64,000 nucleotides of DNA, taken from contig NZ_PSZM01000040.1 in NCBI RefSeq assembly GCF_002964975.1, positions 124,001 through 188,000 of the forward strand, written 5' to 3'. The DNA is from Apibacter adventoris. GTDB lineage: Bacteria; Bacteroidota; Bacteroidia; Flavobacteriales; Weeksellaceae. The notes beneath the pieces were generated by a model. The model saw only the letters and a program-made list of their open reading frames with translations, was not told the DNA's origin and searched no databases. Position 1 is the stretch's first letter. Each line of letters opens with the position of its first letter. Below, piece after piece: positions 1 to 64,000 of this stretch. Position numbers and translations under genes: made by a program.

Positions 1-2
1 AA

Positions 3-89
3 AAAAGAATATTAGGGAGTAGTGGATTAGAAGTATCTGCATTGGGTTTAGGTTGTATGGGTTTAAGTTTCGGTTATGGAAAAGTTTAA
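3..89 (+). pseudogene. N-terminal remnant of an aldo/keto reductase
   Basis: The reading frame entering from the left edge encodes about 28 residues that match the very N-terminus of aldo/keto reductases (R-x-L-G-x-S-G-L-E-V-S, then G-L-G-C-M-G and F-G-Y-G) and then stops at 87-89. Family members are about 330 residues long and continue well past this motif, so this is a 5' stub of a destroyed gene, not a functional enzyme. The start codon is probably just outside the window. Aldo/keto reductases of this type often sit beside alpha/beta hydrolase and cupin genes like those that follow, so the stub is probably the decayed first gene of this cluster. Confidence 0.7.
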
Positions 90-128
90 AAAAAGGTTTA
101 AATAGATAATAGCAATCATAAAATAATT

Positions 129-1193
129 ATGATAATGAGAAAATTAACATTCATAATAGTATTAATAAATTTATTATTAACTGATATGGTAAATGCACAA
201 GTAAATCAAAAAAATTACGATCAAAATCCCTTTGGTTTAGTATATGAAGGAGCAATTACAGAGAATATAAAAGGTAAGATAAATATTCACCCTGTAACTT
301 ATAAAGTTAATGGAATAGATATTGCAGCAAATGTTTATACACCTGCCAATTACGATGTATCCAAAAAATATCCTGCCATAGTTGTAGCACATCCCAATGG
401 GGGAATAAAAGAACAGACTGCCGGATTATATGCTCAACGTTTAGCAGAGGCTGGTTATATCACTATCGCTTTTGATGCGGCCTATCAGGGAGCAAGCGGA
501 GGTGAACCTCGTCATATGGATAAACCGCAATACAGGATCGAAGATATACGTGGAGCAGCTGATTTTATTACACAATATCCGGGCGTAGATGCAAATCGTT
601 TAGGTGCTTTGGGTATTTGCGGTGGAGGTGGTTATACTTTAAAAACAGTACAAACAGATAAACGGTTTAAAGTAGTAGCTACATTAAGTATGTTTAATTC
701 AGGCCAAGTAAGGCGTAATGGTTTTCAAAATTCTCAATTAAAAACGATTCAGGAACGATTGAAACAAGCATCGGATGCAAGAGCACAAGAAGCCGCAGGG
801 GGCAAAATACTTTATTCGGGTGTTGCAAGCATAACAGATGAAGAAATTGCAAAAACTTCAACCGATCTGTATCGCGAAGGATATGAATACTATTATAGGA
901 CGCACGCTCATCCTAATTCAACCTTTCTGTATACTACAAGTAGCTTGATGGATTTAATGGCTTGGGATGCAACGGATCAAATTGAATTGATTAATCAACC
1001 TTTATTAATGATAGCAGGAAGCAAGGCAGATACAAAATATATGACTGATGAAGCATTTAAAAAAGCAGTCAATGCAAAAAATAAACAATTGTTTTTAGTA
1101 GAAGGTGCTACTCATATACAGACATATTGGAAACCTGAATGCGTATTACAAATAGTAAATAAATTGGTTAATTTCTATAAAATCAACCTTTAA
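129..1193 (+). CDS. Secreted alpha/beta hydrolase with Cys nucleophile (dienelactone-hydrolase-like)
   Basis: This 354-residue protein has an N-terminal signal peptide (hydrophobic stretch about 8-18, Ala-Gln cleavage region near 23-24), so it is predicted to be periplasmic. The alpha/beta hydrolase core shows a nucleophile elbow G-I-C-G-G-G with Cys164 in place of serine, as in dienelactone hydrolases. Plausible triad partners are Asp301 (in G-S-K-A-D) and His329 (in G-A-T-H). The substrate is unknown. The start may be Met1 or Met3 (135). It is followed after 6 nt by a cupin lipoprotein gene and is probably cotranscribed with it. The family assignment is good; a specific reaction cannot be given. 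Confidence 0.8.
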   Translation: MIMRKLTFIIVLINLLLTDMVNAQVNQKNYDQNPFGLVYEGAITENIKGKINIHPVTYKVNGIDIAANVYTPANYDVSKKYPAIVVAHPNGGIKEQTAGLYAQRLAEAGYITIAFDAAYQGASGGEPRHMDKPQYRIEDIRGAADFITQYPGVDANRLGALGICGGGGYTLKTVQTDKRFKVVATLSMFNSGQVRRNGFQNSQLKTIQERLKQASDARAQEAAGGKILYSGVASITDEEIAKTSTDLYREGYEYYYRTHAHPNSTFLYTTSSLMDLMAWDATDQIELINQPLLMIAGSKADTKYMTDEAFKKAVNAKNKQLFLVEGATHIQTYWKPECVLQIVNKLVNFYKINL

Positions 1194-1199
1194 AATTGA

Positions 1200-1682
1200 A
1201 TGATGGTAAATCATAAATTAAAGTATATATTACTATTGTTTTTTTTAACTATTTTGTATACAAGCTGCAAGAGTAGTAAAAATAAGAACGAACAAGATAA
1301 CCTTGTTTTCCCGCAAGGCAAAGAAGTAAATAATAACAATTTTACTGGCAAAGTTTGGCTACAAATGTTGGTTCAATCCGACAGTACATTATACACACAA
1401 ATTGGCAATGTTACTTTTGAACCCAAAGCTAGAACTAAATGGCACTATCACAAAGGAGGTCAGATACTTTTGGTAACAAGAGGAGTGGGGTACTATCAAG
1501 AAAAAGGCAAACCGAAAGAAGTTATTAAAAAAGGAGATGTAATAAAATGTCCTTCTAATATAGTGCATTGGCATGGAGCTTCGTCAGAGGATACAATGAT
1601 ACACATAGCAATAAGTCCAAACTTAAATGATGGTGGTGTGGTTTGGTTAAAATCTGTGTCCGATGAAGAATATTATCAATAA
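1200..1682 (+). CDS. Cupin-domain lipoprotein
   Basis: This is a small protein of 160 residues. Residues 8-23 form a lipoprotein signal ending in Y-T-S-C, so Cys23 should be lipidated and the protein membrane-anchored. The rest is one cupin beta-barrel with two histidine motifs (W-H-Y-H near 80 and H-W-H-G-A near 122), the usual metal-binding positions. Its second motif is shared with the cytosolic cupin at 4308-4712, suggesting paralogy. It follows the hydrolase gene by 6 nt. Cupins of this size near aldo/keto reductases and hydrolases are usually annotated only as cupin domain protein; the substrate is unknown. Confidence 0.8.
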   Translation: MMVNHKLKYILLLFFLTILYTSCKSSKNKNEQDNLVFPQGKEVNNNNFTGKVWLQMLVQSDSTLYTQIGNVTFEPKARTKWHYHKGGQILLVTRGVGYYQEKGKPKEVIKKGDVIKCPSNIVHWHGASSEDTMIHIAISPNLNDGGVVWLKSVSDEEYYQ

Positions 1683-2257
1683 AAAATGATGAAAAATTTT
1701 TCATTATGATAATTCTTACTTGCTAGGCATTTACATAACGACATTTCGTGTCATGCTTCAAAGAGAAAAATGTTAGAAATCTGTATAGCATATTTCAGGT
1801 AAATCCTTGCTTATATAAGAATGTATATATCTTTTCAAAATTATTATGAAATTATATTGAAGTCAAACGTTGAAAAGAAATTTTTATTTAACATTTAAAA
1901 TATAATTATTGAATATATAATTTTGAAAATATTATATTAAAAAATATGTAAATTTTAATATATTACAGGCTATTAGTTTATATAAAAACTGTAATTTATA
2001 GATCATTTAAATAACCTATATTTTCAAATATAAGTTGTATAATATTTGTATGAATATTAAGTTAAATTATCTTCTAGCTGTTTTTTTATATTTTCTATTT
2101 CTTTCATATCTAATTGATGATAACAATGATATATACTAAGGTTCTGGATATTAAAAGTAATTATAGGTACTAAAAAAACGTACGAATAATTAACAGACTT
2201 GATCAATTGAATAAAAAGAAAATTAAGAAAGGAGTAAAAGACTTTAATGTTTTTTTA
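1683..2257. other. Gene-free, very AT-rich spacer
   Basis: No convincing gene is visible in this stretch of about 575 bp between the cupin lipoprotein and the convergent peroxiredoxin-like gene. A 14-bp perfect palindrome (TGAAAAATTTTTCA) lies just past the cupin stop near 1690 and could form part of a weak terminator. No RNA gene or repeat was recognised. Confidence 0.4.
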
Positions 2258-2902
2258 TCACAAATTTTTTATCAATTCATCTATATTGATACGATTCATA
2301 TAATTGGCATCAACAAAAGAGTATGTGATCTTATAATTTTTATCTATAACAAATACAGCAGGTATAGGAAGAGAATTTTCATCATTTCCGTTAAATTCTC
2401 TCAAGTTAATTCCTAATTGCCGGTAATGAGGAATAACAAAATCCTGTAATTCAAATGAAATACCAAGTTGTTTAGCAAAAATGTTATCTTCATCAAATAA
2501 TATATCATAAGATAATTTATTTTCCTCTTTCATCATTGTGCTGTATTCCGGTTTTTGGGGAGATATTGCAAGCAGCTTAACCTTCTTTTTTTCAATTTGT
2601 CCCAAAGAATTTTGTAGCGTCTTTAGTTCCAGATTACAATACGGACACCAGTTTCCTCTGAAAAAAGCCAAGATAATCTTATCATAATTATTCAATAAAT
2701 CATCCGAATTAATACTTATTCCTTTTCGTGTTGATTTAAGACAAAACGAAGGAATTTTCCTTCCTTCCTTAAAAGAATAATTTTCTATTCCTTTTGCCTT
2801 TAAATCAGCAATTGAATCAGCAAATGCCTTCAATATTTCCTGAGGTAATTGCGTACCTATTGTATTATTCAGATTTTCGATTTGTTTTTGTAGATTTGTC
2901 AT
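2258..2902 (-). CDS. Peroxiredoxin-like (AhpC/TSA-type) protein
   Basis: This cytosolic thioredoxin-fold protein of 214 residues has the signature F-F-R-G-N-W-C-P-Y-C at about 80-89, giving a Cys86-x-x-Cys89 active site as in the AhpC/TSA peroxiredoxin-like family (redoxin type). No signal peptide is present. Such proteins reduce peroxides or handle oxidised thiols; the exact donor is unknown. It is divergently transcribed from an HxlR regulator with about 100 bp between them, a common arrangement in which the regulator controls the oxidoreductase. The start ATG at 2902 is well placed against the family N-terminus. Confidence 0.82.
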   Translation of the reverse strand: MTNLQKQIENLNNTIGTQLPQEILKAFADSIADLKAKGIENYSFKEGRKIPSFCLKSTRKGISINSDDLLNNYDKIILAFFRGNWCPYCNLELKTLQNSLGQIEKKKVKLLAISPQKPEYSTMMKEENKLSYDILFDEDNIFAKQLGISFELQDFVIPHYRQLGINLREFNGNDENSLPIPAVFVIDKNYKITYSFVDANYMNRINIDELIKNL

Positions 2903-2959
2903 ATCCGATTTATTTAATATATTATAAGCGAAACTCGGTATTTCCTTTTAAATACACAA

Positions 2960-2981
2960 TACCGCATATTTTTATGCGGTA
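2960..2981. promoter_or_regulatory. Inverted repeat, candidate HxlR operator
   Basis: A perfect 9-bp inverted repeat (TACCGCATA / TATGCGGTA) with a TTTT spacer lies in the divergent intergenic region between the peroxiredoxin-like gene and the HxlR gene, 20-40 bp upstream of the regulator start. A second, smaller repeat (GTATTT / AAATAC, 2938-2955) sits beside it. Dimeric winged-helix regulators bind such dyads. That it is the operator is an inference from position and symmetry. Confidence 0.5.
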
Positions 2982-3003
2982 GGGATATAAAAGTCACTCT
3001 TTG

Positions 3004-3327
3004 ATGAAAGAAAAGATACGAACAATTACAGAAAAAGAATGCCCACTCGAAATTGCAGTCAATACCATTTCAGGAAAATGGAAAATCCCCATAATCTGGC
3101 ATATGAATGCAGGAAAGAAACGTCCTTGTGAATTTCTTCGGGAAATAGAAAATGTAGATAGACGTGTTCTGAATCAACAGCTTAAAGAAATGGAAACGGA
3201 TGGACTTATAGCAAAGAAATCATACAATCAATTGCCTCCGAAAGTGGAATATACATTGACCGAACTTGGTCAAAAGTTAGTAGAAGTACTCTGGCAATTG
3301 AACGAATGGGGTAAATTACTTCAGTAA
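3004..3327 (+). CDS. HxlR-family winged-helix transcriptional regulator
   Basis: This 107-residue protein is a complete HxlR domain. It has the N-terminal E-C-P-L-E motif with Cys13, followed by G-K-W-K-I-P-I-I and a winged helix (R-R-V-L-N-Q-Q-L-K-E-M). In characterised relatives such as YodB and HypR, the N-terminal cysteine senses quinones, aldehydes or disulfide stress. The ATG at 3004 is preferred over a TTG one codon upstream. It probably controls the divergent peroxiredoxin-like gene, and perhaps the Crp/Fnr-cupin-tautomerase genes downstream, as a redox or electrophile-stress switch. The family call is secure and the regulon is inferred. Confidence 0.88.
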   Translation: MKEKIRTITEKECPLEIAVNTISGKWKIPIIWHMNAGKKRPCEFLREIENVDRRVLNQQLKEMETDGLIAKKSYNQLPPKVEYTLTELGQKLVEVLWQLNEWGKLLQ

Positions 3328-3344
3328 TAAAAAATTGAAAAATA

Positions 3345-3920
3345 ATGTATCAATCCTTATATTCCATAGTGACGGACAAGCTAAAACTTTCTGATCATTA
3401 CTATGATAGATTAATAGAAGTTTCAGAACAGAGATTTTTTACAAATAAAGAATATCTTTTGCAAATCGGTAAGACTTGTTCGTTTATAGGATTTGTGGAA
3501 AAAGGATATCTGCGTTCATTTAGAGAGAAGGATGGAGAAGAGTTTATCAGTGATTTTTATGTACCCGGCACTTTTATCACTTCTTACAGAAGCTTTATCA
3601 ATCAGGAATCCAGTGCAGGAGCTATTCAATCGCTAGAAAATTCTGAAATCTGTTGGCTTTCTTTTGATACCTACAATCTGCTATTGAATGAATCATCGGA
3701 ATGGTTTAAGTTGGGAAAATATATCTCAGATACACTTTTTATTAAAAAGTGTATGAAAGAAACTTCCTTGCTTATGGATTCGGCACTAGACAGATACAAG
3801 TTACTTTTGCAAACCTATCCTCATCTTGAACAACATGTTGCCCAATACCATATAGCATCTTATCTGGGAATAAAACCCGAATCGCTGAGTCGTATTAAAT
3901 CTCTTAACCTAGGTCATTAA
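3345..3920 (+). CDS. Crp/Fnr-family transcriptional regulator
   Basis: This 191-residue protein fits the Bacteroidota Crp/Fnr family. It has an N-terminal cyclic-nucleotide-binding-like beta-roll (about residues 20-115, with F-V-E-K-G-Y-L-R and D-F-Y-V-P-G), a dimerisation helix, and a C-terminal helix-turn-helix containing the family-typical S-L-S-R-I near 181-185. No Fe-S cysteine cluster is evident, and the effector is unknown. It starts 17 nt after the HxlR gene, so the two regulators are probably cotranscribed and followed by two cupins and a tautomerase. Confidence 0.8.
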   Translation: MYQSLYSIVTDKLKLSDHYYDRLIEVSEQRFFTNKEYLLQIGKTCSFIGFVEKGYLRSFREKDGEEFISDFYVPGTFITSYRSFINQESSAGAIQSLENSEICWLSFDTYNLLLNESSEWFKLGKYISDTLFIKKCMKETSLLMDSALDRYKLLLQTYPHLEQHVAQYHIASYLGIKPESLSRIKSLNLGH

Positions 3921-3969
3921 ATTATCCATATTCTAGCCGTTACTTTGAAGTGTTAAAAAACTTAAAAGT

Positions 3970-4299
3970 ATGAAACAAAAAGTGACCAGAGCAGATTTGC
4001 TATCTGTTTTCTTAAACCAATCAGTAACTAATATTGAAATTAAAAAAGTGACAATTCCGGCAGGAGGAAAGGGTGCATATCATTCACATCCTTGTCCGGT
4101 TGTAGGTTACGTTTGTTCGGGTAAAGTCCTTTTTCAGATTGAAGGACAAACTGAAGAGATATTACAAGAAGGAGATGCTTTTTATGAACCCAAAGATATT
4201 CCTATCCTACATTTTGATAATGCCTCGCATACTGAGCCTCTTACATTTATTGCTTTTTATCTGAGAGAAGCTAAAGAAGATCTAATAACTATATTATAA
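3970..4299 (+). CDS. Small cupin-domain protein
   Basis: This 109-residue protein is a single cupin fold without signal peptide. Motif 1 is H-S-H-P-C-P (His38, His40) followed by the G-x(n)-G core (S-G-K-V-L-F), and motif 2 contains E-G-D-A-F-Y-E-P and a later His. This is the usual metal-binding arrangement of tiny stand-alone cupins. It has no recognisable specific function. The next gene begins 8 nt after its stop and also encodes a cupin, so they form a pair in one transcription unit. Confidence 0.8.
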   Translation: MKQKVTRADLLSVFLNQSVTNIEIKKVTIPAGGKGAYHSHPCPVVGYVCSGKVLFQIEGQTEEILQEGDAFYEPKDIPILHFDNASHTEPLTFIAFYLREAKEDLITIL

Positions 4300-4307
4300 T
4301 CAGAGAT

Positions 4308-4712
4308 ATGAAAACAATAAATCCAAAAACAATAAAGAAAGATTTGGTAACAGACAAATATGTTGTTGGGCATGTAATGACAAAACTATTAGATGCAGGA
4401 AAAGAATCAGGTACCCATATTTCTGAGTCTTTCTTTGATATGGGAAGCCATACACATTGGCATACACATCCTAATACCCAAATTTTGATAGGAAAATCAG
4501 GAAGTGGCTTTGTTCAGAAAAAAGGAGAGAAACTAAAACATATCGAAGTGGGAGATATAGTGATCATCCATGCCAATGAAATACATTGGCATGGAGCAGG
4601 GAAATATGGCACTTTTGTACATATAGCCATACAAATAGGTGATGACGAGGGAAATATTATTATGCCACTAACTGAATCGGAATATAATGAAGTAGATAAT
4701 CTAAATAAATGA
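4308..4712 (+). CDS. Cupin-domain protein
   Basis: This 134-residue cytosolic cupin has metal-ligand candidates H-T-H-W-H-T-H (about 48-54) and H-W-H-G-A (about 93-97). The second motif is the same as in the lipoprotein cupin at 1200, so the two probably descend from one ancestor, this one being cytoplasmic. It lies between another cupin and a tautomerase. The reaction is unknown; carboxymuconolactone-decarboxylase-associated or quercetinase-like cupins have this histidine pattern. Confidence 0.8.
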   Translation: MKTINPKTIKKDLVTDKYVVGHVMTKLLDAGKESGTHISESFFDMGSHTHWHTHPNTQILIGKSGSGFVQKKGEKLKHIEVGDIVIIHANEIHWHGAGKYGTFVHIAIQIGDDEGNIIMPLTESEYNEVDNLNK

Positions 4713-4718
4713 TAAATT

Positions 4719-5114
4719 ATGCCCTTTGTAAGAATAAGCCTTCATAAAGAACTAAACGAAAAAGTAAAGAATCAGATATCTTTATGTGTACATCAGGCAT
4801 TAATGCAAAAATTTCTGATACCAGAAAACGATTATTTTCATATAATAGAAGAACTAGATGCTAACCAAATAAAATATCCTAAAGAATATCTTGGAATCAG
4901 GCATACTGATAGAATGGTCTTTTTACAAATAATTGCAGGCTCAGGAAGAACGGAAAACCAAAAAAGGGAATTATATGCAGAAATAGGTAAAAGTATTTCA
5001 GCCACTACGGAAATATCTATTAATGATATTATTATCATCTTAATAGAGAGTGATTCCTATTATAATTGGTCTTTTGGTATGGGAAAAATACAAAAACTGA
5101 CGCATATCAAATAG
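4719..5114 (+). CDS. Tautomerase-family protein
   Basis: The protein begins Met-Pro-Phe-Val, so removal of Met exposes Pro1, the catalytic base of the 4-oxalocrotonate tautomerase superfamily. At 131 residues it fits the longer tautomerase family (Tautomerase_2 type), whose C-terminal S-Y-Y-N-W-S-F-G-M-G motif is visible near 113-122. Such enzymes isomerise enol/keto forms of small acids. It starts 6 nt after the cupin stop and is the last gene of the cluster, followed by a hairpin at 5183-5214. Confidence 0.8.
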   Translation: MPFVRISLHKELNEKVKNQISLCVHQALMQKFLIPENDYFHIIEELDANQIKYPKEYLGIRHTDRMVFLQIIAGSGRTENQKRELYAEIGKSISATTEISINDIIIILIESDSYYNWSFGMGKIQKLTHIK

Positions 5115-5182
5115 AAAAAGAAGAACTAAATTCTCAGTAATATTTAAAGTATTTTCTGATATACGTTGAAATATAAATCACA

Positions 5183-5214
5183 AGGAGCTATATTTTTTAT
5201 CTGATATAGCTCCT
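5183..5214 (+). terminator. Hairpin terminator after the tautomerase cluster
   Basis: A perfect 11-bp stem (AGGAGCTATAT / ATATAGCTCCT) with a 10-nt loop lies about 70 bp past the tautomerase stop. No strong T-run follows, so termination strength is uncertain. Confidence 0.5.
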
Positions 5215-5250
5215 AAATTATTATCTTCTTACAATTTTCATATCTAGTAC

Positions 5251-5267
5251 CTATCCTATTAGGATAG
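5251..5267. repeat. 17-bp palindrome in an intergenic region
   Basis: CTATCCTA-T-TAGGATAG is a perfect 8-bp dyad about 215 bp upstream of the next gene, in an otherwise gene-free interval (5115-5483). It could be an operator or the stem of a small hairpin. Nothing else was recognised in this interval. Confidence 0.35.
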
Positions 5268-5483
5268 TAGTATTTTTAGATGATTTTTAAAATCTTATTC
5301 ACAGTCTACAATACTTTACATTAAGGTCTTTAATTCGTAAAACCTTTTATTATATTTTTATTTTTATTAATTCAAGTACTTTTATTGAATTTATTAAATA
5401 ACAAGATAATAGTTAGTTAATTGGGAATATTAGATTTCATATGTTAAGATTAAAATTCAATTTTGTGTGTAAAATTTAATAAT

Positions 5484-6089
5484 ATGAAAAAAATATTTCT
5501 TGTTACACTAAGTCTTTTATTGTTTTATTTAATCAATTTAAAAATAAAAGCACAAATGAAAAATGATACACTTAATTTTCTATCCGAAAAAAAAATTAAG
5601 CTTGAAGAAAATAGCAGTTTTAAAGACAATTTATTGAAATTTAATCAATGGAGTATAAATATAGATTCCAAGGGAATTATTATTTGCGAAAATAATAATA
5701 AAATTTTTAAAGATGAATCTACTTATTTATTATTAGATACGTTAACATATCTAGAAAAAAATAAATCTGCAATAAAAAAAGATTTAAATTTTTTTAATAA
5801 TAATTATAAAAAGATTGGACAAAATAAGGATATATTTAAAAATATGATTTCACTCACAAAAACAACAAATGAAACGATTAATTATGACGAAAGCAAAACT
5901 ATAAATATAGATAATAATCAGGATATCAATAAAGGTAGAGCTATGAACAACAATAGAGATCGTAACCGGGATTTTAAAAGAGATAAAAATAGAGATAGGG
6001 GAAGGGATAAAAATAGGGATAGAAGTAAGAATCTAAATGATAGTACAACTAAAATAAAATGTAAAATTAAATATTTAATAATTAAGTAA
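5484..6089 (+). CDS. Secreted protein with Arg/Asp/Asn-rich repetitive tail
   Basis: No family was recognised. From the ATG at 5484 the protein has 201 residues with a signal peptide (M-K-K-I-F-L-V then a Leu-rich core, Ala-Gln at about 23-24). An upstream in-frame TTG at 5463 was rejected because it would bury the signal peptide. The middle is Asn/Lys-rich. The tail (about 150-190) is a string of N-R-D-R, R-D-K-N and R-D-F units with alternating charges. The charge-pattern repeat suggests a disordered, ion- or polymer-binding surface tail. It stands alone, followed by a strong hairpin. Confidence 0.6.
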   Translation: MKKIFLVTLSLLLFYLINLKIKAQMKNDTLNFLSEKKIKLEENSSFKDNLLKFNQWSINIDSKGIIICENNNKIFKDESTYLLLDTLTYLEKNKSAIKKDLNFFNNNYKKIGQNKDIFKNMISLTKTTNETINYDESKTINIDNNQDINKGRAMNNNRDRNRDFKRDKNRDRGRDKNRDRSKNLNDSTTKIKCKIKYLIIK

Positions 6090-6293
6090 ATATTTATTTG
6101 AAATATAGTTTAACATTCAATTTTTATTTTATTAAAATAAAAAAGTAGTTATATTAAAATATTTTAATATAAAATTGATATAAATCATGTTTTATTTAAC
6201 CAATATATGGTATAAAATTTATATTTTTATGAAAAATAAATAATATAATAGGTTTGTGTTTGAGTTGTTGTAGAGAATGTTAGAACAACTGAG

Positions 6294-6315
6294 AAGCCCC
6301 CTTTAAGGGGGCTTT
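6294..6315. terminator. Bidirectional terminator
   Basis: A perfect 10-bp stem (AAGCCCCCTT / AAGGGGGCTT) around one base, followed by TTTG, lies between the plus-strand secreted protein gene and the convergent mazG gene. The five-C/five-G core stands out in this AT-rich DNA. Confidence 0.8.
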
Positions 6316-6346
6316 GTTAATTATAAATTGTATAAATATGTATACA

Positions 6347-7114
6347 CTAATTTTCTAATTTAGCCTTTTCCCATAACTCATTCATTTCATCTGTAGATAA
6401 AGAGGGTAAATCCAAATTGGAGTTTTTAGCAATTTTTTCCATTTTTCTAAAACGAGATATAAATTTTCTATTTGTTTTTTCTAAGGCATTTTCAGCGTCA
6501 ATATTATTATATCTGGCATAATTTATAAGTGAAAATAATATATCACCAAATTCAATTTCTTTTTTTATAGGATCCTGTTCTTTTTTAAACTCATTTATTT
6601 CTTCATTTATTTTTTCTAAAATTTGTGAATCATGTTCAAATTCAAAGCCTATGCCTTTCACTTTTTCCTGAATTCTAAAGGCTTTAACCAAGGCTGGTAG
6701 GGCAGAGGGTACTCCTTCTAATATAGATTCTCTTCCTTCTTTCAGTTTAAGTTTTTCCCAATTAAGCTTTACTTCATTTTCATCTTTAACCTTAATTTCT
6801 CCATAAATATGTGGATGACGATAAATTAATTTCTCGCAGATTCCATGTATAACATCTCCTATATCAAAATATTGAGATTCTGAAGCTATTTTAGAGTAAA
6901 ATACTAAATGTAGCATTAGATCTCCTAACTCTTTTTTTATTTCTTCTATTTGTTTATTCTCTATGGCATCAGCAAGCTCATAAGTTTCTTCAATAGTATT
7001 ATTTTTTAAAGATTGAAAGGTTTGCTTTTTATCCCATGGGCATTTTTCCCTCAATTCATCCATTATATCTAATAATCTGCTAAAAGCTTGTAGATTTTCT
7101 TCTTTTGTATTCAT
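6347..7114 (-). CDS. mazG: Nucleoside triphosphate pyrophosphohydrolase MazG
   Basis: This 255-residue protein has the two-domain MazG layout. The N-terminal domain contains C-P-W-D-K-K-Q-T and the metal-binding E-E-T-Y-E-L near 42-47 with E-L-G-D-L near 61-65. The C-terminal domain repeats the pattern (E-I-N-E-F and E-F-G-D-I). MazG hydrolyses (d)NTPs to monophosphate and pyrophosphate, cleaning abnormal nucleotides and modulating ppGpp. It is the last gene of a minus-strand series after DUF5606, separated from it by a terminator at 7123-7154. Confidence 0.93.
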   Translation of the reverse strand: MNTKEENLQAFSRLLDIMDELREKCPWDKKQTFQSLKNNTIEETYELADAIENKQIEEIKKELGDLMLHLVFYSKIASESQYFDIGDVIHGICEKLIYRHPHIYGEIKVKDENEVKLNWEKLKLKEGRESILEGVPSALPALVKAFRIQEKVKGIGFEFEHDSQILEKINEEINEFKKEQDPIKKEIEFGDILFSLINYARYNNIDAENALEKTNRKFISRFRKMEKIAKNSNLDLPSLSTDEMNELWEKAKLEN

Positions 7115-7122
7115 AAACTAAA

Positions 7123-7154
7123 AATAATAAAAAAGGCTGAGATTAATTCAGCCT
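7123..7154 (-). terminator. Terminator of the metK-ruvX-def-DUF5606 operon
   Basis: On the minus strand a 7-bp stem (AGGCTGA / TCAGCCT) with a 7-nt loop is followed directly by a T-run. It lies 28 bp past the DUF5606 stop and just before the mazG start. Confidence 0.8.
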
Positions 7155-7181
7155 ATATATTTATTGAATATAGATATTTTT

Positions 7182-7700
7182 TTATTCTTCTGTTTTATTT
7201 TTACTAGATTTTGTTTTTGAAGTTTCTGTTTTCGGACTTGTTTTTTTATCTTCTTCATTTTCAGCACCCACTTTTTCTTCAGTTTCCTTTAATGAATTTT
7301 CATAAGTTTGGATACTTTCTTCTGTAATAATATTGTTTTTTATTAAAATATTATACCAATTAAATAGTTTTTTTAAATCAGAATCATAAACTTTATCTTC
7401 AGCATAATCGGGTTGAATTTCAGCCATCATTTTCCTAAGAGATTGAGGGTCATTTTTAGAAAAATTGATTTCTTTGCAAGAGTATTTTTTTGAAATGTTT
7501 ACTAAAACTGATATAAGAGAAACTTCAGTTTCAATTGTATAAATTGATATATTTTGTAATAAACTTACTTGGCTGTTGGCGTTAATTGAAAGTTTCTTTT
7601 GAGTAACTAAATCTTTTACAATAAATCCACCCTTAGTTTGAGAAGCTAATTCAAATAATCCGGGTTTCCCGGTAATAGCAATTATTCTTGTAAGATCCAT
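7182..7700 (-). CDS. DUF5606-domain protein
   Basis: This 172-residue protein matches a Bacteroidota-specific family (DUF5606). The N-terminus I-I-A-I-T-G-K-P-G-L-F leads into a small beta domain, then a helical segment with M-M-A-E-I-Q-P-D-Y near 90-98, and ends in a Lys/Thr/Ser/Glu-rich disordered tail. Function is unknown. Its position directly downstream of def is a conserved arrangement in this phylum as far as I recall, suggesting a housekeeping role. Confidence 0.75.
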   Translation of the reverse strand: MDLTRIIAITGKPGLFELASQTKGGFIVKDLVTQKKLSINANSQVSLLQNISIYTIETEVSLISVLVNISKKYSCKEINFSKNDPQSLRKMMAEIQPDYAEDKVYDSDLKKLFNWYNILIKNNIITEESIQTYENSLKETEEKVGAENEEDKKTSPKTETSKTKSSKNKTEE

Positions 7701-7749
7701 TTTTTTATAATTAATTATATTATGATTTATTTATTATTAGTTTTTTAAT

Positions 7750-8328
7750 TTAGCGAGAATGAAATTTAATTTTATAATCTACCTGTATTTTTCCTTTAGA
7801 AATATCTTCTAACTTTCTTTTTATTAATTTCTTTTTTAAAGGAGATAATAAATCTGTAAATAAAATTCCTTCAATATGGTCATATTCATGTTGAATGATT
7901 CGTGCTCTAATATCTTTAAAAGTTTCTGTTTTTTTTACCCAATTCTCATTATAATATTCAATGGTTATTATTTCGGGTCTTTTAATATCTTCTCTTATAT
8001 CGGGAATACTTAAACAACCTTCATTAAATTTCCAGAGTTCCCCTTCTCTTTTTATAATTTTTGGATTTATAAAAATCTTTTGCCCATTATTTTCCAAATC
8101 CTCTTTAATATCTTGATAATCTTCATCTTCTGCTAAAGGAGTGGCATCAATAATAAAAAGTCTTATATTTAAACCTATTTGGGGAGCAGCTAAACCTATC
8201 CCGTGAGATGCATACAAGGTATCAAACATATTTTTAATTAATTGATCCAGCTCAGGATAATTTTTGTCTATATCAACTGTCTTTTTTCTCAAAACAGGCT
8301 CTCCATAAGCATATATGGGTAAAATCAT
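7750..8328 (-). CDS. def: Peptide deformylase
   Basis: The 192-residue protein removes the N-formyl group from nascent proteins. All three family motifs are present: G-I-G-L-A-A-P-Q (43-50), E-G-C-L-S (103-107, metal ligand Cys105) and H-E-Y-D-H (147-151, two metal-binding His and the catalytic Glu). Length is normal. It begins 4 nt after the ruvX stop, so the two are in one operon with metK upstream. Confidence 0.96.
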   Translation of the reverse strand: MILPIYAYGEPVLRKKTVDIDKNYPELDQLIKNMFDTLYASHGIGLAAPQIGLNIRLFIIDATPLAEDEDYQDIKEDLENNGQKIFINPKIIKREGELWKFNEGCLSIPDIREDIKRPEIITIEYYNENWVKKTETFKDIRARIIQHEYDHIEGILFTDLLSPLKKKLIKRKLEDISKGKIQVDYKIKFHSR

Positions 8329-8332
8329 AATT

Positions 8333-8743
8333 TTATTTTTTTTCTAAATAAGTTTGAAGAATTAATGTAGCACTTACCTTATCTAGTAAGTGCTTATTTT
8401 CTCGTTTTCTTTTATTTTTTCTACTTTGACTAATTGCATTTGCGGCAATTTTAGAAGTAAATCTTTCATCTACTCTTTCTATTGGGATAGTTGGAAATTG
8501 ATGGTTAATTTTAGTGATATATTTTTGAATTGAGTTTTCAACCTCCGATAATTCCCCATTTAACCTTATAGGTAATCCAATAATTATTTTATCTACATTG
8601 TTAGTACTTAAATATTTCTCTAAATAGGGAAGAAGATCCTGAGTCATAATTCCTTCTAATCCACTGGCAATAATCTGCATATCATCAGTTTCAGCCAAAC
8701 CAGTACGTTTTTCCCCAAAATCAATAGCTAAAAGCTTAGGCAT
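8333..8743 (-). CDS. ruvX: Putative Holliday junction resolvase RuvX/YqgF
   Basis: This 136-residue RNase-H-fold protein begins with L-A-I-D-F-G-E-K-R-T-G (Asp8 as first acidic ligand), then I-I-G-L-P near 57 and R-V-D-E-R-F-T-S near 90-97. A third acidic position lies near the C-terminal L-L-D-K-V-S-A. Family members process Holliday junctions and/or the 5' end of pre-16S rRNA. It lies 17 nt downstream of metK and 4 nt upstream of def. Confidence 0.92.
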   Translation of the reverse strand: MPKLLAIDFGEKRTGLAETDDMQIIASGLEGIMTQDLLPYLEKYLSTNNVDKIIIGLPIRLNGELSEVENSIQKYITKINHQFPTIPIERVDERFTSKIAANAISQSRKNKRKRENKHLLDKVSATLILQTYLEKK

Positions 8744-8760
8744 ATGAAATGAGTATAAAA

Positions 8761-10029
8761 TTAAATATTAAATACTTTTTTAATGGAATCTACATAATCT
8801 AATTTTTCCCATGTAAATAATTCTACTTCCATTTCTTTTACTTCAACATTTCCCCCTTCTTTGTTTCTTTCAAATCTTTTTACTACAGTTTCATTTTTTC
8901 TTCCCATATGTCCATAAGCAGCTGTTTCAGTATAAATAGGGTTTCTAAGTTTTAATCTTTCTTCTATAGCATAGGGACGCAAATCGAAAAGATTTTGAAT
9001 TTTTTGAGCAATTTCTCCATCAGAAAAATTTACTTTAGAAGTTCCATAAGTATTGACATAAACCCCACAAGGTTCTGTAATACCTATCGCATAAGAAACT
9101 TGAACCAAAACTTCATCTGCAACACCAGCCGCTACCAAATTTTTTGCAATGTGTCGAGTTGCGTAAGCAGCTGAACGGTCTACTTTTGATGGATCTTTAC
9201 CAGAAAAAGCACCACCTCCGTGGGCTCCTTTTCCCCCATAAGTATCAACAATAATTTTTCTACCTGTTAATCCAGTATCTCCATGAGGTCCTCCAATTTC
9301 AAATTTACCGGTAGGATTAATATGATATGTAATATCACCATCAAACAAAGCCTTAATCTCTTCTTTAGATTCGGCTTTTACTTCAGGAATTACAATGTTT
9401 TTAACATCTGCTGCAATTTTATTCAGAACAGTTTCCTCATTGCTGTCAAAACTATCATGCTGGGTAGAAAGAACTATTGTATCTATACGAATTGGTTTAT
9501 TATCATCACTGTACTCAATAGTTACCTGAGCTTTTGCATCAGGACGAAGATAGGTCATAACATTTCCTTCTTTTCTTATTTTAGACAATACTTTTAAAAT
9601 GCTATGAGAAATATCTAAAGCCAATGGCATATAATTGTCTGTTTCATTGGTAGCATAACCAAACATCATTCCTTGGTCTCCAGCACCTTGATCTTCCTTC
9701 TTCTCCCTATCAACTCCTCTATTTATATCTTGAGATTGTTCATGTAGGGCAGATAAAATTCCGCATGATTCAGCTTCAAATTTATATTCACTTTTAGTGT
9801 ATCCTATTTTTCTGATTATATCTCTAGTAATATGTTGTACATCTATATAAGTATTGGATTTAATTTCTCCGGCTAATATAACCTGTCCGGTTGTTACTAA
9901 AGTTTCACAAGCAACCTTAGAATCAGAATCAAATGCTAAAAAATTATCCAAAATAGAATCAGAAATTTGATCTGCAACTTTATCTGGGTGACCTTCGGAA
10001 ACAGATTCCGAGGTAAATAAGTAAGGCAT
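8761..10029 (-). CDS. metK: S-adenosylmethionine synthase
   Basis: The enzyme makes S-adenosylmethionine from ATP and methionine. The 422-residue length and motifs are typical: [12 protein letters not shown] near the start, the [12 protein letters not shown] hexapeptide region (about 117-128) and the G-G-G-A-F-S-G-K-D glycine loop (about 271-279). It is the first gene of a minus-strand operon with ruvX, def and DUF5606. No SAM riboswitch was recognised in the 100-bp leader. Confidence 0.97.
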
Positions 10030-10131
10030 ATTTTTTGATTTTAATTACAATAAAATTTTTGGTAAATTTAATAACATTAATTAAAAAATTTGCTATCTAT
10101 CATATAATAAATTTCAATAACAACATTAAAC

Positions 10132-11043
10132 ATGAAAATAATTAAGATATTTATATTTTTATTGGGATTAGTTTTATTTATAAAATGCGCTACTAATCCC
10201 TTAACAGGAAGGAAATCATTAAGTTTTATCTCAAACGACCAGATATTTCCCTCCTCATTTCAGCAGTATAAAGATGTTCTATCTTCAAGCAAAATTATTA
10301 CCAATACACAACAAGCAAAAGAAGTGTCTGAAGTGGGGAATCGTATAAAAATAGCAGCAGAAAATTATTATAAGTCCATAGGAAAACAATCGGTTTTAGA
10401 CGGGTATCAATGGCAATTTACGTTAATAGATGATCCCAAAACAATCAATGCATGGTGTATGCCTGGAGGAAAAGTAGCAGTATATACAGGTATTATGAAC
10501 GTTTGTAAAAATGAAACAGGTTTGGCGGTAGTTTTGGGACATGAAATTGCTCATGCTTTAGCAGGACATGGATCAGAAAAAATTTCGCAGACTTGTGTAG
10601 CTGAATTAGGCGGTCAATTGTTAGGAGGAGTAACAGACAACCAGGTTTTGAGAAAAGTAATTAATGATTATTATCCAATAGCTAGTGATATCACTTTGTT
10701 AAGATATGGAAGAAAACAAGAGACAGATGCAGATACTATGGGATTGTATTTAATGGCCATGGCAGGATATGATCCTAGAGAAGCCCCAATTTTTTGGGAA
10801 AGGATGATTAGAAAAACAGGCAATAGTACTACTCCCGAATTTTTATCAACCCATCCGGACCCAGAAAATAGAATAGCAAAGCTCAATCAAATTATGCCTA
10901 AAGCTCTAGAATATTATAATAATGCATTAATACATGGAAGTAATAATATATTAATACCAAAAAATAATCAAGATTTAGAACCGTCTTTTGATAAAAAAAA
11001 TGATAAAAGAAAAGAAGCTTCGAAGGGATATATTTATAATTAG
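10132..11043 (+). CDS. M48-family metalloprotease lipoprotein
   Basis: This 303-residue zinc protease carries a lipoprotein signal ending at Cys19 (L-F-I-K-C), so it is anchored in the membrane facing the periplasm. The active site H-E-I-A-H is at 137-141, with the third ligand Glu197 in Q-E-T-D-A-D. It resembles the BepA/LoiP type of M48 peptidases that act in outer-membrane protein quality control; that role here is inferred. It is monocistronic, ending in a strong terminator. Confidence 0.88.
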   Translation: MKIIKIFIFLLGLVLFIKCATNPLTGRKSLSFISNDQIFPSSFQQYKDVLSSSKIITNTQQAKEVSEVGNRIKIAAENYYKSIGKQSVLDGYQWQFTLIDDPKTINAWCMPGGKVAVYTGIMNVCKNETGLAVVLGHEIAHALAGHGSEKISQTCVAELGGQLLGGVTDNQVLRKVINDYYPIASDITLLRYGRKQETDADTMGLYLMAMAGYDPREAPIFWERMIRKTGNSTTPEFLSTHPDPENRIAKLNQIMPKALEYYNNALIHGSNNILIPKNNQDLEPSFDKKNDKRKEASKGYIYN

Positions 11044-11060
11044 ATAAAATTTAAATATGA

Positions 11061-11094
11061 AAAAAAGGATTTAATTCTTATTAAATCCTTTTTT
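11061..11094. terminator. Bidirectional terminator
   Basis: A perfect 15-bp stem (AAAAAAGGATTTAAT / ATTAAATCCTTTTTT) with a TCTT loop lies between the convergent M48 protease and GpsA-like genes. A- and T-runs on both sides let it work in both directions. Confidence 0.88.
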
Positions 11095-11126
11095 TAACAT
11101 TTTATCTAGTAAAAAATATTAGTTAT

Positions 11127-12173
11127 TTAAGGCATTTTAGGAAGTACGGCATCAGATATTACTTTAACAACCGGTCTCTCTGTTCCAGATAAAATTTCGT
11201 TTACAGCTTTTAATAAAGTTAGTTCTTCTTTAAGCTGTGGAGCAGATTGTTCAACTAAAGTACTTGCTAATCCGGCAGCAGGAACACCTTCTACAGTTTG
11301 CTCCAAACGATCCATTTCTGCGAGAGCATCTTTTGCTGTTTCACCTCTACCAATTCTAACGCCATAAACTTTGTTTCTTCCGGATAATCCTGTTACTTCC
11401 AAATCACCTACACCTGGAAGACCAAAAGCTGTTTCTGCTTTAGCTCCAAGGGCCTGACCTAATAAAGACATTTCTTTTACAGCTCTATTAAATGTAGCTG
11501 CTTTAAGATTATGGTGAGGAAATCCGGTACCTTCTTCTAATCCATCAGCAATTCCTAAAGCTATGGCATATACATTTTTCATAGGAGCACATATTTCAAC
11601 CCCAGTCTCATCATCGGTTGCTTCAATGCAATAAACATCTGTTCTTGCTTCTCTGGCATATTTACGTGAAACTTCTAAATCTTTACAGCCAAATATAGTT
11701 GCTGTAGGTTTTCCCTCAGCGCATTCATTCGCCTTTACAGGACCAGCTATGGCAACTATTGGTGGGAGGGATATTCCTTTTTGTTTAGCTATAGTACGTA
11801 TAGCTTCAGGAAGAAGCTGAATTTTTCCTTCATTATTTGGGCAGAAACCTTTTGAGGTAAGCCACAATGCCTTTGCTTTGGAAATGCCCTCTAACGCCAT
11901 TTCTGTAATTTTTGGTACTCCCACAGAGGCAACAGACATAACAACTACATCTGCCCCATCTAAAGCTTTTTCTAATTGGGCAGCTCGGAATAACTTTACT
12001 CCTTTAGCCAGTGGAACATTAGTTCGAGGGTGAGGCTTTCCTGCTTCGCAGGCGTCGATTAAATGATCATCCAGCCATGTACCCCAAAGCCTTACTTCCC
12101 ATCCTGCATTACGGACTGGGGTACATAAGCCAGATCCCATTGCGCCAGCTCCTAAAATTGTGATAATTGACAT
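11127..12173 (-). CDS. GpsA-like NAD(P)-dependent glycerol-3-phosphate-type dehydrogenase
   Basis: This 348-residue protein has an N-terminal Rossmann fold (I-L-G-A-G-A-M-G-S-G near 6-15), a substrate-region lysine in G-P-V-K-A-N-E, and C-terminal motifs of glycerol-3-phosphate dehydrogenases (A-P-M-K-N-V-Y-A-I-A-L-G-I-A-D-G and G-L-P-G-V-G-D-L). It is less AT-rich than the surroundings and is the last gene after two FGGY kinases. It is probably a catabolic polyol-phosphate dehydrogenase and not the phospholipid enzyme. Kinase followed by phosphate dehydrogenase would turn a short sugar alcohol into a keto-phosphate; the actual substrate is unknown. Confidence 0.75.
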   Translation of the reverse strand: MSIITILGAGAMGSGLCTPVRNAGWEVRLWGTWLDDHLIDACEAGKPHPRTNVPLAKGVKLFRAAQLEKALDGADVVVMSVASVGVPKITEMALEGISKAKALWLTSKGFCPNNEGKIQLLPEAIRTIAKQKGISLPPIVAIAGPVKANECAEGKPTATIFGCKDLEVSRKYAREARTDVYCIEATDDETGVEICAPMKNVYAIALGIADGLEEGTGFPHHNLKAATFNRAVKEMSLLGQALGAKAETAFGLPGVGDLEVTGLSGRNKVYGVRIGRGETAKDALAEMDRLEQTVEGVPAAGLASTLVEQSAPQLKEELTLLKAVNEILSGTERPVVKVISDAVLPKMP

Positions 12174-12229
12174 TTTCTTATTTTTTTTATCTATTAAATT
12201 ATTTATTATTTTTTATTTATGATATATAA

Positions 12230-13801
12230 CTATAGTTCGGATTTAGGAGATTCAGGTTTTGGACCCGGATATTTTTCTGCTAATTTATGGAGTTGTGTAA
12301 AAATATCTTTTAGCTGAGGATAAAGTTTTCGTTGAATTTCACCTACCTCATTATAGATTGCATGCCTTTCTAAATTAGGTTCAATTGTATTTCCAAAATG
12401 AGCCATTTGTTTTGATGCATATGCGATATCTTTATTTCCAAATACCCCGGTGCTGGCCATAGCTTGTATGGCCGCTCCTAAGGCTGAAATTTCATCTTCC
12501 AAACATATTGTTATAGGTATACCGGTAATATCTGTTACCATTTGCCTCCATAATTCAGAACGCGTTCCTCCTCCCATAATTCGTAATGAAGTTAGATTAA
12601 CTCCGGTTCCTTTTTGTAAAAATTCCAGATTCATTTTTACCTCATAGGTAATACCTTCTAGAATTGAACGATACATATGGGCTCTGGAGTGAGTACCTCT
12701 CCATCCGACGACAGCACCTCGCGCCAAGGCATCCCAATATGGACTTTGTACTGCGTTCCAGTAGGGTAAAGTGATAAGACCTTCACAACCAGGAGGTATG
12801 ATATCTGCTTCTTTATCCAATCGAATATCAGGTTCACCCAATAATTTGGGATCTCCTAATGCCTGACGAAACCATCCAGCAAGATATGCTCCAGAGTGTT
12901 GAACTACTTCAAAAATATAGTTTCCGGGTATTCCAGCTACATAATTACGAAATACTGGGTTATATTTATATTCAGAACTTTGTACACCGGCAACTACTGC
13001 TGTGCCTAAATTTAAATATGCAATATCGGGAGTAACCGCAGCTGCTCCTATTCCTGCTGCCATGCCGTCTCCTGCTCCGGCAATTACCGGAATAGATTTT
13101 GAAAGACCCCAGGTTGTAATTAATTCAGATTTTAAAAACCCCATTATCTGCCCTGGAGGAACAAGATCTGCCATTTGATCTCTTTTAACTCCAGCAATGT
13201 CCATGAGTTCACTACTGTAATTTCGATTACGAATATCAAATAACCCCAAGGTATCTGCACTAGCTTCTGAAGAAACCCATTCTCCCGTTAAATTCCATGT
13301 TATATACCCGTGCACATCTACAATTTTATAAGCTTTTTCAAGTGTTTGGGGTTCATTTTCTTTTAGCCAGGCTAATTTATAGATAGCAGGAGGTTCTCCT
13401 GGTGGTTTACCGGAAAGATTATGAATGTGTTTAGATCCAAATTGTTTAATTTGTTTAGTAGCTCTTCCATCAAGCCAAAGAATACCATTACGAATAGGTT
13501 TTCCTTTTTTATCAAAACAGGCAAAACTTTCTCTTTGGTGCGTGATACCTATAGCTGCTATACGTTCACGGTCTTTAGGTAATAGTTGAGAAACTGCCTC
13601 TTGAATGCTATCTCGTGTTGTTTCCCACCAACGGATAGGATTATGTTCATAAAAATCCATCGCAGGTGTATGAAGCTGAATTGAATTTTTAGCACTTACT
13701 ACTACGTGCCCGGAAGCATTTACTATAATAGCTTTGGTAGAAGTAGTAGAAGAATCTATAGCTATAACTAGAGGTCCATCATTGTAATTTTTTGTATTCA
13801 T
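12230..13801 (-). CDS. FGGY-family carbohydrate kinase, copy B
   Basis: This 523-residue FGGY kinase has the phosphate-1 motif A-I-D-S-S-T-T-S-T-K-A near 14-24, the substrate-side W-L-D-G-R near 128-132, a catalytic G-A-G-D-G-M near 242-247 and the adenosine motif G-G-G-T-R-S near 410-415. The T-H-Q-R-E-S-F stretch resembles glycerol and xylulose kinases, but the substrate cannot be assigned. It is clearly paralogous to the next upstream gene over its whole length, including the unusual P-G-P-K-P-E-S-P-K-S-E C-terminus. There are 56 nt to the GpsA-like gene and 36 nt from copy A. Confidence 0.85.
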   Translation of the reverse strand: MNTKNYNDGPLVIAIDSSTTSTKAIIVNASGHVVVSAKNSIQLHTPAMDFYEHNPIRWWETTRDSIQEAVSQLLPKDRERIAAIGITHQRESFACFDKKGKPIRNGILWLDGRATKQIKQFGSKHIHNLSGKPPGEPPAIYKLAWLKENEPQTLEKAYKIVDVHGYITWNLTGEWVSSEASADTLGLFDIRNRNYSSELMDIAGVKRDQMADLVPPGQIMGFLKSELITTWGLSKSIPVIAGAGDGMAAGIGAAAVTPDIAYLNLGTAVVAGVQSSEYKYNPVFRNYVAGIPGNYIFEVVQHSGAYLAGWFRQALGDPKLLGEPDIRLDKEADIIPPGCEGLITLPYWNAVQSPYWDALARGAVVGWRGTHSRAHMYRSILEGITYEVKMNLEFLQKGTGVNLTSLRIMGGGTRSELWRQMVTDITGIPITICLEDEISALGAAIQAMASTGVFGNKDIAYASKQMAHFGNTIEPNLERHAIYNEVGEIQRKLYPQLKDIFTQLHKLAEKYPGPKPESPKSEL

Positions 13802-13837
13802 GATGTTAATTATAAATATTGATGGAAAGTTAGTGCA

Positions 13838-15409
13838 TTAAATTTCTGATTTAGGTGATTCGGGTTTTGGACCTGGATATTTTTGCGCTAAGTTGTATAA
13901 TTGTTCAAATATTCCTTTTAATTGAGGATATAAGTTTCGTTGTACTTGAGCAACTTCATTATAAACTACCGTTTTCTTTAAATCAGGTTCAATTACATCG
14001 CCAAAATGAGCCATTTGTTGGGCAGTATAAGCAACATCATTATTCCCATATACTTTGGTACTAGCCATAGCTAAAACGGCAGCTCCTAAAGCAGAAATTT
14101 CGTCTTGTAAACATATAGTAATAGGAATACCAATGGTATCAGCCATGATTTGTCTCCATAATTTTGAGCGAGTTCCTCCTCCCATAGCTCTAATGGAAGT
14201 TAGTTTAACTCCTGTTCCTTTTTCAATTGTATCAAGATTTAGTCTCATTTCAAAACCGATAGATTCTAAAATAGAACGATACATATGTGCTCTTGAGTGA
14301 GTACCTCTCCAACCTACGACAGCTCCTCGTGCTAAAGCATCCCAATATGGACTTTGAACAGCATTCCAGTAAGGAAGAGTTACTAAACCTTCACATCCGG
14401 GAGGAATCATAGAGGCTTCTTCATCCAGTTTTGGATCGGGTTCTCCTAGAAGTTTCGGATCTCCAAGTGATTGTCTAAACCATCCTGCCAAATAAGATCC
14501 GGAAGATTGTAAAGCTTCAAAAACATAATTGCCTTTTATTCCTGAAGCATGGGTACGAAATGCAGAATCACACTTATAGATAGGGCTTTCAACTCCAGCA
14601 TTAACTGCTGTTCCTAAATTTAAATATGCAATATCCGGTGCTACGGCCGCAGCTCCTATTCCTGCTGCTTGACCATCTCCTAAACCTGCAATTACAGGAA
14701 TTGATTTTGAAAGTTTCCATTGGGATACTAATTCGGTTTTTAACATACCCATTGGTTCACCCGGTGGTACTAATTTAGCCATTTGATCTCTTGTTACTCC
14801 TGCTATTTCTAATAGTTCATCACTATAATCAAAATTTTGGATGTCTAATAATCCTAATGAATCTGCAGCAGCCACAGATGTCACCCATTCCCCGGTAAGA
14901 TTCCATGCGATATAACCATGCACTTCTACTACTTTATAGGCTTTTTGAAAAATTTCAGGTTCGTTCTCTTTTACCCATGCCATTTTATAAATTCCAGGTG
15001 TAACTCCTGGGGGCTTTCCTGAAAGTTCATGTATGTGTTTGGAGCCGTATTTATTTATTTGTTTGGCGGCTCGACTATCTAGCCAAAGAATACCGTTTCG
15101 TAATGGCTTTCCTTCTTTATCAAAGGGTGCAAAACTTTCTCTTTGATGGGTTATTCCAATTGCTTGAATTCTTTCTTTGTCTGTAGAAGATAATTTAGAA
15201 ATAGCTTCTCCAATGGTTTCATAGGTCGTTTCCCACCAACGTGCCGGATTATGTTCATAAAAGTCCATAGCCGGAGTGTGCAATTGAATGTTTCTTTTAG
15301 CGGTTACTAATACATGTCCTTTTGCATCTACAATTATTGCCTTGGTTGAAGTGGTAGATGAGTCTATAGCAATAACTAATGGACCTTCATTTAATGTTTG
15401 TGTGTTCAT
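13838..15409 (-). CDS. FGGY-family carbohydrate kinase, copy A
   Basis: This is the first gene of the kinase-kinase-dehydrogenase operon: 523 residues from the ATG at 15409. That start aligns with the paralogue's Met-Asn-Thr; a longer frame from 15457 would run into the promoter and is rejected. It carries all FGGY motifs: A-I-D-S-S-T-T-S-T-K near 14-23, a G-D-G-Q catalytic Asp, and G-G-G-T-R-S. Large blocks in the second half are identical to copy B, while the substrate-binding half differs more. Two kinases in tandem may recognise different stereoisomers or form a heterodimer. Nucleotides diverge at many third positions, so the duplication is not recent. Confidence 0.85.
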   Translation of the reverse strand: MNTQTLNEGPLVIAIDSSTTSTKAIIVDAKGHVLVTAKRNIQLHTPAMDFYEHNPARWWETTYETIGEAISKLSSTDKERIQAIGITHQRESFAPFDKEGKPLRNGILWLDSRAAKQINKYGSKHIHELSGKPPGVTPGIYKMAWVKENEPEIFQKAYKVVEVHGYIAWNLTGEWVTSVAAADSLGLLDIQNFDYSDELLEIAGVTRDQMAKLVPPGEPMGMLKTELVSQWKLSKSIPVIAGLGDGQAAGIGAAAVAPDIAYLNLGTAVNAGVESPIYKCDSAFRTHASGIKGNYVFEALQSSGSYLAGWFRQSLGDPKLLGEPDPKLDEEASMIPPGCEGLVTLPYWNAVQSPYWDALARGAVVGWRGTHSRAHMYRSILESIGFEMRLNLDTIEKGTGVKLTSIRAMGGGTRSKLWRQIMADTIGIPITICLQDEISALGAAVLAMASTKVYGNNDVAYTAQQMAHFGDVIEPDLKKTVVYNEVAQVQRNLYPQLKGIFEQLYNLAQKYPGPKPESPKSEI

Positions 15410-15454
15410 GTTTTTTTGTTGGGTTTTAGTTTTTAACTTAAAAATTTTATATAG

Positions 15455-15482
15455 CAAATATACTTACTAAAACGAAAGCAAA
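15455..15482 (-). promoter_or_regulatory. Candidate promoter of the FGGY kinase operon
   Basis: On the minus strand a perfect Bacteroidota -7 box (TATATTTG, 15455-15462) lies about 46 nt upstream of the kinase ATG. A TTTG at 15479-15482 could be the -33 element, with a somewhat short 16-nt spacer. The rest of the interval to 15710 (about 300 bp from the kinase start) shows no gene. Confidence 0.5.
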
Positions 15483-15710
15483 AAAATATATTTTTTTGTT
15501 TTTACATGATAAAAGACAGGTTAAACGAAACTAATAGAAACTAAAATTACAATTTAAATAAAAAATAATAGATTTGGATAAATAATAACTTTCGTAAATG
15601 AAGATTTATTCAATATAGGTAAATTAAGTTTTTTTCAGATTTTTTGCTGATTAATTTGTACTTAAAACGTGTAATAAATATAAATATAGAAAATCTAATT
15701 ATAAGAGTTT

Positions 15711-16727
15711 TTATATTTTATATCTAGCATTAGCAGAAGCACTTAGATCTGTAAATTTTTGATGTTCAAACTTTATACTACCAACTATTGCAATCATTGC
15801 TGCATTGTCGGTTGTATATTCAAGTTTTGGAATGAATATTTTGCAATGATCACTTTCTTTTAATTTTAATACTTCTGTTCTTAATTTTGAATTAGCTGAT
15901 ACTCCACCTGCAATTGCGATGTTTTTAATTCCTGTTAGGTGAATAGCTTCTTTCAGTTTTTTTATAAGAGCTTTAATAATTGTTTTTTGTACAGAAGCAC
16001 ATAAATCATTCAGATTCTCATTTATAAAGTTTGAATTTTTTTTAATTTCTTTTTGTAAAAAATAAAGCACAGATGTTTTTATGCCGCTAAAAGAAAATTT
16101 TATGCCATTTAATTTCGGTAGAGGAAAAGAATATTTATTTTCATTTCCTTCTTGCGAAATCTTATCTAATAATGGACCCGCAGGATAATTCAAACCTAAT
16201 AGTTTTCCAATTTTATCAAAAGCTTCTCCGGCAGCATCATCTAACGTTTCTCCCAATATTATCATATCAAAGTAATTATTAACTTGAACAATTTGAGTAT
16301 GACCTCCACTTACTGTAAGGCATAAAAAAGGAAATGTTATAGGTGATCTATTTGCATCTTCTATAAAATGAGCAAATATATGTCCTTGCATATGATTTAC
16401 TTCAATGAGTGGGACATCTAAAGACATAGATAAAGACTTAGCAAAACTAGTTCCCACAAGAAGAGAACCTACTAATCCGGGACCTTTTGTAAAAGCTATG
16501 GCATCTATTTGTTTTTTGCTTATATTTGCTTTATAAATTGCTTGATGTACAACCGGGACTATGTTTTGTTGATGTGCTCTTGAAGCTAGTTCTGGAACTA
16601 CACCTCCGTAATTTTCATGTACTTTTTGAGTAGCCACTATATTTGAAAGAATTTTTCTTCCATGTATTATTGCCGCTGAAGTATCATCACAAGAAGATTC
16701 GATTCCTAAAATTATAGGTGTTTTCAT
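15711..16727 (-). CDS. tsaD: tRNA N6-adenosine threonylcarbamoyltransferase TsaD
   Basis: TsaD performs the last step of t6A37 modification of ANN-decoding tRNAs. The 338-residue protein starts with I-L-G-I-E-S-S-C-D-D-T-S, has the metal-binding H-M-Q-G-H (about 112-116), G-G-H-T-Q and the C-terminal N-A-A-M-I-A motif. Length is normal. Its ATG is only 3 bp from that of the divergent tamB gene, so each promoter must lie inside the other gene. Confidence 0.97.
   Translation of the reverse strand: MKTPIILGIESSCDDTSAAIIHGRKILSNIVATQKVHENYGGVVPELASRAHQQNIVPVVHQAIYKANISKKQIDAIAFTKGPGLVGSLLVGTSFAKSLSMSLDVPLIEVNHMQGHIFAHFIEDANRSPITFPFLCLTVSGGHTQIVQVNNYFDMIILGETLDDAAGEAFDKIGKLLGLNYPAGPLLDKISQEGNENKYSFPLPKLNGIKFSFSGIKTSVLYFLQKEIKKNSNFINENLNDLCASVQKTIIKALIKKLKEAIHLTGIKNIAIAGGVSANSKLRTEVLKLKESDHCKIFIPKLEYTTDNAAMIAIVGSIKFEHQKFTDLSASANARYKI
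16638..16645 (+). promoter_or_regulatory. Candidate -7 box for tamB inside tsaD
   Basis: A perfect TATATTTG on the plus strand lies within the tsaD coding sequence, about 85 nt upstream of the tamB start. The two genes leave no intergenic room, so an intragenic promoter is required. No clear -33 element is visible at normal distance. Confidence 0.35.
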
Positions 16728-16730
16728 TCT

Positions 16731-19700
16731 ATGGCAAAGTTAAAAATTAAAAATTTATTTTTCGGATTATTAAAAGGTGTATTTTATATTCTTTGTTTCA
16801 TACTCTTTTTATTTACTTCTTTATTTGTGGTTATTAATTTACCGCCTGTAAAGGAAAAAATAGCACAAAGAGGAATAACTTTTTTAAATCAACAATTTAA
16901 AACTCAGATTTCAGCTCAAAAAGTTGATGTGGATTATTTTGGGAATTTAATTTTTTATGAAGTAGCAGTAAAAGATCATCATAATTTTGATTTTATAAAA
17001 ATAAAAGAACTCAAAGCCTTTACCAACACTCTTTCTTTAATTAAAAATTTAAATGATATTAAAATTGATCAGTTAAGACTCAAAGAACCTGTAGTAAGAG
17101 TAATCACATACAAAGGGGAAGAAAAAGATAATTTTTCTCTTTTTATTGAAAAGTTTAAATCAGATAAACCTCCATCTAAGGAAGTTTTTAAATTAGAAGG
17201 TAGGGTTGATTTAATTAACGGACAATTGTCAATTATAAATCAGAACCTCCCCAAAATAGATCAAATTTGGTTAGATACACAAGAATTAAATTTAAAAATT
17301 CCTAAAGTTAAAATCATAGATTCTGATGTTTATGTTACTTTAGATCAATTCAGATTTAAAGGAAAAAGACATAATGAAAATTACATAGTTAAACAAATTT
17401 CAGGAGATATTCATTATTCAGATACCGAATTAGCTTTAAAAAATCTTACTTTAGAAACAGATTCTTCTTTATTGTTAGGAACTCTGTATTTTAATTATTC
17501 TAAAAAGAATGGATTTAGTAACTTTTCAGATAAGGTTCTATGGAATTTAGATTTGTTGCATAATAGTAAGATTTCGGGTAAAGATATTCGATATTTTGTA
17601 AAAGGTTGGCAAACAGATGCAGTAATGAATCTTTCTTCTAAAGCACATGGAACTTTAAATAATTTACAATTATCTAATTCAATATTTTCTTCAGATAAAA
17701 CTTTTTTTTCAGCTCCAAGTCTTATATTGAAAGATTTAGTTACTAAAGATAAGATTCGGTCTTTTTCTATAATTACCAAAGAAGCTACATTACAAACCTC
17801 TTATAATTCATTACGTACATGGTTACCTAAATTTATTTCTGTTAAAATTCCTCAATTAATTACAAACTTTGGTACAACAAATTATAAAGGAGATTTTTCC
17901 ATTAATAAAAATATTGTATCAGCTAAAGGATATATGATTAGTGCAATAGGAAAAGTCGAAGCAGATTTGCAATTATGGGAATATTCTTCAAAAACACCTA
18001 AATATAAAGGGCATGTAGAAACATTTCATCTTAATTTGGCACCATTTACTAAAAGTACAACTATAGGTCCTATAACTTCTAAAATATCATTTGAAGGCGA
18101 AGGATTTAATATAAATCAAATTGATACACGCTTTGACGCTCAGTTGTCTCAATTATTTTTGAATGGAAAAATAATAAATAATATTTCAACGGTAGGAAAT
18201 TTGAATCGTCAATTATTTAAAGGAAGTTTAAATGTAGCAGATCCTCATATGAGTTTAGAAATTAAAGAAGGTCAATTCGATTTTTCAAATAAAAGAAAGA
18301 TAACGAAGTTTGAAACCAATATTCATAATTTAGACCTAAATTATTTTACTTCTTTAGTCGATAAAAATACTATTCTAAAAGGTTATATAAATACTGATAT
18401 TCAGTTTAATAATATAGATGACTTAATTGGAGAAATTAATCTGAATAATGTTACTTTAATACATAATGATTCTATTAATTATGTTGAAAATTTTCAAATT
18501 AAGACTACTTCAGATAATGGAAACAGGAATTTTGATATTTTTTCGCCTAATATGATTATGGCTAATATTTATGGTAAATATAAATTAAATGATGTACCGG
18601 AAATGCTAAAAAACGGTGTCGGAAATTTACTAGTTAATTACAGGCCTAAAAAGCGATTTGACAATCAGGAGTTTTCTTTTATTTTTGATGTACAAAAATC
18701 TTTATTTGATATCTTAATGTTGGGAGTAGATATATCACCGGGAACTACTATAACGGGTAATTATATCGGGAAAAGCAATCAACTACAGGTTCAATTGATT
18801 TCCGAGTATATTTATTACAAAAATTTTAAACTTATTTCACCTAATATTTTTATAAATACAGCAGATACCTTAAGACAATTTAAAGGGTCTATGGCTTCAT
18901 TCAAAATTAATAGAAATAGTTTTGATAATATTAATTTATCAGGATATAAGAAGCATGATTCGTTATTTGCATCTACTAATTTCGCATATGGGAAATATAA
19001 GGATCAACAAACTCATTTTGACTTAAATTTGTATCAGACAAGAGTAGGGAATGAGCTGATTTTTGGATTTAGCCCATCTAAGATAGATTTAAATAAAGGA
19101 CAATGGACCTTAAATCCTGATTTTGAACCTAATGAGGCTATAGCCCATTATAATGTGATAACTAATAAGCTTACCTTAGAAAATATTCAGTTTAAATCAG
19201 AAGAATCAGAAATTAAATTATCAGGCGATTATATATCTAAAAATAATTATAATTTTAATATAGATTTAAATGATGTTGAATTAGCTAAAATTATACCTCA
19301 AAGTATACTTAAAGATATGTCTATCGAAGGGATAGCTAATGGTTCAGCTAAAATATATAAAACTTCTCAAGAAGTTAAACCTCTCATAGATTTAAATATA
19401 GATGAATTGAAATTTAATAATAAAGTATTAGGAAATTTAACAATGGCTGCTACTTATAGTGCTAATGATGATAAATATTTACTAAATGCCCGTTTATTAG
19501 ATTCAGGAGAAGAACGTTTTTTAGCGAAAGGTTTTATTAAAAATGAACCGGGAAAACCTTCACAATTAGATGTAGAACTTATACCCAATAAAATGAATAT
19601 TGCTCCTATAGGAACCTTTTTACAAGGAATATTTTCTAAATTTAGAGGAGAAGCTACCGGTGATGTGCATATTACCGGTAATTTAACCAGTCCTGTTTAT

Positions 19701-21209
19701 CAGGGAATGTTAACATTAAGTCAGGTGGGATTTACAGTTAACTTTTTAGGAGTAGACTACCAATTGACTCAAGATCAGGATCTACAAATTTCCGATGGAA
19801 GGTTTTTCTTCAATAATATAGAATTAATGGATACCAAAACCAAAACCAAAGGAACAGTATATGGGGTTTTGGAAACCAAGAATTTCCAAGAATGGGGGAT
19901 AAGTTTAGATTTTACAACCAATAATTTATTGGTTTTAAATACTACGGCTAAAGATAATGACTTATTTTATGGAAATGTTTATGCTTCTGGTGATTTTTCT
20001 ATAAATGGAACAACCACGAAAGAAATACGGATTTCGGCTAAGGCTAGGGCTCTGGCAGGAAGTAATCTTACTATTAATAGTAGTAGTACTACTAATGCGA
20101 CAGATATAAGTTTTATTAAATTTTTGCCCCAAAAGATTAAAGAAGATGAAGAAGAAAATGAGGTAAAACCCCCATTAGGATTATCTATTAATGCCGAGGT
20201 AACAGCAGATCAGAATTCGGTTGTAAATTTAATTATAAATCAGGAGACCGGAGATAGAATAGAAGTAAGGGGAGATGCAGAAAAATTAAAATTTAATTTG
20301 TCTTCGGTAGGAAGAATTACAATGGAAGGAACATATACAATAAAAGGTGATAGTAAATATTACTATCAAATGTTTGTTAACAAAGATTTTACAATTGTTC
20401 CTGAGAGTACCATTATTTGGGATGGAAGAGGCCCCACAGATGCCAATTTAAATATAACAGCTACTTATTCAAGAAATGTGAGTAATATTGGTGAGTATTT
20501 AGGTACCTCTACTGTACCAGCTACCAATGTTATTGTTAAAGCAATTTTATCAGGATATTTATCTAAACCTAAAATTGACTTTGATATAGATGTTGACGGA
20601 GCAATAAATGTAAAAGACCAATTGAAAACTAAATTAAATAATAATGAAGGAGAAAAACTAAATCAAGTTGCAGCAATTGTTATGTTTGGTAGTTTTCTTT
20701 CTGATAATATGGGCGGAAGTAATTATGCTTCATCAGCTTATGATATTGTATTAAAACAACTTACTTCCGTAATAAATAACATAAGCGGAGTTTTTTCCTT
20801 AGATGCTAATTTTAATGCAGGTTCTCGTATTGGAAATACAAGTGACAGAATATCATTAGATCCAACTTTTAAGTTAAATAATAGATTATCTATTGTAGGA
20901 TCTGTAAATATGCCATTAGAACAAAAAAGTGCCGCTGATGTTTGGACTTATGGAGCAAAAATTGATTATGATATTTCTAAGAATGCAGATAAATCCCTTA
21001 TAATTAGTGGTTTTTCCAAGCCTTCAACTTTCGGTTTAGAAACTTCTGTTTTAAGCAATTCAGGAGCCAATAATCAGGCTTATGGAGGAGGAATTGTGTA
21101 TAAAAAATCTTTTAATAATATTAAAGAAATTATTGGAAGAAAAAAGAAAACAGCCAAAGAAAAAAAAGATTCAGAAGAAAAGAAAAAAACGGAAGAAAAG
21201 AAAGATTAA
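16731..21209 (+). CDS. tamB: TamB-domain translocation/assembly module protein
   Basis: This 1492-residue envelope protein has one N-terminal membrane anchor (about residues 10-35), then a very long beta-strand-rich region typical of AsmA/TamB-type proteins, and a C-terminal TamB (DUF490) domain around 1050-1460 (for example the Y-L-G-T-S-T-V-P region). TamB-type proteins bridge inner and outer membranes and move phospholipids or assist outer-membrane protein assembly. The last 35 residues are a Lys/Glu-rich tail. uvrC starts 28 nt after its stop. Confidence 0.85.
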   Translation: MAKLKIKNLFFGLLKGVFYILCFILFLFTSLFVVINLPPVKEKIAQRGITFLNQQFKTQISAQKVDVDYFGNLIFYEVAVKDHHNFDFIKIKELKAFTNTLSLIKNLNDIKIDQLRLKEPVVRVITYKGEEKDNFSLFIEKFKSDKPPSKEVFKLEGRVDLINGQLSIINQNLPKIDQIWLDTQELNLKIPKVKIIDSDVYVTLDQFRFKGKRHNENYIVKQISGDIHYSDTELALKNLTLETDSSLLLGTLYFNYSKKNGFSNFSDKVLWNLDLLHNSKISGKDIRYFVKGWQTDAVMNLSSKAHGTLNNLQLSNSIFSSDKTFFSAPSLILKDLVTKDKIRSFSIITKEATLQTSYNSLRTWLPKFISVKIPQLITNFGTTNYKGDFSINKNIVSAKGYMISAIGKVEADLQLWEYSSKTPKYKGHVETFHLNLAPFTKSTTIGPITSKISFEGEGFNINQIDTRFDAQLSQLFLNGKIINNISTVGNLNRQLFKGSLNVADPHMSLEIKEGQFDFSNKRKITKFETNIHNLDLNYFTSLVDKNTILKGYINTDIQFNNIDDLIGEINLNNVTLIHNDSINYVENFQIKTTSDNGNRNFDIFSPNMIMANIYGKYKLNDVPEMLKNGVGNLLVNYRPKKRFDNQEFSFIFDVQKSLFDILMLGVDISPGTTITGNYIGKSNQLQVQLISEYIYYKNFKLISPNIFINTADTLRQFKGSMASFKINRNSFDNINLSGYKKHDSLFASTNFAYGKYKDQQTHFDLNLYQTRVGNELIFGFSPSKIDLNKGQWTLNPDFEPNEAIAHYNVITNKLTLENIQFKSEESEIKLSGDYISKNNYNFNIDLNDVELAKIIPQSILKDMSIEGIANGSAKIYKTSQEVKPLIDLNIDELKFNNKVLGNLTMAATYSANDDKYLLNARLLDSGEERFLAKGFIKNEPGKPSQLDVELIPNKMNIAPIGTFLQGIFSKFRGEATGDVHITGNLTSPVYQGMLTLSQVGFTVNFLGVDYQLTQDQDLQISDGRFFFNNIELMDTKTKTKGTVYGVLETKNFQEWGISLDFTTNNLLVLNTTAKDNDLFYGNVYASGDFSINGTTTKEIRISAKARALAGSNLTINSSSTTNATDISFIKFLPQKIKEDEEENEVKPPLGLSINAEVTADQNSVVNLIINQETGDRIEVRGDAEKLKFNLSSVGRITMEGTYTIKGDSKYYYQMFVNKDFTIVPESTIIWDGRGPTDANLNITATYSRNVSNIGEYLGTSTVPATNVIVKAILSGYLSKPKIDFDIDVDGAINVKDQLKTKLNNNEGEKLNQVAAIVMFGSFLSDNMGGSNYASSAYDIVLKQLTSVINNISGVFSLDANFNAGSRIGNTSDRISLDPTFKLNNRLSIVGSVNMPLEQKSAADVWTYGAKIDYDISKNADKSLIISGFSKPSTFGLETSVLSNSGANNQAYGGGIVYKKSFNNIKEIIGRKKKTAKEKKDSEEKKKTEEKKD
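16735..16742 (-). promoter_or_regulatory. Candidate -7 box for tsaD inside the tamB start
   Basis: Read on the minus strand this is TAACTTTG, a perfect TAnnTTTG box, 8 nt before the tsaD ATG and overlapping tamB codons 2-4. Transcription starting a few bases after it would give a nearly leaderless tsaD mRNA. Confidence 0.4.
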
Positions 21210-21237
21210 AAAATATACAAATATTGATTTTAAAATT

Positions 21238-23025
21238 ATGTCTTTAGAGCTTCAGCTTAAAATATTGCCTAACAAGCCGGGAGTCTATCAGTTTTTTGAT
21301 GATAAAGGAGAAATTATATATGTTGGAAAAGCAAAAAATTTACATAAAAGAGTACATTCTTATTTCAATAAAGAACATAATGGAAAAACACGACTTTTAG
21401 TTTCTAAAATTAAAAATATAAAAACTACAATAGTTGATACTGAATTTGATGCTTTATTACTGGAAAATAATCTAATAAAAGAATTTCAACCCAAATATAA
21501 TATTCGTTTAAAAGATGATAAGTCTTATCCTTGGATATGTATTAAAAATGAACCCTTTTCTCGTATTTTTCTAACCCGTAAACTTATTTATGATGGATCT
21601 GAGTATTTTGGACCTTATAGCTCTGTCCTTATAGCACGTACTCTTTTAGAACTTATAAAAAGTATTTACCCGCTCAGAACATGTAAATTAGATTTAACAC
21701 AAGAAAAAATACAGTCAAATAAATATACGGTTTGTTTAGAATATCACATTCATAATTGTTTAGGTCCTTGTGAAGGATATCAGACTTTAGAAGATTATAA
21801 TGAAAATATAAAGGAAATTCGCGAAATAATAAAAGGAAATTTTTCAGAGCCTCTTTCTTCACTTAAAATGAAAATGATGGAATATGCAGAGAAAACAGAG
21901 TTTGAAAAAGCCCAATTTATTAAAGAAAAGCTAGAATTATTAGAAAAATATCAAGCTAAATCTACTGTAATTTCTCCAACCATATCAGAAGTAGATGTCT
22001 TTAGCATTATTTCAGATGAATCTGCAGCTTATGTAAACTTTTTTAAAATAGTTAGAGGAAGGATAATTCAATCTTATACAACAGAAATAAAGAAAAAATT
22101 AGAAGAAACTGAGGATGAAATTCTTGAAAAATCAATTATAGAAATCAGAGAAAAATTTAAATCATTTTCAAAAGAAATCTATATTCCTTTTTTTATTGAT
22201 TTAGAGATACCTGGGGTAAAACTTTTTGTTCCTAAAATTGGAGATAAAAGAAAAATATTAGATTTATCAGAAAAAAATGCAAAAGAATATAGGCTAGAAA
22301 AACTTAAACAGGTAAAAATAACAGATCCGGAAAGACATACTAATAGAATTATGGCAGAAATGAAAAACCTTTTGCATCTGCCTAAAGAGCCCCGTTTAAT
22401 TGAAGGTTTTGATAATTCTAACATTCAGGGAACTAATCCTGTGTCTGCTTGTGTAGTATTTAGGAATGGTAAACCCAGTAAAGGGGAATATAGAATTTTT
22501 AATGTTAAAACAGTTGAAGGTCCCAATGATTTTGCTACAATGGAAGAAGTTATACAACGAAGATACAGTAGGCAATTAAGAGAAGGAAATGAATTACCCC
22601 AATTAATACTTATTGATGGGGGAAAAGGACAGCTGAGTTCGGCATATAAATCTCTAGAAAATTTAGGTTTAGCTGGTAAAATTCCTATTATAGGTATAGC
22701 AAAACGTTTAGAGGAAATTTATTTTCCTCACGATTCTATTCCTTTGTATTTAGATAAAACTTCTGAAACACTAAAAGTTTTGCAAAAAGTAAGAGATGAA
22801 TCACACAGATATGGGATTACACGTCATCGAAATAGAAGAAGTAAAAAGACTTTTACAACCGAATTAGATACCATATCCGGAATTGGAGAAAAAACGATAC
22901 AACTTTTACTTACTCATTTTAAATCTGTACAGGGCATAAAAAAGTCTACTAAAAAAGAATTAGAAGAATTGATAGGGAAAAAAAGAGCTGACATTCTTTT
23001 TGAGTATTTTGAAAAAGAAATGTAA
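21238..23025 (+). CDS. uvrC: Excinuclease ABC subunit C
   Basis: UvrC makes both incisions in nucleotide excision repair. From the ATG at 21238 the protein has 595 residues; the longer frame from 21082 overlaps the tamB tail and is rejected. Order: GIY-YIG nuclease at the N-terminus (G-V-Y-Q-F, I-I-Y-V-G-K-A-K), UVR coiled region around 205-240 (E-F-E-K-A-Q-F-I-K-E), RNase-H-like nuclease with L-I-D-G-G-K-G-Q near 460, and C-terminal helix-hairpin-helix repeats (I-S-G-I-G-E-K-T). Confidence 0.96.
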   Translation: MSLELQLKILPNKPGVYQFFDDKGEIIYVGKAKNLHKRVHSYFNKEHNGKTRLLVSKIKNIKTTIVDTEFDALLLENNLIKEFQPKYNIRLKDDKSYPWICIKNEPFSRIFLTRKLIYDGSEYFGPYSSVLIARTLLELIKSIYPLRTCKLDLTQEKIQSNKYTVCLEYHIHNCLGPCEGYQTLEDYNENIKEIREIIKGNFSEPLSSLKMKMMEYAEKTEFEKAQFIKEKLELLEKYQAKSTVISPTISEVDVFSIISDESAAYVNFFKIVRGRIIQSYTTEIKKKLEETEDEILEKSIIEIREKFKSFSKEIYIPFFIDLEIPGVKLFVPKIGDKRKILDLSEKNAKEYRLEKLKQVKITDPERHTNRIMAEMKNLLHLPKEPRLIEGFDNSNIQGTNPVSACVVFRNGKPSKGEYRIFNVKTVEGPNDFATMEEVIQRRYSRQLREGNELPQLILIDGGKGQLSSAYKSLENLGLAGKIPIIGIAKRLEEIYFPHDSIPLYLDKTSETLKVLQKVRDESHRYGITRHRNRRSKKTFTTELDTISGIGEKTIQLLLTHFKSVQGIKKSTKKELEELIGKKRADILFEYFEKEM

Positions 23026-23263
23026 AAAAATATAGTTTTTTGATATATATTTTTTTGTAACTTTTTATTTTCAGTTCAAACATAAGTAATTTCGATATTA
23101 ATAGAAATTATCTAAATAATTATGCAACGAAATAAAATTATAGTAGTTTGTTTGGATTAGCTAAAGAATACAAATTTGTTCAATTATGTTTATATGTTAA
23201 AATTAAATAACATTATTTGCTTTTTTAATAAATTATAGGTAGGGAAATGTAATGCGTAAATAA

Positions 23264-24361
23264 TCAATTTTTTATCAAATTTTTATAAAAGGCATAATAA
23301 TTTTTATAAACAATATCAAGGGTAAATTTTTCTTTTATCAGATTATTTGCATTAGTGGTAATTTTTTTGCATAATTCCGGATTATTCAATAATTGTATGG
23401 TTTTAGAAGCCAAACTATTACTATCTTTAACCTCACATAACATCCCAGTTTCACCATCTACGATTATTTCCGGTATACTTGAAACGTTGGTACTTACTAC
23501 AGGAACTTTTTTGTAGAATGCTTCAAAAAGAGATAGAGGAATTCCCTCTCTGATTGAAGTTATTAAATATATATTTAAATAATTTAAATATTGAGAAGCA
23601 TGATTCACAAAACCTAAAAAGTGAATATGATTTTCTATTCCTATCTCTTTGGAATATTTTTTTAAATCATCTTTTAATTCACCATCACCAAAAATAAGAA
23701 AATGCGTATTAGAATAATAAATAAGAATTTTTTTAGCAGTATCTATAAAAGTAAATAAATCTTTTGCCTTAGTAAGGCTTGCAAAAGTACCTATTAAAAT
23801 TTCGTTTTCATTACTTTTTTTATAAATACTTTCTAAAGGAAGAGCAGCGGATTGCTCTGTAAGGGAAATTCCATCATATATGGTAATCAACTTAGATTGA
23901 TCTTCAATAGAATTTCCCATTACTTTTTCGATAATCTTTGTAACGCAAATAATTTTTGAAATTCTTTTATGATTATATTTCCAATGATTCAATTTTTTAT
24001 TTTTAATTATATTATTACTTTTTCTAGAATAGATAATCATTACCCTTTTAGGAAGAAAATAAGAAGAGGCTAATGTAAATGTAAGAGCTGTAGAATCATG
24101 AACATGAATAATATCTATTGATAATTTTTTTACGAGTTTTATAATTTTATATACGAACCTCAGATCAAAATTGTTAGCTCTGGGAACTTCGTAATAAGGA
24201 ATTTTTTCCTTAATTAAATCTGAAATAATTACTGCATTTTTTCGAACTAAAACAATATTTTCAAATTTTTTTTGATTTTTAAATTGTTTAATAACATTTA
24301 ACATCTGAATATCCCCACCTCTAAGTTCTTTAATAGAAGTAATGTGTAAAATTTTTTTCAT
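23264..24361 (-). CDS. Glycosyltransferase family 4 protein
   Basis: This 365-residue protein has a two-lobed GT-B fold: an N-terminal acceptor domain beginning L-H-I-T-S-I-K-E-L-R-G-G-D, and a C-terminal donor domain with I-G-T-F-A-S-L-T-K-A-K-D and the E-G-I-P-L-S-L-F-E-A motif of GT4 enzymes near 276-285. It probably adds a sugar to a cell-surface glycan or lipopolysaccharide using a nucleotide-sugar. The divergent neighbour is a polysaccharide deacetylase-like membrane protein, which fits a surface-polysaccharide role. Donor and acceptor are unknown. Confidence 0.85.
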   Translation of the reverse strand: MKKILHITSIKELRGGDIQMLNVIKQFKNQKKFENIVLVRKNAVIISDLIKEKIPYYEVPRANNFDLRFVYKIIKLVKKLSIDIIHVHDSTALTFTLASSYFLPKRVMIIYSRKSNNIIKNKKLNHWKYNHKRISKIICVTKIIEKVMGNSIEDQSKLITIYDGISLTEQSAALPLESIYKKSNENEILIGTFASLTKAKDLFTFIDTAKKILIYYSNTHFLIFGDGELKDDLKKYSKEIGIENHIHFLGFVNHASQYLNYLNIYLITSIREGIPLSLFEAFYKKVPVVSTNVSSIPEIIVDGETGMLCEVKDSNSLASKTIQLLNNPELCKKITTNANNLIKEKFTLDIVYKNYYAFYKNLIKN

Positions 24362-24462
24362 TATTTTTAAAACCCATATTCAAATATAATTAACTTTACA
24401 TAAAGATAATTAATGTTATATATTATTATATTAAAAATATTGAAAAATTAAAAATAAATTTT

Positions 24463-25260
24463 ATGATAATAATTATATTTTTATTTATTTTATTTACTAT
24501 AATTGTTTTCTTCAATTATCAGTTTAAAATTATAACATATAAAAAGAAAATTAGAGTGGTTATGTATCATTCAATATCTACTAACCAATTTGAAGATCAA
24601 ATAACAATTACAAAAAAGAAATTTATTGAGCAGCTAAATTATTATAAAGAGAAAGGATATAACACAATAAATTTTACAGATATAGAAAATGGCACTATTC
24701 CCCCCAAAGCTTTGCTTATCACTTTTGATGATGGATTTTTAGATAATTATCAAGAAGCTTTTCCTCTATTGAAAGAATATGGTTTTAAGGCTGTTTGTTT
24801 TCTAGTTTTAGGTAAGTTAGGTAAAAATATGGATTGGGCAGGCAAGTATGTTGTAAAAGAAAGGAAATTAATGACCATTCAACAAATAAAAAGTTGTGGT
24901 CCTCATATACAATTTGCTTACCATACTTATAAGCATGATAATTACGAACAACTTTCTTTGGAAGAAATTAAAAAAGATTTAGAATTATGTACTTCAGTTG
25001 TGCAAGAAAACAATCTTTCACTATTTCCGGCTTTATCCTATACCTATGGTGGATATTACAGAAAAAAAGGTAAAGAACAAAAAGCTTTTTTTTCCTTATT
25101 AAAAAAATATGGAATAAATTATGCTTTTAGAGTTGGGAATAGAATTGCTCTTTTTCCTTTTAGAAATAGCATGACAATAAATCGCATGGATATAAGGGGA
25201 TATGAAGATATGAATGTTTTTAAGAAAAGAATAAAATGGGGGAGAATTAAACTTATGTAA
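24463..25260 (+). CDS. Membrane-anchored polysaccharide deacetylase-family protein
   Basis: This 265-residue protein has an N-terminal membrane helix (residues 1-20) and a carbohydrate esterase 4 (NodB-like) domain. T-F-D-D-G is at 87-91 (catalytic base and metal Asp) and the metal-binding H-x-x-x-H is His154/His158 in H-T-Y-K-H. The catalytic set looks complete. Such enzymes remove N-acetyl groups from surface polysaccharide or peptidoglycan. It is divergent from the GT4 gene with about 100 bp between, and ends before a strong bidirectional terminator. Confidence 0.85.
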   Translation: MIIIIFLFILFTIIVFFNYQFKIITYKKKIRVVMYHSISTNQFEDQITITKKKFIEQLNYYKEKGYNTINFTDIENGTIPPKALLITFDDGFLDNYQEAFPLLKEYGFKAVCFLVLGKLGKNMDWAGKYVVKERKLMTIQQIKSCGPHIQFAYHTYKHDNYEQLSLEEIKKDLELCTSVVQENNLSLFPALSYTYGGYYRKKGKEQKAFFSLLKKYGINYAFRVGNRIALFPFRNSMTINRMDIRGYEDMNVFKKRIKWGRIKLM

Positions 25261-25308
25261 TTAGATAAATTAATTTAATAATATAAATATTTTACCTTAT
25301 ATATAAAC

Positions 25309-25334
25309 AAAAGCCGCTTGAAAAAGCGGCTTTT
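25309..25334. terminator. Bidirectional terminator
   Basis: A perfect 11-bp stem (AAAAGCCGCTT / AAGCGGCTTTT) with a GAAA loop lies between the convergent deacetylase and htpG genes. GNRA-type loop and flanking A/T runs make it a textbook intrinsic terminator. Confidence 0.9.
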
Positions 25335-25355
25335 GTTAGTATTTTTTATTTAAAA

Positions 25356-27239
25356 TTATTTAATCATTTCAAAGCTTCGCTTAATAAAATCAGTCAAATC
25401 TTTTCCTTTTAATATATTTTGCGAAAGTTTAGCCAAATCTAATGCTTGTTTTATAATTTGAGCTTTATCTGTCTTGTCTTCTTTAGATAAAATTTCAGAG
25501 GCTAAAGGGCTATTAGTATTTACTACCAGATTATACATTTCAGGAAAATTACCCATCATTCCATACATTCCTCCTCCGGTTTGTTGCATATCTTTCATAC
25601 GTCTCATAAATTCCGGTTGGGTTAACATAAACGGAGCATCATCTCTTCCTAAATTTTCCAATGCTATAGTGTAGGTTTTAGAGTCTATAGTTTCCTCTAA
25701 TTCTTTTTTTAATGCTTCTTTTTCATCTTCAGAAAGAATAGAAGTGGTTTCTTCTTCTTTTTTGATCAAATTGTTTATATGGTCAGCATCAACACGCACA
25801 AAAGAGATATTTTCCTTAGAAGTTTCCAACTTTTGTATTAAATGAGGAACAATAGGTGAATCTAAAAGAAGAACTTCATACCCTTTACTTTTAGCGGTTT
25901 GAATATATTGATCTTGTTCATTAATATTTGAAGCATAAAGAATAACCAATTTTCCCTCTTTATCGGTTTGATTATTTTTGATTTTATCTTTTAGTTCATC
26001 AAAAGTATAATACACTCCGTCTACAGTAGGATATAAAGCAAATTTATCTGATTTTTCGAAGAATTTATCTTCAGATATCATTCCATATTCAATAACTACT
26101 TTTATATCGTTCCATTTTTTCTCATAATCTTCGCGGTTTTCATTCATTAATGAAACCATTTTGTCTGCTACTTTCTTCGTGATATAGGAAGATATCTTCT
26201 TCACAGCTCCGTCTGCCTGCAAGTAAGACCTGGATACATTCAATGGAATATCAGGAGAATCTATAACGCCTCTTAGAAGCATTAAAAAATCTGGAACAAT
26301 ACCTTTAACTTCATCTGTAACAAATACTTGATTTTGGTATAATTGAATTTTATCTTTCTCAATGTTTATATTATTTCCTAATTTAGGGAAGAATAAAATA
26401 CCGGTTAGGTGAAATGGATAATCTACATTTAGATGAATATAAAACAGTGGCTCATCAAACTGCATAGGATACAGCTCATGGTAAAAGGCTTTATAATCTT
26501 CATCTTTTAACTCAGAAGGAGATTTAGTCCATGCAGGATTAGGATTATTAATAATATTATCTACAGTTACTTTTTCCGGTTTAGCGTCTTTATCAGCTCC
26601 TTCAGGTAAAGGCAAAGTTTCTTCTTTAGTTCCGAATTTTATAGGAACCGGCATAAACCGATTGTATTTTAATAAAAGTTCGCGGATTTTATATTCTTCT
26701 AAAAATTCCACAGAATCTTCTGCAATGTGAAGTATGATTTCCGTTCCTCGATCTGTTTTATCTGAAGGTCCTAAATCAAACTGTGGACTGCCATCACAAG
26801 ACCAACGAACCGCTGGAGTGTCTGTGTAGGATTTAGTAATAATTTCAACTTTATCTGCTACCATAAAAGAGGAATAAAAACCTAATCCGAAATGTCCGAT
26901 GATTCCCTCTTTTTCTGCATCTTTATGTTTAGAAATAAAATCTTCTGCTCCGGAAAAAGCCACTTCATTTATATATTTCTGCACTTCTTCTTCGGTCATA
27001 CCAATTCCCTGATCGATAATATGAAGAGTTTTATTCTCTTTATCGATCTTTATTTCAATCATAGGATTACCATATTCTACTTTAGCTTCTCCTATATTGG
27101 TTAAATGTTTTAACTTTAAAGTAGCATCTGTAGCATTTGAGACCAGTTCGCGTAAAAATATTTCGTGGTCACTATATAAAAACTTCTTAATCAGAGGAAA
27201 AATATTTTCTACCGATACATTAATATTTCCTTTTGCCAT
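25356..27239 (-). CDS. htpG: Molecular chaperone HtpG (Hsp90)
   Basis: This 627-residue bacterial Hsp90 chaperone is full-length. The N-terminal GHKL ATPase domain has E-L-V-S-N-A-T-D-A near 31-39, I-D-Q-G-I-G-M near 74-80 and G-H-F-G-L-G-F-Y-S near 116-124. The middle domain includes V-S-R-S-Y-L-Q, and a C-terminal dimerisation domain follows. In Bacteroidota members the sequence starts as here, M-A-K-G-N-I-N-V. It is monocistronic; no CIRCE-like repeat was seen upstream. Confidence 0.96.
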   Translation of the reverse strand: MAKGNINVSVENIFPLIKKFLYSDHEIFLRELVSNATDATLKLKHLTNIGEAKVEYGNPMIEIKIDKENKTLHIIDQGIGMTEEEVQKYINEVAFSGAEDFISKHKDAEKEGIIGHFGLGFYSSFMVADKVEIITKSYTDTPAVRWSCDGSPQFDLGPSDKTDRGTEIILHIAEDSVEFLEEYKIRELLLKYNRFMPVPIKFGTKEETLPLPEGADKDAKPEKVTVDNIINNPNPAWTKSPSELKDEDYKAFYHELYPMQFDEPLFYIHLNVDYPFHLTGILFFPKLGNNINIEKDKIQLYQNQVFVTDEVKGIVPDFLMLLRGVIDSPDIPLNVSRSYLQADGAVKKISSYITKKVADKMVSLMNENREDYEKKWNDIKVVIEYGMISEDKFFEKSDKFALYPTVDGVYYTFDELKDKIKNNQTDKEGKLVILYASNINEQDQYIQTAKSKGYEVLLLDSPIVPHLIQKLETSKENISFVRVDADHINNLIKKEEETTSILSEDEKEALKKELEETIDSKTYTIALENLGRDDAPFMLTQPEFMRRMKDMQQTGGGMYGMMGNFPEMYNLVVNTNSPLASEILSKEDKTDKAQIIKQALDLAKLSQNILKGKDLTDFIKRSFEMIK

Positions 27240-27345
27240 ATATTTTCTTTTTAATTCAAATTTTATTTGTAGTCCTAAAATTCAAAAAAAGTACCAATTC
27301 TCAAAGAATGACAAAATGACAATGAATCATTTAAAGTAAAAATTA

Positions 27346-27376
27346 TTGGGTATAAGTAAAATAAAAATTACATTTG
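27346..27376 (+). promoter_or_regulatory. Canonical Bacteroidota promoter
   Basis: TTG (27346-27348), a 20-bp spacer, and TACATTTG (27369-27376) match the phylum's -33/-7 consensus exactly. It is 18 bp upstream of the ATG of the surface-protein gene at 27394. It is the clearest complete promoter in the window. Confidence 0.65.
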
Positions 27377-27393
27377 TTTAAAATTAAATTATT

Positions 27394-28409
27394 ATGAAAA
27401 AAATACTTATGAGTCTATGTTCTTTGTTATTTATAACTACATGGGTAAAAGCCCAGAATCAATATCCAACAGAAAAAAATTCATCTCCGGTTATTGATGG
27501 AGGGGCTATTGAAATGATTAAGCCATCTATGGATGGAGTTTGGGCGAAAGGTTTGTTTATAAACAAACACTTAATTCTCCAATTTCAGCAGGAATAGGGG
27601 CTTTTGGTATAGGAAATGATTATCATTTTTTATATTTTGGAATAAATAGTTCTCCTTGGGATGACTTATCCAAAGGAATGTTTTTACGGGAAAATGGAAG
27701 ATTGGGAATAGCTACTCATAATCCTATAGCCAAATTTGATGTTTCTGGAGGTAAATTAGGACAAGAAAAAGGATCTGAATTACCAATTGCTGCTTTTACT
27801 TCTTCTAATGCTAATCAAAATAAATTAATAATAAAACAAATGAGGTGGGCAAATGATAACCAGTGGATTTCAGCAAGTACGAGATTACAGTTAGTAACTG
27901 ATATTACCCCTCAGGGATATATAGAATTTAATAGTATTCCACCTTCCGGTGTAGGTACTGCTGAAAACCATAGATATGATAAGGTAGGAATAACGATGGG
28001 ACACGGAAATCAAGAATATTTTAGAATGAATTATGGAAATGGTTTTATAGGATTAGGAACTAATGATCCAGATGAAAGGCTTACTGTAAAAGGTAAAATT
28101 CATGCAGAAGAAGTAAAAATAGATTTGCAGGTTCCTGCTGATTATGTATTTCAGAAATATTATACAGGAAGATCTTCGCTAAAAAAAGAATATAAGTTAC
28201 CTTCTTTAGAAGAAGTAGAAAAATATACCAGAGAAAATCATCATTTACCAGAAATACCATCTGCTAAAGAAATTCAGGAAAATGGATTGCAATTGGGAGA
28301 AATGACTAATCTCTTGTTGCAAAAGATAGAAGAGATGACTATATATATAATTGAACAACAGAAACAAATAGAACAACTTAAACAAATAATAGATTCTCAG
28401 AATAAATAA
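27394..28409 (+). pseudogene. Secreted tail-fibre-like surface protein, frameshifted
   Basis: A signal peptide (M-K-K-I-L-M-S-L, then W-V-K-A-Q) begins a protein that runs to about codon 52, where the frame breaks near 27547-27552 (after W-A-K-G). The continuation is in another frame up to 28409. One missing base restores a protein of about 338 residues. The C-terminal part shows the pattern common in Bacteroidota fibre-like proteins: V-K-G-K-I-H-A-E-E-V, then Y-K-L-P-S-L-E-E-V, H-L-P-E-I-P-S-A, and a coiled-coil tail. The upstream promoter is intact. It is either a recent pseudogene or a sequence error. Confidence 0.65.
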
Positions 28410-28477
28410 TATATATTTTTAGAAAAGGTAAGTATAGATTTTGTATATTTCATATTTTACAGATTAAGAAATAAAAG

Positions 28478-28507
28478 CCTTTTATTTTTAAAGATAAAAG
28501 GTTTTTT
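28478..28507 (+). terminator. Intrinsic terminator
   Basis: An 8-bp stem (CCTTTTAT / ATAAAAGG) with an 8-nt loop is followed by a run of six T. It is 68 bp past the surface-protein stop and upstream of the GNAT gene. Confidence 0.7.
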
Positions 28508-28550
28508 ATTAGATATGTTTAGTTTCAATTTTAAATGTAAAATAATTATG

Positions 28551-29009
28551 ATGTTAGATATACAAATACGAAGAGCCCAAAAAGGAGATTGTTCCAGGTT
28601 ATTAGAATTAATTCGGGAGTTAGCAGAATATGAAAAAGCAACGGAACAGGTTACTATAACTTTAGAACACCTGGAAGAAAGCGGTTTTGGTAAAAATCCG
28701 GTTTGGAGAGCTTTTGTCGCTGTAGATACAAAAACCAATATTATTGTTGGGTTTTCGTTATATTATATACGTTTTTCTACTTGGAAAGGACAACGGTTGT
28801 ATCTGGAAGATATTATTGTCAATAAAGAATGGAGAGGAAAGGGAATAGGAAGCATGTTATTTGATACACTTCTTAAGGAAATGAAAGAACAAAAATTTAC
28901 GGGTATGATGTGGCAGGTTTTAGAATGGAATAAACCGGCAATAAAATTTTATAAAAAATATAAGGCTTCTTTTGATCCGGAATGGATAAATTGTAATATA
29001 GAAAATTAA
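28551..29009 (+). CDS. GNAT-family N-acetyltransferase (diamine/spermidine type)
   Basis: This 152-residue acetyltransferase has the acetyl-CoA motif W-R-G-K-G-I-G-S-M-L near 96-105, preceded by L-Y-L-E-D-I-I-V, and a C-terminal W-N-K-P-A-I-K-F-Y-K-K. The combination E-D-I-I-V, the N-x-x-A-I-x-F-Y pattern and the N-terminal I-R-x-A-x-x-x-D resemble spermidine/diamine acetyltransferases. An ATG one codon upstream (28548) is equally possible; the frame extended to 28515 adds an unrelated hydrophobic lead and was rejected. It is followed by a frameshifted OsmC gene. Confidence 0.82.
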   Translation: MLDIQIRRAQKGDCSRLLELIRELAEYEKATEQVTITLEHLEESGFGKNPVWRAFVAVDTKTNIIVGFSLYYIRFSTWKGQRLYLEDIIVNKEWRGKGIGSMLFDTLLKEMKEQKFTGMMWQVLEWNKPAIKFYKKYKASFDPEWINCNIEN

Positions 29010-29055
29010 TTTTCATATTTTATTTTTAACTTTGAAATAGGTAAAAAAAAATCAA

Positions 29056-29456
29056 ATGACTATACAGGTAACTTATGAAGGAGATTTGCATACGGATTCT
29101 GTTCATATTCAGAGTGGTGCTAAAATATTAACAGATGCCCCGGTAGATAATCATGGAAAGGGAGAAAACTTTTCTCCTACTGATATGGTTGCTAGTGCAT
29201 TAGCCAGTTGTATATTGACAATCATGGATATCAAAGCCAGGGATATGAATATAGATTTAAAAGGAACAAAAGCAGAGGTTACAAAATAATGAATGCATCG
29301 CCAAGAAGGATAGGAAAAATAAAAATTATAATTCGTTTTCCTCAATTAAATCTGAAGGAAAAGCAGAAAACTATTCTGGAACGTGTGGCGCATACCTGTC
29401 CGGTTGCGTTAACCCTTTCTCCGGATATAGAACAGGACGTTACTTTTGAATGGTAA
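29056..29456 (+). pseudogene. OsmC-family protein, split by a -1 frameshift in an A-run
   Basis: The first frame encodes the N-terminal half of an OsmC/Ohr-fold peroxide-detoxification protein, including S-P-T-D-M-V-A-S-A-L-A-S-C with one active-site Cys. It stops at 29289 right after V-T-K. The rest (I-M-N-A-S-P-R-R, then H-T-C-P-V with the second Cys) continues in the -1 frame to 29456. Adding one A to the AAAA at about 29282-29285 restores a protein of about 134 residues, the normal family length. All catalytic parts remain, so this is a very recent mutation, a sequence error, or -1 slippage on the A-run. Confidence 0.75.
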
Positions 29457-29532
29457 AATTATTAACACAAATTTAACTTTAAGTATAATTTTATACTTAC
29501 TAATTTTACACTTTATTATAATATTTTACAAA

Positions 29533-30273
29533 ATGAAAAAAATAATATGTTTAGCAAGTTTTTTATCTTTTACCATTGCTTTTTCACAACATCATCATTG
29601 GGGATATGAAGGACAAGAATCTCCTGAGCATTGGGGCGAAATAGAAGAAGGAATACAGTGTGGAATAGGAAAATTACAATCACCTATAAATATAAATATC
29701 TCTCAAACTGTAATTAATAAAAAATTACCCAAAATTTTATTTAATTATGGCGATGGTAGTGTAAATACTATTATTGATAATGGACACTCATTAGAGTTTG
29801 ATTTTAAACAAGGCAGTTCTATAATTTATGATCATAAAGTATATAATTTAGTTCAATTTCATGCCCATGAAGAATCAGAACATACAATTGATGGCATAAG
29901 ATATCCTTTAGAACTGCATTTTGTTCATAAAGCAGAAGATGGTTCTGTATTAGTAATTGGCGTTTTTGTAAAACAAGGAAACGAAAATTCTTACTTTGAA
30001 AAATTAAAAATTTTCAAAACTTTGGCTAAAAATGGCAAAGTAAATACTGAGGTTAATTTCAATCCTGAAAAAATGTATCCTAAAGATAAAAGTTATTATC
30101 ATTATTTAGGATCATTAACCACTCCACCTTGTGTAGAGAACGTAAACTGGATAATATTTAAAAATCCAATAACTATGTCTATTGAAGAAATAGAAGAAAT
30201 AGCCAAGCATCTTCCTAAAAATAACAATAGACCCATTCAACCTGTTAATGGAAGAGAAATTTCGCACAATTAG
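29533..30273 (+). CDS. Periplasmic alpha-class carbonic anhydrase
   Basis: The enzyme interconverts CO2 and bicarbonate. From the ATG at 29533 the precursor has 246 residues with a signal peptide (M-K-K-I-I-C-L-A, cleavage after F-S). A longer frame from 29446 overlaps the osmC end and is rejected. Zinc ligands fit His110, His112 (Q-F-H-A-H) and His129 (E-L-H-F-V-H). Cys43 and the Cys in T-T-P-P-C-V near 199 form the conserved disulfide of bacterial alpha enzymes. The His-rich start of the mature protein (H-H-H-W) is typical. Confidence 0.92.
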   Translation: MKKIICLASFLSFTIAFSQHHHWGYEGQESPEHWGEIEEGIQCGIGKLQSPININISQTVINKKLPKILFNYGDGSVNTIIDNGHSLEFDFKQGSSIIYDHKVYNLVQFHAHEESEHTIDGIRYPLELHFVHKAEDGSVLVIGVFVKQGNENSYFEKLKIFKTLAKNGKVNTEVNFNPEKMYPKDKSYYHYLGSLTTPPCVENVNWIIFKNPITMSIEEIEEIAKHLPKNNNRPIQPVNGREISHN

Positions 30274-30330
30274 TTTAATTTAAAAGTATTGATTTTTTAT
30301 TAAGCTATTAAAAAGTATTAATTTTGTAAA

Positions 30331-31662
30331 ATGCTTGAGAAAACAAAAAAATCAGTAGCTTTTCATACCTTGGGATGTAAGTTAAATTTTGCAGAAACTT
30401 CTACTATAGCAAGACAACTTTTAAACGAAGGATTTACAAAAGTTTCCTTTGATGAAGCTTCTGATATTTATATTATTAATACCTGCTCTGTAACAGATAA
30501 TGCAGATAAAGAATGTAAAACTATTGTAAAAAGGGCATTAAGTAAAAATCCGGAAGCTTTAATTTGTATAATAGGTTGTTATGCGCAGCTTAAACCTCAA
30601 GAAGTTGCCCAAATAGAAGGTGTTGATTTGGTATTAGGTGCCAAGGAAAAATTTAATATTCATAGGTATATTAATGATTTAAAAAAAGATTCTGAAACAA
30701 AAATTCATTCTTGTGAAATTGATGAAGCTGATTTTTTTGTCGGATCTTATTCCATAGGAGACAGAACACGTGCTTTTTTAAAAGTACAGGATGGTTGTGA
30801 TTATAAGTGTACTTATTGTACTATTCCTTTAGCGAGAGGAATTTCTCGTTCAGCAACTTTAGATAATATTGTAAATCAGGCCAGAGAGATATCTAATAAA
30901 GGAATAAGAGAAATTGTTTTAACCGGTGTTAATATCGGAGATTATGGAAAAGGGGAGTATGGAAATAAAAAACATGAACATACCTTTCTTGAATTGGTAA
31001 AAGAATTGGATAAAATAGAGGGAATAGAGAGGGTAAGAATTTCTTCCATAGAGCCCAACTTATTAAAAGATGATGTGATAGATTTTGTTTCTCAAAGTAA
31101 AATTTTTGTCCCTCATTTTCATATTCCTTTACAATCCGGATGTGATGATTTATTAAAGAAAATGAAAAGACGATATCTTTCCCATTTATATAAGGAAAGA
31201 GTAGAAAAAATCCGGTCCGTATTGCCGGATGCATGTATTGGAGTCGATGTTATTGTTGGATTTCCTGGAGAAACAGAAGATAAATTTATGGAAACCTATA
31301 ATTTCATTCAAAGTTTACCTATAAGTTATTTACATGTTTTTACCTATTCGGAAAGAGAAAATACGGAAGCTATTAAGATGGAAGGAATCGTACCTATTGT
31401 AGAAAGAAAAAAAAGAAATAAAATGTTAAAAATTCTTTCTGAGAAGAAAAGGCATGCTTTTTATGAATCCCAGTTAGGTAAGGAAAAAACAGTTTTATGG
31501 GAACATGATAATAAAGAAGGAAACATGTTTGGGTATACAGAAAATTATATCAGGGTAAAGCAGCCTTATACAGAAATATCTGTAAATCAATTGGAAAAAG
31601 TTTGCCTAGATACAATCGATTCTTTAGGAAATGTAATTGTGAAAGATAATATTCTAATTTGA
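30331..31662 (+). CDS. mtaB: tRNA t6A37 methylthiotransferase MtaB
   Basis: MtaB converts t6A37 to ms2t6A in tRNA using two Fe-S clusters. The 443-residue protein has the N-terminal cluster cysteines Cys16 (L-G-C-K-L-N), Cys52 (N-T-C-S-V-T) and Cys83 (G-C-Y-A-Q), a radical-SAM C-x3-C-x2-C (Cys156, Cys160, Cys163) and a C-terminal TRAM-like domain. The first motif, G-C-K-L-N, separates MtaB from MiaB (G-C-Q-M-N). A TAATTTTG box at 30319-30326 is so close to the ATG that a leaderless mRNA is possible. It complements tsaD in the same window. Confidence 0.94.
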   Translation: MLEKTKKSVAFHTLGCKLNFAETSTIARQLLNEGFTKVSFDEASDIYIINTCSVTDNADKECKTIVKRALSKNPEALICIIGCYAQLKPQEVAQIEGVDLVLGAKEKFNIHRYINDLKKDSETKIHSCEIDEADFFVGSYSIGDRTRAFLKVQDGCDYKCTYCTIPLARGISRSATLDNIVNQAREISNKGIREIVLTGVNIGDYGKGEYGNKKHEHTFLELVKELDKIEGIERVRISSIEPNLLKDDVIDFVSQSKIFVPHFHIPLQSGCDDLLKKMKRRYLSHLYKERVEKIRSVLPDACIGVDVIVGFPGETEDKFMETYNFIQSLPISYLHVFTYSERENTEAIKMEGIVPIVERKKRNKMLKILSEKKRHAFYESQLGKEKTVLWEHDNKEGNMFGYTENYIRVKQPYTEISVNQLEKVCLDTIDSLGNVIVKDNILI

Positions 31663-31683
31663 TAATATCTAACTAACTATAAT

Positions 31684-31717
31684 AAAAGCATCCATAAATT
31701 TAATTGTGGATGCTTTT
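31684..31717. terminator. Bidirectional terminator
   Basis: A perfect 11-bp stem (AAAAGCATCCA / TGGATGCTTTT) with a 12-nt loop lies between mtaB and the convergent giant T9SS protein gene. Confidence 0.85.
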
Positions 31718-31735
31718 ACATTGTGTCATTTTTTA

Positions 31736-34700
31736 TTATAAATGATCATAATTTTTTAATAAAATCCATCCGGTAAATTTTCTACCATCAGCTATGTTTA
31801 TAATATACCAATAAGAATTGGTAGGTAATATCCTGCCTAGATAGTAACCATTCCAAGAAAAACAAGTAGTTGATGATTCTTCAAATACTAATTTTCCATA
31901 ACGATCAAAAATTTGTAAACGCGAAGGAATTCCATCAAACAGATCTAAACCACATAATGTCCAATTATCATTATGAGAATCTCCATTAGGAGTTATTAAA
32001 TTATTAATTTTAAAAATAATACCTTTTGCTGTTGTAGGTTTACAGAGTGATGTTTTAGACCTTACATAAATAGAATAAGTAGAAGGCTCTAAATTGCTAA
32101 AGGTGTTACTTTTTTGCCAAGTAATATTGTCCATGGAATATTCAAGGGGTTTCGGACCTTCAGCAATAATTTTAATATAGTCTTTACCGGCAATGATTTG
32201 TTTTATTTTAACTTTTTCATATTCGGATACAAATGTTTTATATGTGTATTTACATCCGTTAGTTCCCGTAATTGTTACCCAGTAATGACCTGAAGCATTG
32301 ATCGTAATTTTATGCAGATTTGTTCCCTTTTCACCATTACTCCATTCGTAAAAATCATCAACATTTCCCGTATTAGCATCAATAATTATAGTTTCTCCAT
32401 CCGGACATATTTTATATCCGGATTTTAAAGAACTTTTCGGAACAGGTAATACAGTAAGTTTAATGGAACCTATAGAAGGACAGTATGAAGAAGTTCGAGA
32501 AGATATTCTTACATAAACTACCTCATTAACCGGGTTGATATTTTTATAATTTTCGGGATTGCTAATTTTATTTATTTGATTTTGAGCATCTGACTGGTTA
32601 TGATAATATTCATAGTATACGTCTTTAACTAAACTGATTTGATCAGAAACCGAAGTGAGATCAAAAGTTGTAATACCGTCAAAGTCTTCGTCACAATTTA
32701 TAATTTCAGGAGTTTTATCTATTGGTATTTTATTTAAAGTGTAAAGAATTACTTTTTTTACAGAACTACAATTAAATTTATTAGTTGCTTTTACATAAAT
32801 ATCTTTGGGAAAAGAAGTAATGATAAATTCTTTTTTATCCGGATAGGGGATTGGATTTATATTGTCATCCGCATCTTGTTGGGAATGAAAATAAGAAAAA
32901 GTATATTCATTAGTATCTGCAATTACTTCATTTTTAAGTTTTTCTAACCATATTGAAAAGATGCCGTCAAAATTATCATCACAAACTAAATATTTACTGT
33001 CTACTAATTTGGGAAGCGGAATAATATTGATTTCAATACTACGAATAGTGTAGCAATTATTGATTGTATTATTAAATCTTACCCATACATAAGATTGAGT
33101 AGAATTAATCGGGTAATTATTAATTTTATTAGGATCGGAAATTAAATCTGAATTAAGTTCTTTCTCAGCTCCATCTTTTGAATAATAAAAATTTATATTT
33201 ATATTAGAAATATTAGATTTTAACATTTCTTTCTTTGCATAATCCATTAAATTTATTGGAGGTCTTTTTTCATAATTACATAAGTTAGAAATATAATCAA
33301 CCGCTTCTATGGTATTAATATCTTGAAAATTTAATTTAGAAATGTTGAAACAAGAAGAATCATCATTTATTCTTACATAAATGGTTTTTGAAAAATTAAC
33401 AGCATAATTAGTAAAATTAATAATAGGTTTTAAATTATCGTGTGCATCATCATAACTTTCAAAATAAGAAAAATTATATCCTGTAGTATTACTAATTAAG
33501 AAATTATTATATTCTGTAAGATTTACAATTTCACTATTATCAGAATTATTATCACATAGTTTTACTGTATAGTCTTTAGTTTCAGCAAAACTATGATTAA
33601 CTAATAATAATCTAATTTTATAAGTAAAAAAACAATTATTTTTTAATTCAACTTTTATATAGACATCTGTATCTTGGGTCAATAGTATATCAGTGATGGA
33701 TGAATCTAAAGTTGGCGAATTATAATAAGTGACTTTGGTTCCAATAGGGTATCCGTCAAGCATAATTTTATTCAAGTTATGTAATGAGAATTTTTCATTG
33801 CCATCATGCCCCATATCACAAATTTCGAAAGTAGATATTTTTTTTACTTTATTATAAAAATAAATGTTAATAGGTTGATTAAAATCACAATTAAATTTAA
33901 AATCATGAAATTTTACATAAACATTAATAAAATTTTGAGATATTTCAAATACATTAGGGTTAGAAACAGGGATAGTCGCATTTTTGTCATAATAAAAGCC
34001 AATTAACGAAATATTAGAGGAGCCAACCATTTCTTTGAAGAAATCATTTAGATTTACATTGGTTTTTCCTTTATCATTATTATCACATATATATTTTGTT
34101 GAAGATTCTACTGAAGTAACAGCCTCTGTAATTATTATTTCTCCTATTGGAGGACAATATTTATTATCATAGTTATTTATTCTTACATAGTACACATCAT
34201 ATGTATTTACAGGATAATGCTTCGGGTTATCTATAGGGTTTACCCCCTTAAGAGCATCCTTATTACTTATGTGATAGGTAAAATGATATTTTTTATAATC
34301 GGTAACCAATTTTTCATAAACCGTTAGGTCTTTATATTCACCTTTAACATTTCCACAGGTTGTGATCTTCATAGTTGGTAACTCTATGCTAGTGGGAAAA
34401 GAAAATTGAGCAGTAATAATTTGCGAACATTCCTTATAATTTTTATTATATATACGTAGATATAACTTTTTTTTGTCTGGTAAATGTATTTCAAGAGAAT
34501 TTATCGGGTTAATTTGTTTTTGGGCATCTTCATAAGAATAATAATATTCTACATTCATCCAATCTGCATAATTTTCAATTGATTCGCTGAAGTCTTTGGT
34601 ATATAAGGTTACAGGATTATTATTTTTATTAGAACAAAATTGAATTTCTTGTTTGTCTCTTAATTTGGGAGTTTTAAATAGTTTTATAGTTAATGGAACC

Positions 34701-35962
34701 ACTGTAATACAGGTTTTAGTTTTTTCAACTCTTAAATAAAAAGTTTTTGAATCAACCGTCATCAAATAATTATCAAGTCCGTTTATTGAGTTTTGATAAT
34801 TTATAGCATCATCTAAAGAATTATGAAAACTATAATTAACATTTTTTTGTGATCCAATAGATTCAAGTGCCAATGAATTAAAGTCAACTTTGTTAGGGAA
34901 ATTTCCATCAAAACATTTATTTTTATCTATTTTTTTAGCTGTAGGAAATTCTTTATCAAAAAGAACTTGAATGGTACCAGTAAGATAGGTTTCTGAACAA
35001 GTATTATACAAAATTTTAGCTTTATAAGAAGTATTACTTGAAGGATATACAATAACACTTTCTCCAGTCCCTATTAAATTATTGTTATCATCATACCACT
35101 CTATTGAAGTTTTAATTTTTCCTTTTGGAGTAAAACGCCAAGCCTCATTTTGTGTTTCCCATATTCCTTTATTTCTGTTGGGTGGAAAAATACCTATAGG
35201 ATTTTTTTCACTTCCATTGGTTAATCCTATAAGTGCTTGTTTTTCATTTCCAGCAGCACACGTTAAGGGTTTATCTTTTATAAAAACATCTATTATATTA
35301 GTAGTTTCATAAAGAACAACTTGAAGTGTAGATTTTTTATTATCGCAGTTAAAATGATTCATATTAAAATAATTGATAACTACAGTTCTAAAAGGTTTTG
35401 ATCCATAGGTAGCCATAGTAATTTTTCCACAATTACCAATATTAGCGCAACCAAAGGCTTTACTATCATTGGTCATGTCATGATAAGCCCCAAAAATAGT
35501 ATTACGCATAAGAGATACATTCGGAATTGGACCAGCAATAGTATAAGGACATTCTGTAGAGGCATATTCTGCGGCATTAAAACTTATAACTCCATTATCT
35601 CCTACTACAATAGATTTAAAGGTATTACCATAGAAACAAAAGTCGAATGGCAGCTTAATTTCATCACTCCATTTATCGTCTTTGTCAATTATAATTTCTT
35701 TTCCTTCACTAAAATTTCCATAAGGTGTATAATTTATAGATGAGACAGTATAATCTAAAGGTTTATTGATTTCAGGATATTCTACAGTAAACTTAATGCC
35801 ATGTGCTTTATTTTCAAATTTATAATTACAATCTATATTAATAGAATTTTTTGTTTCATTATGATCTTTTATAATTACAGGAGAAACTGTTTGGCTATTA
35901 CAAAAATTATTAAATACTATGATAAAAAATATAAAGAAGGAAAATAAAGATAGATTTCTCAT
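31736..35962 (-). CDS. Giant secreted protein with type B T9SS sorting domain
   Basis: This 1408-residue protein has a signal peptide (about 1-24, ending in N-S-Q) and a C-terminal gliding-motility/type B sorting domain in the last 85 residues: I-T-P-N-G-D-S-H-N-D-N-W, then L-Q-I-F-D-R-Y-G-K-L-V-F, and W-N-G-Y. It is therefore exported by the type IX system. An N-terminal globular domain (about 60-280) is followed by about nine loosely repeated units of about 80-110 residues, each with a (V/I)-Y-V-(R/K)-(I/F) strand and a nearby Cys. The units probably form extended Ig-like adhesin or stalk modules. A TATATTTG-type box lies at 36001-36008. Confidence 0.88.
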   Translation of the reverse strand: MRNLSLFSFFIFFIIVFNNFCNSQTVSPVIIKDHNETKNSINIDCNYKFENKAHGIKFTVEYPEINKPLDYTVSSINYTPYGNFSEGKEIIIDKDDKWSDEIKLPFDFCFYGNTFKSIVVGDNGVISFNAAEYASTECPYTIAGPIPNVSLMRNTIFGAYHDMTNDSKAFGCANIGNCGKITMATYGSKPFRTVVINYFNMNHFNCDNKKSTLQVVLYETTNIIDVFIKDKPLTCAAGNEKQALIGLTNGSEKNPIGIFPPNRNKGIWETQNEAWRFTPKGKIKTSIEWYDDNNNLIGTGESVIVYPSSNTSYKAKILYNTCSETYLTGTIQVLFDKEFPTAKKIDKNKCFDGNFPNKVDFNSLALESIGSQKNVNYSFHNSLDDAINYQNSINGLDNYLMTVDSKTFYLRVEKTKTCITVVPLTIKLFKTPKLRDKQEIQFCSNKNNNPVTLYTKDFSESIENYADWMNVEYYYSYEDAQKQINPINSLEIHLPDKKKLYLRIYNKNYKECSQIITAQFSFPTSIELPTMKITTCGNVKGEYKDLTVYEKLVTDYKKYHFTYHISNKDALKGVNPIDNPKHYPVNTYDVYYVRINNYDNKYCPPIGEIIITEAVTSVESSTKYICDNNDKGKTNVNLNDFFKEMVGSSNISLIGFYYDKNATIPVSNPNVFEISQNFINVYVKFHDFKFNCDFNQPINIYFYNKVKKISTFEICDMGHDGNEKFSLHNLNKIMLDGYPIGTKVTYYNSPTLDSSITDILLTQDTDVYIKVELKNNCFFTYKIRLLLVNHSFAETKDYTVKLCDNNSDNSEIVNLTEYNNFLISNTTGYNFSYFESYDDAHDNLKPIINFTNYAVNFSKTIYVRINDDSSCFNISKLNFQDINTIEAVDYISNLCNYEKRPPINLMDYAKKEMLKSNISNININFYYSKDGAEKELNSDLISDPNKINNYPINSTQSYVWVRFNNTINNCYTIRSIEINIIPLPKLVDSKYLVCDDNFDGIFSIWLEKLKNEVIADTNEYTFSYFHSQQDADDNINPIPYPDKKEFIITSFPKDIYVKATNKFNCSSVKKVILYTLNKIPIDKTPEIINCDEDFDGITTFDLTSVSDQISLVKDVYYEYYHNQSDAQNQINKISNPENYKNINPVNEVVYVRISSRTSSYCPSIGSIKLTVLPVPKSSLKSGYKICPDGETIIIDANTGNVDDFYEWSNGEKGTNLHKITINASGHYWVTITGTNGCKYTYKTFVSEYEKVKIKQIIAGKDYIKIIAEGPKPLEYSMDNITWQKSNTFSNLEPSTYSIYVRSKTSLCKPTTAKGIIFKINNLITPNGDSHNDNWTLCGLDLFDGIPSRLQIFDRYGKLVFEESSTTCFSWNGYYLGRILPTNSYWYIINIADGRKFTGWILLKNYDHL

Positions 35963-36000
35963 ATGTAGTATATTTTTATATGATCATTTATTAATATACA

Positions 36001-36008
36001 CAAATATA
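36001..36008 (-). promoter_or_regulatory. Candidate -7 box for the T9SS protein gene
   Basis: Read on the minus strand this is TATATTTG, matching TAnnTTTG, about 40 nt upstream of the ATG at 35962. No -33 element was evident. The following 330 bp up to 36335 are an AT-rich spacer in which no gene was recognised. Confidence 0.4.
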
Positions 36009-36335
36009 TAAATATAATTTTATAGATATTTAAATAATATTAATAAAAAAAAGAATATAAAAAAATAATTTTAGGCTATAAATTATTTTAAAACAATCAA
36101 ATTAGAAATTAATGTTTAAAACAAAATTTTTCTGTTTCTATATTTTAAAAAATATAAACTTATTCTAAAAGTTTGGTTTTGAACTAGAAAACAAATATAT
36201 AGTTACTTCAAATACATTAATTGTTAATAGATTAATAAATTTTTTATAATATTACTATTTGTAAAAAAAGTTTAAGTTATTTTTTTAATAAATTTATTTT
36301 AGTGTAATTTTAATTACTATTTAAAATAAAAGTAT

Positions 36336-36343
36336 TAATTTTG
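36336..36343 (+). promoter_or_regulatory. Candidate -7 box for a small RNA
   Basis: TAATTTTG is a perfect TAnnTTTG match with no open reading frame behind it for 240 bp. Instead it is followed by a structured region ending in a T-run, so it probably drives the RNA annotated at 36350-36499. Confidence 0.45.
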
Positions 36344-36349
36344 GTGACC

Positions 36350-36499
36350 ATAAGTTAAAAGAGTTTTTTGAAAAATAAGTCATCCTTAATGGAGGGGTAT
36401 AACAGTTAATTGACTTTCTGCCACTTAGAAATTTAATTAGTTTATATACAATTACTTTTCTTAGAAATCAACCCTGCTGGTATACACCCTCTCTTTTTT
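36350..36499 (+). ncRNA. Candidate structured small RNA (6S-like hairpin)
   Basis: Between a TAnnTTTG box and a T-run (36493-36499) the sequence folds by eye into one long interrupted hairpin. The closing stem is GAGGGGTATA (36392-36401) with TATAC-A-CCCTC (36481-36491), extended by CAG/CTG. After an internal bubble come TTGA-c-TTTCT (36410-36419) with AGAAA-TCAA (36463-36471), then AGAAA (36427-36431) with TTTCT (36457-36461), and TAATT (36434-36438) with AATTA (36450-36454). A long rod with a central bubble resembles 6S RNA, for which a flavobacterial form (6S-Flavo) is known. That assignment is a hypothesis. The next gene has its own promoter box, so this is not simply its leader. Confidence 0.5.
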
Positions 36500-36533
36500 A
36501 TTTCTATTTTATTCTAATATCATAGCGAATGAG

Positions 36534-36541
36534 TAACTTTG
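36534..36541 (+). promoter_or_regulatory. Candidate -7 box for the aminotransferase gene
   Basis: TAACTTTG is a perfect TAnnTTTG box 45 bp upstream of the ATG at 36586 and 35 bp downstream of the RNA's T-run. This separates the aminotransferase transcript from the upstream RNA. Confidence 0.45.
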
Positions 36542-36585
36542 CAATTAGGTATTATTAAAGTAAATAAACACAAATATTATATATT

Positions 36586-37782
36586 ATGCCAGGATATGAA
36601 CTTTGGGGTGATAATGAAAAAAAACACCTGAATGATGTTATAGAAAGCGGAATATTAATGCGCTATAATTTTGAATCTTTACGAAACAATCATTGGAAAG
36701 CTAAGGAATTTGAGCAAGCAATTCAAAAAAGAATGAAGGTAGAACATGTACAGCTTACAAGTAGTGGTACCACTGCATTGCTAACAGCTTTAAATGCAGC
36801 AGGAATAGGCGCAGGGGATGAGGTAATACTACCTACTTTTACTTTTGTTGCTAGTTTTGAAGCTGTATTAAGCGTTGGAGCAATTCCTATATTAGTTGAT
36901 ATTGATGAAACACTCACATTAGATCCTAAAGCTGTAGAACAAGCGATTACGCCTAGAACTAAGGTGATTATGCCAGTACACATGTGTGGCGCAATGGCTG
37001 ATCTTACAGCTCTTAAAGAAATTGCAAAAAAACACAATATTCTTCTTATAGAAGATGCATGTCAATCATTCGGAGCTACTTATAAAGGAAAATATTTAGG
37101 GACAATTGGAGACCTAGGTTGTTTTTCCTTTGATTTTGTAAAAACTGTAACATGTGGAGAAGGGGGAGCCGTACTAACTAATAATAAAGAATATTATATT
37201 CATACAGATCAATATACAGATCATGGTCATGACCATATAGGAAATAATAGAGGTGCGGAAAATCATCCCAACTTAGGTTTAAATTACAGAATCTCTGAAT
37301 TACATGCAGCTGTAGGACTTGCTCAGTTTGAGAGGTTAGATGAAATTCTTTCTATACAAAGAGAAAATAAAAAAATACTTAAAAATGCATTAAAAGAAAT
37401 AGAAGGGATAAGTTTTAGAAAAATTTTAGATGAAGAAGGCGATAATGCTTCTTTTTTTAGTATATTTCTTACAACTGAAGAGTTGGCTAGAAAAGCTTCT
37501 TTAGCTCTATCAGCTAAAGGTATAGGAAATGCTTATTGGTTTGATAATAACTGGCATTATATTAAAAAATGGGATCATTTAAAATTAGTTAAAACATTAG
37601 CTCCTTTATATAAAGAACATAAAGAATTATTACCTAATTATGCAAGTGCCGATTATTCTAAATCAGATGCTGTAATAAGTAGGACTGTAACCATACCTAT
37701 TTCCTTATTATGGACCCATGAAGAGGTGCAAAAAAAATCCAATATAATAAAAGAAGTTCTTTCCGAAATTTTGAATAAATAA
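36586..37782 (+). CDS. DegT/DnrJ/EryC1-family sugar aminotransferase
   Basis: This 398-residue PLP-dependent enzyme has S-S-G-T-T-A near 63-68, P-T-F-T-F-V-A near 85-91, the PLP-binding E-D-A-C-Q-S-F-G near 155-162 and the Schiff-base lysine in F-D-F-V-K-T-V-T-C-G-E-G-G near 183. The M-P-G-Y-E-L-W-G-D start and the N-H-W-K-A-K-E-F region resemble KdnA-type transaminases, which make 8-amino-8-deoxy-Kdo for lipopolysaccharide in Shewanella. A kdnB alcohol dehydrogenase neighbour is absent, so this narrower reading is tentative. It probably supplies an amino sugar for surface glycans. Confidence 0.8.
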   Translation: MPGYELWGDNEKKHLNDVIESGILMRYNFESLRNNHWKAKEFEQAIQKRMKVEHVQLTSSGTTALLTALNAAGIGAGDEVILPTFTFVASFEAVLSVGAIPILVDIDETLTLDPKAVEQAITPRTKVIMPVHMCGAMADLTALKEIAKKHNILLIEDACQSFGATYKGKYLGTIGDLGCFSFDFVKTVTCGEGGAVLTNNKEYYIHTDQYTDHGHDHIGNNRGAENHPNLGLNYRISELHAAVGLAQFERLDEILSIQRENKKILKNALKEIEGISFRKILDEEGDNASFFSIFLTTEELARKASLALSAKGIGNAYWFDNNWHYIKKWDHLKLVKTLAPLYKEHKELLPNYASADYSKSDAVISRTVTIPISLLWTHEEVQKKSNIIKEVLSEILNK

Positions 37783-37791
37783 TAAAATATT

Positions 37792-37831
37792 AAATTCCGA
37801 ATGATGAAATTAATTCGGAATTTATTTTTTT
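37792..37831 (+). terminator. Intrinsic terminator
   Basis: A perfect 11-bp stem (AAATTCCGAAT / ATTCGGAATTT) with a 10-nt loop is followed by ATTTTTTT, starting 10 bp past the aminotransferase stop. Confidence 0.85.
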
Positions 37832-37939
37832 AACTAAAATTTTCTTTTTTTATTATAATTTGAATAACTGTTTCAGATAAGGTAGTATAATCATAAATTT
37901 AATTTTATGTAAACTTTAATTTAATTTTTCATTATAAAA

Positions 37940-38257
37940 TTATTTAGAAAAAATTTTGTTTAAAGTTTTACTTCTATAAATGGCTATAAATAAAAATATA
38001 ATACCGAAAAATAATATTTTTAAAAAAGAATAGCTGTATTGGCTATATATTAAGCTAAACCATCGGGAAAAACTCATTTCACCATTAAAAATAAACTTTG
38101 TTAAATAAAAATTATCTATAAATCCATATAATATAAAATCCAAAATACTCATAAAGATAGCTCCTAATAGAACAAATATAACAATATATCCAATTTTCCC
38201 TAATGGAGAGGTAAAGATTTTTTTTTCAATTTTAAGATATTTCACCGGTTTATTCAT
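37940..38257 (-). CDS. Small two-helix membrane protein
   Basis: This 105-residue protein was not recognised. It has two strong hydrophobic stretches (about 18-40 and 73-93) separated by a loop with aromatic residues, and a basic C-terminus. Its ATG overlaps the stop of the upstream CDF transporter gene (ATGA, 38254-38257), so translation is coupled. It may be a small accessory subunit of the transporter or simply an uncharacterised membrane protein. Confidence 0.6.
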   Translation of the reverse strand: MNKPVKYLKIEKKIFTSPLGKIGYIVIFVLLGAIFMSILDFILYGFIDNFYLTKFIFNGEMSFSRWFSLIYSQYSYSFLKILFFGIIFLFIAIYRSKTLNKIFSK

Positions 38258-39255
38258 AAATTTAAATTTTCAAGACTATGGTTTCTATTCAATTCTATAT
38301 TTTCTATGGTCCATGTAATTTTTTGTTTAAAAGGGTACTTTCTTACAGGACAATCCTTTTTCTGACATATTTGGCATGAATAATCTTCACATCCATCAAC
38401 ATGTACAAACATTTCAAAACGATTTCCAAAATTATCTTTTATAATTTTTTCTAGTGAACGTAATTCCTTATCAGACTCTTTTAAGTTAAAATACCATGGC
38501 ATGGTTAAATGGCTATCTAAATGCAAACTGCTTCCATATTTTATAAACCTTACATTATGGATATCTATCCAATTATCATTACGTTTCTTTTCTAATGTTT
38601 GTACAAGTTCTTTTATTAAATCCTCATCGGCTTCATCCATAATACCAGCTAAAGATTTTCTTATAATTTTTATTCCTGTGTAAATAATAATTCCTCCAAA
38701 AAATAATGCAATAATACTATCTAACCAAAAAAAATGAGTAAAATAAATTAGTATTAAACCTATAACTAACCCTATAGTTGAGTAGGTATCGGATTTTAAA
38801 TGTTCTCCACCTGAAACCAAAGCTAAAGATTTATTTTTTTTTCCTTTTTGTATGGCTATTACCCCTAAAATATAATTTACAAATCCGCTTGCCGTTACCA
38901 ATACTATCCCATAATCCAATTTGGAAATAGAATGAGAAATAAACAAATTTTTAATAGATTCAAAAATTATAATAAAACCGGCAATTGTAATTAAGCCTCC
39001 TTCTACACCTGCAGAAATAAATTCAATTTTTCCATGTCCATAAGGATGATCACGATCTTTAGGTTTAGAAGAGATATATAAACTATACAAAGAAAATAAA
39101 CCAGCAAGTATATTGATCGTACTTTCTAAAGTATCGGTAAGTATGGAAACAGATTTTGTAAGATACCAAGCAGATAATTTAACAAGAAATAAAATACAAC
39201 CTACAATGACTATAATTTTCTGGAAAGCATAGCTTTCTTTAACCGGATTCTTCAT
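38254..39255 (-). CDS. Cation diffusion facilitator transporter with Cys-rich C-terminus
   Basis: This 333-residue CDF transporter has about six membrane helices, D41 with T-D-T-L-E-S in TM2, the family motif D-H-P-Y-G-H-G-K-I-E at 69-78 and H-L-K-S-D in TM5. A cytosolic metal-binding domain follows M-D-E-A-D-E-D. It exports Zn2+, Fe2+ or similar divalent ions. Unusually, the C-terminal domain ends in a cluster of four Cys (C-E-D-Y-S-C-Q-I-C-Q-K-K-D-C) before a further 30 residues, a possible extra metal or redox site. It is translationally coupled to the small membrane protein downstream. Confidence 0.88.
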   Translation of the reverse strand: MKNPVKESYAFQKIIVIVGCILFLVKLSAWYLTKSVSILTDTLESTINILAGLFSLYSLYISSKPKDRDHPYGHGKIEFISAGVEGGLITIAGFIIIFESIKNLFISHSISKLDYGIVLVTASGFVNYILGVIAIQKGKKNKSLALVSGGEHLKSDTYSTIGLVIGLILIYFTHFFWLDSIIALFFGGIIIYTGIKIIRKSLAGIMDEADEDLIKELVQTLEKKRNDNWIDIHNVRFIKYGSSLHLDSHLTMPWYFNLKESDKELRSLEKIIKDNFGNRFEMFVHVDGCEDYSCQICQKKDCPVRKYPFKQKITWTIENIELNRNHSLENLNL

Positions 39256-39614
39256 GTATTAGATTATTGTCTCTCTGATTATAGCTGGAGCAAAGGTACT
39301 TATTTTAAGTCGGACTATAGGTTAAATATAATAAAATTTGACACTTTATATAATTAATTTCTTGAAAAATTTACCTGTAGTTTTATTCTGATTTGAGTAG
39401 ATCCAATAATGAGTTTTAAAAGTCTAAGTATATAAGACAAACAGCATTATGTCACCAGTATATTTTTATAAAAAAATAAAATTTCTACAAATATAAAAAT
39501 AGATCCATGTATTTATGGCTTATGCATTTAATTATTATTAAAACAAGAAATAACATTTATAAATATCACCTTTTATTTTTATTTTTGCAAGCTCTACTAA
39601 AATTCTAATAATTT
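39256..39614. other. Divergent intergenic region between CDF and MATE genes
   Basis: No gene is visible in these 359 bp. A perfect plus-strand TATTTTTG box at 39580-39587, 27 bp upstream of the MATE ATG, is a good candidate -7 element; no -33 element stands out. Confidence 0.45.
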
Positions 39615-40958
39615 ATGAATTTAAAAGAACATATTAAAGCAAACACAAAATTAGCTTTGCCTGTAGTAATTACTCAATTGGGGCAGGTTTCAGTTAATTT
39701 TATTGATATTATAATTATAGCAGGTTTAGGTGAGAGAGCTGTTGCATCTGCTTCATTAGCAACCAGTGTTTTTATAATATTTTTAGTTTTTTTATTAGGA
39801 TTTTCATTCTCAATGTCTCCATTAATATCTTCTTCGGTAGCTAAAAATAATAATACTAGAATTTCAAAGATTTTCACCCATGGAATGACAATGAATGTAG
39901 GGCTTGCATTATTTATCATAATTATGTTAGAATTAGGATCCCCTTTATTATATAAAGCCCATCAAGATCCGTCTGTCATACCCGATGCTATTCAATTCTT
40001 AAATATAAGTGCTTATAGTTTACTACCTCTAATGATTTTTCAGTCTTATAGACAGTTTTCTGAAGGTATATCAATGACAATTTTAGTTACTATAGCTACA
40101 ATTACTTCTAATGTAATAAATATTATATTAAATTATGGATTAGTGTATGGGTATTGGGGTTTTCCAGAAATGGGAGTAAAGGGTTCTGCTACAGCAACTT
40201 TAATATCGCGTATTTTTATAATGTTTTTACTAATTTTTGTTTTACATGTAAATAAAAAATCATCTGCTTATTTAAAATTAGTAAAATGGAAAAATTATAA
40301 TATAGCTTATTATAGGAAATTGATATCTATAGGTTTGCCTTCTTCATTACAATCCTTATTTGAAATTACTTCTTTTGCAGCAGCATCTTTTATTGCTGGT
40401 ATGCATAGTTTTTTAGATACTTCTGCTCATTCAGTCACTTCTAATTTAGCTTCAATGACTTTTCAGATATGCAATGGATTTGCTGTAGCAGCCACAGTAA
40501 GAGTTGCAGGTTTTTATGGAAAGAGAAATGTTTCGGATATGAGGAAAGCAGGCATGGCAAGTATTTACGTGGTAACAGGTTTCATGGCTTTATGTGGAAT
40601 ATTTTTTATTCTTTTTAAAAATCAACTTCCATTAATATATTTTTCTAAAGATAAAATAGAAGTAATTTCCATAGCTTCAAAATTGGTTATAATTACAGCA
40701 TTTTTTCAAATTTTTGATGGTATACAGGTTGTATGTATTGGAAGTTTACGAGGTATGAGAGATGTAGTTGTACCAACAATAATTAGTTTTATTTCTTATG
40801 TGGTTATCGCTCTACCTATAGGATATTATTTATGCATTCACCAAAAAATGGGAGCAGTAGGAACTTGGATAGGTCTTTGTTTAGGTCTGGGGTTTGTATC
40901 TATAATGTTGCTTTGGCGTTTTAATCTCATCACAAAGTCAAAATTTTTAAATAAATAA
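39615..40958 (+). CDS. MATE-family efflux transporter
   Basis: This 447-residue membrane protein has about 12 hydrophobic helices in two related halves. The first helix reads L-A-L-P-V-V-I-T-Q-L-G-Q-V, typical of NorM-like multidrug and toxin extrusion transporters that use Na+ or H+ gradients. Charged inner residues such as the D-I-I-I-I and M-G-V-K-G-S-A-T-A-T segments fit the family. A small unknown gene begins directly at the base after its stop codon. Confidence 0.9.
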   Translation: MNLKEHIKANTKLALPVVITQLGQVSVNFIDIIIIAGLGERAVASASLATSVFIIFLVFLLGFSFSMSPLISSSVAKNNNTRISKIFTHGMTMNVGLALFIIIMLELGSPLLYKAHQDPSVIPDAIQFLNISAYSLLPLMIFQSYRQFSEGISMTILVTIATITSNVINIILNYGLVYGYWGFPEMGVKGSATATLISRIFIMFLLIFVLHVNKKSSAYLKLVKWKNYNIAYYRKLISIGLPSSLQSLFEITSFAAASFIAGMHSFLDTSAHSVTSNLASMTFQICNGFAVAATVRVAGFYGKRNVSDMRKAGMASIYVVTGFMALCGIFFILFKNQLPLIYFSKDKIEVISIASKLVIITAFFQIFDGIQVVCIGSLRGMRDVVVPTIISFISYVVIALPIGYYLCIHQKMGAVGTWIGLCLGLGFVSIMLLWRFNLITKSKFLNK

Positions 40959-41267
40959 ATGATTTATATTTATCTGGAAAATAAACCGAATTTACTTTCT
41001 ATTAATAAAAAAGAAGCACTACCTGTATTAGAGTCTCAAGCTATCGAAATTTTTTCCAAACTAAATTCTTTAGAAGATGTTATATTGGGATTAATAAAAG
41101 ATGATATTTTTGAATTTAAAATTTTGCCTTTTAACAGGTTTATTTGGAAGATAGAGATTAATGATTTAAAAAATGAAGAAAAAAAAGAATTGTTTTTTTC
41201 TACTCAAAAGGTAATTAATCTAATCCATAACATTTTTACTAAAACTAATTTATTTTTAGATATTTAG
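40959..41267 (+). CDS. Hypothetical protein, directly abutting the MATE gene
   Basis: This 102-residue protein was not recognised. No signal peptide or membrane helix; it is Ile/Leu/Lys/Glu-rich and looks like a small cytosolic alpha/beta fold. Its ATG starts at the base immediately after the MATE stop (TAA-ATG), so translation is almost certainly coupled. Its codon and base composition match its neighbours. Confidence 0.6.
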   Translation: MIYIYLENKPNLLSINKKEALPVLESQAIEIFSKLNSLEDVILGLIKDDIFEFKILPFNRFIWKIEINDLKNEEKKELFFSTQKVINLIHNIFTKTNLFLDI

Positions 41268-41462
41268 GTTTACTCTGAAAATTGGTTTTATCTTTGATTT
41301 AAATTTCTTTTTAAAAGAATTTAGAAAAAACACATTTATTATCTGTTTTATAAAACATTTATTGGTAAAATATAAAATAACAAGTGAATCTATCAAATCA
41401 ATTTTATATTATAATTTTAACTTTTTTATTACATTATTTACATGACAATCTAAAAATAATTT

Positions 41463-42851
41463 ATGCAGGAGGTAAAAATTTCTAAATGGCTACCTTGGGT
41501 AGGAGCCATTGCTATGTTTATGCAATCTTTAGATGGTACAATTCTAAACACAGCCTTACCATCTATTGCTAATAAATTACATAGATCTCCTTTAGAAATG
41601 CATTCAATTATCATAGCTTATACACTTACTTTAGCTTTATTAATACCCTTAAGTGGATGGCTTTCAGATAAATTTGGATCGCGTAATATTTTTATTATGG
41701 CGGTAGCTATATTTACCTTAGGATCTTTAGCCTGTGCTTTATCAAAAACTTTAGAATTGCTAATAATAACAAGAATTATACAGGCAATTGGAGGATCTAT
41801 GATGGTACCTGTATCACGTTTGATACTTTTGTATACCTATCCTAAAAATCAACTTCTTAAAGTTATTAATTTTGTTACTATGCCCGGATTGATTGGCTCG
41901 GTAATAGGACCAACCTTAGGAGGGTGGTTAGTACAAGTAGCTTCATGGCATTGGATATTTTTAATTAATATTCCTATTGGGTTTATGGGAATTTTTTTAT
42001 CATTGAAAGTAGTGCCCAATTATAAAAGAGAAAAGGGTAAATTTGATTTTATAGGTTTATTTTTATTCGGATTGGGATTAGTTTTGCTTTCTTTGAGCTT
42101 GGAATTTGGTGGAGATCAAACTTCTAATTTATGGGAATTTTTAATTACTTTCCTTTTAGGTTTCTTTTTATTAGTAATTTATGTTATATACTCAAAACAT
42201 ACATATTCTCCTCTAATAAATTTAAATATATTTAAAATAAGGACTTTAAGAATAGGGATTATAGGAAATTTAGCTACTCGTTTAGGAGTTGGGGGAGTTC
42301 CCCTTATGCTTCCGTTAATGTTACAAGTAGGTTATGGAAAAAAACCATTTATTGCTGGAATCATGCTTATTTTTTCAGCCATTACTACAGTGATAGCTAA
42401 ATCTTGGGTAGTTCCTTTAGTAAAATATTTTGGGTATAGAAAATTGCTGATTATTAATACCTTACTATTAGGTTTTATTATTTCATTATTTGCATTACCT
42501 AATAAAAATACACCTTTAGTGTATTTCATTCCTATTTTAATTTTATATGGAGCTATTAATTCTATTCAAATGGCATCTATGAATAGTATTTCATTAGCAG
42601 ATTTAACTCTTAAAAATGCTAGTCATGGAAATACTATGTTATCAGTAACTCAACAATTATCAATAAGTTTCGGAATTTCTGTAAGTTCAATGATTTTAAG
42701 AGGATTTGATGCTTCTAAAATATTTAAAGATGTAATTTTTACTTTTAAAGCAACCTTTATTGTTTTAGGGTTGATAACAATCCTATCTACATTTATCTTC
42801 CGAAGGTTAAAATCGGGAGATGGCAAAGAAATGTCTGGAGTAAATCAGTAA
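41463..42851 (+). CDS. MFS multidrug transporter (DHA2/MdtD-like)
   Basis: This 462-residue major facilitator protein has about 13-14 helices. The start M-F-M-Q-S-L-D-G-T-I-L-N-T-A-L-P is the classical DHA2/EmrB motif (D1), followed by G-W-L-S-D-K-F-G-S-R-N (motif A) and G-S-V-I-G-P-T-L-G-G-W (motif C of drug:H+ antiporters). Residue order is close to MdtD-like transporters. No membrane-fusion partner is adjacent, so it may act alone in the inner membrane. It converges with serB with only 10 bp between stops. Confidence 0.88.
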   Translation: MQEVKISKWLPWVGAIAMFMQSLDGTILNTALPSIANKLHRSPLEMHSIIIAYTLTLALLIPLSGWLSDKFGSRNIFIMAVAIFTLGSLACALSKTLELLIITRIIQAIGGSMMVPVSRLILLYTYPKNQLLKVINFVTMPGLIGSVIGPTLGGWLVQVASWHWIFLINIPIGFMGIFLSLKVVPNYKREKGKFDFIGLFLFGLGLVLLSLSLEFGGDQTSNLWEFLITFLLGFFLLVIYVIYSKHTYSPLINLNIFKIRTLRIGIIGNLATRLGVGGVPLMLPLMLQVGYGKKPFIAGIMLIFSAITTVIAKSWVVPLVKYFGYRKLLIINTLLLGFIISLFALPNKNTPLVYFIPILILYGAINSIQMASMNSISLADLTLKNASHGNTMLSVTQQLSISFGISVSSMILRGFDASKIFKDVIFTFKATFIVLGLITILSTFIFRRLKSGDGKEMSGVNQ

Positions 42852-42861
42852 AAAATCTTTT

Positions 42862-44091
42862 TCAAGATATGTTTAACATTTCTATATCTTCTGAGGAATC
42901 TTTGTATCCTAAAAAATATAAAATTCCATCTAATCCAATTGTAGAAAGTGAATGTTTTGCATTTTCTTTAACTGTTTTTTTTGCATGAAAAGCGATACCT
43001 AATCCGGCAATAGAAAGCATAGGTAAATCATTGGCACCATCCCCCACAGCTACTGTTTGTTGAATATCAATATTTTCTTTTTGAGCTAAAAATTTTAGAT
43101 ATTCAGCTTTCTTTTTGCCATCAACTATGTCACCTATATATTTTCCTGTTAACTTACCATCAACAATATCTAAAGTATTAGCAAAAACATAATCAAAACC
43201 AAACTTTTCTTTTAAATAATTTCCGAAATAAGTAAAACCACCTGATATTATAGCCGTTTTATAACCACTTTTTTTAAGAATAATCATTAGTCTTTCTAAC
43301 CCTTCAGTTATAGGAAGTTTTTTTGCTATTTTTTCTAATATTGACTGGTCTAGACCTTTTAATAGCTTAATACGCCTTTTAAAACTTTCACAAAAATCAA
43401 TTTCACCATTCATTGCAGATTCCGTAATAGCTTTTACTTCTTTGCCAACTCCTGCTTTTTCCGCTAATTCATCAATTACCTCGGTCTGAATTAAAGTAGA
43501 GTCCATATCAAAACAGATTAATCTACGCATTCTCCGATATTTATTTTCCTCTTGCAAAGCTATATCAATATTTAATTCAGATGAGATGATTAAAAATTTT
43601 TTTTGAATTTCTCTTATATTAGTAAGATTTCCTCTTACAGCAAATTCAAAACAAGTACGATTAATTTGTTTATCTAAAGGGATTCTCTGAGTAAGGCGGA
43701 TTATTCTTTCAATGTTTAGTTTAAATTTAAGCAGAACTTTGGAAACAATAGAAATTTGATTTGCATTTAACTCTTTTCCTAAAATATGAATTATATAGCG
43801 ATTTTTTCCCTGTACTTTTACCCAATCAGAATATTCTTGTTGCGTTAATGCAGAAAAACGTACATTAATATTTAATTCATTAGCCTTAAAAAGTATTTCT
43901 TTCAGAATATTTCCTGAATTTCCATTTTTAGACATAAAAATTAAAGCTAAAGATAGTGAATGATGGATATTAGCTTGACCTATATCTAAAATTTTAGCAT
44001 TATATTTTCCTAATATATGAGTTAAAGCACTAGTAATACCAGGTTTATCTGCCCCTGTAATATTTACCAAAATAATTTCTGAATTTTGCAT
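42862..44091 (-). CDS. serB: Phosphoserine phosphatase SerB with ACT domains
   Basis: SerB makes serine from phosphoserine. The 409-residue protein has two N-terminal ACT-type regulatory domains (about 5-85 and 95-180; N-I-T-G-A-D-K-P-G-I), followed by a HAD phosphatase: F-D-M-D-S-T-L (nucleophile Asp near 194), I-S-G-G-F-T near 292, and V-G-D-G-A-N-D-L near 359. The double ACT arrangement suggests allosteric control by serine. It lies 39 nt downstream of folP on the same strand, probably in one operon; serine supplies one-carbon units to folate. Confidence 0.94.
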   Translation of the reverse strand: MQNSEIILVNITGADKPGITSALTHILGKYNAKILDIGQANIHHSLSLALIFMSKNGNSGNILKEILFKANELNINVRFSALTQQEYSDWVKVQGKNRYIIHILGKELNANQISIVSKVLLKFKLNIERIIRLTQRIPLDKQINRTCFEFAVRGNLTNIREIQKKFLIISSELNIDIALQEENKYRRMRRLICFDMDSTLIQTEVIDELAEKAGVGKEVKAITESAMNGEIDFCESFKRRIKLLKGLDQSILEKIAKKLPITEGLERLMIILKKSGYKTAIISGGFTYFGNYLKEKFGFDYVFANTLDIVDGKLTGKYIGDIVDGKKKAEYLKFLAQKENIDIQQTVAVGDGANDLPMLSIAGLGIAFHAKKTVKENAKHSLSTIGLDGILYFLGYKDSSEDIEMLNIS

Positions 44092-44130
44092 ACAAAAAAT
44101 GAGGTAATAAAATTATAAATATTTTTAAGA

Positions 44131-44952
44131 CTATTTCAACATTTCCCATAATTTTATTATTTCTTTTGCTTCTTTTACATCATGGACCCTGAGTAAATGA
44201 GCTCCATGTTCTAAAGCATACAAATGTAAAGCAGAAGTTGGGGTAAGAATTTTCTGGGCAGTGGTATTTAATAATTTATATATCATTCCTTTACGGGATA
44301 TACCTACATATAAAGGAAGATTGAAGATAGCGAATTTATCAAGGTTTTTCATTATTTCATAGTTTTGTTCCATAGTTTTGCTAAATCCAAATCCCGGATC
44401 TAAAAGAATATCATTAACACCCAATTCTTTTAATTCATTTATCTTTTCTGAAAAGAAATAATTGATGTCTAGTATAAGATCTTTGTAATTAGTTTGTTGA
44501 GACATTGTTTTAGGAGTCCCTTTCATGTGCATAAGAACATAAGGAACTTTCAAACGGCCTATAGTTGAAAACATATTTTTATCAATATTCCCACCAGAAA
44601 TATCATTTATCATTCCTGCGCCTTCATTGACTGTTTCTTCCGCTACTTTTGACCAAAAAGTGTCTACGGAAATTTTAGAATCCGGAAATTCTTTTTTTAT
44701 TTGTCTAAGAACAGGAATTATTCTTTTTAATTCTACTTCAGCAGATAAAAAATCAGCCCCAGGACGTGTAGATTGACCACCTATATCTATAAAATCAGCC
44801 CCATCTACAATTAATTTTTCCGTTTGTTTTAAAGCTTTATCCATAGTAGAATATTTGCCTCCATCATAAAAAGAATCTTCAGTTAGATTTAAGATTCCGG
44901 CAATTTTAGGCTCTGAAAAATCTATTAGCTCTCCATTTACATTGATAGTCAT
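44131..44952 (-). CDS. folP: Dihydropteroate synthase
   Basis: FolP joins p-aminobenzoate and dihydropterin pyrophosphate in folate synthesis and is the sulfonamide target. The 273-residue TIM barrel has I-L-N-L-T-E-D-S-F-Y-D-G-G near 20-32, D-I-G-G-Q-S-T-R-P-G near 57-66, D-P-G-F-G-F-S near 186-192 and the C-terminal R-V-H-D-V. Two TAnnTTTG-type boxes on the minus strand lie upstream (44970-44977 and 44985-44992). Confidence 0.95.
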   Translation of the reverse strand: MTINVNGELIDFSEPKIAGILNLTEDSFYDGGKYSTMDKALKQTEKLIVDGADFIDIGGQSTRPGADFLSAEVELKRIIPVLRQIKKEFPDSKISVDTFWSKVAEETVNEGAGMINDISGGNIDKNMFSTIGRLKVPYVLMHMKGTPKTMSQQTNYKDLILDINYFFSEKINELKELGVNDILLDPGFGFSKTMEQNYEIMKNLDKFAIFNLPLYVGISRKGMIYKLLNTTAQKILTPTSALHLYALEHGAHLLRVHDVKEAKEIIKLWEMLK

Positions 44953-45349
44953 ATAAAATATAATTTATACAAAATTAAATATGGCAAATATATAATCTTA
45001 TTTTTTATTGATTTTTCGAATACTCCAGTTGGAAACAGTCGGAATTGAAATTTAAATGTAAACACTGTTGTATTTATAATTTTAATTACTTATATATAAG
45101 AATTAAATTATTCTTTATGCAAAAAAATAATTTATATGTTGTCTATTTTTATTTTTTTTAAATATTAGGGATATATTTTTAAAAAACATTTGAAATATTT
45201 ATTTACAAATTAATAGAAATTTATAATGCTTATACTTTCTTCATTTGCAATATGTTTAACTAATATAATATATTACATTTTCAGATAAAATTTTTAATAA
45301 GAAAATATATTAATTAAATAATAGTATTTTTGCTAAGAATTATAAAAAT
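44953..45349. other. Divergent intergenic region folP / DUF1599
   Basis: These 397 AT-rich bp hold no recognisable gene. Minus-strand -7 candidates for folP lie at 44970-44992, and a perfect plus-strand TATTTTTG box at 45325-45332 is only 17 bp upstream of the DUF1599 start, implying a leader of about 10 nt. Confidence 0.45.
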
Positions 45350-45892
45350 ATGAAAGATACTTCTCAACAATTTGATAATGTTATTTCTAGCTGTAAAAAA
45401 TTATTTAAGAATAAAATGTTAGATTATGGCTCGGCATGGAGAATTTTAAGACTTCCATCTTTAACTGACCAGATATATATCAAAGCTAGTAGGATAAGAA
45501 CTTTACAAGAAAAAGGAGAACAAAAAGTACCTGAAAATGTTGATGGAGAGTTTATTGCCATAATTAATTATTCTGTTATGTCATTAATTCAAATGGAAAA
45601 AGGTGTAGCAGAACAACCGGATTTAAATACTGAAGAAGCAATCAAACTATACGAAAAAAAAGTAAATGAGGCTAAAGATTTAATGCAAAAAAAGAATCAT
45701 GATTATGGAGAAGTTTGGCGAGATATGAGGGTTAGTTCAATTACAGATTTAATTCTTCAAAAATTGTTACGAATAAAACAAATTGAAGATAATGAAGGTA
45801 AAACTCTAGTTTCAGAAGGTTTAGATGCTAATTATTATGACATTGTGAATTATGCAGTTTTTGCATTAATTTTATTAAACTATAATTCCTAA
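45350..45892 (+). CDS. DUF1599-domain protein (two tandem homologous halves)
   Basis: This 180-residue protein matches DUF1599, common in Bacteroidota and of unknown function. Residues about 8-80 and 100-175 are homologous to each other: D-Y-G-S-A-W-R and D-Y-G-E-V-W-R-D, then S-L-T-D-Q-I / S-I-T-D-L-I, R-I-R-T-L / R-I-K-Q-I, and I-I-N-Y-S-V / I-V-N-Y-A-V. It is an all-helical duplicated domain. It is first in an operon with a BT_3928-type membrane protein and tpiA, an order I recall as conserved in the phylum. Confidence 0.8.
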   Translation: MKDTSQQFDNVISSCKKLFKNKMLDYGSAWRILRLPSLTDQIYIKASRIRTLQEKGEQKVPENVDGEFIAIINYSVMSLIQMEKGVAEQPDLNTEEAIKLYEKKVNEAKDLMQKKNHDYGEVWRDMRVSSITDLILQKLLRIKQIEDNEGKTLVSEGLDANYYDIVNYAVFALILLNYNS

Positions 45893-45903
45893 AAAGAAGT
45901 TAT

Positions 45904-46995
45904 ATGAAATACGTTACAAATTTTTTTAGAGTTATTGTTGGGATCATTTTTATAATTTCTGGAATCGTAAAAACAATAGACCCCATAGGTTTTTCATATA
46001 AACTGGAAGAGTATTTTGGAGAAGGAGTTTTTAATATTTCTTTTTTAGAAAATTTGGCTTTGCCATTATCTATATTTTTTGTAATCGCTGAAGTTATGTT
46101 AGGAGTGTTATTACTTCTGGGAATATGTAAAAAATTTACTGTATATGCACTTTTATCACTTATTATATTTTTTTCATTTTTAACATTTTATTCAGCATAT
46201 TTTAATAAAGTTACTGATTGTGGATGTTTTGGTGATGCATTGAAACTTAAACCTTGGTTTTCTTTTTATAAAGATATAATATTATTGTTATTTATAATAA
46301 TATTGGTTTTAGGTTTAAAATATATAAAACCCGTATTTCCATCAAAAATAAGAATTACATTAGTTATAATATCTTTTGTTTTTTGTTGTTGGATAGCATA
46401 TATGGGAATAGCACATTTACCTCTTATCGATTTTAGACCCTATGCCATAGGTAAAGATTTAAAAAAAGAAATGAATGATGGTATTCCACCAGAAATTTCT
46501 ATAATTTATACTATGGAAAATAGTAAGGATAAAAAACAAAAAAAAGTTTCTTCAGAAGAATACATGAATAGTGGCATTTGGGAAGATACTTTATGGCATA
46601 TAATAAAAACGGATCAAAAAATAATTAAAGAAGCAGTATTGCCTTCAGTTCATGATTTTTACATAGAATGTGACGGTTTTGATAGAGCAAAAGAAGTAGT
46701 AAATTCAGACAAGTTTTTAGTATTTACAATTCCCTATGCTCATAAATTAAGCATTATAGAAAAAGCAAAGTTGAGAAAAATCACTAATGAGCTCATGCAA
46801 AAAAATATTAATTTTGTAGTGGCTACTAATGATCCGAAGATTATGATTCCTATTAAATCATGTATAACAGATCCTACTACTTTAAAAACAATTAATAGAA
46901 GTGTAATAGGATTAATGATTTTAAAAAAAGGAATAGTAGTAGCTAAATATCATGTAAATGATCTACCTACTATAAAACAAATTGAAAAATTATAG
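45904..46995 (+). CDS. BT_3928-family DoxX/MauE-like membrane protein
   Basis: This 363-residue protein has an N-terminal four- to five-helix DoxX/MauE-like domain (about 5-165) with the motif D-C-G-C-F-G-D-A near 102-109 at a helix end, typical of redox-associated membrane proteins. A periplasmic alpha/beta domain of about 190 residues follows, which resembles a thioredoxin fold lacking a CxxC. It probably takes part in envelope thiol chemistry. The gene lies 11 nt after DUF1599 and 15 nt before tpiA. Confidence 0.8.
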   Translation: MKYVTNFFRVIVGIIFIISGIVKTIDPIGFSYKLEEYFGEGVFNISFLENLALPLSIFFVIAEVMLGVLLLLGICKKFTVYALLSLIIFFSFLTFYSAYFNKVTDCGCFGDALKLKPWFSFYKDIILLLFIIILVLGLKYIKPVFPSKIRITLVIISFVFCCWIAYMGIAHLPLIDFRPYAIGKDLKKEMNDGIPPEISIIYTMENSKDKKQKKVSSEEYMNSGIWEDTLWHIIKTDQKIIKEAVLPSVHDFYIECDGFDRAKEVVNSDKFLVFTIPYAHKLSIIEKAKLRKITNELMQKNINFVVATNDPKIMIPIKSCITDPTTLKTINRSVIGLMILKKGIVVAKYHVNDLPTIKQIEKL

Positions 46996-47010
46996 ATAAA
47001 TAGTATAATT

Positions 47011-47769
47011 ATGAGAAAAAAAATCGTAGCAGGTAACTGGAAAATGAATAAAACTCTACCAGAAGCACAATTATTATTATCAGAAATAGACAAATATTTA
47101 CAAGCAAATTCACCAAAATGTGAAGTGATAGCTGGGATTCCTTTTGTTTATTTAGAAAACGCTAAGGCTCAACATAAAAATTTTAAAATATTTTCTGAAG
47201 ATATCTCTGAACATAAATCAGGAGCCTATACAGGAGAAGTGTCTGCAGAGATGCTAACTTCTCTTCATGTTGATGGATCCATTATAGGACATTCCGAAAG
47301 AAGACAGTATCATAAAGAAACCGATGAACAAATAGGAGCTAAAGTTAAAATAGCATTAGAGAATGGATTAACACCTATGTTTTGTAATGGAGAAGTATTG
47401 GAAGAAAGAAAAGCAGGAAAACATTTTGAAGTTGTAAAAAGACAAACAGAAGTGGCCTTATTTAATCTTTCAGCAGAAGAAATTAGTAAAGTAGTTATTG
47501 CCTATGAGCCGGTTTGGGCTATAGGAACAGGAGAAACAGCTACTCCAGAACAGGCACAGGAAATACATGCTTATATCAGAAGTTTAATAGCAGATAAATA
47601 TGGGAAAGAAGTAGCCGATTCTGTATCAATATTATATGGTGGAAGTGTGAAACCTTCGAATGCTAAAGAAATTTTTTCTAAACCCGATGTAGATGGAGGA
47701 TTAATAGGAGGAGCATCACTTAATATAGAAGATTTTAGTGCATTAATAAAAACATACTCTGAAATTTAA
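47011..47769 (+). CDS. tpiA: Triose-phosphate isomerase
   Basis: The glycolytic enzyme interconverts dihydroxyacetone phosphate and glyceraldehyde 3-phosphate. The 252 residues include G-N-W-K-M-N (catalytic Lys13), G-H-S-E-R-R near 95-100 (catalytic His), [10 protein letters not shown] near 170 (catalytic Glu) and Y-G-G-S-V near 210. It would also receive dihydroxyacetone phosphate from polyol breakdown by the kinase/dehydrogenase operon at 11-15 kb, if that reading is right. Confidence 0.97.
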
Positions 47770-47787
47770 TTCAAACCTGTATAAAAC

Positions 47788-47820
47788 AAAAAAATCGGAT
47801 ATCATTATCCGGTTTTTTTT
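47788..47820 (+). terminator. Intrinsic terminator after tpiA
   Basis: A CGGATA / TATCCG stem extended by A-T and one G-T pair, with a TCAT loop, ends in eight or more T. It starts about 20 bp past the tpiA stop. Confidence 0.9.
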
Positions 47821-47897
47821 GTTTACATAATATAGAAAATGTAAAAAATAAAGAAACATTTTGCATTTAGTTCATAGGGAAATACAATAAAATATTG

Positions 47898-47905
47898 TAT
47901 TTTTG
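47898..47905 (+). promoter_or_regulatory. Candidate -7 box for gyrB
   Basis: TATTTTTG matches TAnnTTTG and lies 44 bp upstream of the gyrB ATG. A TTTTG at 47869-47873 is the nearest -33 candidate, with a slightly long spacer (24 bp). Confidence 0.5.
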
Positions 47906-47949
47906 TAGTTAACTGTTTCAGTTAAATAAAGAATTGATATTATAATAAT

Positions 47950-49887
47950 ATGAGTGAAAAAAAATATACAGCTGATAGTATTCAAGCATTAGAAGGAATT
48001 GAACACGTTAGAATGCGTCCATCAATGTACATTGGAGATGTAGGACTTAGAGGGCTACACCATTTAGTATATGAAGTTGTTGATAATTCCATTGATGAAG
48101 CATTAGCTGGTTATTGTGATCGAATCGACGTAATTATTGAAAAAGATAATTCTATTACCGTAAAAGATAATGGACGGGGAATACCTGTAGATATAAATAC
48201 CAAAACCGGACTTTCGGCATTAGAACTGGTAATGACTAAAATAGGTGCGGGTGGTAAGTTTGATAAAGATTCTTATAAGGTTTCTGGAGGATTACATGGA
48301 GTAGGGGTTTCCTGTGTAAATGCATTATCTACGGAATTAATAGCTATTGTAAACAGAGACGGGAAACAATATAAACAAGTGTATTCTAAAGGAGTAGCAT
48401 TAGCTCCTGTTGAAGTTGTAGGAACTTCCGATCATACAGGAACATTTGTAACATTTACACCGGATGCTACGATTTTTAATGATACAGAATATAATTATGA
48501 TACTTTAGCAGCAAGATTAAGAGAACTTTCTTTTTTAAATAAAGGAATAACTATAAACCTTTCAGATCTGCGTGAAATAGATGAAGATGGAAATCCCAAA
48601 TCAGATACTTTTTATTCAGAAAGAGGACTAGAAGAATTTGTAGAATTTATAGATGGCAATAGGGAACCTTTAATGGAAGAAATTATACATATGGAAGGTG
48701 AAGTGGATAATGTTCCTGTAGAAGTGGCTATGAGGTATAATACTTCTTATACTGAAAATATACATTCATATGTGAATAATATTAATACCCATGAGGGAGG
48801 AACCCATCTTACGGGTTTCAGAAGAGCTTTAACCCGAACTTTAAAGAAGTATGCAGATGAGAATATAAATTTAGCAAAAGAAAAAGTTGAAATTACAGGT
48901 GATGATTTTAGGGAAGGATTAACAGCAGTTGTTTCAGTAAAAGTTATGGAACCTCAGTTTGAGGGACAGACTAAAACTAAACTAGGAAATTCAGAAGTTA
49001 GTTCAGCTGTAGATAAAATTGTTTCGGAGATGTTAACTAATTATTTAGAGGAACATCCTAATGAGGCTAAACAAATTGTACAAAAAGTATTATTAGCAGC
49101 CAAAGCAAGACAAGCTGCCAAAAAGGCTCGAGAACTAGTTCAGAGAAAATCTCCCATGGGAGGAAGCGGACTTCCTGGTAAATTAGCTGATTGTTCCTCT
49201 CGTAATGCTGAAGAAAGTGAATTATTTTTAGTCGAAGGAGATTCAGCTGGAGGAACAGCTAAACAAGGGCGTGATCGTATGTTTCAAGCTATTTTACCAC
49301 TAAGGGGTAAAATTTTAAATGTAGAGAAAGCCATGAGCTATAAAGTTTTTGAAAGTGAAGAAATAAAAAACATATATACAGCATTAGGAGTTTCCGTTGG
49401 CACTGAAGAAGATTCAAAGGAATTAAATCTATCAAAACTAAGATATCATAAAGTAGTTATTATGACGGATGCAGATGTAGACGGTTCCCATATTACAACT
49501 CTAATATTAACATTCTTTTTCCGTTACATGAAAGAAATGATTGAAAGAGGATATATTTATATAGCTACCCCTCCTTTATATTTATTAAAGAAAGGAAATA
49601 AAGAATATTATGCGTGGGATGATAAACATAGAGAAGAAATAGCAACGCAACTAGCTAATGCTCAAGGAAAAGGATTTACAGTACAAAGATATAAAGGGTT
49701 AGGAGAAATGAATGCAGAACAGCTATGGGATACAACTATGAATCCGGAACGAAGAACTTTACGTCAGGTTACAATAAATAATGCATCAGAAGCAGATCGT
49801 ATATTTTCTATGTTGATGGGAGACGATGTACCACCTCGTAGAGAATTTATAGAAAAAAATGCCGCTTATGCTAATATAGATGCATAA
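47950..49887 (+). CDS. gyrB: DNA gyrase subunit B
   Basis: This 645-residue subunit supplies the ATPase of type II topoisomerase. The GHKL domain has E-V-V-D-N-S-I-D-E near 42-50, D-N-G-R-G-I-P near 77-83 and G-G-L-H-G-V-G near 116-122. The Toprim domain has E-G-D-S-A-G-G near 430-436 and D-A-D-V-D-G-S-H near 505-512. The C-terminal M-G-D-D-V-P-P-R-R-E-F-I-E is the GyrB (not ParE) ending. Length is normal. Confidence 0.96.
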   Translation: MSEKKYTADSIQALEGIEHVRMRPSMYIGDVGLRGLHHLVYEVVDNSIDEALAGYCDRIDVIIEKDNSITVKDNGRGIPVDINTKTGLSALELVMTKIGAGGKFDKDSYKVSGGLHGVGVSCVNALSTELIAIVNRDGKQYKQVYSKGVALAPVEVVGTSDHTGTFVTFTPDATIFNDTEYNYDTLAARLRELSFLNKGITINLSDLREIDEDGNPKSDTFYSERGLEEFVEFIDGNREPLMEEIIHMEGEVDNVPVEVAMRYNTSYTENIHSYVNNINTHEGGTHLTGFRRALTRTLKKYADENINLAKEKVEITGDDFREGLTAVVSVKVMEPQFEGQTKTKLGNSEVSSAVDKIVSEMLTNYLEEHPNEAKQIVQKVLLAAKARQAAKKARELVQRKSPMGGSGLPGKLADCSSRNAEESELFLVEGDSAGGTAKQGRDRMFQAILPLRGKILNVEKAMSYKVFESEEIKNIYTALGVSVGTEEDSKELNLSKLRYHKVVIMTDADVDGSHITTLILTFFFRYMKEMIERGYIYIATPPLYLLKKGNKEYYAWDDKHREEIATQLANAQGKGFTVQRYKGLGEMNAEQLWDTTMNPERRTLRQVTINNASEADRIFSMLMGDDVPPRREFIEKNAAYANIDA

Positions 49888-49912
49888 AGAAAATATAGAA
49901 TTCAAAATAATA

Positions 49913-49943
49913 AAAAAACTCTCTTTATATAAGAGAGTTTTTT
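49913..49943. terminator. Bidirectional terminator after gyrB
   Basis: A 13-bp stem (AAAAAACTCTCTT / AAGAGAGTTTTTT) with a 5-nt loop lies between gyrB and the convergent secreted protein gene. Confidence 0.9.
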
Positions 49944-50163
49944 ATTATAATATTTATAGCATTTAAAAAATTGAAAATATTACTTCTATAATTTCTTTAA
50001 CATAATTTGTAATAAATATAAACTAATTCCATTTATTTCACATAGAGGAGTATTAAAAAAATTATTGATCTTATATTTTGAAGTTTTTATCCTTAACTGA
50101 GATAAATAATATTATATATAAAAAATTTACTACTATTATAATATTTTCACATATAAAACATAT

Positions 50164-51042
50164 TTATTTATCAAATAATTTTTTTTGATATTCATCATGA
50201 ACGTTTTTATTATCTTCGTTAATATTATCAACTTCCTCATTAATATTCATGTCTTTGGAAAAATTATTTCCTTCTATATCATTAATTGAATCAGAAGTAT
50301 TATTATTTAATTCATCCAATGCTTTAATTTTACTTTGAAAATCAGATATTACTAATTGTTGCGCCTGTATTTCTTCATCCAAAGATTTATTTCGTTCGGT
50401 AAGGTTTTGTATATCAGATTTATTAATTTCTATATTATTTTTTATTTTAGATAATTTGGTAATTTCTTTATCAGATAAATCTTCAGAATTAGAAACTTCT
50501 ATCCTTTGACTATCTTTTCTTATAGCGCCTTCTAAAAATTTAATATTATCTAAATTTCTTATTTTTTGCTTATTTAAAGAAAGACTATATGTTTTTGCAT
50601 TATTTAAATCATCTGAGTAACAGGATTTAAGGATATTGAGACGGAATTTTTCTAAAGCTATCACCGCAGGTTTCAATTCCTCTTTGGAACTTTCGGCTGT
50701 TAAAAAGTCTCCCTGTATATTTTGAAAAGAAGTAAATATAGTCATAGTATTGTCCTCATTGTAACTGTAGGCAAAGTTTCCATTCCATTCCTCTCCTGAA
50801 GATGAAAATTTAATATTTGTACCTTTAACTTTATTAACAATGCCTCCTTTGATTTTACCATTTTGTTTCTTAATGAATGTTTTCCAGTTATTAACCAATA
50901 CCTCTTTATTACAGATAGGATTAGAAAACCCAAAAGCATCCATAGTTTTATCATTTTCAGTATAAGTCATTTCTTGAATATTTTGAGCATGTAGAAATAA
51001 AACATATAAAAAACTTATACTAGCAATCAATCTTTTTTTCAT
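50164..51042 (-). CDS. Hypothetical secreted protein with coiled-coil
   Basis: No family was recognised. The 292-residue protein has a signal peptide (M-K-K-R-L-I-A-S then a hydrophobic core, cleavage after H-A-Q). A small N-terminal domain (about 20-150) contains two Cys (near 44 and 144), and a long charged helical region (about 150-250) with heptad-like Leu/Ile spacing follows, ending in an Asn/Asp/Glu-rich tail. Its ATG overlaps the TGA of the upstream methyltransferase gene, so it is translationally coupled to it. Confidence 0.65.
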   Translation of the reverse strand: MKKRLIASISFLYVLFLHAQNIQEMTYTENDKTMDAFGFSNPICNKEVLVNNWKTFIKKQNGKIKGGIVNKVKGTNIKFSSSGEEWNGNFAYSYNEDNTMTIFTSFQNIQGDFLTAESSKEELKPAVIALEKFRLNILKSCYSDDLNNAKTYSLSLNKQKIRNLDNIKFLEGAIRKDSQRIEVSNSEDLSDKEITKLSKIKNNIEINKSDIQNLTERNKSLDEEIQAQQLVISDFQSKIKALDELNNNTSDSINDIEGNNFSKDMNINEEVDNINEDNKNVHDEYQKKLFDK

Positions 51043-51719
51043 ATTTTCACATTTTTTAAATAATGCTTAGCAATTTCTTCTCCGGAACTTACAGAATTTA
51101 TTGCCCATTTTATTTTTAAATTCAATTTTTCTTGTTGGGTGAGTTTCCAGTTTAAGTTACTTTTTTCCAATTTGTTTCTCATCTCATAGAAACAGATCCC
51201 TGCAGCAACAGAAACATTAAGACTTTCAGTAAATCCTAACATGGGTATTTGAATACATACATCAGAAAAATCTAAAAAATCTTTACTGATACCCCTAAAT
51301 TCTGTACCAAATATGACTGCTGTAGGTTGATTAGGAATATAATTTTGAATATTTATAGCTGTTTTTTCAGGAGAAATCGTTGCAATTAAATACCCTTTAT
51401 CCTTAATTTTCTTTAATGAATCAATATTTGATTGCATAAAATGAATGTCTATCCATTTATCAGCACCTCTGGAAACAGAACTCTCAGGTATAAAAGAATT
51501 TCGGTTCTCCAAAGCATATAAGGTTTGAAATCCAAAAGCTTCCATACTTCTGACTATAGCACCTGCATTTCTAAATTGATAAATATCTTCCAATACTGGA
51601 ACTATAAAATTACTTCTTTCATTTACTAGATTCTCAATCTTTTGTAATTTTTCAGGAGTAATAAAATCCTTAAGATATTCATATAGTTTTAAATTATTTT
51701 GAAAATCTTTTTGAATCAT
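51039..51719 (-). CDS. TrmH-family (SpoU) RNA 2'-O-methyltransferase
   Basis: This 226-residue SPOUT methyltransferase has motif 1 in Q-F-R-N-A-G-A-I-V-R-S near 47-57, motif 2 I-F-G-T-E-F-R-G near 136-143, and motif 3 in G-F-T-E-S-L-N-V-S-V-A near 157-167, the trefoil-knot SAM site. Its closest known type is TrmH (Gm18 of tRNA); the target here is not certain. A minus-strand TAACTTTG box at 51764-51771 lies 45 nt upstream. It overlaps the downstream secreted-protein gene by 4 nt. Confidence 0.88.
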   Translation of the reverse strand: MIQKDFQNNLKLYEYLKDFITPEKLQKIENLVNERSNFIVPVLEDIYQFRNAGAIVRSMEAFGFQTLYALENRNSFIPESSVSRGADKWIDIHFMQSNIDSLKKIKDKGYLIATISPEKTAINIQNYIPNQPTAVIFGTEFRGISKDFLDFSDVCIQIPMLGFTESLNVSVAAGICFYEMRNKLEKSNLNWKLTQQEKLNLKIKWAINSVSSGEEIAKHYLKNVKI

Positions 51720-51763
51720 GTCTCAAAAATAAGAATTTTAGATGTTAATATTTTCATAAATTG

Positions 51764-51771
51764 CAAAGTTA
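51764..51771 (-). promoter_or_regulatory. Candidate -7 box for the TrmH-type gene
   Basis: Read on the minus strand, TAACTTTG matches TAnnTTTG at a normal distance (about 45 nt) from the methyltransferase ATG. It sits in the short divergent region shared with asparaginase. Confidence 0.45.
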
Positions 51772-51787
51772 AAATCTAAAAATTAAT

Positions 51788-52798
51788 ATGAAAAAACAGG
51801 TTTTAATTATTTATACCGGAGGTACCATAGGAATGGTAAAAAAATATGGAACCGGAGTATTACAACCTTTTGATTTTAACCACATTTTAGATCATATTCC
51901 CGAAATTAAATGGATGGAAGTTTCAATAGATTTTATAGAATTTGAAACACCCATGGATTCTTCTGATATTACTCCCAAAGAATGGGTGAGGTTAGCAAAT
52001 ATTATAATAGAGAAATATATGAAATATGATGGTTTTGTAGTTCTACATGGAACAGATACTATGTCGTATACTTCTTCAGCACTAAGCTTTATGTTACAAG
52101 GATTACAAAAACCTATAATTTTTACAGGATCTCAATTACCTATCGGAGAGTTAAGAACAGATTCAAAAGAAAATCTTATAACTTCTATTTACTATGCAAG
52201 TTTATATTTAGAAAATGTTCCGGCAATTCGTGAGGTATGTTTATATTTTGAACATAAACTTTACAGGGCAAATCGAACCACTAAATTTTCAGCAGAACAT
52301 TTTGATGCATTTATATCACCAAATTACCCTATGTTAGGAGAATCAGGAGTAAATTTAGGAATATTTCCTGATAATCTATTAAAATCTAAGACAGAACTTC
52401 AGGTTAATTTAAATATAGAAGATAAAGTAGATATTTTCACATTTTTTCCCGGCAAAAGAAAAGAATATTTAGACGCTATGATAGCCAATCCCAGTATTAA
52501 AGGAATTGTGTTAAGAACTTTTGGATCAGGAAATATACCTTCAGATATACATACTCTTCAATCAATAGCAAAAGCTAAAGAATTTGGAAAAGAATTAGTA
52601 ATTATAACACAATGTATCAGAGGTAGTGTAAATTTAGGTAAATATCAAAACAGTTTGATTTTTAGTGAATTAGAGGTAATAAACGGATATGATATCACAG
52701 TTGAAGCAGCAATTACAAAACTCATGTGCATATTAGGAAAAAATAATTATACTTCTCAACAAATCAAATATGAATTTGAAAAAAGTTGGGCTGGATAA
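51788..52798 (+). CDS. ansA: Type I L-asparaginase
   Basis: The enzyme hydrolyses asparagine to aspartate and ammonia. The 336-residue protein has the catalytic Thr in I-Y-T-G-G-T-I-G-M (9-16), the second motif V-L-H-G-T-D-T-M-S-Y (85-94) with the Thr-Asp pair, and no signal peptide, fitting the cytosolic type I enzyme. It is the last core gene before the tRNA-Ser integration site. Confidence 0.92.
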   Translation: MKKQVLIIYTGGTIGMVKKYGTGVLQPFDFNHILDHIPEIKWMEVSIDFIEFETPMDSSDITPKEWVRLANIIIEKYMKYDGFVVLHGTDTMSYTSSALSFMLQGLQKPIIFTGSQLPIGELRTDSKENLITSIYYASLYLENVPAIREVCLYFEHKLYRANRTTKFSAEHFDAFISPNYPMLGESGVNLGIFPDNLLKSKTELQVNLNIEDKVDIFTFFPGKRKEYLDAMIANPSIKGIVLRTFGSGNIPSDIHTLQSIAKAKEFGKELVIITQCIRGSVNLGKYQNSLIFSELEVINGYDITVEAAITKLMCILGKNNYTSQQIKYEFEKSWAG

Positions 52799-52841
52799 AT
52801 TTCTGTATAGCAAAATTATTTTTAAATAATAAAAAAATATG

Positions 52842-52849
52842 TACATTTG
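52842..52849 (+). promoter_or_regulatory. Candidate -7 box for tRNA-Ser
   Basis: TACATTTG is a perfect TAnnTTTG box ending 12 bp before the mature tRNA 5' end, the expected position for the tRNA promoter. Confidence 0.5.
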
Positions 52850-52860
52850 CAAACCATTAC

Positions 52861-52946
52861 AGAGAGGTGCTCGAGTGGTTGAAGAGGCTACCCTGGAAAG
52901 GTAGTATACGGTAACCGTATCGAGGGTTCGAATCCCTTCCTCTCTG
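52861..52946 (+). tRNA. tRNA-Ser (GGA anticodon)
   Basis: The sequence folds into a class II cloverleaf: acceptor stem AGAGAGG / CCTCTCT with discriminator G, anticodon stem CTACC / GGTAG around loop CTGGAAA (anticodon GGA, serine codons UCC/UCU), a long variable arm (TACGG / CCGTA) and a T-arm with TTCGAAT. CCA is not encoded. A hairpin terminator follows at once. An integrase gene 218 bp downstream suggests this tRNA 3' end is the attachment site of an integrative element. Confidence 0.95.
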
Positions 52947-52948
52947 CT

Positions 52949-52985
52949 AAAGACTTATAAATATTTATTTATAAGTCTTTTTTGA
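52949..52985 (+). terminator. Terminator of tRNA-Ser
   Basis: A perfect 13-bp stem (AAAGACTTATAAA / TTTATAAGTCTTT) with a 6-nt loop and following T-run starts 3 bp after the tRNA discriminator base. Confidence 0.88.
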
Positions 52986-53095
52986 GTTTATATACTTCTG
53001 TTTTTTAACAAATTACCTACATTCAATTACTCTTCATATTTAAAATATAAATTATTTAAAAATTTCAATATTATTCTTTTCAAGGAATATAAAAA

Positions 53096-53122
53096 GGTTG
53101 CAACTTTTTTTCTCAGGTTGCA
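53096..53122 (+). repeat. Direct repeat GGTTGCA upstream of the integrase
   Basis: GGTTGCA occurs at 53096-53102 and 53116-53122, 20 bp start to start (two helical turns); the first copy is part of GTTGCAAC, a palindrome. The spacing and position between att site and integrase gene would suit arm-type or excisionase sites, but this is only inferred. Confidence 0.3.
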
Positions 53123-53164
53123 TATTATATTATTAAAAATCAAATATTTACAAATTGTTGAAAA

Positions 53165-54370
53165 ATGGAAATTAATAAACTTAATATATTATTTGTAATC
53201 GCAAAAAGTAGGATAAATAAAATGGGTAATGCTCCATTATTTTGTCGGTTAACTTACCAGGAGAAAAGGAAACAATTTTCAACTGGTTTATTTATAAATC
53301 CCAAATATTGGCAAAATACAAAACAACAAGCACACCCTCCTAGTGAACATAATAAGTTTATAAATTCACAATTAAGTCTGATTAAAAATAATATTAATCA
53401 GGCTTTTTTATTTCTACAACTTCAAAGTGAGAATTTTACAGTAGAACACATATATAAACAATATGCAGGAGAAACTCAAAACGAAGATAAATCTCTGATG
53501 GATATTTTCAATTATCATAATAATCGAATGAAAAGTCTTGTGGGTATTGAAGCTTCAATTAATAGTTGGGAAAGGTATCATAACACTCATAATCATATCA
53601 AGGATTTTATTTGGCATAAATTTAAGAAAAAGGATTATTCATTGAGGGAGCTAAATCTAAATTTCATTATGGATTTTGAATATTACTTACAAACAGAAAA
53701 AGGATTTATGGCTACTACTATTTTTAAAAGTATTCAACGGTTCAGGAGGGTTATTAGAGTCGCTGTAGCAATGGATTATTTGCTTAAAGACCCTTTTTTA
53801 CTATATAGAGCTAAAAATCCTAAAAAGCAGATTATTTACCTTACACTTGAAGAATTATCCAAATTAGAAAATTATACTTTCTCACAAGCCAGATTACAGC
53901 AGGTAGCCGATATGTTTATATTCTGTTGCTATACAGGATTAGCATACCAGGAAATGAATAATTTAACTCAAAATAATATAATAGAGCATGATAATGTTTT
54001 ATGGATTGATATGTATAGGCAGAAAACACAAAAACAATTCCTTGCTCCTTTACTTCCAAAAGCTGTTCATATAATAAAAAAATATCAAAATGAACAAAAA
54101 TTATTACCCATAATTAGTAATCAGAAGTTTAACTCTTATTTAAAAGAAATTGCAGATATAGTAGGAATTAATAAAAACCTTACTCATCATATTGCCAGAA
54201 AAACTTTTGCTACTACTGTATTACTTTATAACGATGTTCCTATGGAAATTGTAAGTGAACTTCTAGGACATTCAAAAATTACTATTACCCAAGAACATTA
54301 TGCAAAAGTAGTCCAGAAGAAAGTAAGTGAGCATATTCAAAAATTGAGTAAAAAACTATCTCAAAAGTAA
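53165..54370 (+). CDS. Bacteroidota-type tyrosine recombinase/integrase
   Basis: This 401-residue site-specific integrase has an N-terminal arm-DNA-binding domain (about 1-95), a SAM-like core-binding domain (about 105-205) and a C-terminal catalytic domain. Visible catalytic residues: Lys287 region, H-H-I-A-R (His342, Arg345), L-G-H (His369) and H-Y-A (Tyr379 nucleophile). The first arginine, normally in T-G-L-R, is Ala260 (T-G-L-A), as known for Bacteroides CTnDOT IntDOT, which also lacks it. Its position just after tRNA-Ser fits an element that integrates at the tRNA 3' end. Confidence 0.93.
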   Translation: MEINKLNILFVIAKSRINKMGNAPLFCRLTYQEKRKQFSTGLFINPKYWQNTKQQAHPPSEHNKFINSQLSLIKNNINQAFLFLQLQSENFTVEHIYKQYAGETQNEDKSLMDIFNYHNNRMKSLVGIEASINSWERYHNTHNHIKDFIWHKFKKKDYSLRELNLNFIMDFEYYLQTEKGFMATTIFKSIQRFRRVIRVAVAMDYLLKDPFLLYRAKNPKKQIIYLTLEELSKLENYTFSQARLQQVADMFIFCCYTGLAYQEMNNLTQNNIIEHDNVLWIDMYRQKTQKQFLAPLLPKAVHIIKKYQNEQKLLPIISNQKFNSYLKEIADIVGINKNLTHHIARKTFATTVLLYNDVPMEIVSELLGHSKITITQEHYAKVVQKKVSEHIQKLSKKLSQK

Positions 54371-54422
54371 TTTATATGACTGTGTTATACTAAATTTACA
54401 ACACCGTTTATTATTCCAAGAT

Positions 54423-56867
54423 ATGCAAATAAAAGAAGTAACTCCATTCACAGATTTACCTATAAATTTTAAAGAACTCAATCATTCTGATTTTGAGAAT
54501 TATGTGTTTGAAAATGAGGATAAAACTATCATAGAGCCTGATAAACAAGGGTATATTTCTGATAAATTAAATGAAGTTATCGAATTATATAAAAAAGATA
54601 CTACTATTATTAATGCTAGTGTAGGACAAGGTAAAACAACAGCAATTATTAAATGTATCGAAAAGTACTATAAATCTGATAAAAATTATACAATCATTGT
54701 AGCTACTCCTTCTAAATCTCTTGTAAATAAATATATCAAGGATATTGAAGAAGTAAGTAATATTCAAAATATTTGTTTTGATTATCAGTGTCTTGAAGCT
54801 TTAGGGATTACAGATAAGAATTTTAAAAACTATTACACCAAACAAATTCAAGTTATAAGTATTCATAGCCTTCTTGGAAATCCAGGTAAAATAGCTGTTA
54901 AACAATCAAATATTAAACGGAAATATTATGAAGGATTAATCGAATTTTGTAAAAAGAATAATAGGCGGGTTGTTGTCATTTTTGATGAGATTCATGAAGC
55001 CATAGATTGCTTCCAAGAGAAATTCATTTTTAACTTATATAAATGGAGAGAAGTAATCCATAAAATTATTATTTCTAGTGCAACTTATAATGAAGCATCT
55101 AAAGTTGTTGTAAAATATTTAGCAGAACTTACTAATAAGAAAATCAAGATTGTAGAAAGTACGAGATGTCAAAATGTAAGTAAATTAAGTGATTTACATA
55201 TTTGTTTTTATGATCAATTCCATATTGATGTGAAAAATGGTTTTCTAATAGATTTGATTGAAAAACAGATTCCTGTTAGTAGTAAAATACATATTTTATC
55301 TTATTCTAAAAAAATATCTAAACAGATATTTAATAGCAAAATAGGAACAATATTAAATAACGCTTATGGAGAGATTAATTTATGTGTAAGTGGTGGAAAT
55401 CAATACGTAGAAGATAAATGTAATATTGGAACCACTTTTAGAACAGGAGTTAATATTGATGATGAAAACTGTTCTTTTTTTATAATAATGCCTCCGAAAC
55501 TATCATATATGACTCCAAAAGGAGGTATGCAGATGGGACTTTTTTCTGAGGGTATTATTTCGTTAATTCAGGCATTAGCTAGACCAAGGAAAAAATCAAA
55601 CATATTTGTAATAACTCCTTCTCCTGATAAATTAATACTTATTCCCAATAAGCCTGTTGATTATATAGCAAAAACAAGCTTAAATTATCTTCCTTTTGAT
55701 TTAGAGAATTATCAATTAAAATATTATGACATAAATGAGCAAAATAGATTATTAAAAGATTTTTATAAATCTGAGAAGGAAAATATATCCGAAGAAATAG
55801 CACATGTAAATGAAAAGGAGTTAGAAATAGTTCCTAAGTTTCCAGATTATGATATTTATAAATTAGAAAAAGGAGAGGATTACTTTAAACAATATTATGA
55901 TATTTTTGGTAAAAATTTATCTAATTATTTTTATTGGGCAGCTTGGAATAATCAATTTGTTAATTGTAAATTAAAAAATATTATTATTGTATCAACTATT
56001 AAATTTGAAGAAGGTAGTATTCAAGAGCAATTATCAAAATATTATTCTAAAACTTTTTTTAATGGTAGAGCATCATATTTTACTTTCTATTCTGATAAAG
56101 ATTGTTACATTAAATTTAGATTATCTTTGTTTTCAAATAGAATAAAATATAAGCATTTAAAAAAAGAAAAATATAAAATAATAGCTCCTTATAGAAACAC
56201 TAATTTTGAAAAACAAATTATTACATTTATTCAAAGAATAAAACGGGAGTTTAATTTTAATATATTAAAATTAATTTATCCTCCTGATGGTAATCGAATG
56301 AATGCTAGAAATGGGAAATTTATATCATGGAAAAAACCTTTTGACTTAGCAATTGAACTCAATACATATTTAAGGATATGTATGGCTTATTCTATTGAGC
56401 TAATGATGCCGTTTGATAAATTATCAAATCAAGAAGAACATTTAATTCGTAATTATCAATCATTATATAAATTTAAAGATATACTTTTAAACGATTACTC
56501 TATAACTAATAAAAAAGGAGAACTATTATTACCTAAAGATTCAAAAATTGATTTTAAGAAAAATGATTCCATAGAATTAAAATCTATTTTTAATACTCTT
56601 AAAGAAAATGATTCTGTCTTAAAATCTTTTAGTTTTTTACAAAAAAATGCAGATGAAAAAGCAATTTATAGTTTTATTAAAAAATTATTTTTTGAAATAA
56701 AAGACACAACATTTGAAGAATCAAAATATTCAAGAATTATATCTCAAATTGAATTACCAGAGAAATCACATTACATAAATCTTATATATTCTATGGAACA
56801 TCCATGGATTCTACAACCAGGATACGACGTAGATATATATTCTGGAAAAAGTATTGAAGAATCTTAA
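54423..56867 (+). CDS. SF2-type helicase/ATPase with DEIH box
   Basis: This 814-residue protein has a full set of superfamily 2 motifs: Walker A V-G-Q-G-K-T-T (67-73), Ia T-P-S-K-S (95-99), II D-E-I-H (188-191), III S-A-T (219-221), V G-T-T-F-R-T-G (336-342) and VI Q-A-L-A-R-P-R-K (383-390). The order and spacing recall phage and herpesvirus origin-binding helicases. The C-terminal 400 residues are Lys/Asn-rich and unrecognised. It stands 52 bp after the integrase and before the Sak4-like gene, so replication or maintenance of the element is the likeliest role. No nuclease or primase motif was seen. Confidence 0.75.
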   Translation: MQIKEVTPFTDLPINFKELNHSDFENYVFENEDKTIIEPDKQGYISDKLNEVIELYKKDTTIINASVGQGKTTAIIKCIEKYYKSDKNYTIIVATPSKSLVNKYIKDIEEVSNIQNICFDYQCLEALGITDKNFKNYYTKQIQVISIHSLLGNPGKIAVKQSNIKRKYYEGLIEFCKKNNRRVVVIFDEIHEAIDCFQEKFIFNLYKWREVIHKIIISSATYNEASKVVVKYLAELTNKKIKIVESTRCQNVSKLSDLHICFYDQFHIDVKNGFLIDLIEKQIPVSSKIHILSYSKKISKQIFNSKIGTILNNAYGEINLCVSGGNQYVEDKCNIGTTFRTGVNIDDENCSFFIIMPPKLSYMTPKGGMQMGLFSEGIISLIQALARPRKKSNIFVITPSPDKLILIPNKPVDYIAKTSLNYLPFDLENYQLKYYDINEQNRLLKDFYKSEKENISEEIAHVNEKELEIVPKFPDYDIYKLEKGEDYFKQYYDIFGKNLSNYFYWAAWNNQFVNCKLKNIIIVSTIKFEEGSIQEQLSKYYSKTFFNGRASYFTFYSDKDCYIKFRLSLFSNRIKYKHLKKEKYKIIAPYRNTNFEKQIITFIQRIKREFNFNILKLIYPPDGNRMNARNGKFISWKKPFDLAIELNTYLRICMAYSIELMMPFDKLSNQEEHLIRNYQSLYKFKDILLNDYSITNKKGELLLPKDSKIDFKKNDSIELKSIFNTLKENDSVLKSFSFLQKNADEKAIYSFIKKLFFEIKDTTFEESKYSRIISQIELPEKSHYINLIYSMEHPWILQPGYDVDIYSGKSIEES

Positions 56868-56882
56868 AAAGATAATTTACTA

Positions 56883-56915
56883 TATATAACTCTACAGTAA
56901 ATTTCGGATTTTTTA
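56883..56915 (-). repeat. 33-bp dispersed inverted repeat, copy 1
   Basis: The reverse complement of this noncoding segment matches 62815-62847 at 31 of 33 positions (blocks of 10, 11 and 10 identical bases separated by single differences; shared core AAATTTACTGT). It lies just after the helicase stop and overlaps the start of the terminator. Confidence 0.75.
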
Positions 56916-56945
56916 ACCAATCTTAAATAAGGTTGGTTTTTCTTT
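56915..56945 (+). terminator. Terminator after the helicase gene
   Basis: A stem AACCAATCTT / AAGGTTGGTT (one G-T wobble) with a 4-nt loop is followed by a T-rich tract, 48 bp past the helicase stop. Confidence 0.75.
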
Positions 56946-56947
56946 TT

Positions 56948-56980
56948 TATAAAAACCAGGAGAAAAAATATATAGTAAAC
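56948..56980 (+). repeat. CCAGGAG-containing dispersed repeat, copy 1
   Basis: TATAAAAACCAGGAGA followed by an AT stretch with TATAGT matches the noncoding segment at 62989-63023 over about 30 bp with a 2-nt gap and a few differences. Both copies are noncoding and in the same orientation, on either side of the genes at 57.1-62.8 kb. Confidence 0.55.
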
Positions 56981-57125
56981 AGATTCCTACAATGTTTCAA
57001 AATATATTCATTCAGAGTATATAAAAATCTAATAGATTGATTGATGAATTTATTCATTTCTAACATTTAACATTCTTCATTTTAAAACTTAACCCTTAAA
57101 TACTAAATATTTAACTATTACAATT

Positions 57126-58064
57126 ATGCAATTAAAACAAAGCGAAAGAAAACAAGTAAAGCTCCGATTAGGATTATCAGGAGCTTCTGGATTTGGAAAA
57201 ACCAAATCAGCCCTATTATTAGCCTATGGAATGACTGGAGACTGGAGTAAAATAGCTGTGATTGATACAGAAAATTCCTCTGCTTCTCTTTATTCAGATT
57301 TAGGAAATTATAATGTACTGGATTTATCCGTTCCTTATTCCCCTGAAAGATATATTCAGGCTATTGAATTATGTGAAAAATCAGGTATTTCTGTTATCAT
57401 TATAGATTCTATCACTCATGAATGGTCTGGTACTGGTGGATGTCTGGAAATTCACGAGAAATTAGGTGGTAGATTTCAGGATTGGAGTTTGGTTACTCCC
57501 AGACATCAGGCATTTATCAATAAAATTCTTCAATCTTCTTGTCATATTATTACTACAGCCAGAAGAAAGGTAGATTATTCTTTAGATGTAGCTTCTAATG
57601 GAAAAACTAAAGTAGTCAAACATGGAACTAAGGAAATTACCAGAGAAGGATTTGAGTATGAGCTTACAGTTAATTTTGAGCTTATCAATGATAAACATTT
57701 GGTTAAGGCTAGTAAGGACAGAACAGGTTTATTTATGAATCAACCTGAATTTATCATCACTCCTGAAATAGGAAAACGAATTTTAAGTTGGTGTAATGAA
57801 GGGACTTCCTTAAAACCAGGAGATAAAGTAACTCATGTGCAAAAATCTGAACAACATGAAGAGGTTACCATAAATTCAGTCAGGGATAAAATACAACTCA
57901 TTAATTCCATTTCTGAATTAGTGGGTTTATATATACAATATCCTGAATACCAACAAGTATTACATAACGAATATGAAAACCGTAAACATTTCTTAATTCA
58001 ATTAACCAATCCTCAAAACATTTCAACCAATGGAAAATATACTCATACCTCAGGAAATTCCTGA
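57126..58064 (+). CDS. RecA/Sak4-like AAA ATPase
   Basis: This 312-residue RecA-fold ATPase has Walker A S-G-A-S-G-F-G-K-T-K-S (18-28), a following V-I-D-T-E-N with the conserved acidic residue, and Walker B I-S-V-I-I-I-D-S (88-95). It resembles the AAA_24 / phage Sak4 group of single-strand annealing recombinases. The C-terminal 80 residues are variable. Such ATPases help phages and mobile elements in recombination-dependent replication. Its end overlaps the start of the DUF3871 gene by 35 bp. Confidence 0.8.
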   Translation: MQLKQSERKQVKLRLGLSGASGFGKTKSALLLAYGMTGDWSKIAVIDTENSSASLYSDLGNYNVLDLSVPYSPERYIQAIELCEKSGISVIIIDSITHEWSGTGGCLEIHEKLGGRFQDWSLVTPRHQAFINKILQSSCHIITTARRKVDYSLDVASNGKTKVVKHGTKEITREGFEYELTVNFELINDKHLVKASKDRTGLFMNQPEFIITPEIGKRILSWCNEGTSLKPGDKVTHVQKSEQHEEVTINSVRDKIQLINSISELVGLYIQYPEYQQVLHNEYENRKHFLIQLTNPQNISTNGKYTHTSGNS

Positions 58065-59157
58065 TAAGGAGAATCAACTGGTATTACGGAGAATAAATAC
58101 AAATGGAATTCAAACAGTAATACAAAATCCTGCTAATCTTCCTGAATTTTCTTCAAACTTTATACAAGAATATACTTCTTCTCCTGGTTTATTTAAACAA
58201 TCAGAATCTACAACAAAACCAGAAAATAAATCCTACAGGCATAAACCTTTTATAGAAGCGAATACTACAGAAATAAACTTATCTCATTTAAAACAAGAGT
58301 GTATTATTCCTGTATTTTCTAAGGATAATGAAAGGACTATTGCTCATCAAGAGTTTATAGAAATCACCCAGGATTGCATAGGTAAGATATTTCCTCATCA
58401 TAGTTTAGATATTCCAGAAATTCGGGTATCTCACCAGATTAAGGGAAGAATACCCGAAGCTATCCATAAAAATGCTAAGGATTTATTAGACCATGAAAAG
58501 ACTATTTATTATGAGAGGATGGCTTTTATTATCAGAATGCCAAGTATTACCGAAGATATACAAGGAAATCCCTTAGAATTAACCATTGGAGGAGTAAGAG
58601 CCTACAATCAAGAAAACCTGTATAACAAAAAAACTATGGAAAAGTTTAAGTTTTTTATTGGTTTTCAGAATCTGGTATGTTGCAACTTATGTGTAAATTC
58701 AGATGGATATGTAGAAGATATGCGAGTATCTTCCTATCAGGAATTACAGAATAGTATTCTACAAGTATTACAAAAATATGAAGCAGAAAGACATATATTC
58801 CAAATGAAACAACTCCCTGAATATAGTTTGACAGAACAGCAATTTGCTCAATTATTAGGAAAAACAAGATTATATCAGCATTTACCCAAAAAGGAAAAAG
58901 AGAACTTACAAATTCCTGAATTGATTTTTAATGATAGTCAGTTTTCTACTATTGCAAAAGATTATTATATGGATGAGAGTTTTTGCAGGGATTCAACAGG
59001 AAATATTAATTTATGGAAAGTGTATAATTTATTTACCCAAGCCAATAAATCCAGTTATATTGATACGTTTCTGGAAAGAAATGTAAATGCACTGAATTTT
59101 ACTGAAAGTATTCAAAATACAATGGTGGATAAGTCCTATCATTGGTTTTTGAGTTAG
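58030..59157 (+). CDS. DUF3871-family protein
   Basis: This 375-residue protein fits DUF3871, a family I associate with Bacteroidota mobile elements. A variable N-terminal 75 residues are followed by the conserved core: I-R-V-S-H-Q-I-K-G-R near 135, E-A-I-H-K-N near 149, Y-Y-E-R-M-A-F near 164, G-G-V-R-A-Y-N near 190, and F-F-I-G-F-Q-N-L-V-C-C-N-L-C near 210. Function is unknown. Its overlap with the Sak4-like ATPase gene implies coupled expression and a shared role, perhaps DNA metabolism. A strong terminator follows at 59162. Confidence 0.78.
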   Translation: MENILIPQEIPDKENQLVLRRINTNGIQTVIQNPANLPEFSSNFIQEYTSSPGLFKQSESTTKPENKSYRHKPFIEANTTEINLSHLKQECIIPVFSKDNERTIAHQEFIEITQDCIGKIFPHHSLDIPEIRVSHQIKGRIPEAIHKNAKDLLDHEKTIYYERMAFIIRMPSITEDIQGNPLELTIGGVRAYNQENLYNKKTMEKFKFFIGFQNLVCCNLCVNSDGYVEDMRVSSYQELQNSILQVLQKYEAERHIFQMKQLPEYSLTEQQFAQLLGKTRLYQHLPKKEKENLQIPELIFNDSQFSTIAKDYYMDESFCRDSTGNINLWKVYNLFTQANKSSYIDTFLERNVNALNFTESIQNTMVDKSYHWFLS

Positions 59158-59161
59158 TTAG

Positions 59162-59191
59162 ATAGCCCTATAAAAATATAGGGCTATTTTA
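59162..59191. terminator. Terminator after DUF3871
   Basis: A perfect 11-bp stem (ATAGCCCTATA / TATAGGGCTAT) with an AAAA loop and following TTTTAT lies 4 bp past the DUF3871 stop, and serves the convergent gene too. Confidence 0.88.
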
Positions 59192-59203
59192 TAATTTAAG
59201 TTT

Positions 59204-59494
59204 TTAGAGTATATTTTCTTTTAATACTATTTTTTTGATCTCATAATTATAATCATCATCTATACCATGTTCAATTATTTTATTTTCAATAATTTCGTTT
59301 ATCCATTTATCATTAGTTAGATATTCTTTTAAAACTTTTATTAACAGAATACCATCATTAATTTCATAGTTTCCAATAGTTTCAGCATTCTCAGTCGAAA
59401 AGAGAATTTTATTTTCAGTATCGAAAATAATGGATTCCCATAAATATTTTAATTCTTCCTGTGTCATTGTATATGTATTAAATATGTTTATCAA
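59204..59494 (-). CDS. Small hypothetical acidic protein
   Basis: No family was recognised. The 96-residue protein (or 87 residues from an internal ATG at 59467, beginning M-T-Q-E-E-L-K-Y-L-W-E-S-I) is acidic and predicted cytosolic, rich in Ile/Glu/Asn, without membrane helices. It follows the membrane gene of the RexB-like pair on the same strand with a 75-bp gap and might be a third member of that unit. Size and acidity would suit an immunity or antitoxin-like protein, but nothing in the sequence proves it. Confidence 0.5.
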   Translation of the reverse strand: MINIFNTYTMTQEELKYLWESIIFDTENKILFSTENAETIGNYEINDGILLIKVLKEYLTNDKWINEIIENKIIEHGIDDDYNYEIKKIVLKENIL

Positions 59495-59569
59495 ATTCTA
59501 GTGGGATAAATTTTACATTTAATTAATTTTTAATTTAGTATGTTGATTCATAGTGATATGAAGTATTTT

Positions 59570-60064
59570 CTATTTATCTTCTTTTTGTAATATCAATATT
59601 TTACTTAGAATAATCAGACATCGCCATATAGTTAATACAATAATTACTAATCCAAAAGCATTATAAAAAAAGAAAAATTTTCTGTAATCTAAACCAAAAA
59701 ACAGTTTTATAAAAAATCCTATTGTAGCAATAAATACTATAGATTTTATACAATTTTTTAAGTGCTTTACTGTTTCATAATAAAAATCCGTAGAAAAAAA
59801 ATTATTAAATGTAGAATTTACTTCTGTGGTAGGTTTGTTATTAGATGTATCTTTAAATGTAATAAGAACTGTAAGTATAGTAAGTATAAAGCCTGCCATT
59901 GTTAAGGATATATTTGTCAGGTCTCCTGTTAAATCATATGAATCTTGTGTAGTTGGAAGATTAAATAAATTATTCTTATATAAAATAAATAACAAAACAG
60001 TTATTAATATAGCAATCAAGTAATCTAATAAAACAGGTTTTCTAAAATAAAAGTCAAGTATCAT
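59570..60064 (-). CDS. Four-helix membrane protein, RexB-like
   Basis: This 164-residue protein has four predicted membrane helices (about 13-29, 51-70, 105-124, 131-159), a loop of about 35 polar residues between helices 2 and 3, and a short charged C-terminus. Phage lambda RexB (144 residues, four helices) has the same plan. By memory, helix 2 (S-L-T-M-A-G-F-I-L-T-I-L) and the end after helix 4 line up with RexB without gross gaps. Its ATG overlaps the TGA of the upstream 319-residue gene, implying fixed stoichiometry. RexB depolarises the membrane when activated by RexA; such a role here is a hypothesis. KwaA of the Kiwa system is another four-helix partner protein to compare. Confidence 0.55.
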   Translation of the reverse strand: MILDFYFRKPVLLDYLIAILITVLLFILYKNNLFNLPTTQDSYDLTGDLTNISLTMAGFILTILTVLITFKDTSNNKPTTEVNSTFNNFFSTDFYYETVKHLKNCIKSIVFIATIGFFIKLFFGLDYRKFFFFYNAFGLVIIVLTIWRCLIILSKILILQKEDK

Positions 60065-61020
60065 AACGACTCTATAAAGGTATCTAAATCATTTTTAACC
60101 AAATCATACCACTTTTTAGATGAAGTTATTTTTTTTACATCTATTTCTAAAATAATTTCTTTTTTTCCACTTAGCAAATTAAATAATTCTTCGTTCCCTT
60201 CTTTATCTTCATATTTAAACATAAAGGATTTAAATGCGTCTACATCTAGTCTATTTCCTTTAATTTTATTAAGCAAATCTAAAACCATATTATTAGCATT
60301 AACATTTAATGCTTTACTTTGTATACTTCCTCCTGGAGATTGAAAATATGCTTCTATTCTTAAAAACTTTGGATTTAAAATATTACTTAAATTTCGCATT
60401 CCAGAAAAATATTTATTATGTACATCATTTGTAAGTTTATTTAAATCATTAGGAGCAATTTTAATATCAATATTAAGTACGTTTTTTAATTTACTTAATG
60501 TTTCATCAATAGGAGCTTCTAAAAAAGCAGTCACTTCTGTAGCTTTACTTTCTTTTAGAACTTTATGTGCAACATTTCTAAAATAATATTCTATATCTGA
60601 AATTCTTGGTCCATGATGGTTGTATTCACAACATATTATTACTGTATTCTTATTATAGTCAATAAAAAAATGGGTTTCTTCTGCTATACTACCTTTTGTT
60701 GCCTCAGTAATGGGAATTAACTTGAATCCTTCTCTTGGTTTTATTAATGGAACTTTTCCACTTCTTAATAATGCCATTGAACACCTAATTCGCCTTTCTT
60801 TAGGTAAGATAACAGCACGGTTCATAAATATTTCTCTTCTGTTATTTTGTCTTGCTTCATACTTATCAATCAAGTGTCCTTGATGCTCTTTGAGTAATTT
60901 ATTTGAAATATAAGTTATTATATTAAGAACAATATCCTTACTACTCAAATTTATTCCTTTTAAAGGGGTAAATTTTAAAGAAAATAACTGATACCTAATT
61001 TCTGTCAGATTATCATCCAT
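60061..61020 (-). CDS. Soluble partner of the membrane protein, RexA-like candidate
   Basis: No characterised family was recognised with confidence. The protein has 319 residues, no signal or membrane helix, a basic N-terminal third (about 55-100, many Arg/Lys) and a middle region with H-F-F-I-D-Y then G-P-R-I-S-D (137-142), E-V-T-A-F-L-E-A-P near 162-170 and V-L-N-I-D-I-K-I-A-P near 181-190. Lambda RexA (279 residues), as I remember it, has a similar succession: a hydrophobic strand, G-P-x-x-S-D, then L-x-I-V-I-K-P. With the coupled four-helix gene downstream, the pair has the RexA-RexB gene order. If homologous, it would be the DNA-binding sensor. DUF4868 (KwaB) is the main alternative. Confidence 0.5.
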   Translation of the reverse strand: MDDNLTEIRYQLFSLKFTPLKGINLSSKDIVLNIITYISNKLLKEHQGHLIDKYEARQNNRREIFMNRAVILPKERRIRCSMALLRSGKVPLIKPREGFKLIPITEATKGSIAEETHFFIDYNKNTVIICCEYNHHGPRISDIEYYFRNVAHKVLKESKATEVTAFLEAPIDETLSKLKNVLNIDIKIAPNDLNKLTNDVHNKYFSGMRNLSNILNPKFLRIEAYFQSPGGSIQSKALNVNANNMVLDLLNKIKGNRLDVDAFKSFMFKYEDKEGNEELFNLLSGKKEIILEIDVKKITSSKKWYDLVKNDLDTFIESL

Positions 61021-61115
61021 ATAGCTTTATCTAAAATTTTCTAAGTAAATATATAAATTTTTTCCTAAAATTTTTATCTAAGAATAGTGAATGTCTAATA
61101 TACCCTAATTAAATA

Positions 61116-61151
61116 CCCCCACCAGTATTAAAGGGAAAACCTCCCCCACCA
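61116..61151. repeat. C-rich direct repeat in a noncoding region
   Basis: CCCCCACCA occurs at 61116-61124 and 61143-61151, 27 bp apart, within a 250-bp noncoding interval between the RexA-like gene and the next plus-strand gene. Runs of five C are rare in this AT-rich window. On the minus strand the G-tracts (GGTGGGGG twice) could form a weak G-quadruplex, or the repeat could be a protein-binding site such as an oriT or replication origin element. Confidence 0.45.
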
Positions 61152-61267
61152 CTTATATAGGAAACAAAACAATTTCCAGACAGTATAAAAATTCAAGATG
61201 AAAGCTGAATCTTTTTCCTCTGGATTTTTGTTTCCTGGTGGTCTTACTAACTCAAAAACATAAATCA

Positions 61268-61684
61268 ATGGTAAAAATTATCAACTACAAAGAAAGAAAA
61301 AGGCAAGACGGAACTTCCTTTTTTGTATTAGAAATCTCTGGTGGAATAGAAATGCTATTAAGCCAAAAAACAGGAAACTATTATGCAACCGCTAAAAAAG
61401 CGTATTTATCCTGCACTTTTGATGAACTGGTTTGTCAATCCTTACTTGGTTCTGAAATACCAGGAAGAATAGAAAAACAGGAATGTGAACCTTATGAATA
61501 TACAGTAAAAGATACGGGAGAAGTTTTACTCCTTACTCACCGATATACTTATGTTCCTGGTACTAATAATCCACCAGAACCACAAACACAATCTACTATT
61601 CACAAGGAAAATCCTTCTCCCTACATTCAAAAGGAATTAGCAGAGAATCATACATTTTCCCTGAATGAAGAATTAACCGTTTAA
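61268..61684 (+). CDS. Hypothetical mobile-element protein
   Basis: This 138-residue protein was not recognised. It starts M-V-K-I-I-N-Y-K-E-R-K-R with an ATG at 61268; a GTG extension from 61238 adds nothing family-like. The first 100 residues look like a beta-rich domain (S-F-F-V-L-E-I-S-G-G, then Y-A-T-A-K-K-A), followed by a Pro/Gln/Glu-rich disordered tail. Possibly an OB-fold-like DNA-binding accessory. A long hairpin separates it from the radC-like gene. Confidence 0.55.
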   Translation: MVKIINYKERKRQDGTSFFVLEISGGIEMLLSQKTGNYYATAKKAYLSCTFDELVCQSLLGSEIPGRIEKQECEPYEYTVKDTGEVLLLTHRYTYVPGTNNPPEPQTQSTIHKENPSPYIQKELAENHTFSLNEELTV

Positions 61685-61689
61685 TTTTT

Positions 61690-61751
61690 AGTACGTCCAT
61701 TTTTTGTATTCTTAGTTATATAAGTTCTGCAAAAAGTGGACGTACTTTTTA
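61690..61751 (+). terminator. Long hairpin between the unknown gene and radC-like gene
   Basis: AGTACGTCCATTTTTTG pairs with CAAAAAGTGGACGTACT (17 bp, one wobble) around a 23-nt loop, followed by TTTTT. It begins 6 bp after the 61684 stop and ends 17 bp before the radC-like ATG, so it could be a terminator or an attenuator. Confidence 0.7.
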
Positions 61752-61762
61752 TTTGTTTTAAT

Positions 61763-62203
61763 ATGAAAGTATCAGAAATCAAAGTCTACTATACCAATAA
61801 AAACCAGGAGAAAATAAAAATAGAAAATAGTCATCAATTATATGATTTAGCCATATCCATTTGGAATATGAAAACTATTGAATTGCAGGAAGAGGTAAAA
61901 GTATTGTATTTGAATAGAAACAATCTTGTATTAGGATATTATAGTTTAGCTAAAGGTGGGATTTCTGCTTGTTGTGTAGATATAAGGCTTATACTTAGTA
62001 CCGCTTTAAAAGCGAATGCTTCTGCTATTGTAGTCATACATAATCATCATCCTAGTTCTAATCCAAATCCTTCTAAAAGTGATTGGAATTTAACAGAGAA
62101 GATACAAAATGCCTGTAAATTACTGGATTTAGTATTTGTAGACCATTTGGTACTAACCAAAGAAACTTATTTTAGTTTTGCTGATAAGGAGTTCTTCTTA
62201 TAA
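61763..62203 (+). CDS. RadC-family JAB/MPN-domain protein
   Basis: From the ATG at 61763 this is a 146-residue protein of the short RadC type found on mobile elements. The JAMM metal site is visible: Glu44 region, H-N-H-H-P-S-S (His93, His95) and S-K-S-D (Asp107). There is an extra His in the motif compared with the usual H-N-H-P-S-G. RadC-like proteins are linked to anti-restriction or DNA repair in elements, but no activity is proven. A start at 61736 would lie inside the hairpin and is not preferred. Confidence 0.85.
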   Translation: MKVSEIKVYYTNKNQEKIKIENSHQLYDLAISIWNMKTIELQEEVKVLYLNRNNLVLGYYSLAKGGISACCVDIRLILSTALKANASAIVVIHNHHPSSNPNPSKSDWNLTEKIQNACKLLDLVFVDHLVLTKETYFSFADKEFFL

Positions 62204-62224
62204 AATTAAAAGCAAGATTTAAGA

Positions 62225-62510
62225 TTATTTAAAAAACTGTTTAGTATGCAGAATATCCAAAATATAAATATTTTCATTTTCAATAATAAAATGAATTCCA
62301 TAAGGAAAAGTAGGAGTAAAAGCAATACGAATATTTCTGTATCTGATTTGGTGATGTAAAGGATTATCTTTAAGCAAATCAATACACTCAATTAATTCAT
62401 TAATAAAAACGGGTTTTCAGAGATTCAGAAATAGCCTGATAATACTCGGAAGATTTATGAATATTAGTTTGAGCTTGTGCTGATAAGTGAATTACATAGA
62501 GTATCTTCAT
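62225..62510 (-). pseudogene. RelE/ParE-type toxin, frameshifted
   Basis: The minus-strand frame from the ATG at 62510 encodes M-K-I-L-Y-V-I-H-L-S-A-Q-A and S-S-E-Y-Y-Q-A-I-S-E-S, then stops after K-T-R-F-Y. Removing one T of the TTTTT run (62405-62409) restores the rest: I-N-E-L-I-E-C-I-D-L-L, R-Y-R-N-I-R-I-A-F, P-Y-G-I-H-F and I-L-D-I-L-H-T-K, a complete ParE-like toxin of about 94 residues. ParE/RelE toxins poison gyrase or cleave mRNA. The antitoxin gene directly upstream (6 bp) is intact. Inactivation by frameshift is typical of a toxin that has escaped selection, or it may be a homopolymer error. Confidence 0.8.
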
Positions 62511-62516
62511 AAGTTA

Positions 62517-62762
62517 TTACAGGCTTTTTTTGAATTGATCCCATGAAGTATAGTTTATTTCTCCTTTCTCATGTTTATCTAACCTTTCATCCATCAAAGT
62601 TTTATATTCATCTGAAAGCTCAAACTCATTTGCTTTTTGTTTAAGTATATCTTCCAGATAATTCTTTAACTTTCTACCTTCTTTTTCAGCCTGAATTTGA
62701 AGTAAAGCTAACGTCTGATTATCTAAAGAAACTTCTTTTCGTATTTTATGCTGTTGTAACAT
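62517..62762 (-). CDS. Antitoxin of the ParE/RelE-type module
   Basis: This 81-residue protein precedes the toxin gene by 6 bp on the same strand, the usual antitoxin-toxin order. The N-terminus (M-L-Q-Q-H-K-I-R-K-E-V-S-L-D) looks like a ribbon-helix-helix DNA-binding segment (L-A-L-L-Q-I-Q-A-E-K-E-G-R-K-L), and the C-terminal half is charged and presumably disordered (D-E-R-L-D-K-H-E-K-G-E), where the toxin would bind. A 7-bp dyad just upstream (62764-62780) is the likely autoregulatory operator. Confidence 0.78.
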   Translation of the reverse strand: MLQQHKIRKEVSLDNQTLALLQIQAEKEGRKLKNYLEDILKQKANEFELSDEYKTLMDERLDKHEKGEINYTSWDQFKKSL

Positions 62763-62763
62763 A

Positions 62764-62780
62764 ACTGTAATATTTACAGT
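62764..62780. promoter_or_regulatory. Dyad operator of the toxin-antitoxin module
   Basis: ACTGTAA-TAT-TTACAGT is a perfect 7-bp inverted repeat immediately upstream (2 bp) of the antitoxin start, where antitoxin-toxin complexes normally bind. The rest of the gene-free interval to 63104 (about 340 bp) holds only the two repeats annotated separately. Confidence 0.6.
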
Positions 62781-62814
62781 AAATATACGTAAATTATCGG
62801 AAGAGTAAAAAATT

Positions 62815-62847
62815 GTAAAAAATCCAAAATTTACTGTTGAGTTATAT
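62815..62847 (+). repeat. 33-bp dispersed inverted repeat, copy 2
   Basis: This noncoding segment equals the reverse complement of 56883-56915 at 31 of 33 positions. It lies between the antitoxin gene and the XRE repressor gene. The two copies enclose the Sak4/DUF3871/Rex-like/RadC/toxin genes in inverted orientation. Confidence 0.75.
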
Positions 62848-62970
62848 AAGAAGAAATGTAAAATTTAGATTTTTATGCACGTTTTTTCTAGGGATTATAT
62901 ATAAGATTATAGAAAAAGTGTGCATTATTTTATAAATCTGTATGATGTTAAAAATATAATATTCTTCTTT

Positions 62971-63023
62971 TCCTGGTTTATTGAAGATTATAAAAACCAG
63001 GAGATAAAGTATTTATAGTGAAA
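62971..63023 (+). repeat. CCAGGAG repeat copy 2 with internal hairpin
   Basis: This segment contains TATAAAAACCAGGAGA (62989-63004), shared with 56948-56963. It also carries a complementary TCCTGGTTT (62971-62979), giving a 9-bp stem with AAACCAGGA (62994-63002). A 19-bp stretch (62993-63011) also matches part of the ATPase coding sequence at 57812-57830 exactly. Confidence 0.5.
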
Positions 63024-63104
63024 GTGTGAAGTATTTAATTCTCCTCCTTAAAAGGTTAATATCAGAATTTTATAAAACTTAACAGATAGTATTAATAGCG
63101 TTTT

Positions 63105-63347
63105 TTAGTTCAGTTCTTCTACATTCAATAATTCTTTTACAGGAATTTCCAAAGCAACAGCAATTCTATAAAGAGTAAAAATGGTAGGATTAGTTCTTCC
63201 TGATTCTATTCTGGAAATATTGGTAGTATCAATTTCTCCTTCTATTTTTCCTACTAAATCTACTTGGGTTAATCCCTTAGATTCCCTTATTTCCTTAATT
63301 TTCTTACCTACAGTTTTAAGTAATTCAGATTTTTTCATTCTTGACAT
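63105..63347 (-). CDS. XRE-family helix-turn-helix repressor
   Basis: This 80-residue Cro/C1-type regulator has the HTH signature I-R-E-S-K-G-L-T-Q-V-D-L, then N-I-S-R-I-E-S-G-R-T-N-P-T and L-Y-R-I-A-V-A-L-E-I-P. The frame can be extended to an ATG at 63410, but the ATG at 63347 (or 63338) is preferred: the upstream part is unlike the family and overlaps the operator and divergent promoter. A dyad TTGAC-NN-GTCAA ends 3 bp before this ATG, suggesting autoregulation. It probably controls the divergent secreted-protein gene. Confidence 0.8.
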   Translation of the reverse strand: MSRMKKSELLKTVGKKIKEIRESKGLTQVDLVGKIEGEIDTTNISRIESGRTNPTIFTLYRIAVALEIPVKELLNVEELN

Positions 63348-63349
63348 AT

Positions 63350-63378
63350 TTGACAAGTCAAGTAAATCTTTATCTTTG
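63350..63378 (+). promoter_or_regulatory. Promoter of the 63420 gene overlapped by an XRE operator dyad
   Basis: TTG (63350-63352), an 18-bp spacer and a perfect TATCTTTG (63371-63378) form a plus-strand promoter. The TTGACAAGTCAA dyad (63350-63361) lies directly over the -33 element, the classic position for repression by the adjacent XRE protein. Confidence 0.6.
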
Positions 63379-63419
63379 TAAATATTAATGCCATTTATGG
63401 CAATATTCAAAATTTTATT

Positions 63420-63950
63420 ATGATGAAAAATATATTTATAATCTTATTCTCTCTAATAGTATTATTCTCCAATGCACAAAACCTTACGTTAGACGAATTA
63501 ATGACATTGCGTAAAAGTAATATAACAGAAGTAAAACATTATTTAACTAATAAGAATTGGGAGTTTAGTAGATATAAACAAGGAGGAAATAAAATACCAA
63601 ATATGTACGAATTTAATTATCAAAACTATATATCCACAGTATTATATATGGAACATCCAAAAGGAAATACAAATTTATCTCGGATAATAGTATTAACAAC
63701 AAGTGATAAAAAAGCACAAGAATATGCAGAAAGAGTATTATCATTTAATCCAAAACATTTACAAGGAAAATATGATGAATTGGCAATTGCTACCAATGTA
63801 TATCAAGGTGCTACAACAACATTTATATTCGAATCATACCAAACACCAGGAAGTAAATCACATTATTATCTGATTACAATATTAAATAATCAAGATTATA
63901 ATAAAAATTATCGAATTAATGCTCTCGTTTTTTATAAATTAAATACTTAA
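63420..63950 (+). CDS. Hypothetical secreted protein
   Basis: This 176-residue protein has a signal peptide (M-M-K-N-I-F-I-I-L-F-S-L, cleavage after N-A-Q); the start may be the first or second ATG (63420/63423). The mature part is an unrecognised alpha/beta domain with L-T-L-D-E-L-M-T-L-R-K near its start, which looks like a periplasmic or surface protein of this phylum. It is divergent from the XRE gene, whose operator overlaps its promoter, and is followed 3 bp later by another secreted-protein gene. Confidence 0.6.
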   Translation: MMKNIFIILFSLIVLFSNAQNLTLDELMTLRKSNITEVKHYLTNKNWEFSRYKQGGNKIPNMYEFNYQNYISTVLYMEHPKGNTNLSRIIVLTTSDKKAQEYAERVLSFNPKHLQGKYDELAIATNVYQGATTTFIFESYQTPGSKSHYYLITILNNQDYNKNYRINALVFYKLNT

Positions 63951-63953
63951 ACA

Positions 63954-64000
63954 ATGAAACATTTACTAACATTTCTATTAACACTATCAACATTAACAAT
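63954..64000 (+). CDS. Start of a secreted protein gene, cut by the window edge
   Basis: An ATG 3 bp after the previous stop opens a frame M-K-H-L-L-T-F-L-L-T-L-S-T-L-T that looks like a signal peptide and runs off the right edge. It is probably in the same operon as the preceding secreted protein. Confidence 0.5.
   Translation, partial: MKHLLTFLLTLSTLT

What the first reader, a model, noticed from the sequence alone, without database searches (positions are those of the whole stretch)
59570..61020. RexAB-like two-gene module in a Bacteroidota integrative element: candidate new anti-phage system
Seen: a soluble 319-residue protein gene overlaps by ATGA a 164-residue four-helix membrane protein gene, in that order, as an isolated minus-strand unit in a mobile element. 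Known: lambda RexA (279 residues, sensor) and RexB (144 residues, four-helix channel) are encoded in this order and abort infection. From memory the soluble proteins share a G-P-x-x-S-D element followed by I-x-I-K-P-like strands, and the membrane proteins share helix spacing. Homology is an inference; the Kiwa pair (KwaA four-helix, KwaB DUF4868) is the main competitor, and a new family is the third option.
Basis: partly seen in the sequence, partly recalled or inferred. Interest (0 to 1): 0.8.

Follow-up and report, generated by a model that had tools for sequence, protein, structure and literature searches.

The report
A distant RexAB-like antiviral gene pair
Two overlapping genes on a small mobile DNA element in a Bacteroidota bacterium encode a protein with the fold of lambda's phage sensor RexA and a four-helix membrane partner; the pair recurs as a unit in Bacteroidota genomes and phages and, more distantly, in an archaeal virus, so it is probably an unrecognised branch of the RexAB virus-exclusion systems.

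Summary
In detail: a 319-aa soluble-protein gene (60061-61020, -) overlaps by ATGA a 164-aa four-helix membrane-protein gene (59570-60064, -), inside a 12.3-kb element bounded by a tRNA-Ser repeat. No Pfam, NCBIfam, PHROG or PADLOC model claims either. They are strict partners: paired at all 23 other genomic places and 3 viral contigs found. The AlphaFold2 model of the soluble protein matches lambda RexA first among 350,542 PDB chains (Foldseek E 1.4e-5; VIA Z 10.5). An archaeal provirus pair, GahPV1 gp18/gp19, bridges in sequence: gp18 joins this family (P 9e-9) and RexA (P 5e-4; above all 168 background proteins). The membrane protein shares four-helix topology and gene position with RexB but no detectable sequence. 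At 4 of 11 loci checked, known defence genes (Qat, type III RM, Hachiman, MADS) lie nearby. Best reading: a RexAB-type abortive-infection pair, a RexA-like sensor triggering a membrane effector. RexA kinship is well supported; RexB homology and anti-phage activity are inferred. New variant of a known kind; a 2026 paper counted only five RexAB-like systems.

The parts
60061..61020 (-). RexA-fold soluble protein, 319 aa (proposed infection sensor/trigger)
   Evidence: ORF; AF2 pLDDT 80.4; Foldseek 8twq rank 1 E 1.4e-5; VIA Z 10.5; family alignment; transitive profile link
59570..60064 (-). Four-helix membrane protein, 164 aa (proposed RexB-like effector)
   Evidence: ORF; four hydrophobic segments; helices; always next to the soluble gene; GahPV1 gp19 related (E 1.6e-4, P 1.2e-3); RexB homology not detected
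60061..60064 (-). ATGA stop/start overlap joining the two genes
60595..60612 (-). Codons for GPRISD (residues 137-142); GPR is invariant in 12 aligned sequences including the archaeal virus protein
52878..52984 (+). Left attachment repeat (3' part of tRNA-Ser plus 37 nt); right copy at window-numbering 65154-65261, outside the window
53165..54370 (+). Tyrosine recombinase (integrase) of the carrier element
   Evidence: Pfam PF00589/PF13102/PF17293
54423..59157 (+). Element core, three genes: DEAD/ResIII helicase, AAA_24 ATPase, DUF3871
61736..62203 (+). RadC-like JAB domain gene of the element; relatives also near the pair in L016 and L066

Best explanation
The two genes are a RexAB-type virus-exclusion module carried as cargo by mobile elements and prophages of Bacteroidota. 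The first gene makes a basic, RexA-fold cytoplasmic protein (shown by fold and profile evidence) that probably dimerises and binds DNA, and senses a replication or protein signal of an invading phage (inferred from RexA). When triggered it activates the co-translated four-helix membrane protein (inferred), which permeabilises or depolarises the inner membrane, stops growth and aborts the infection (inferred from lambda RexB, Sbash gp31, CarolAnn gp43 and RexBpp). The strict pairing and translational coupling would keep the stoichiometry that RexAB systems are reported to need.
For: Fold: lambda RexA (8twq) is the top PDB match, E 1.4e-5, prob 1.00, VIA Z 10.5 over 149 residues, above Iml3 8.0, CENP-N 7.4 and RdgC 5.8; RdgC and Iml3 are named as RexA's structural relatives in PMC11077077 (passages). 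Sequence: GahPV1 gp18 belongs to the family (hmmsearch E 1.1e-11 in 1484 ORFs; hhalign P 9e-9, 0 of 60 decoys) and aligns with RexA over 171-176 columns (P 4.9e-4, 0 of 60 decoys; score 35.0 against a maximum of 24.4 in 168 background proteins); 18 of 26 family members also score above the 95th percentile of that background. Pairing: 23 of 23 places, same 6 of 201 genomes and 7 places from either profile, mirrored divergence r 0.76, 0 of 2000 permutations. Order soluble then four-helix membrane protein as in lambda and CarolAnn. Setting: 6 of 20 neighbour proteins scanned singly, in 4 of 11 loci, match PADLOC strongly: QatA/QatC, type III Mod and Res, HamB, mad3; two pairs follow phage tail and lysis-type genes (read by eye). 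Spread: 77% identity to a Pseudochryseolinea protein while only the window's own genome among 296 of its order has it. Mechanism of relatives: PMC12894663 (abstract, passages, Discussion), PMC6426596, PMC6426606 (passages).
Against: Direct profile comparison with RexA is not significant (P 0.04-0.085; 4 of 60 decoys reach it), though the published relatives RexA and the Sbash/CarolAnn group also fail this test (P 0.71). The global Foldseek superposition is poor (TM 0.28, rmsd 16.7), so domain placement differs or is mispredicted; pTM is 0.68. Curated RexA models do not hit. The membrane family shows no sequence tie to RexB. RdgC and CENP-N/Iml3 share the fold, so fold alone does not prove exclusion function. 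14 of the 20 neighbours and 7 of the 11 loci scanned singly gave no defence match, the commonest Pfam families among 139 neighbours are housekeeping types, and no base rate was run. No activity data exist.
Confidence: 0.72

Rival explanations
1. Butters-type inversion: the soluble RexA-fold protein is itself the antiviral effector and the membrane protein holds it inactive until infection.
For: Mycobacteriophage Butters gp30/gp31 is reported to work this way with the same architecture (PMC7542560 passages; PMC12894663 Discussion). Strict pairing fits equally well. The membrane family's conserved central segment (F86, F89-F90, Y95, T98, K103-N104, K107-S108 invariant in 17) could be a docking site.
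Against: Of the five systems counted in PMC12894663 (Discussion), only Butters is described as reversed; the other four use the membrane protein as effector. I recognised no enzymatic motif in the soluble family (by eye).
Confidence: 0.14
2. A maintenance or regulatory pair of mobile elements: the RexA/RdgC-fold protein modulates recombination or the lysogeny switch and is tethered to the membrane, without defence as its main role.
For: RdgC is in the fold list (Z 5.8). Lambda RexA biases the CI/Cro switch independently of RexB, and its DNA binding does not track exclusion (PMC11077077 passages). The window pair rides on an integrative element and two others on phage-like contigs.
Against: The pair is not tied to one element type: relatives of the window element's integrase, helicase, AAA_24 and DUF3871 were found at none of 19 other loci within the flanks held. 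Some pairs lie near named defence genes.
Confidence: 0.1
3. An unrelated family (Kiwa-like or wholly new) that resembles RexAB only in layout.
For: No curated family matches; KwaA is recalled as a four-helix protein paired with a soluble partner.
Against: RexA is the best fold of the whole PDB library and gp18 bridges in sequence. No Kiwa model matched in PADLOC up to E 10 and DUF4868 is not among the 13 Pfam families touched by 16 members; I did not confirm that PADLOC holds Kiwa models. Kiwa's order is recalled as membrane gene first.
Confidence: 0.04

Closest known systems
Bacteriophage lambda RexA/RexB
   Same: RexA fold as best structural match; soluble gene first, then a four-helix membrane protein of similar size; TM1-TM2 offset of 41 residues in both; GPxxSD element; basic soluble protein, pI 9.1 and 8.6
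   Different: 7-11% identity in the structural alignments; no match to Pfam or PADLOC RexA/RexB models; not next to a cI repressor; 4-nt overlap instead of a 15-nt gap; longer TM2-TM3 stretch in the membrane protein; no RexB sequence similarity
Sbash gp30/gp31 and CarolAnn gp44/gp43
   Same: Soluble gene then four-TM gene, overlapping, prophage-borne, reported defence (PMC6426596, PMC6426606 passages)
   Different: No detectable sequence similarity at this profile depth (P 0.98); soluble partner 370-372 aa
Pseudomonas putida RexABpp (PP_5643-5644)
   Same: Cryptic-prophage-borne DNA binder of RexA type with a four-TM effector causing membrane damage (PMC12894663 abstract, passages, Discussion)
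   Different: Its sequences were not at hand and were not compared
Geoglobus ahangari pleomorphic virus 1 gp18/gp19
   Same: Related in both genes, same order, 17-nt overlap
   Different: Archaeal virus; annotated hypothetical; 18% identity to the phage-contig member L068
RdgC and Iml3/CENP-N
   Same: Share the RexA fold class (PMC11077077 passages for RdgC and Iml3)
   Different: Lower Z (5.8-8.0); other roles; no four-helix partner known to me

Membership tests
RexA (fold family) | RexA two-domain fold | tested here: met
   Top PDB match 8twq, E 1.4e-5, Z 10.5, 149 aligned, rmsd 4.0; the global superposition is poor (TM 0.28)
RexA (sequence family) | Significant sequence kinship to lambda RexA | tested here: inconclusive
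   Direct P 0.04-0.085; significant only through GahPV1 gp18 (P 9e-9, then P 4.9e-4) and as a shift of 18 of 26 members above the 95th percentile of 168 background proteins
Pfam PF15969 / PADLOC RexA | Match to the curated model | tested here: not met
   No match for the window protein (Pfam to E 1; PADLOC to E 10); RexA not among the 13 Pfam families touched by 16 members; lambda RexA hits both models
RexA | Non-specific DNA binding and dimerisation | not testable with these tools
   pI 9.1 is compatible only
RexB | Four transmembrane helices, encoded directly after rexA | tested here: met
RexB (Pfam PF15968 / PADLOC RexB / sequence kinship) | Sequence kinship to RexB | tested here: not met
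   No model match; hhalign P 0.054 with 3 of 60 decoys; 0 of 27 members above the background 95th percentile
RexAB system | Both genes needed for phage exclusion with membrane damage | not testable with these tools
   Needs phage challenge
DUF4747 (named for Sbash gp30, CarolAnn gp44 and RexA in PMC6426596/PMC6426606) | Match to PF15931 | tested here: inconclusive
   1 of 16 members at E 0.12
Kiwa (KwaA/KwaB) | KwaB/DUF4868 and KwaA models | tested here: inconclusive
   No match; presence of Kiwa models in PADLOC not confirmed and no Kiwa sequences compared

The most novel reading that the evidence does not exclude
RexAB-type pairs are an old, broadly distributed class of membrane-linked virus exclusion spanning bacteria and archaea. 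A Bacteroidota branch travels in islands and prophages and near Qat, type III RM, Hachiman and MADS genes, and an archaeal pleolipovirus carries the same pair, so Benzer's lambda exclusion is one twig of a system used by archaeal viruses too.
Probability: 0.5. Interest if true: 0.75.

Novelty: new variant of a known kind. Interest (0 to 1): 0.62.

Why it matters
RexAB is among the oldest examples of abortive infection, yet its trigger is still unknown, and a 2026 paper (PMC12894663, Discussion) counts only five described systems, from phages or prophages of Escherichia, Mycobacterium, Gordonia and Pseudomonas. A branch that present Pfam and PADLOC RexA/RexB models miss, found at 23 other Bacteroidota genomic places, on three viral contigs and in an archaeal provirus, supplies the diversity (28-93% identity among 26 soluble proteins) needed to map which RexA surface senses infection and which membrane-protein residues gate, and would add a system to defence annotation in a major bacterial phylum.

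Tried and rejected
Family scans of both proteins with Pfam, NCBIfam, PHROGs and PADLOC gave nothing usable; the best were a 14.6-bit PADLOC type IIG restriction match (E 0.0015) and CTV_P6 (E 0.07) for the membrane protein, taken as noise. PDB sequence searches gave only noise. The own-genus weak hit (E 0.0037, 64 residues, L012) and nine hits of E 0.008-0.07 were set aside as noise; a 16-sequence profile over a phylum draw of 395 found only the window and G485. tblastn of the window protein in plasmids and phages and the first viral scans gave nothing; the 16-sequence profile found three viral contigs and only the same three again. A viral scan with the membrane profile found none, although those three contigs carry the gene, so its patterns miss some. 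Searches with gp18 found no further relative in phages, plasmids or viral contigs. Foldseek for the membrane model had no match with E <= 0.001. Sbash/CarolAnn profiles tie neither to this family nor to lambda RexA at this depth. An empty-site comparison in the genus failed: the downstream flank gene passed the cut-off in none of the other 8 genomes. PF15931 over the own genome gave nothing, and its control genomes were silent too, so uninformative. dN/dS was mostly saturated. L029 was left out of the soluble alignments because its gene is split into two ORFs. Kiwa sequences were not fetched. The VIA list does not exclude folds that it lacks; no Kiwa entry is among its 50 rows.

Not-in-print check: no paper on a Bacteroidota or archaeal RexAB was seen in the listings of searches (20 of 81, 2 of 2, 20 of 121, 10 of 1,311 and 19 of 19 listed; open-licence PMC papers only).

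Full report
What is there. Both genes exist as described: 319 aa (60061-61020, -) and 164 aa (59570-60064, -), joined by ATGA. They lie in an element that starts at tRNA-Ser (52861-52947), whose 3' part plus 37 nt is repeated 12.3 kb downstream (107 against 108 bp, one 1-nt indel). The element carries a tyrosine recombinase, DEAD helicase, AAA_24, DUF3871 and RadC; no conjugation gene appeared among its proteins scanned, and a few short ORFs were not scanned. The pair faces against these genes, as cargo.

The pair is a unit. Of 296 genomes drawn from its order only the window's own has the soluble gene, and a phylum draw of 395 held one clear relative (53% identity). A two-sequence alignment then found 16 named loci (Flavobacterium, Pseudochryseolinea, Pedobacter, Mucilaginibacter, Allomuricauda, Formosa, Winogradskyella, Marinoscillum and others) and 7 places in 6 of 201 genomes of the order of that relative, itself included. 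At all 23 distinct places the membrane gene follows the soluble gene (L002 and L031 are one place). The membrane profile searched alone found the same 6 of 201 genomes and the same 7 places. Leaving out the centre genome, two independent sets of 5 in 200 would coincide about once in 2.5e9 (my arithmetic, ignoring relatedness). Spacing is -32 to +3 nt in 26 measured pairs, -4 nt in 17. Divergence of the two proteins is correlated (r 0.76, 0 of 2000 permutations); the 26 soluble proteins are distinct (highest identity 92.5%, lowest 28.4%). In L029 the soluble gene is split into two ORFs.

Known families. Neither protein matches Pfam, NCBIfam, PHROGs or PADLOC in any usable way, nor do the family members in Pfam (16 and 17 scanned); one of 16 touches DUF4747 at E 0.12. 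Lambda RexA and RexB do hit Pfam and PADLOC models, so such models exist and miss this branch. DUF4747 is the domain that the Sbash and CarolAnn papers name for their soluble partners and for RexA (passages).

Fold. AlphaFold2 on 16 sequences gave mean pLDDT 80.4, pTM 0.68. Foldseek ranks lambda RexA first of 350,542 chains, E 1.4e-5, probability 1.00; its two chains are the only matches under 1e-3. The overall superposition is poor (TM 0.28), which could reflect the closed crystal and open modelled arrangements reported for RexA (PMC11077077 passages). VIA-align gives Z 10.5 (149 residues, 4.0 A); next come Iml3 8.0, CENP-N 7.4 and RdgC 5.8. The RexA paper names RdgC and Iml3 among RexA's structural relatives. 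Against viral models the best matches are unnamed tailed-phage proteins (five with E <= 0.001, best 1.2e-14). The membrane model (pLDDT 82.2) has no PDB match with E <= 0.001.

Sequence bridge. tblastn with L021's protein brought up, at E 0.2, a gene of Geoglobus ahangari pleomorphic virus 1, an archaeal virus detected as a provirus (PMC10919331 passages). Its gp18 (313 aa) is followed by gp19 (179 aa), overlapping 17 nt. Profiles of the family score gp18 at E 1.1e-11 and gp19 at E 1.6e-4 among 1484 ORFs. In hhalign with 60 column-shuffled decoys each: family-gp18 P 9e-9 (0 decoys reach it); gp18-RexA P 4.9e-4 (0); membrane family-gp19 P 1.2e-3 (0); family-RexA directly P 0.08 (4); membrane family-RexB P 0.054 (3); membrane family-Sbash/CarolAnn P 0.28 (3); family-Sbash/CarolAnn group P 0.98 (60); and, as control, RexA-Sbash/CarolAnn group P 0.71 (43), so the test is weak even for accepted relatives. 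Thirteen comparisons were made. Against 168 background proteins without phmmer-detectable kinship, the RexA profile ranks gp18 first (35.0; background mean 14.4, maximum 24.4), and 18 of 26 family members exceed the 95th percentile; against 31 background membrane proteins the RexB profile shows nothing (0 of 27), while the membrane-family profile ranks gp19 first (27.6, background maximum 20.2). So RexA kinship is supported through the archaeal intermediate; RexB kinship is not detected. Searches with gp18 itself found no third group.

Motifs. GPR is invariant across 12 aligned sequences including gp18. GPRxSD occurs in 23 of 26 family members and GPTTSD at residue 109 of lambda RexA, in the region that hhalign aligns.

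Setting. Of 20 neighbour proteins scanned singly, from 11 loci, 6 match PADLOC with strong scores, in 4 loci: L020 QatA and QatC, 5.4 to 1.3 kb upstream with two further ORFs between; L019 type III Res directly upstream and Mod about 5 kb upstream; L018 mad3 directly upstream; L016 HamB 2.6 kb away on the other strand (the second ten were chosen partly after seeing the tally). The other 14 proteins and 7 loci gave none. A tally of 139 of 141 neighbour ORFs adds type I RM, mad2 and PADLOC candidate systems (first 25 of 238 families shown), while the commonest Pfam families there are housekeeping types (first 25 of 87 shown). No base rate was run. Relatives of the window element's integrase, helicase, AAA_24 and DUF3871 occur at none of 19 other loci in the flanks held; RadC occurs at 2 and HTH relatives at 3, so the pair moves between element types. 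In viral contigs L067 and L068 the pair follows tail and lysis-type genes (read by eye). The L016 protein, from Pseudochryseolinea, is 77% identical to the window's, pointing to transfer.

How it works. From the architecture and the studied relatives: lambda RexAB, Sbash and CarolAnn are held to use a soluble partner to trigger a four-TM membrane effector; RexABpp adds direct evidence of membrane damage on overexpressing RexApp (PMC12894663 abstract and Discussion). I infer the same here. Shown: fold, pairing, topology, mobile setting. Inferred: DNA binding, trigger, channel activity, abortion of infection. The Butters system reverses the roles (PMC7542560 passages) and is the main rival.

Novelty. 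PMC12894663 states that five RexAB-like systems had been described. The listings of searches of the held library showed none in Bacteroidota or archaea. I call it a new variant of a known kind: RexA-type by fold and transitive sequence, outside present RexA/RexB models, with a membrane partner of its own sequence family.

Noticed in passing
L065:2692-4156 (BK065157, GahPV1 gp18/gp19): Archaeal pleolipovirus pair related to both genes, overlapping 17 nt, annotated hypothetical; the sequence bridge to lambda RexA.
   Followed up: yes
L067:4986-6457 and L068:4992-6457: Viral contigs with the pair right after tail, endolysin-like and lipoprotein-like genes (by eye), a likely prophage cargo site.
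   Followed up: partly
L058:101-1382 (E. coli plasmid pGSH8M-2-5, 3.3 kb): Small E. coli plasmids carry a divergent RexA-like gene (26.8%) followed by a 145-aa RexB-like gene (27%), both annotated hypothetical.
   Followed up: partly
L029:9989-10947: In Marinoscillum the soluble gene is split into two ORFs while the membrane gene is intact.
   Followed up: no
L020:4551-9865: A qat-type cluster (QatA and QatC matched; two further ORFs after them) runs up to the pair on the same strand, perhaps one transcript.
   Followed up: partly
G708, loci L032 and L037: One genome carries two divergent copies of the pair.
   Followed up: no
window:59204-59494: A 96-aa TTG-start minus-strand ORF downstream of the pair; no Pfam match and no relative at the 19 loci searched.
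   Followed up: partly
BFVD A0A8S5S8L2, A0A8S5MSR5, A0A8S5QGP5, A0A8S5PCY0, A0A6J5Q1Z2: Unnamed tailed-phage proteins with a similar fold (Foldseek E 1e-14 to 2e-6), perhaps further RexA-type proteins.
   Followed up: no
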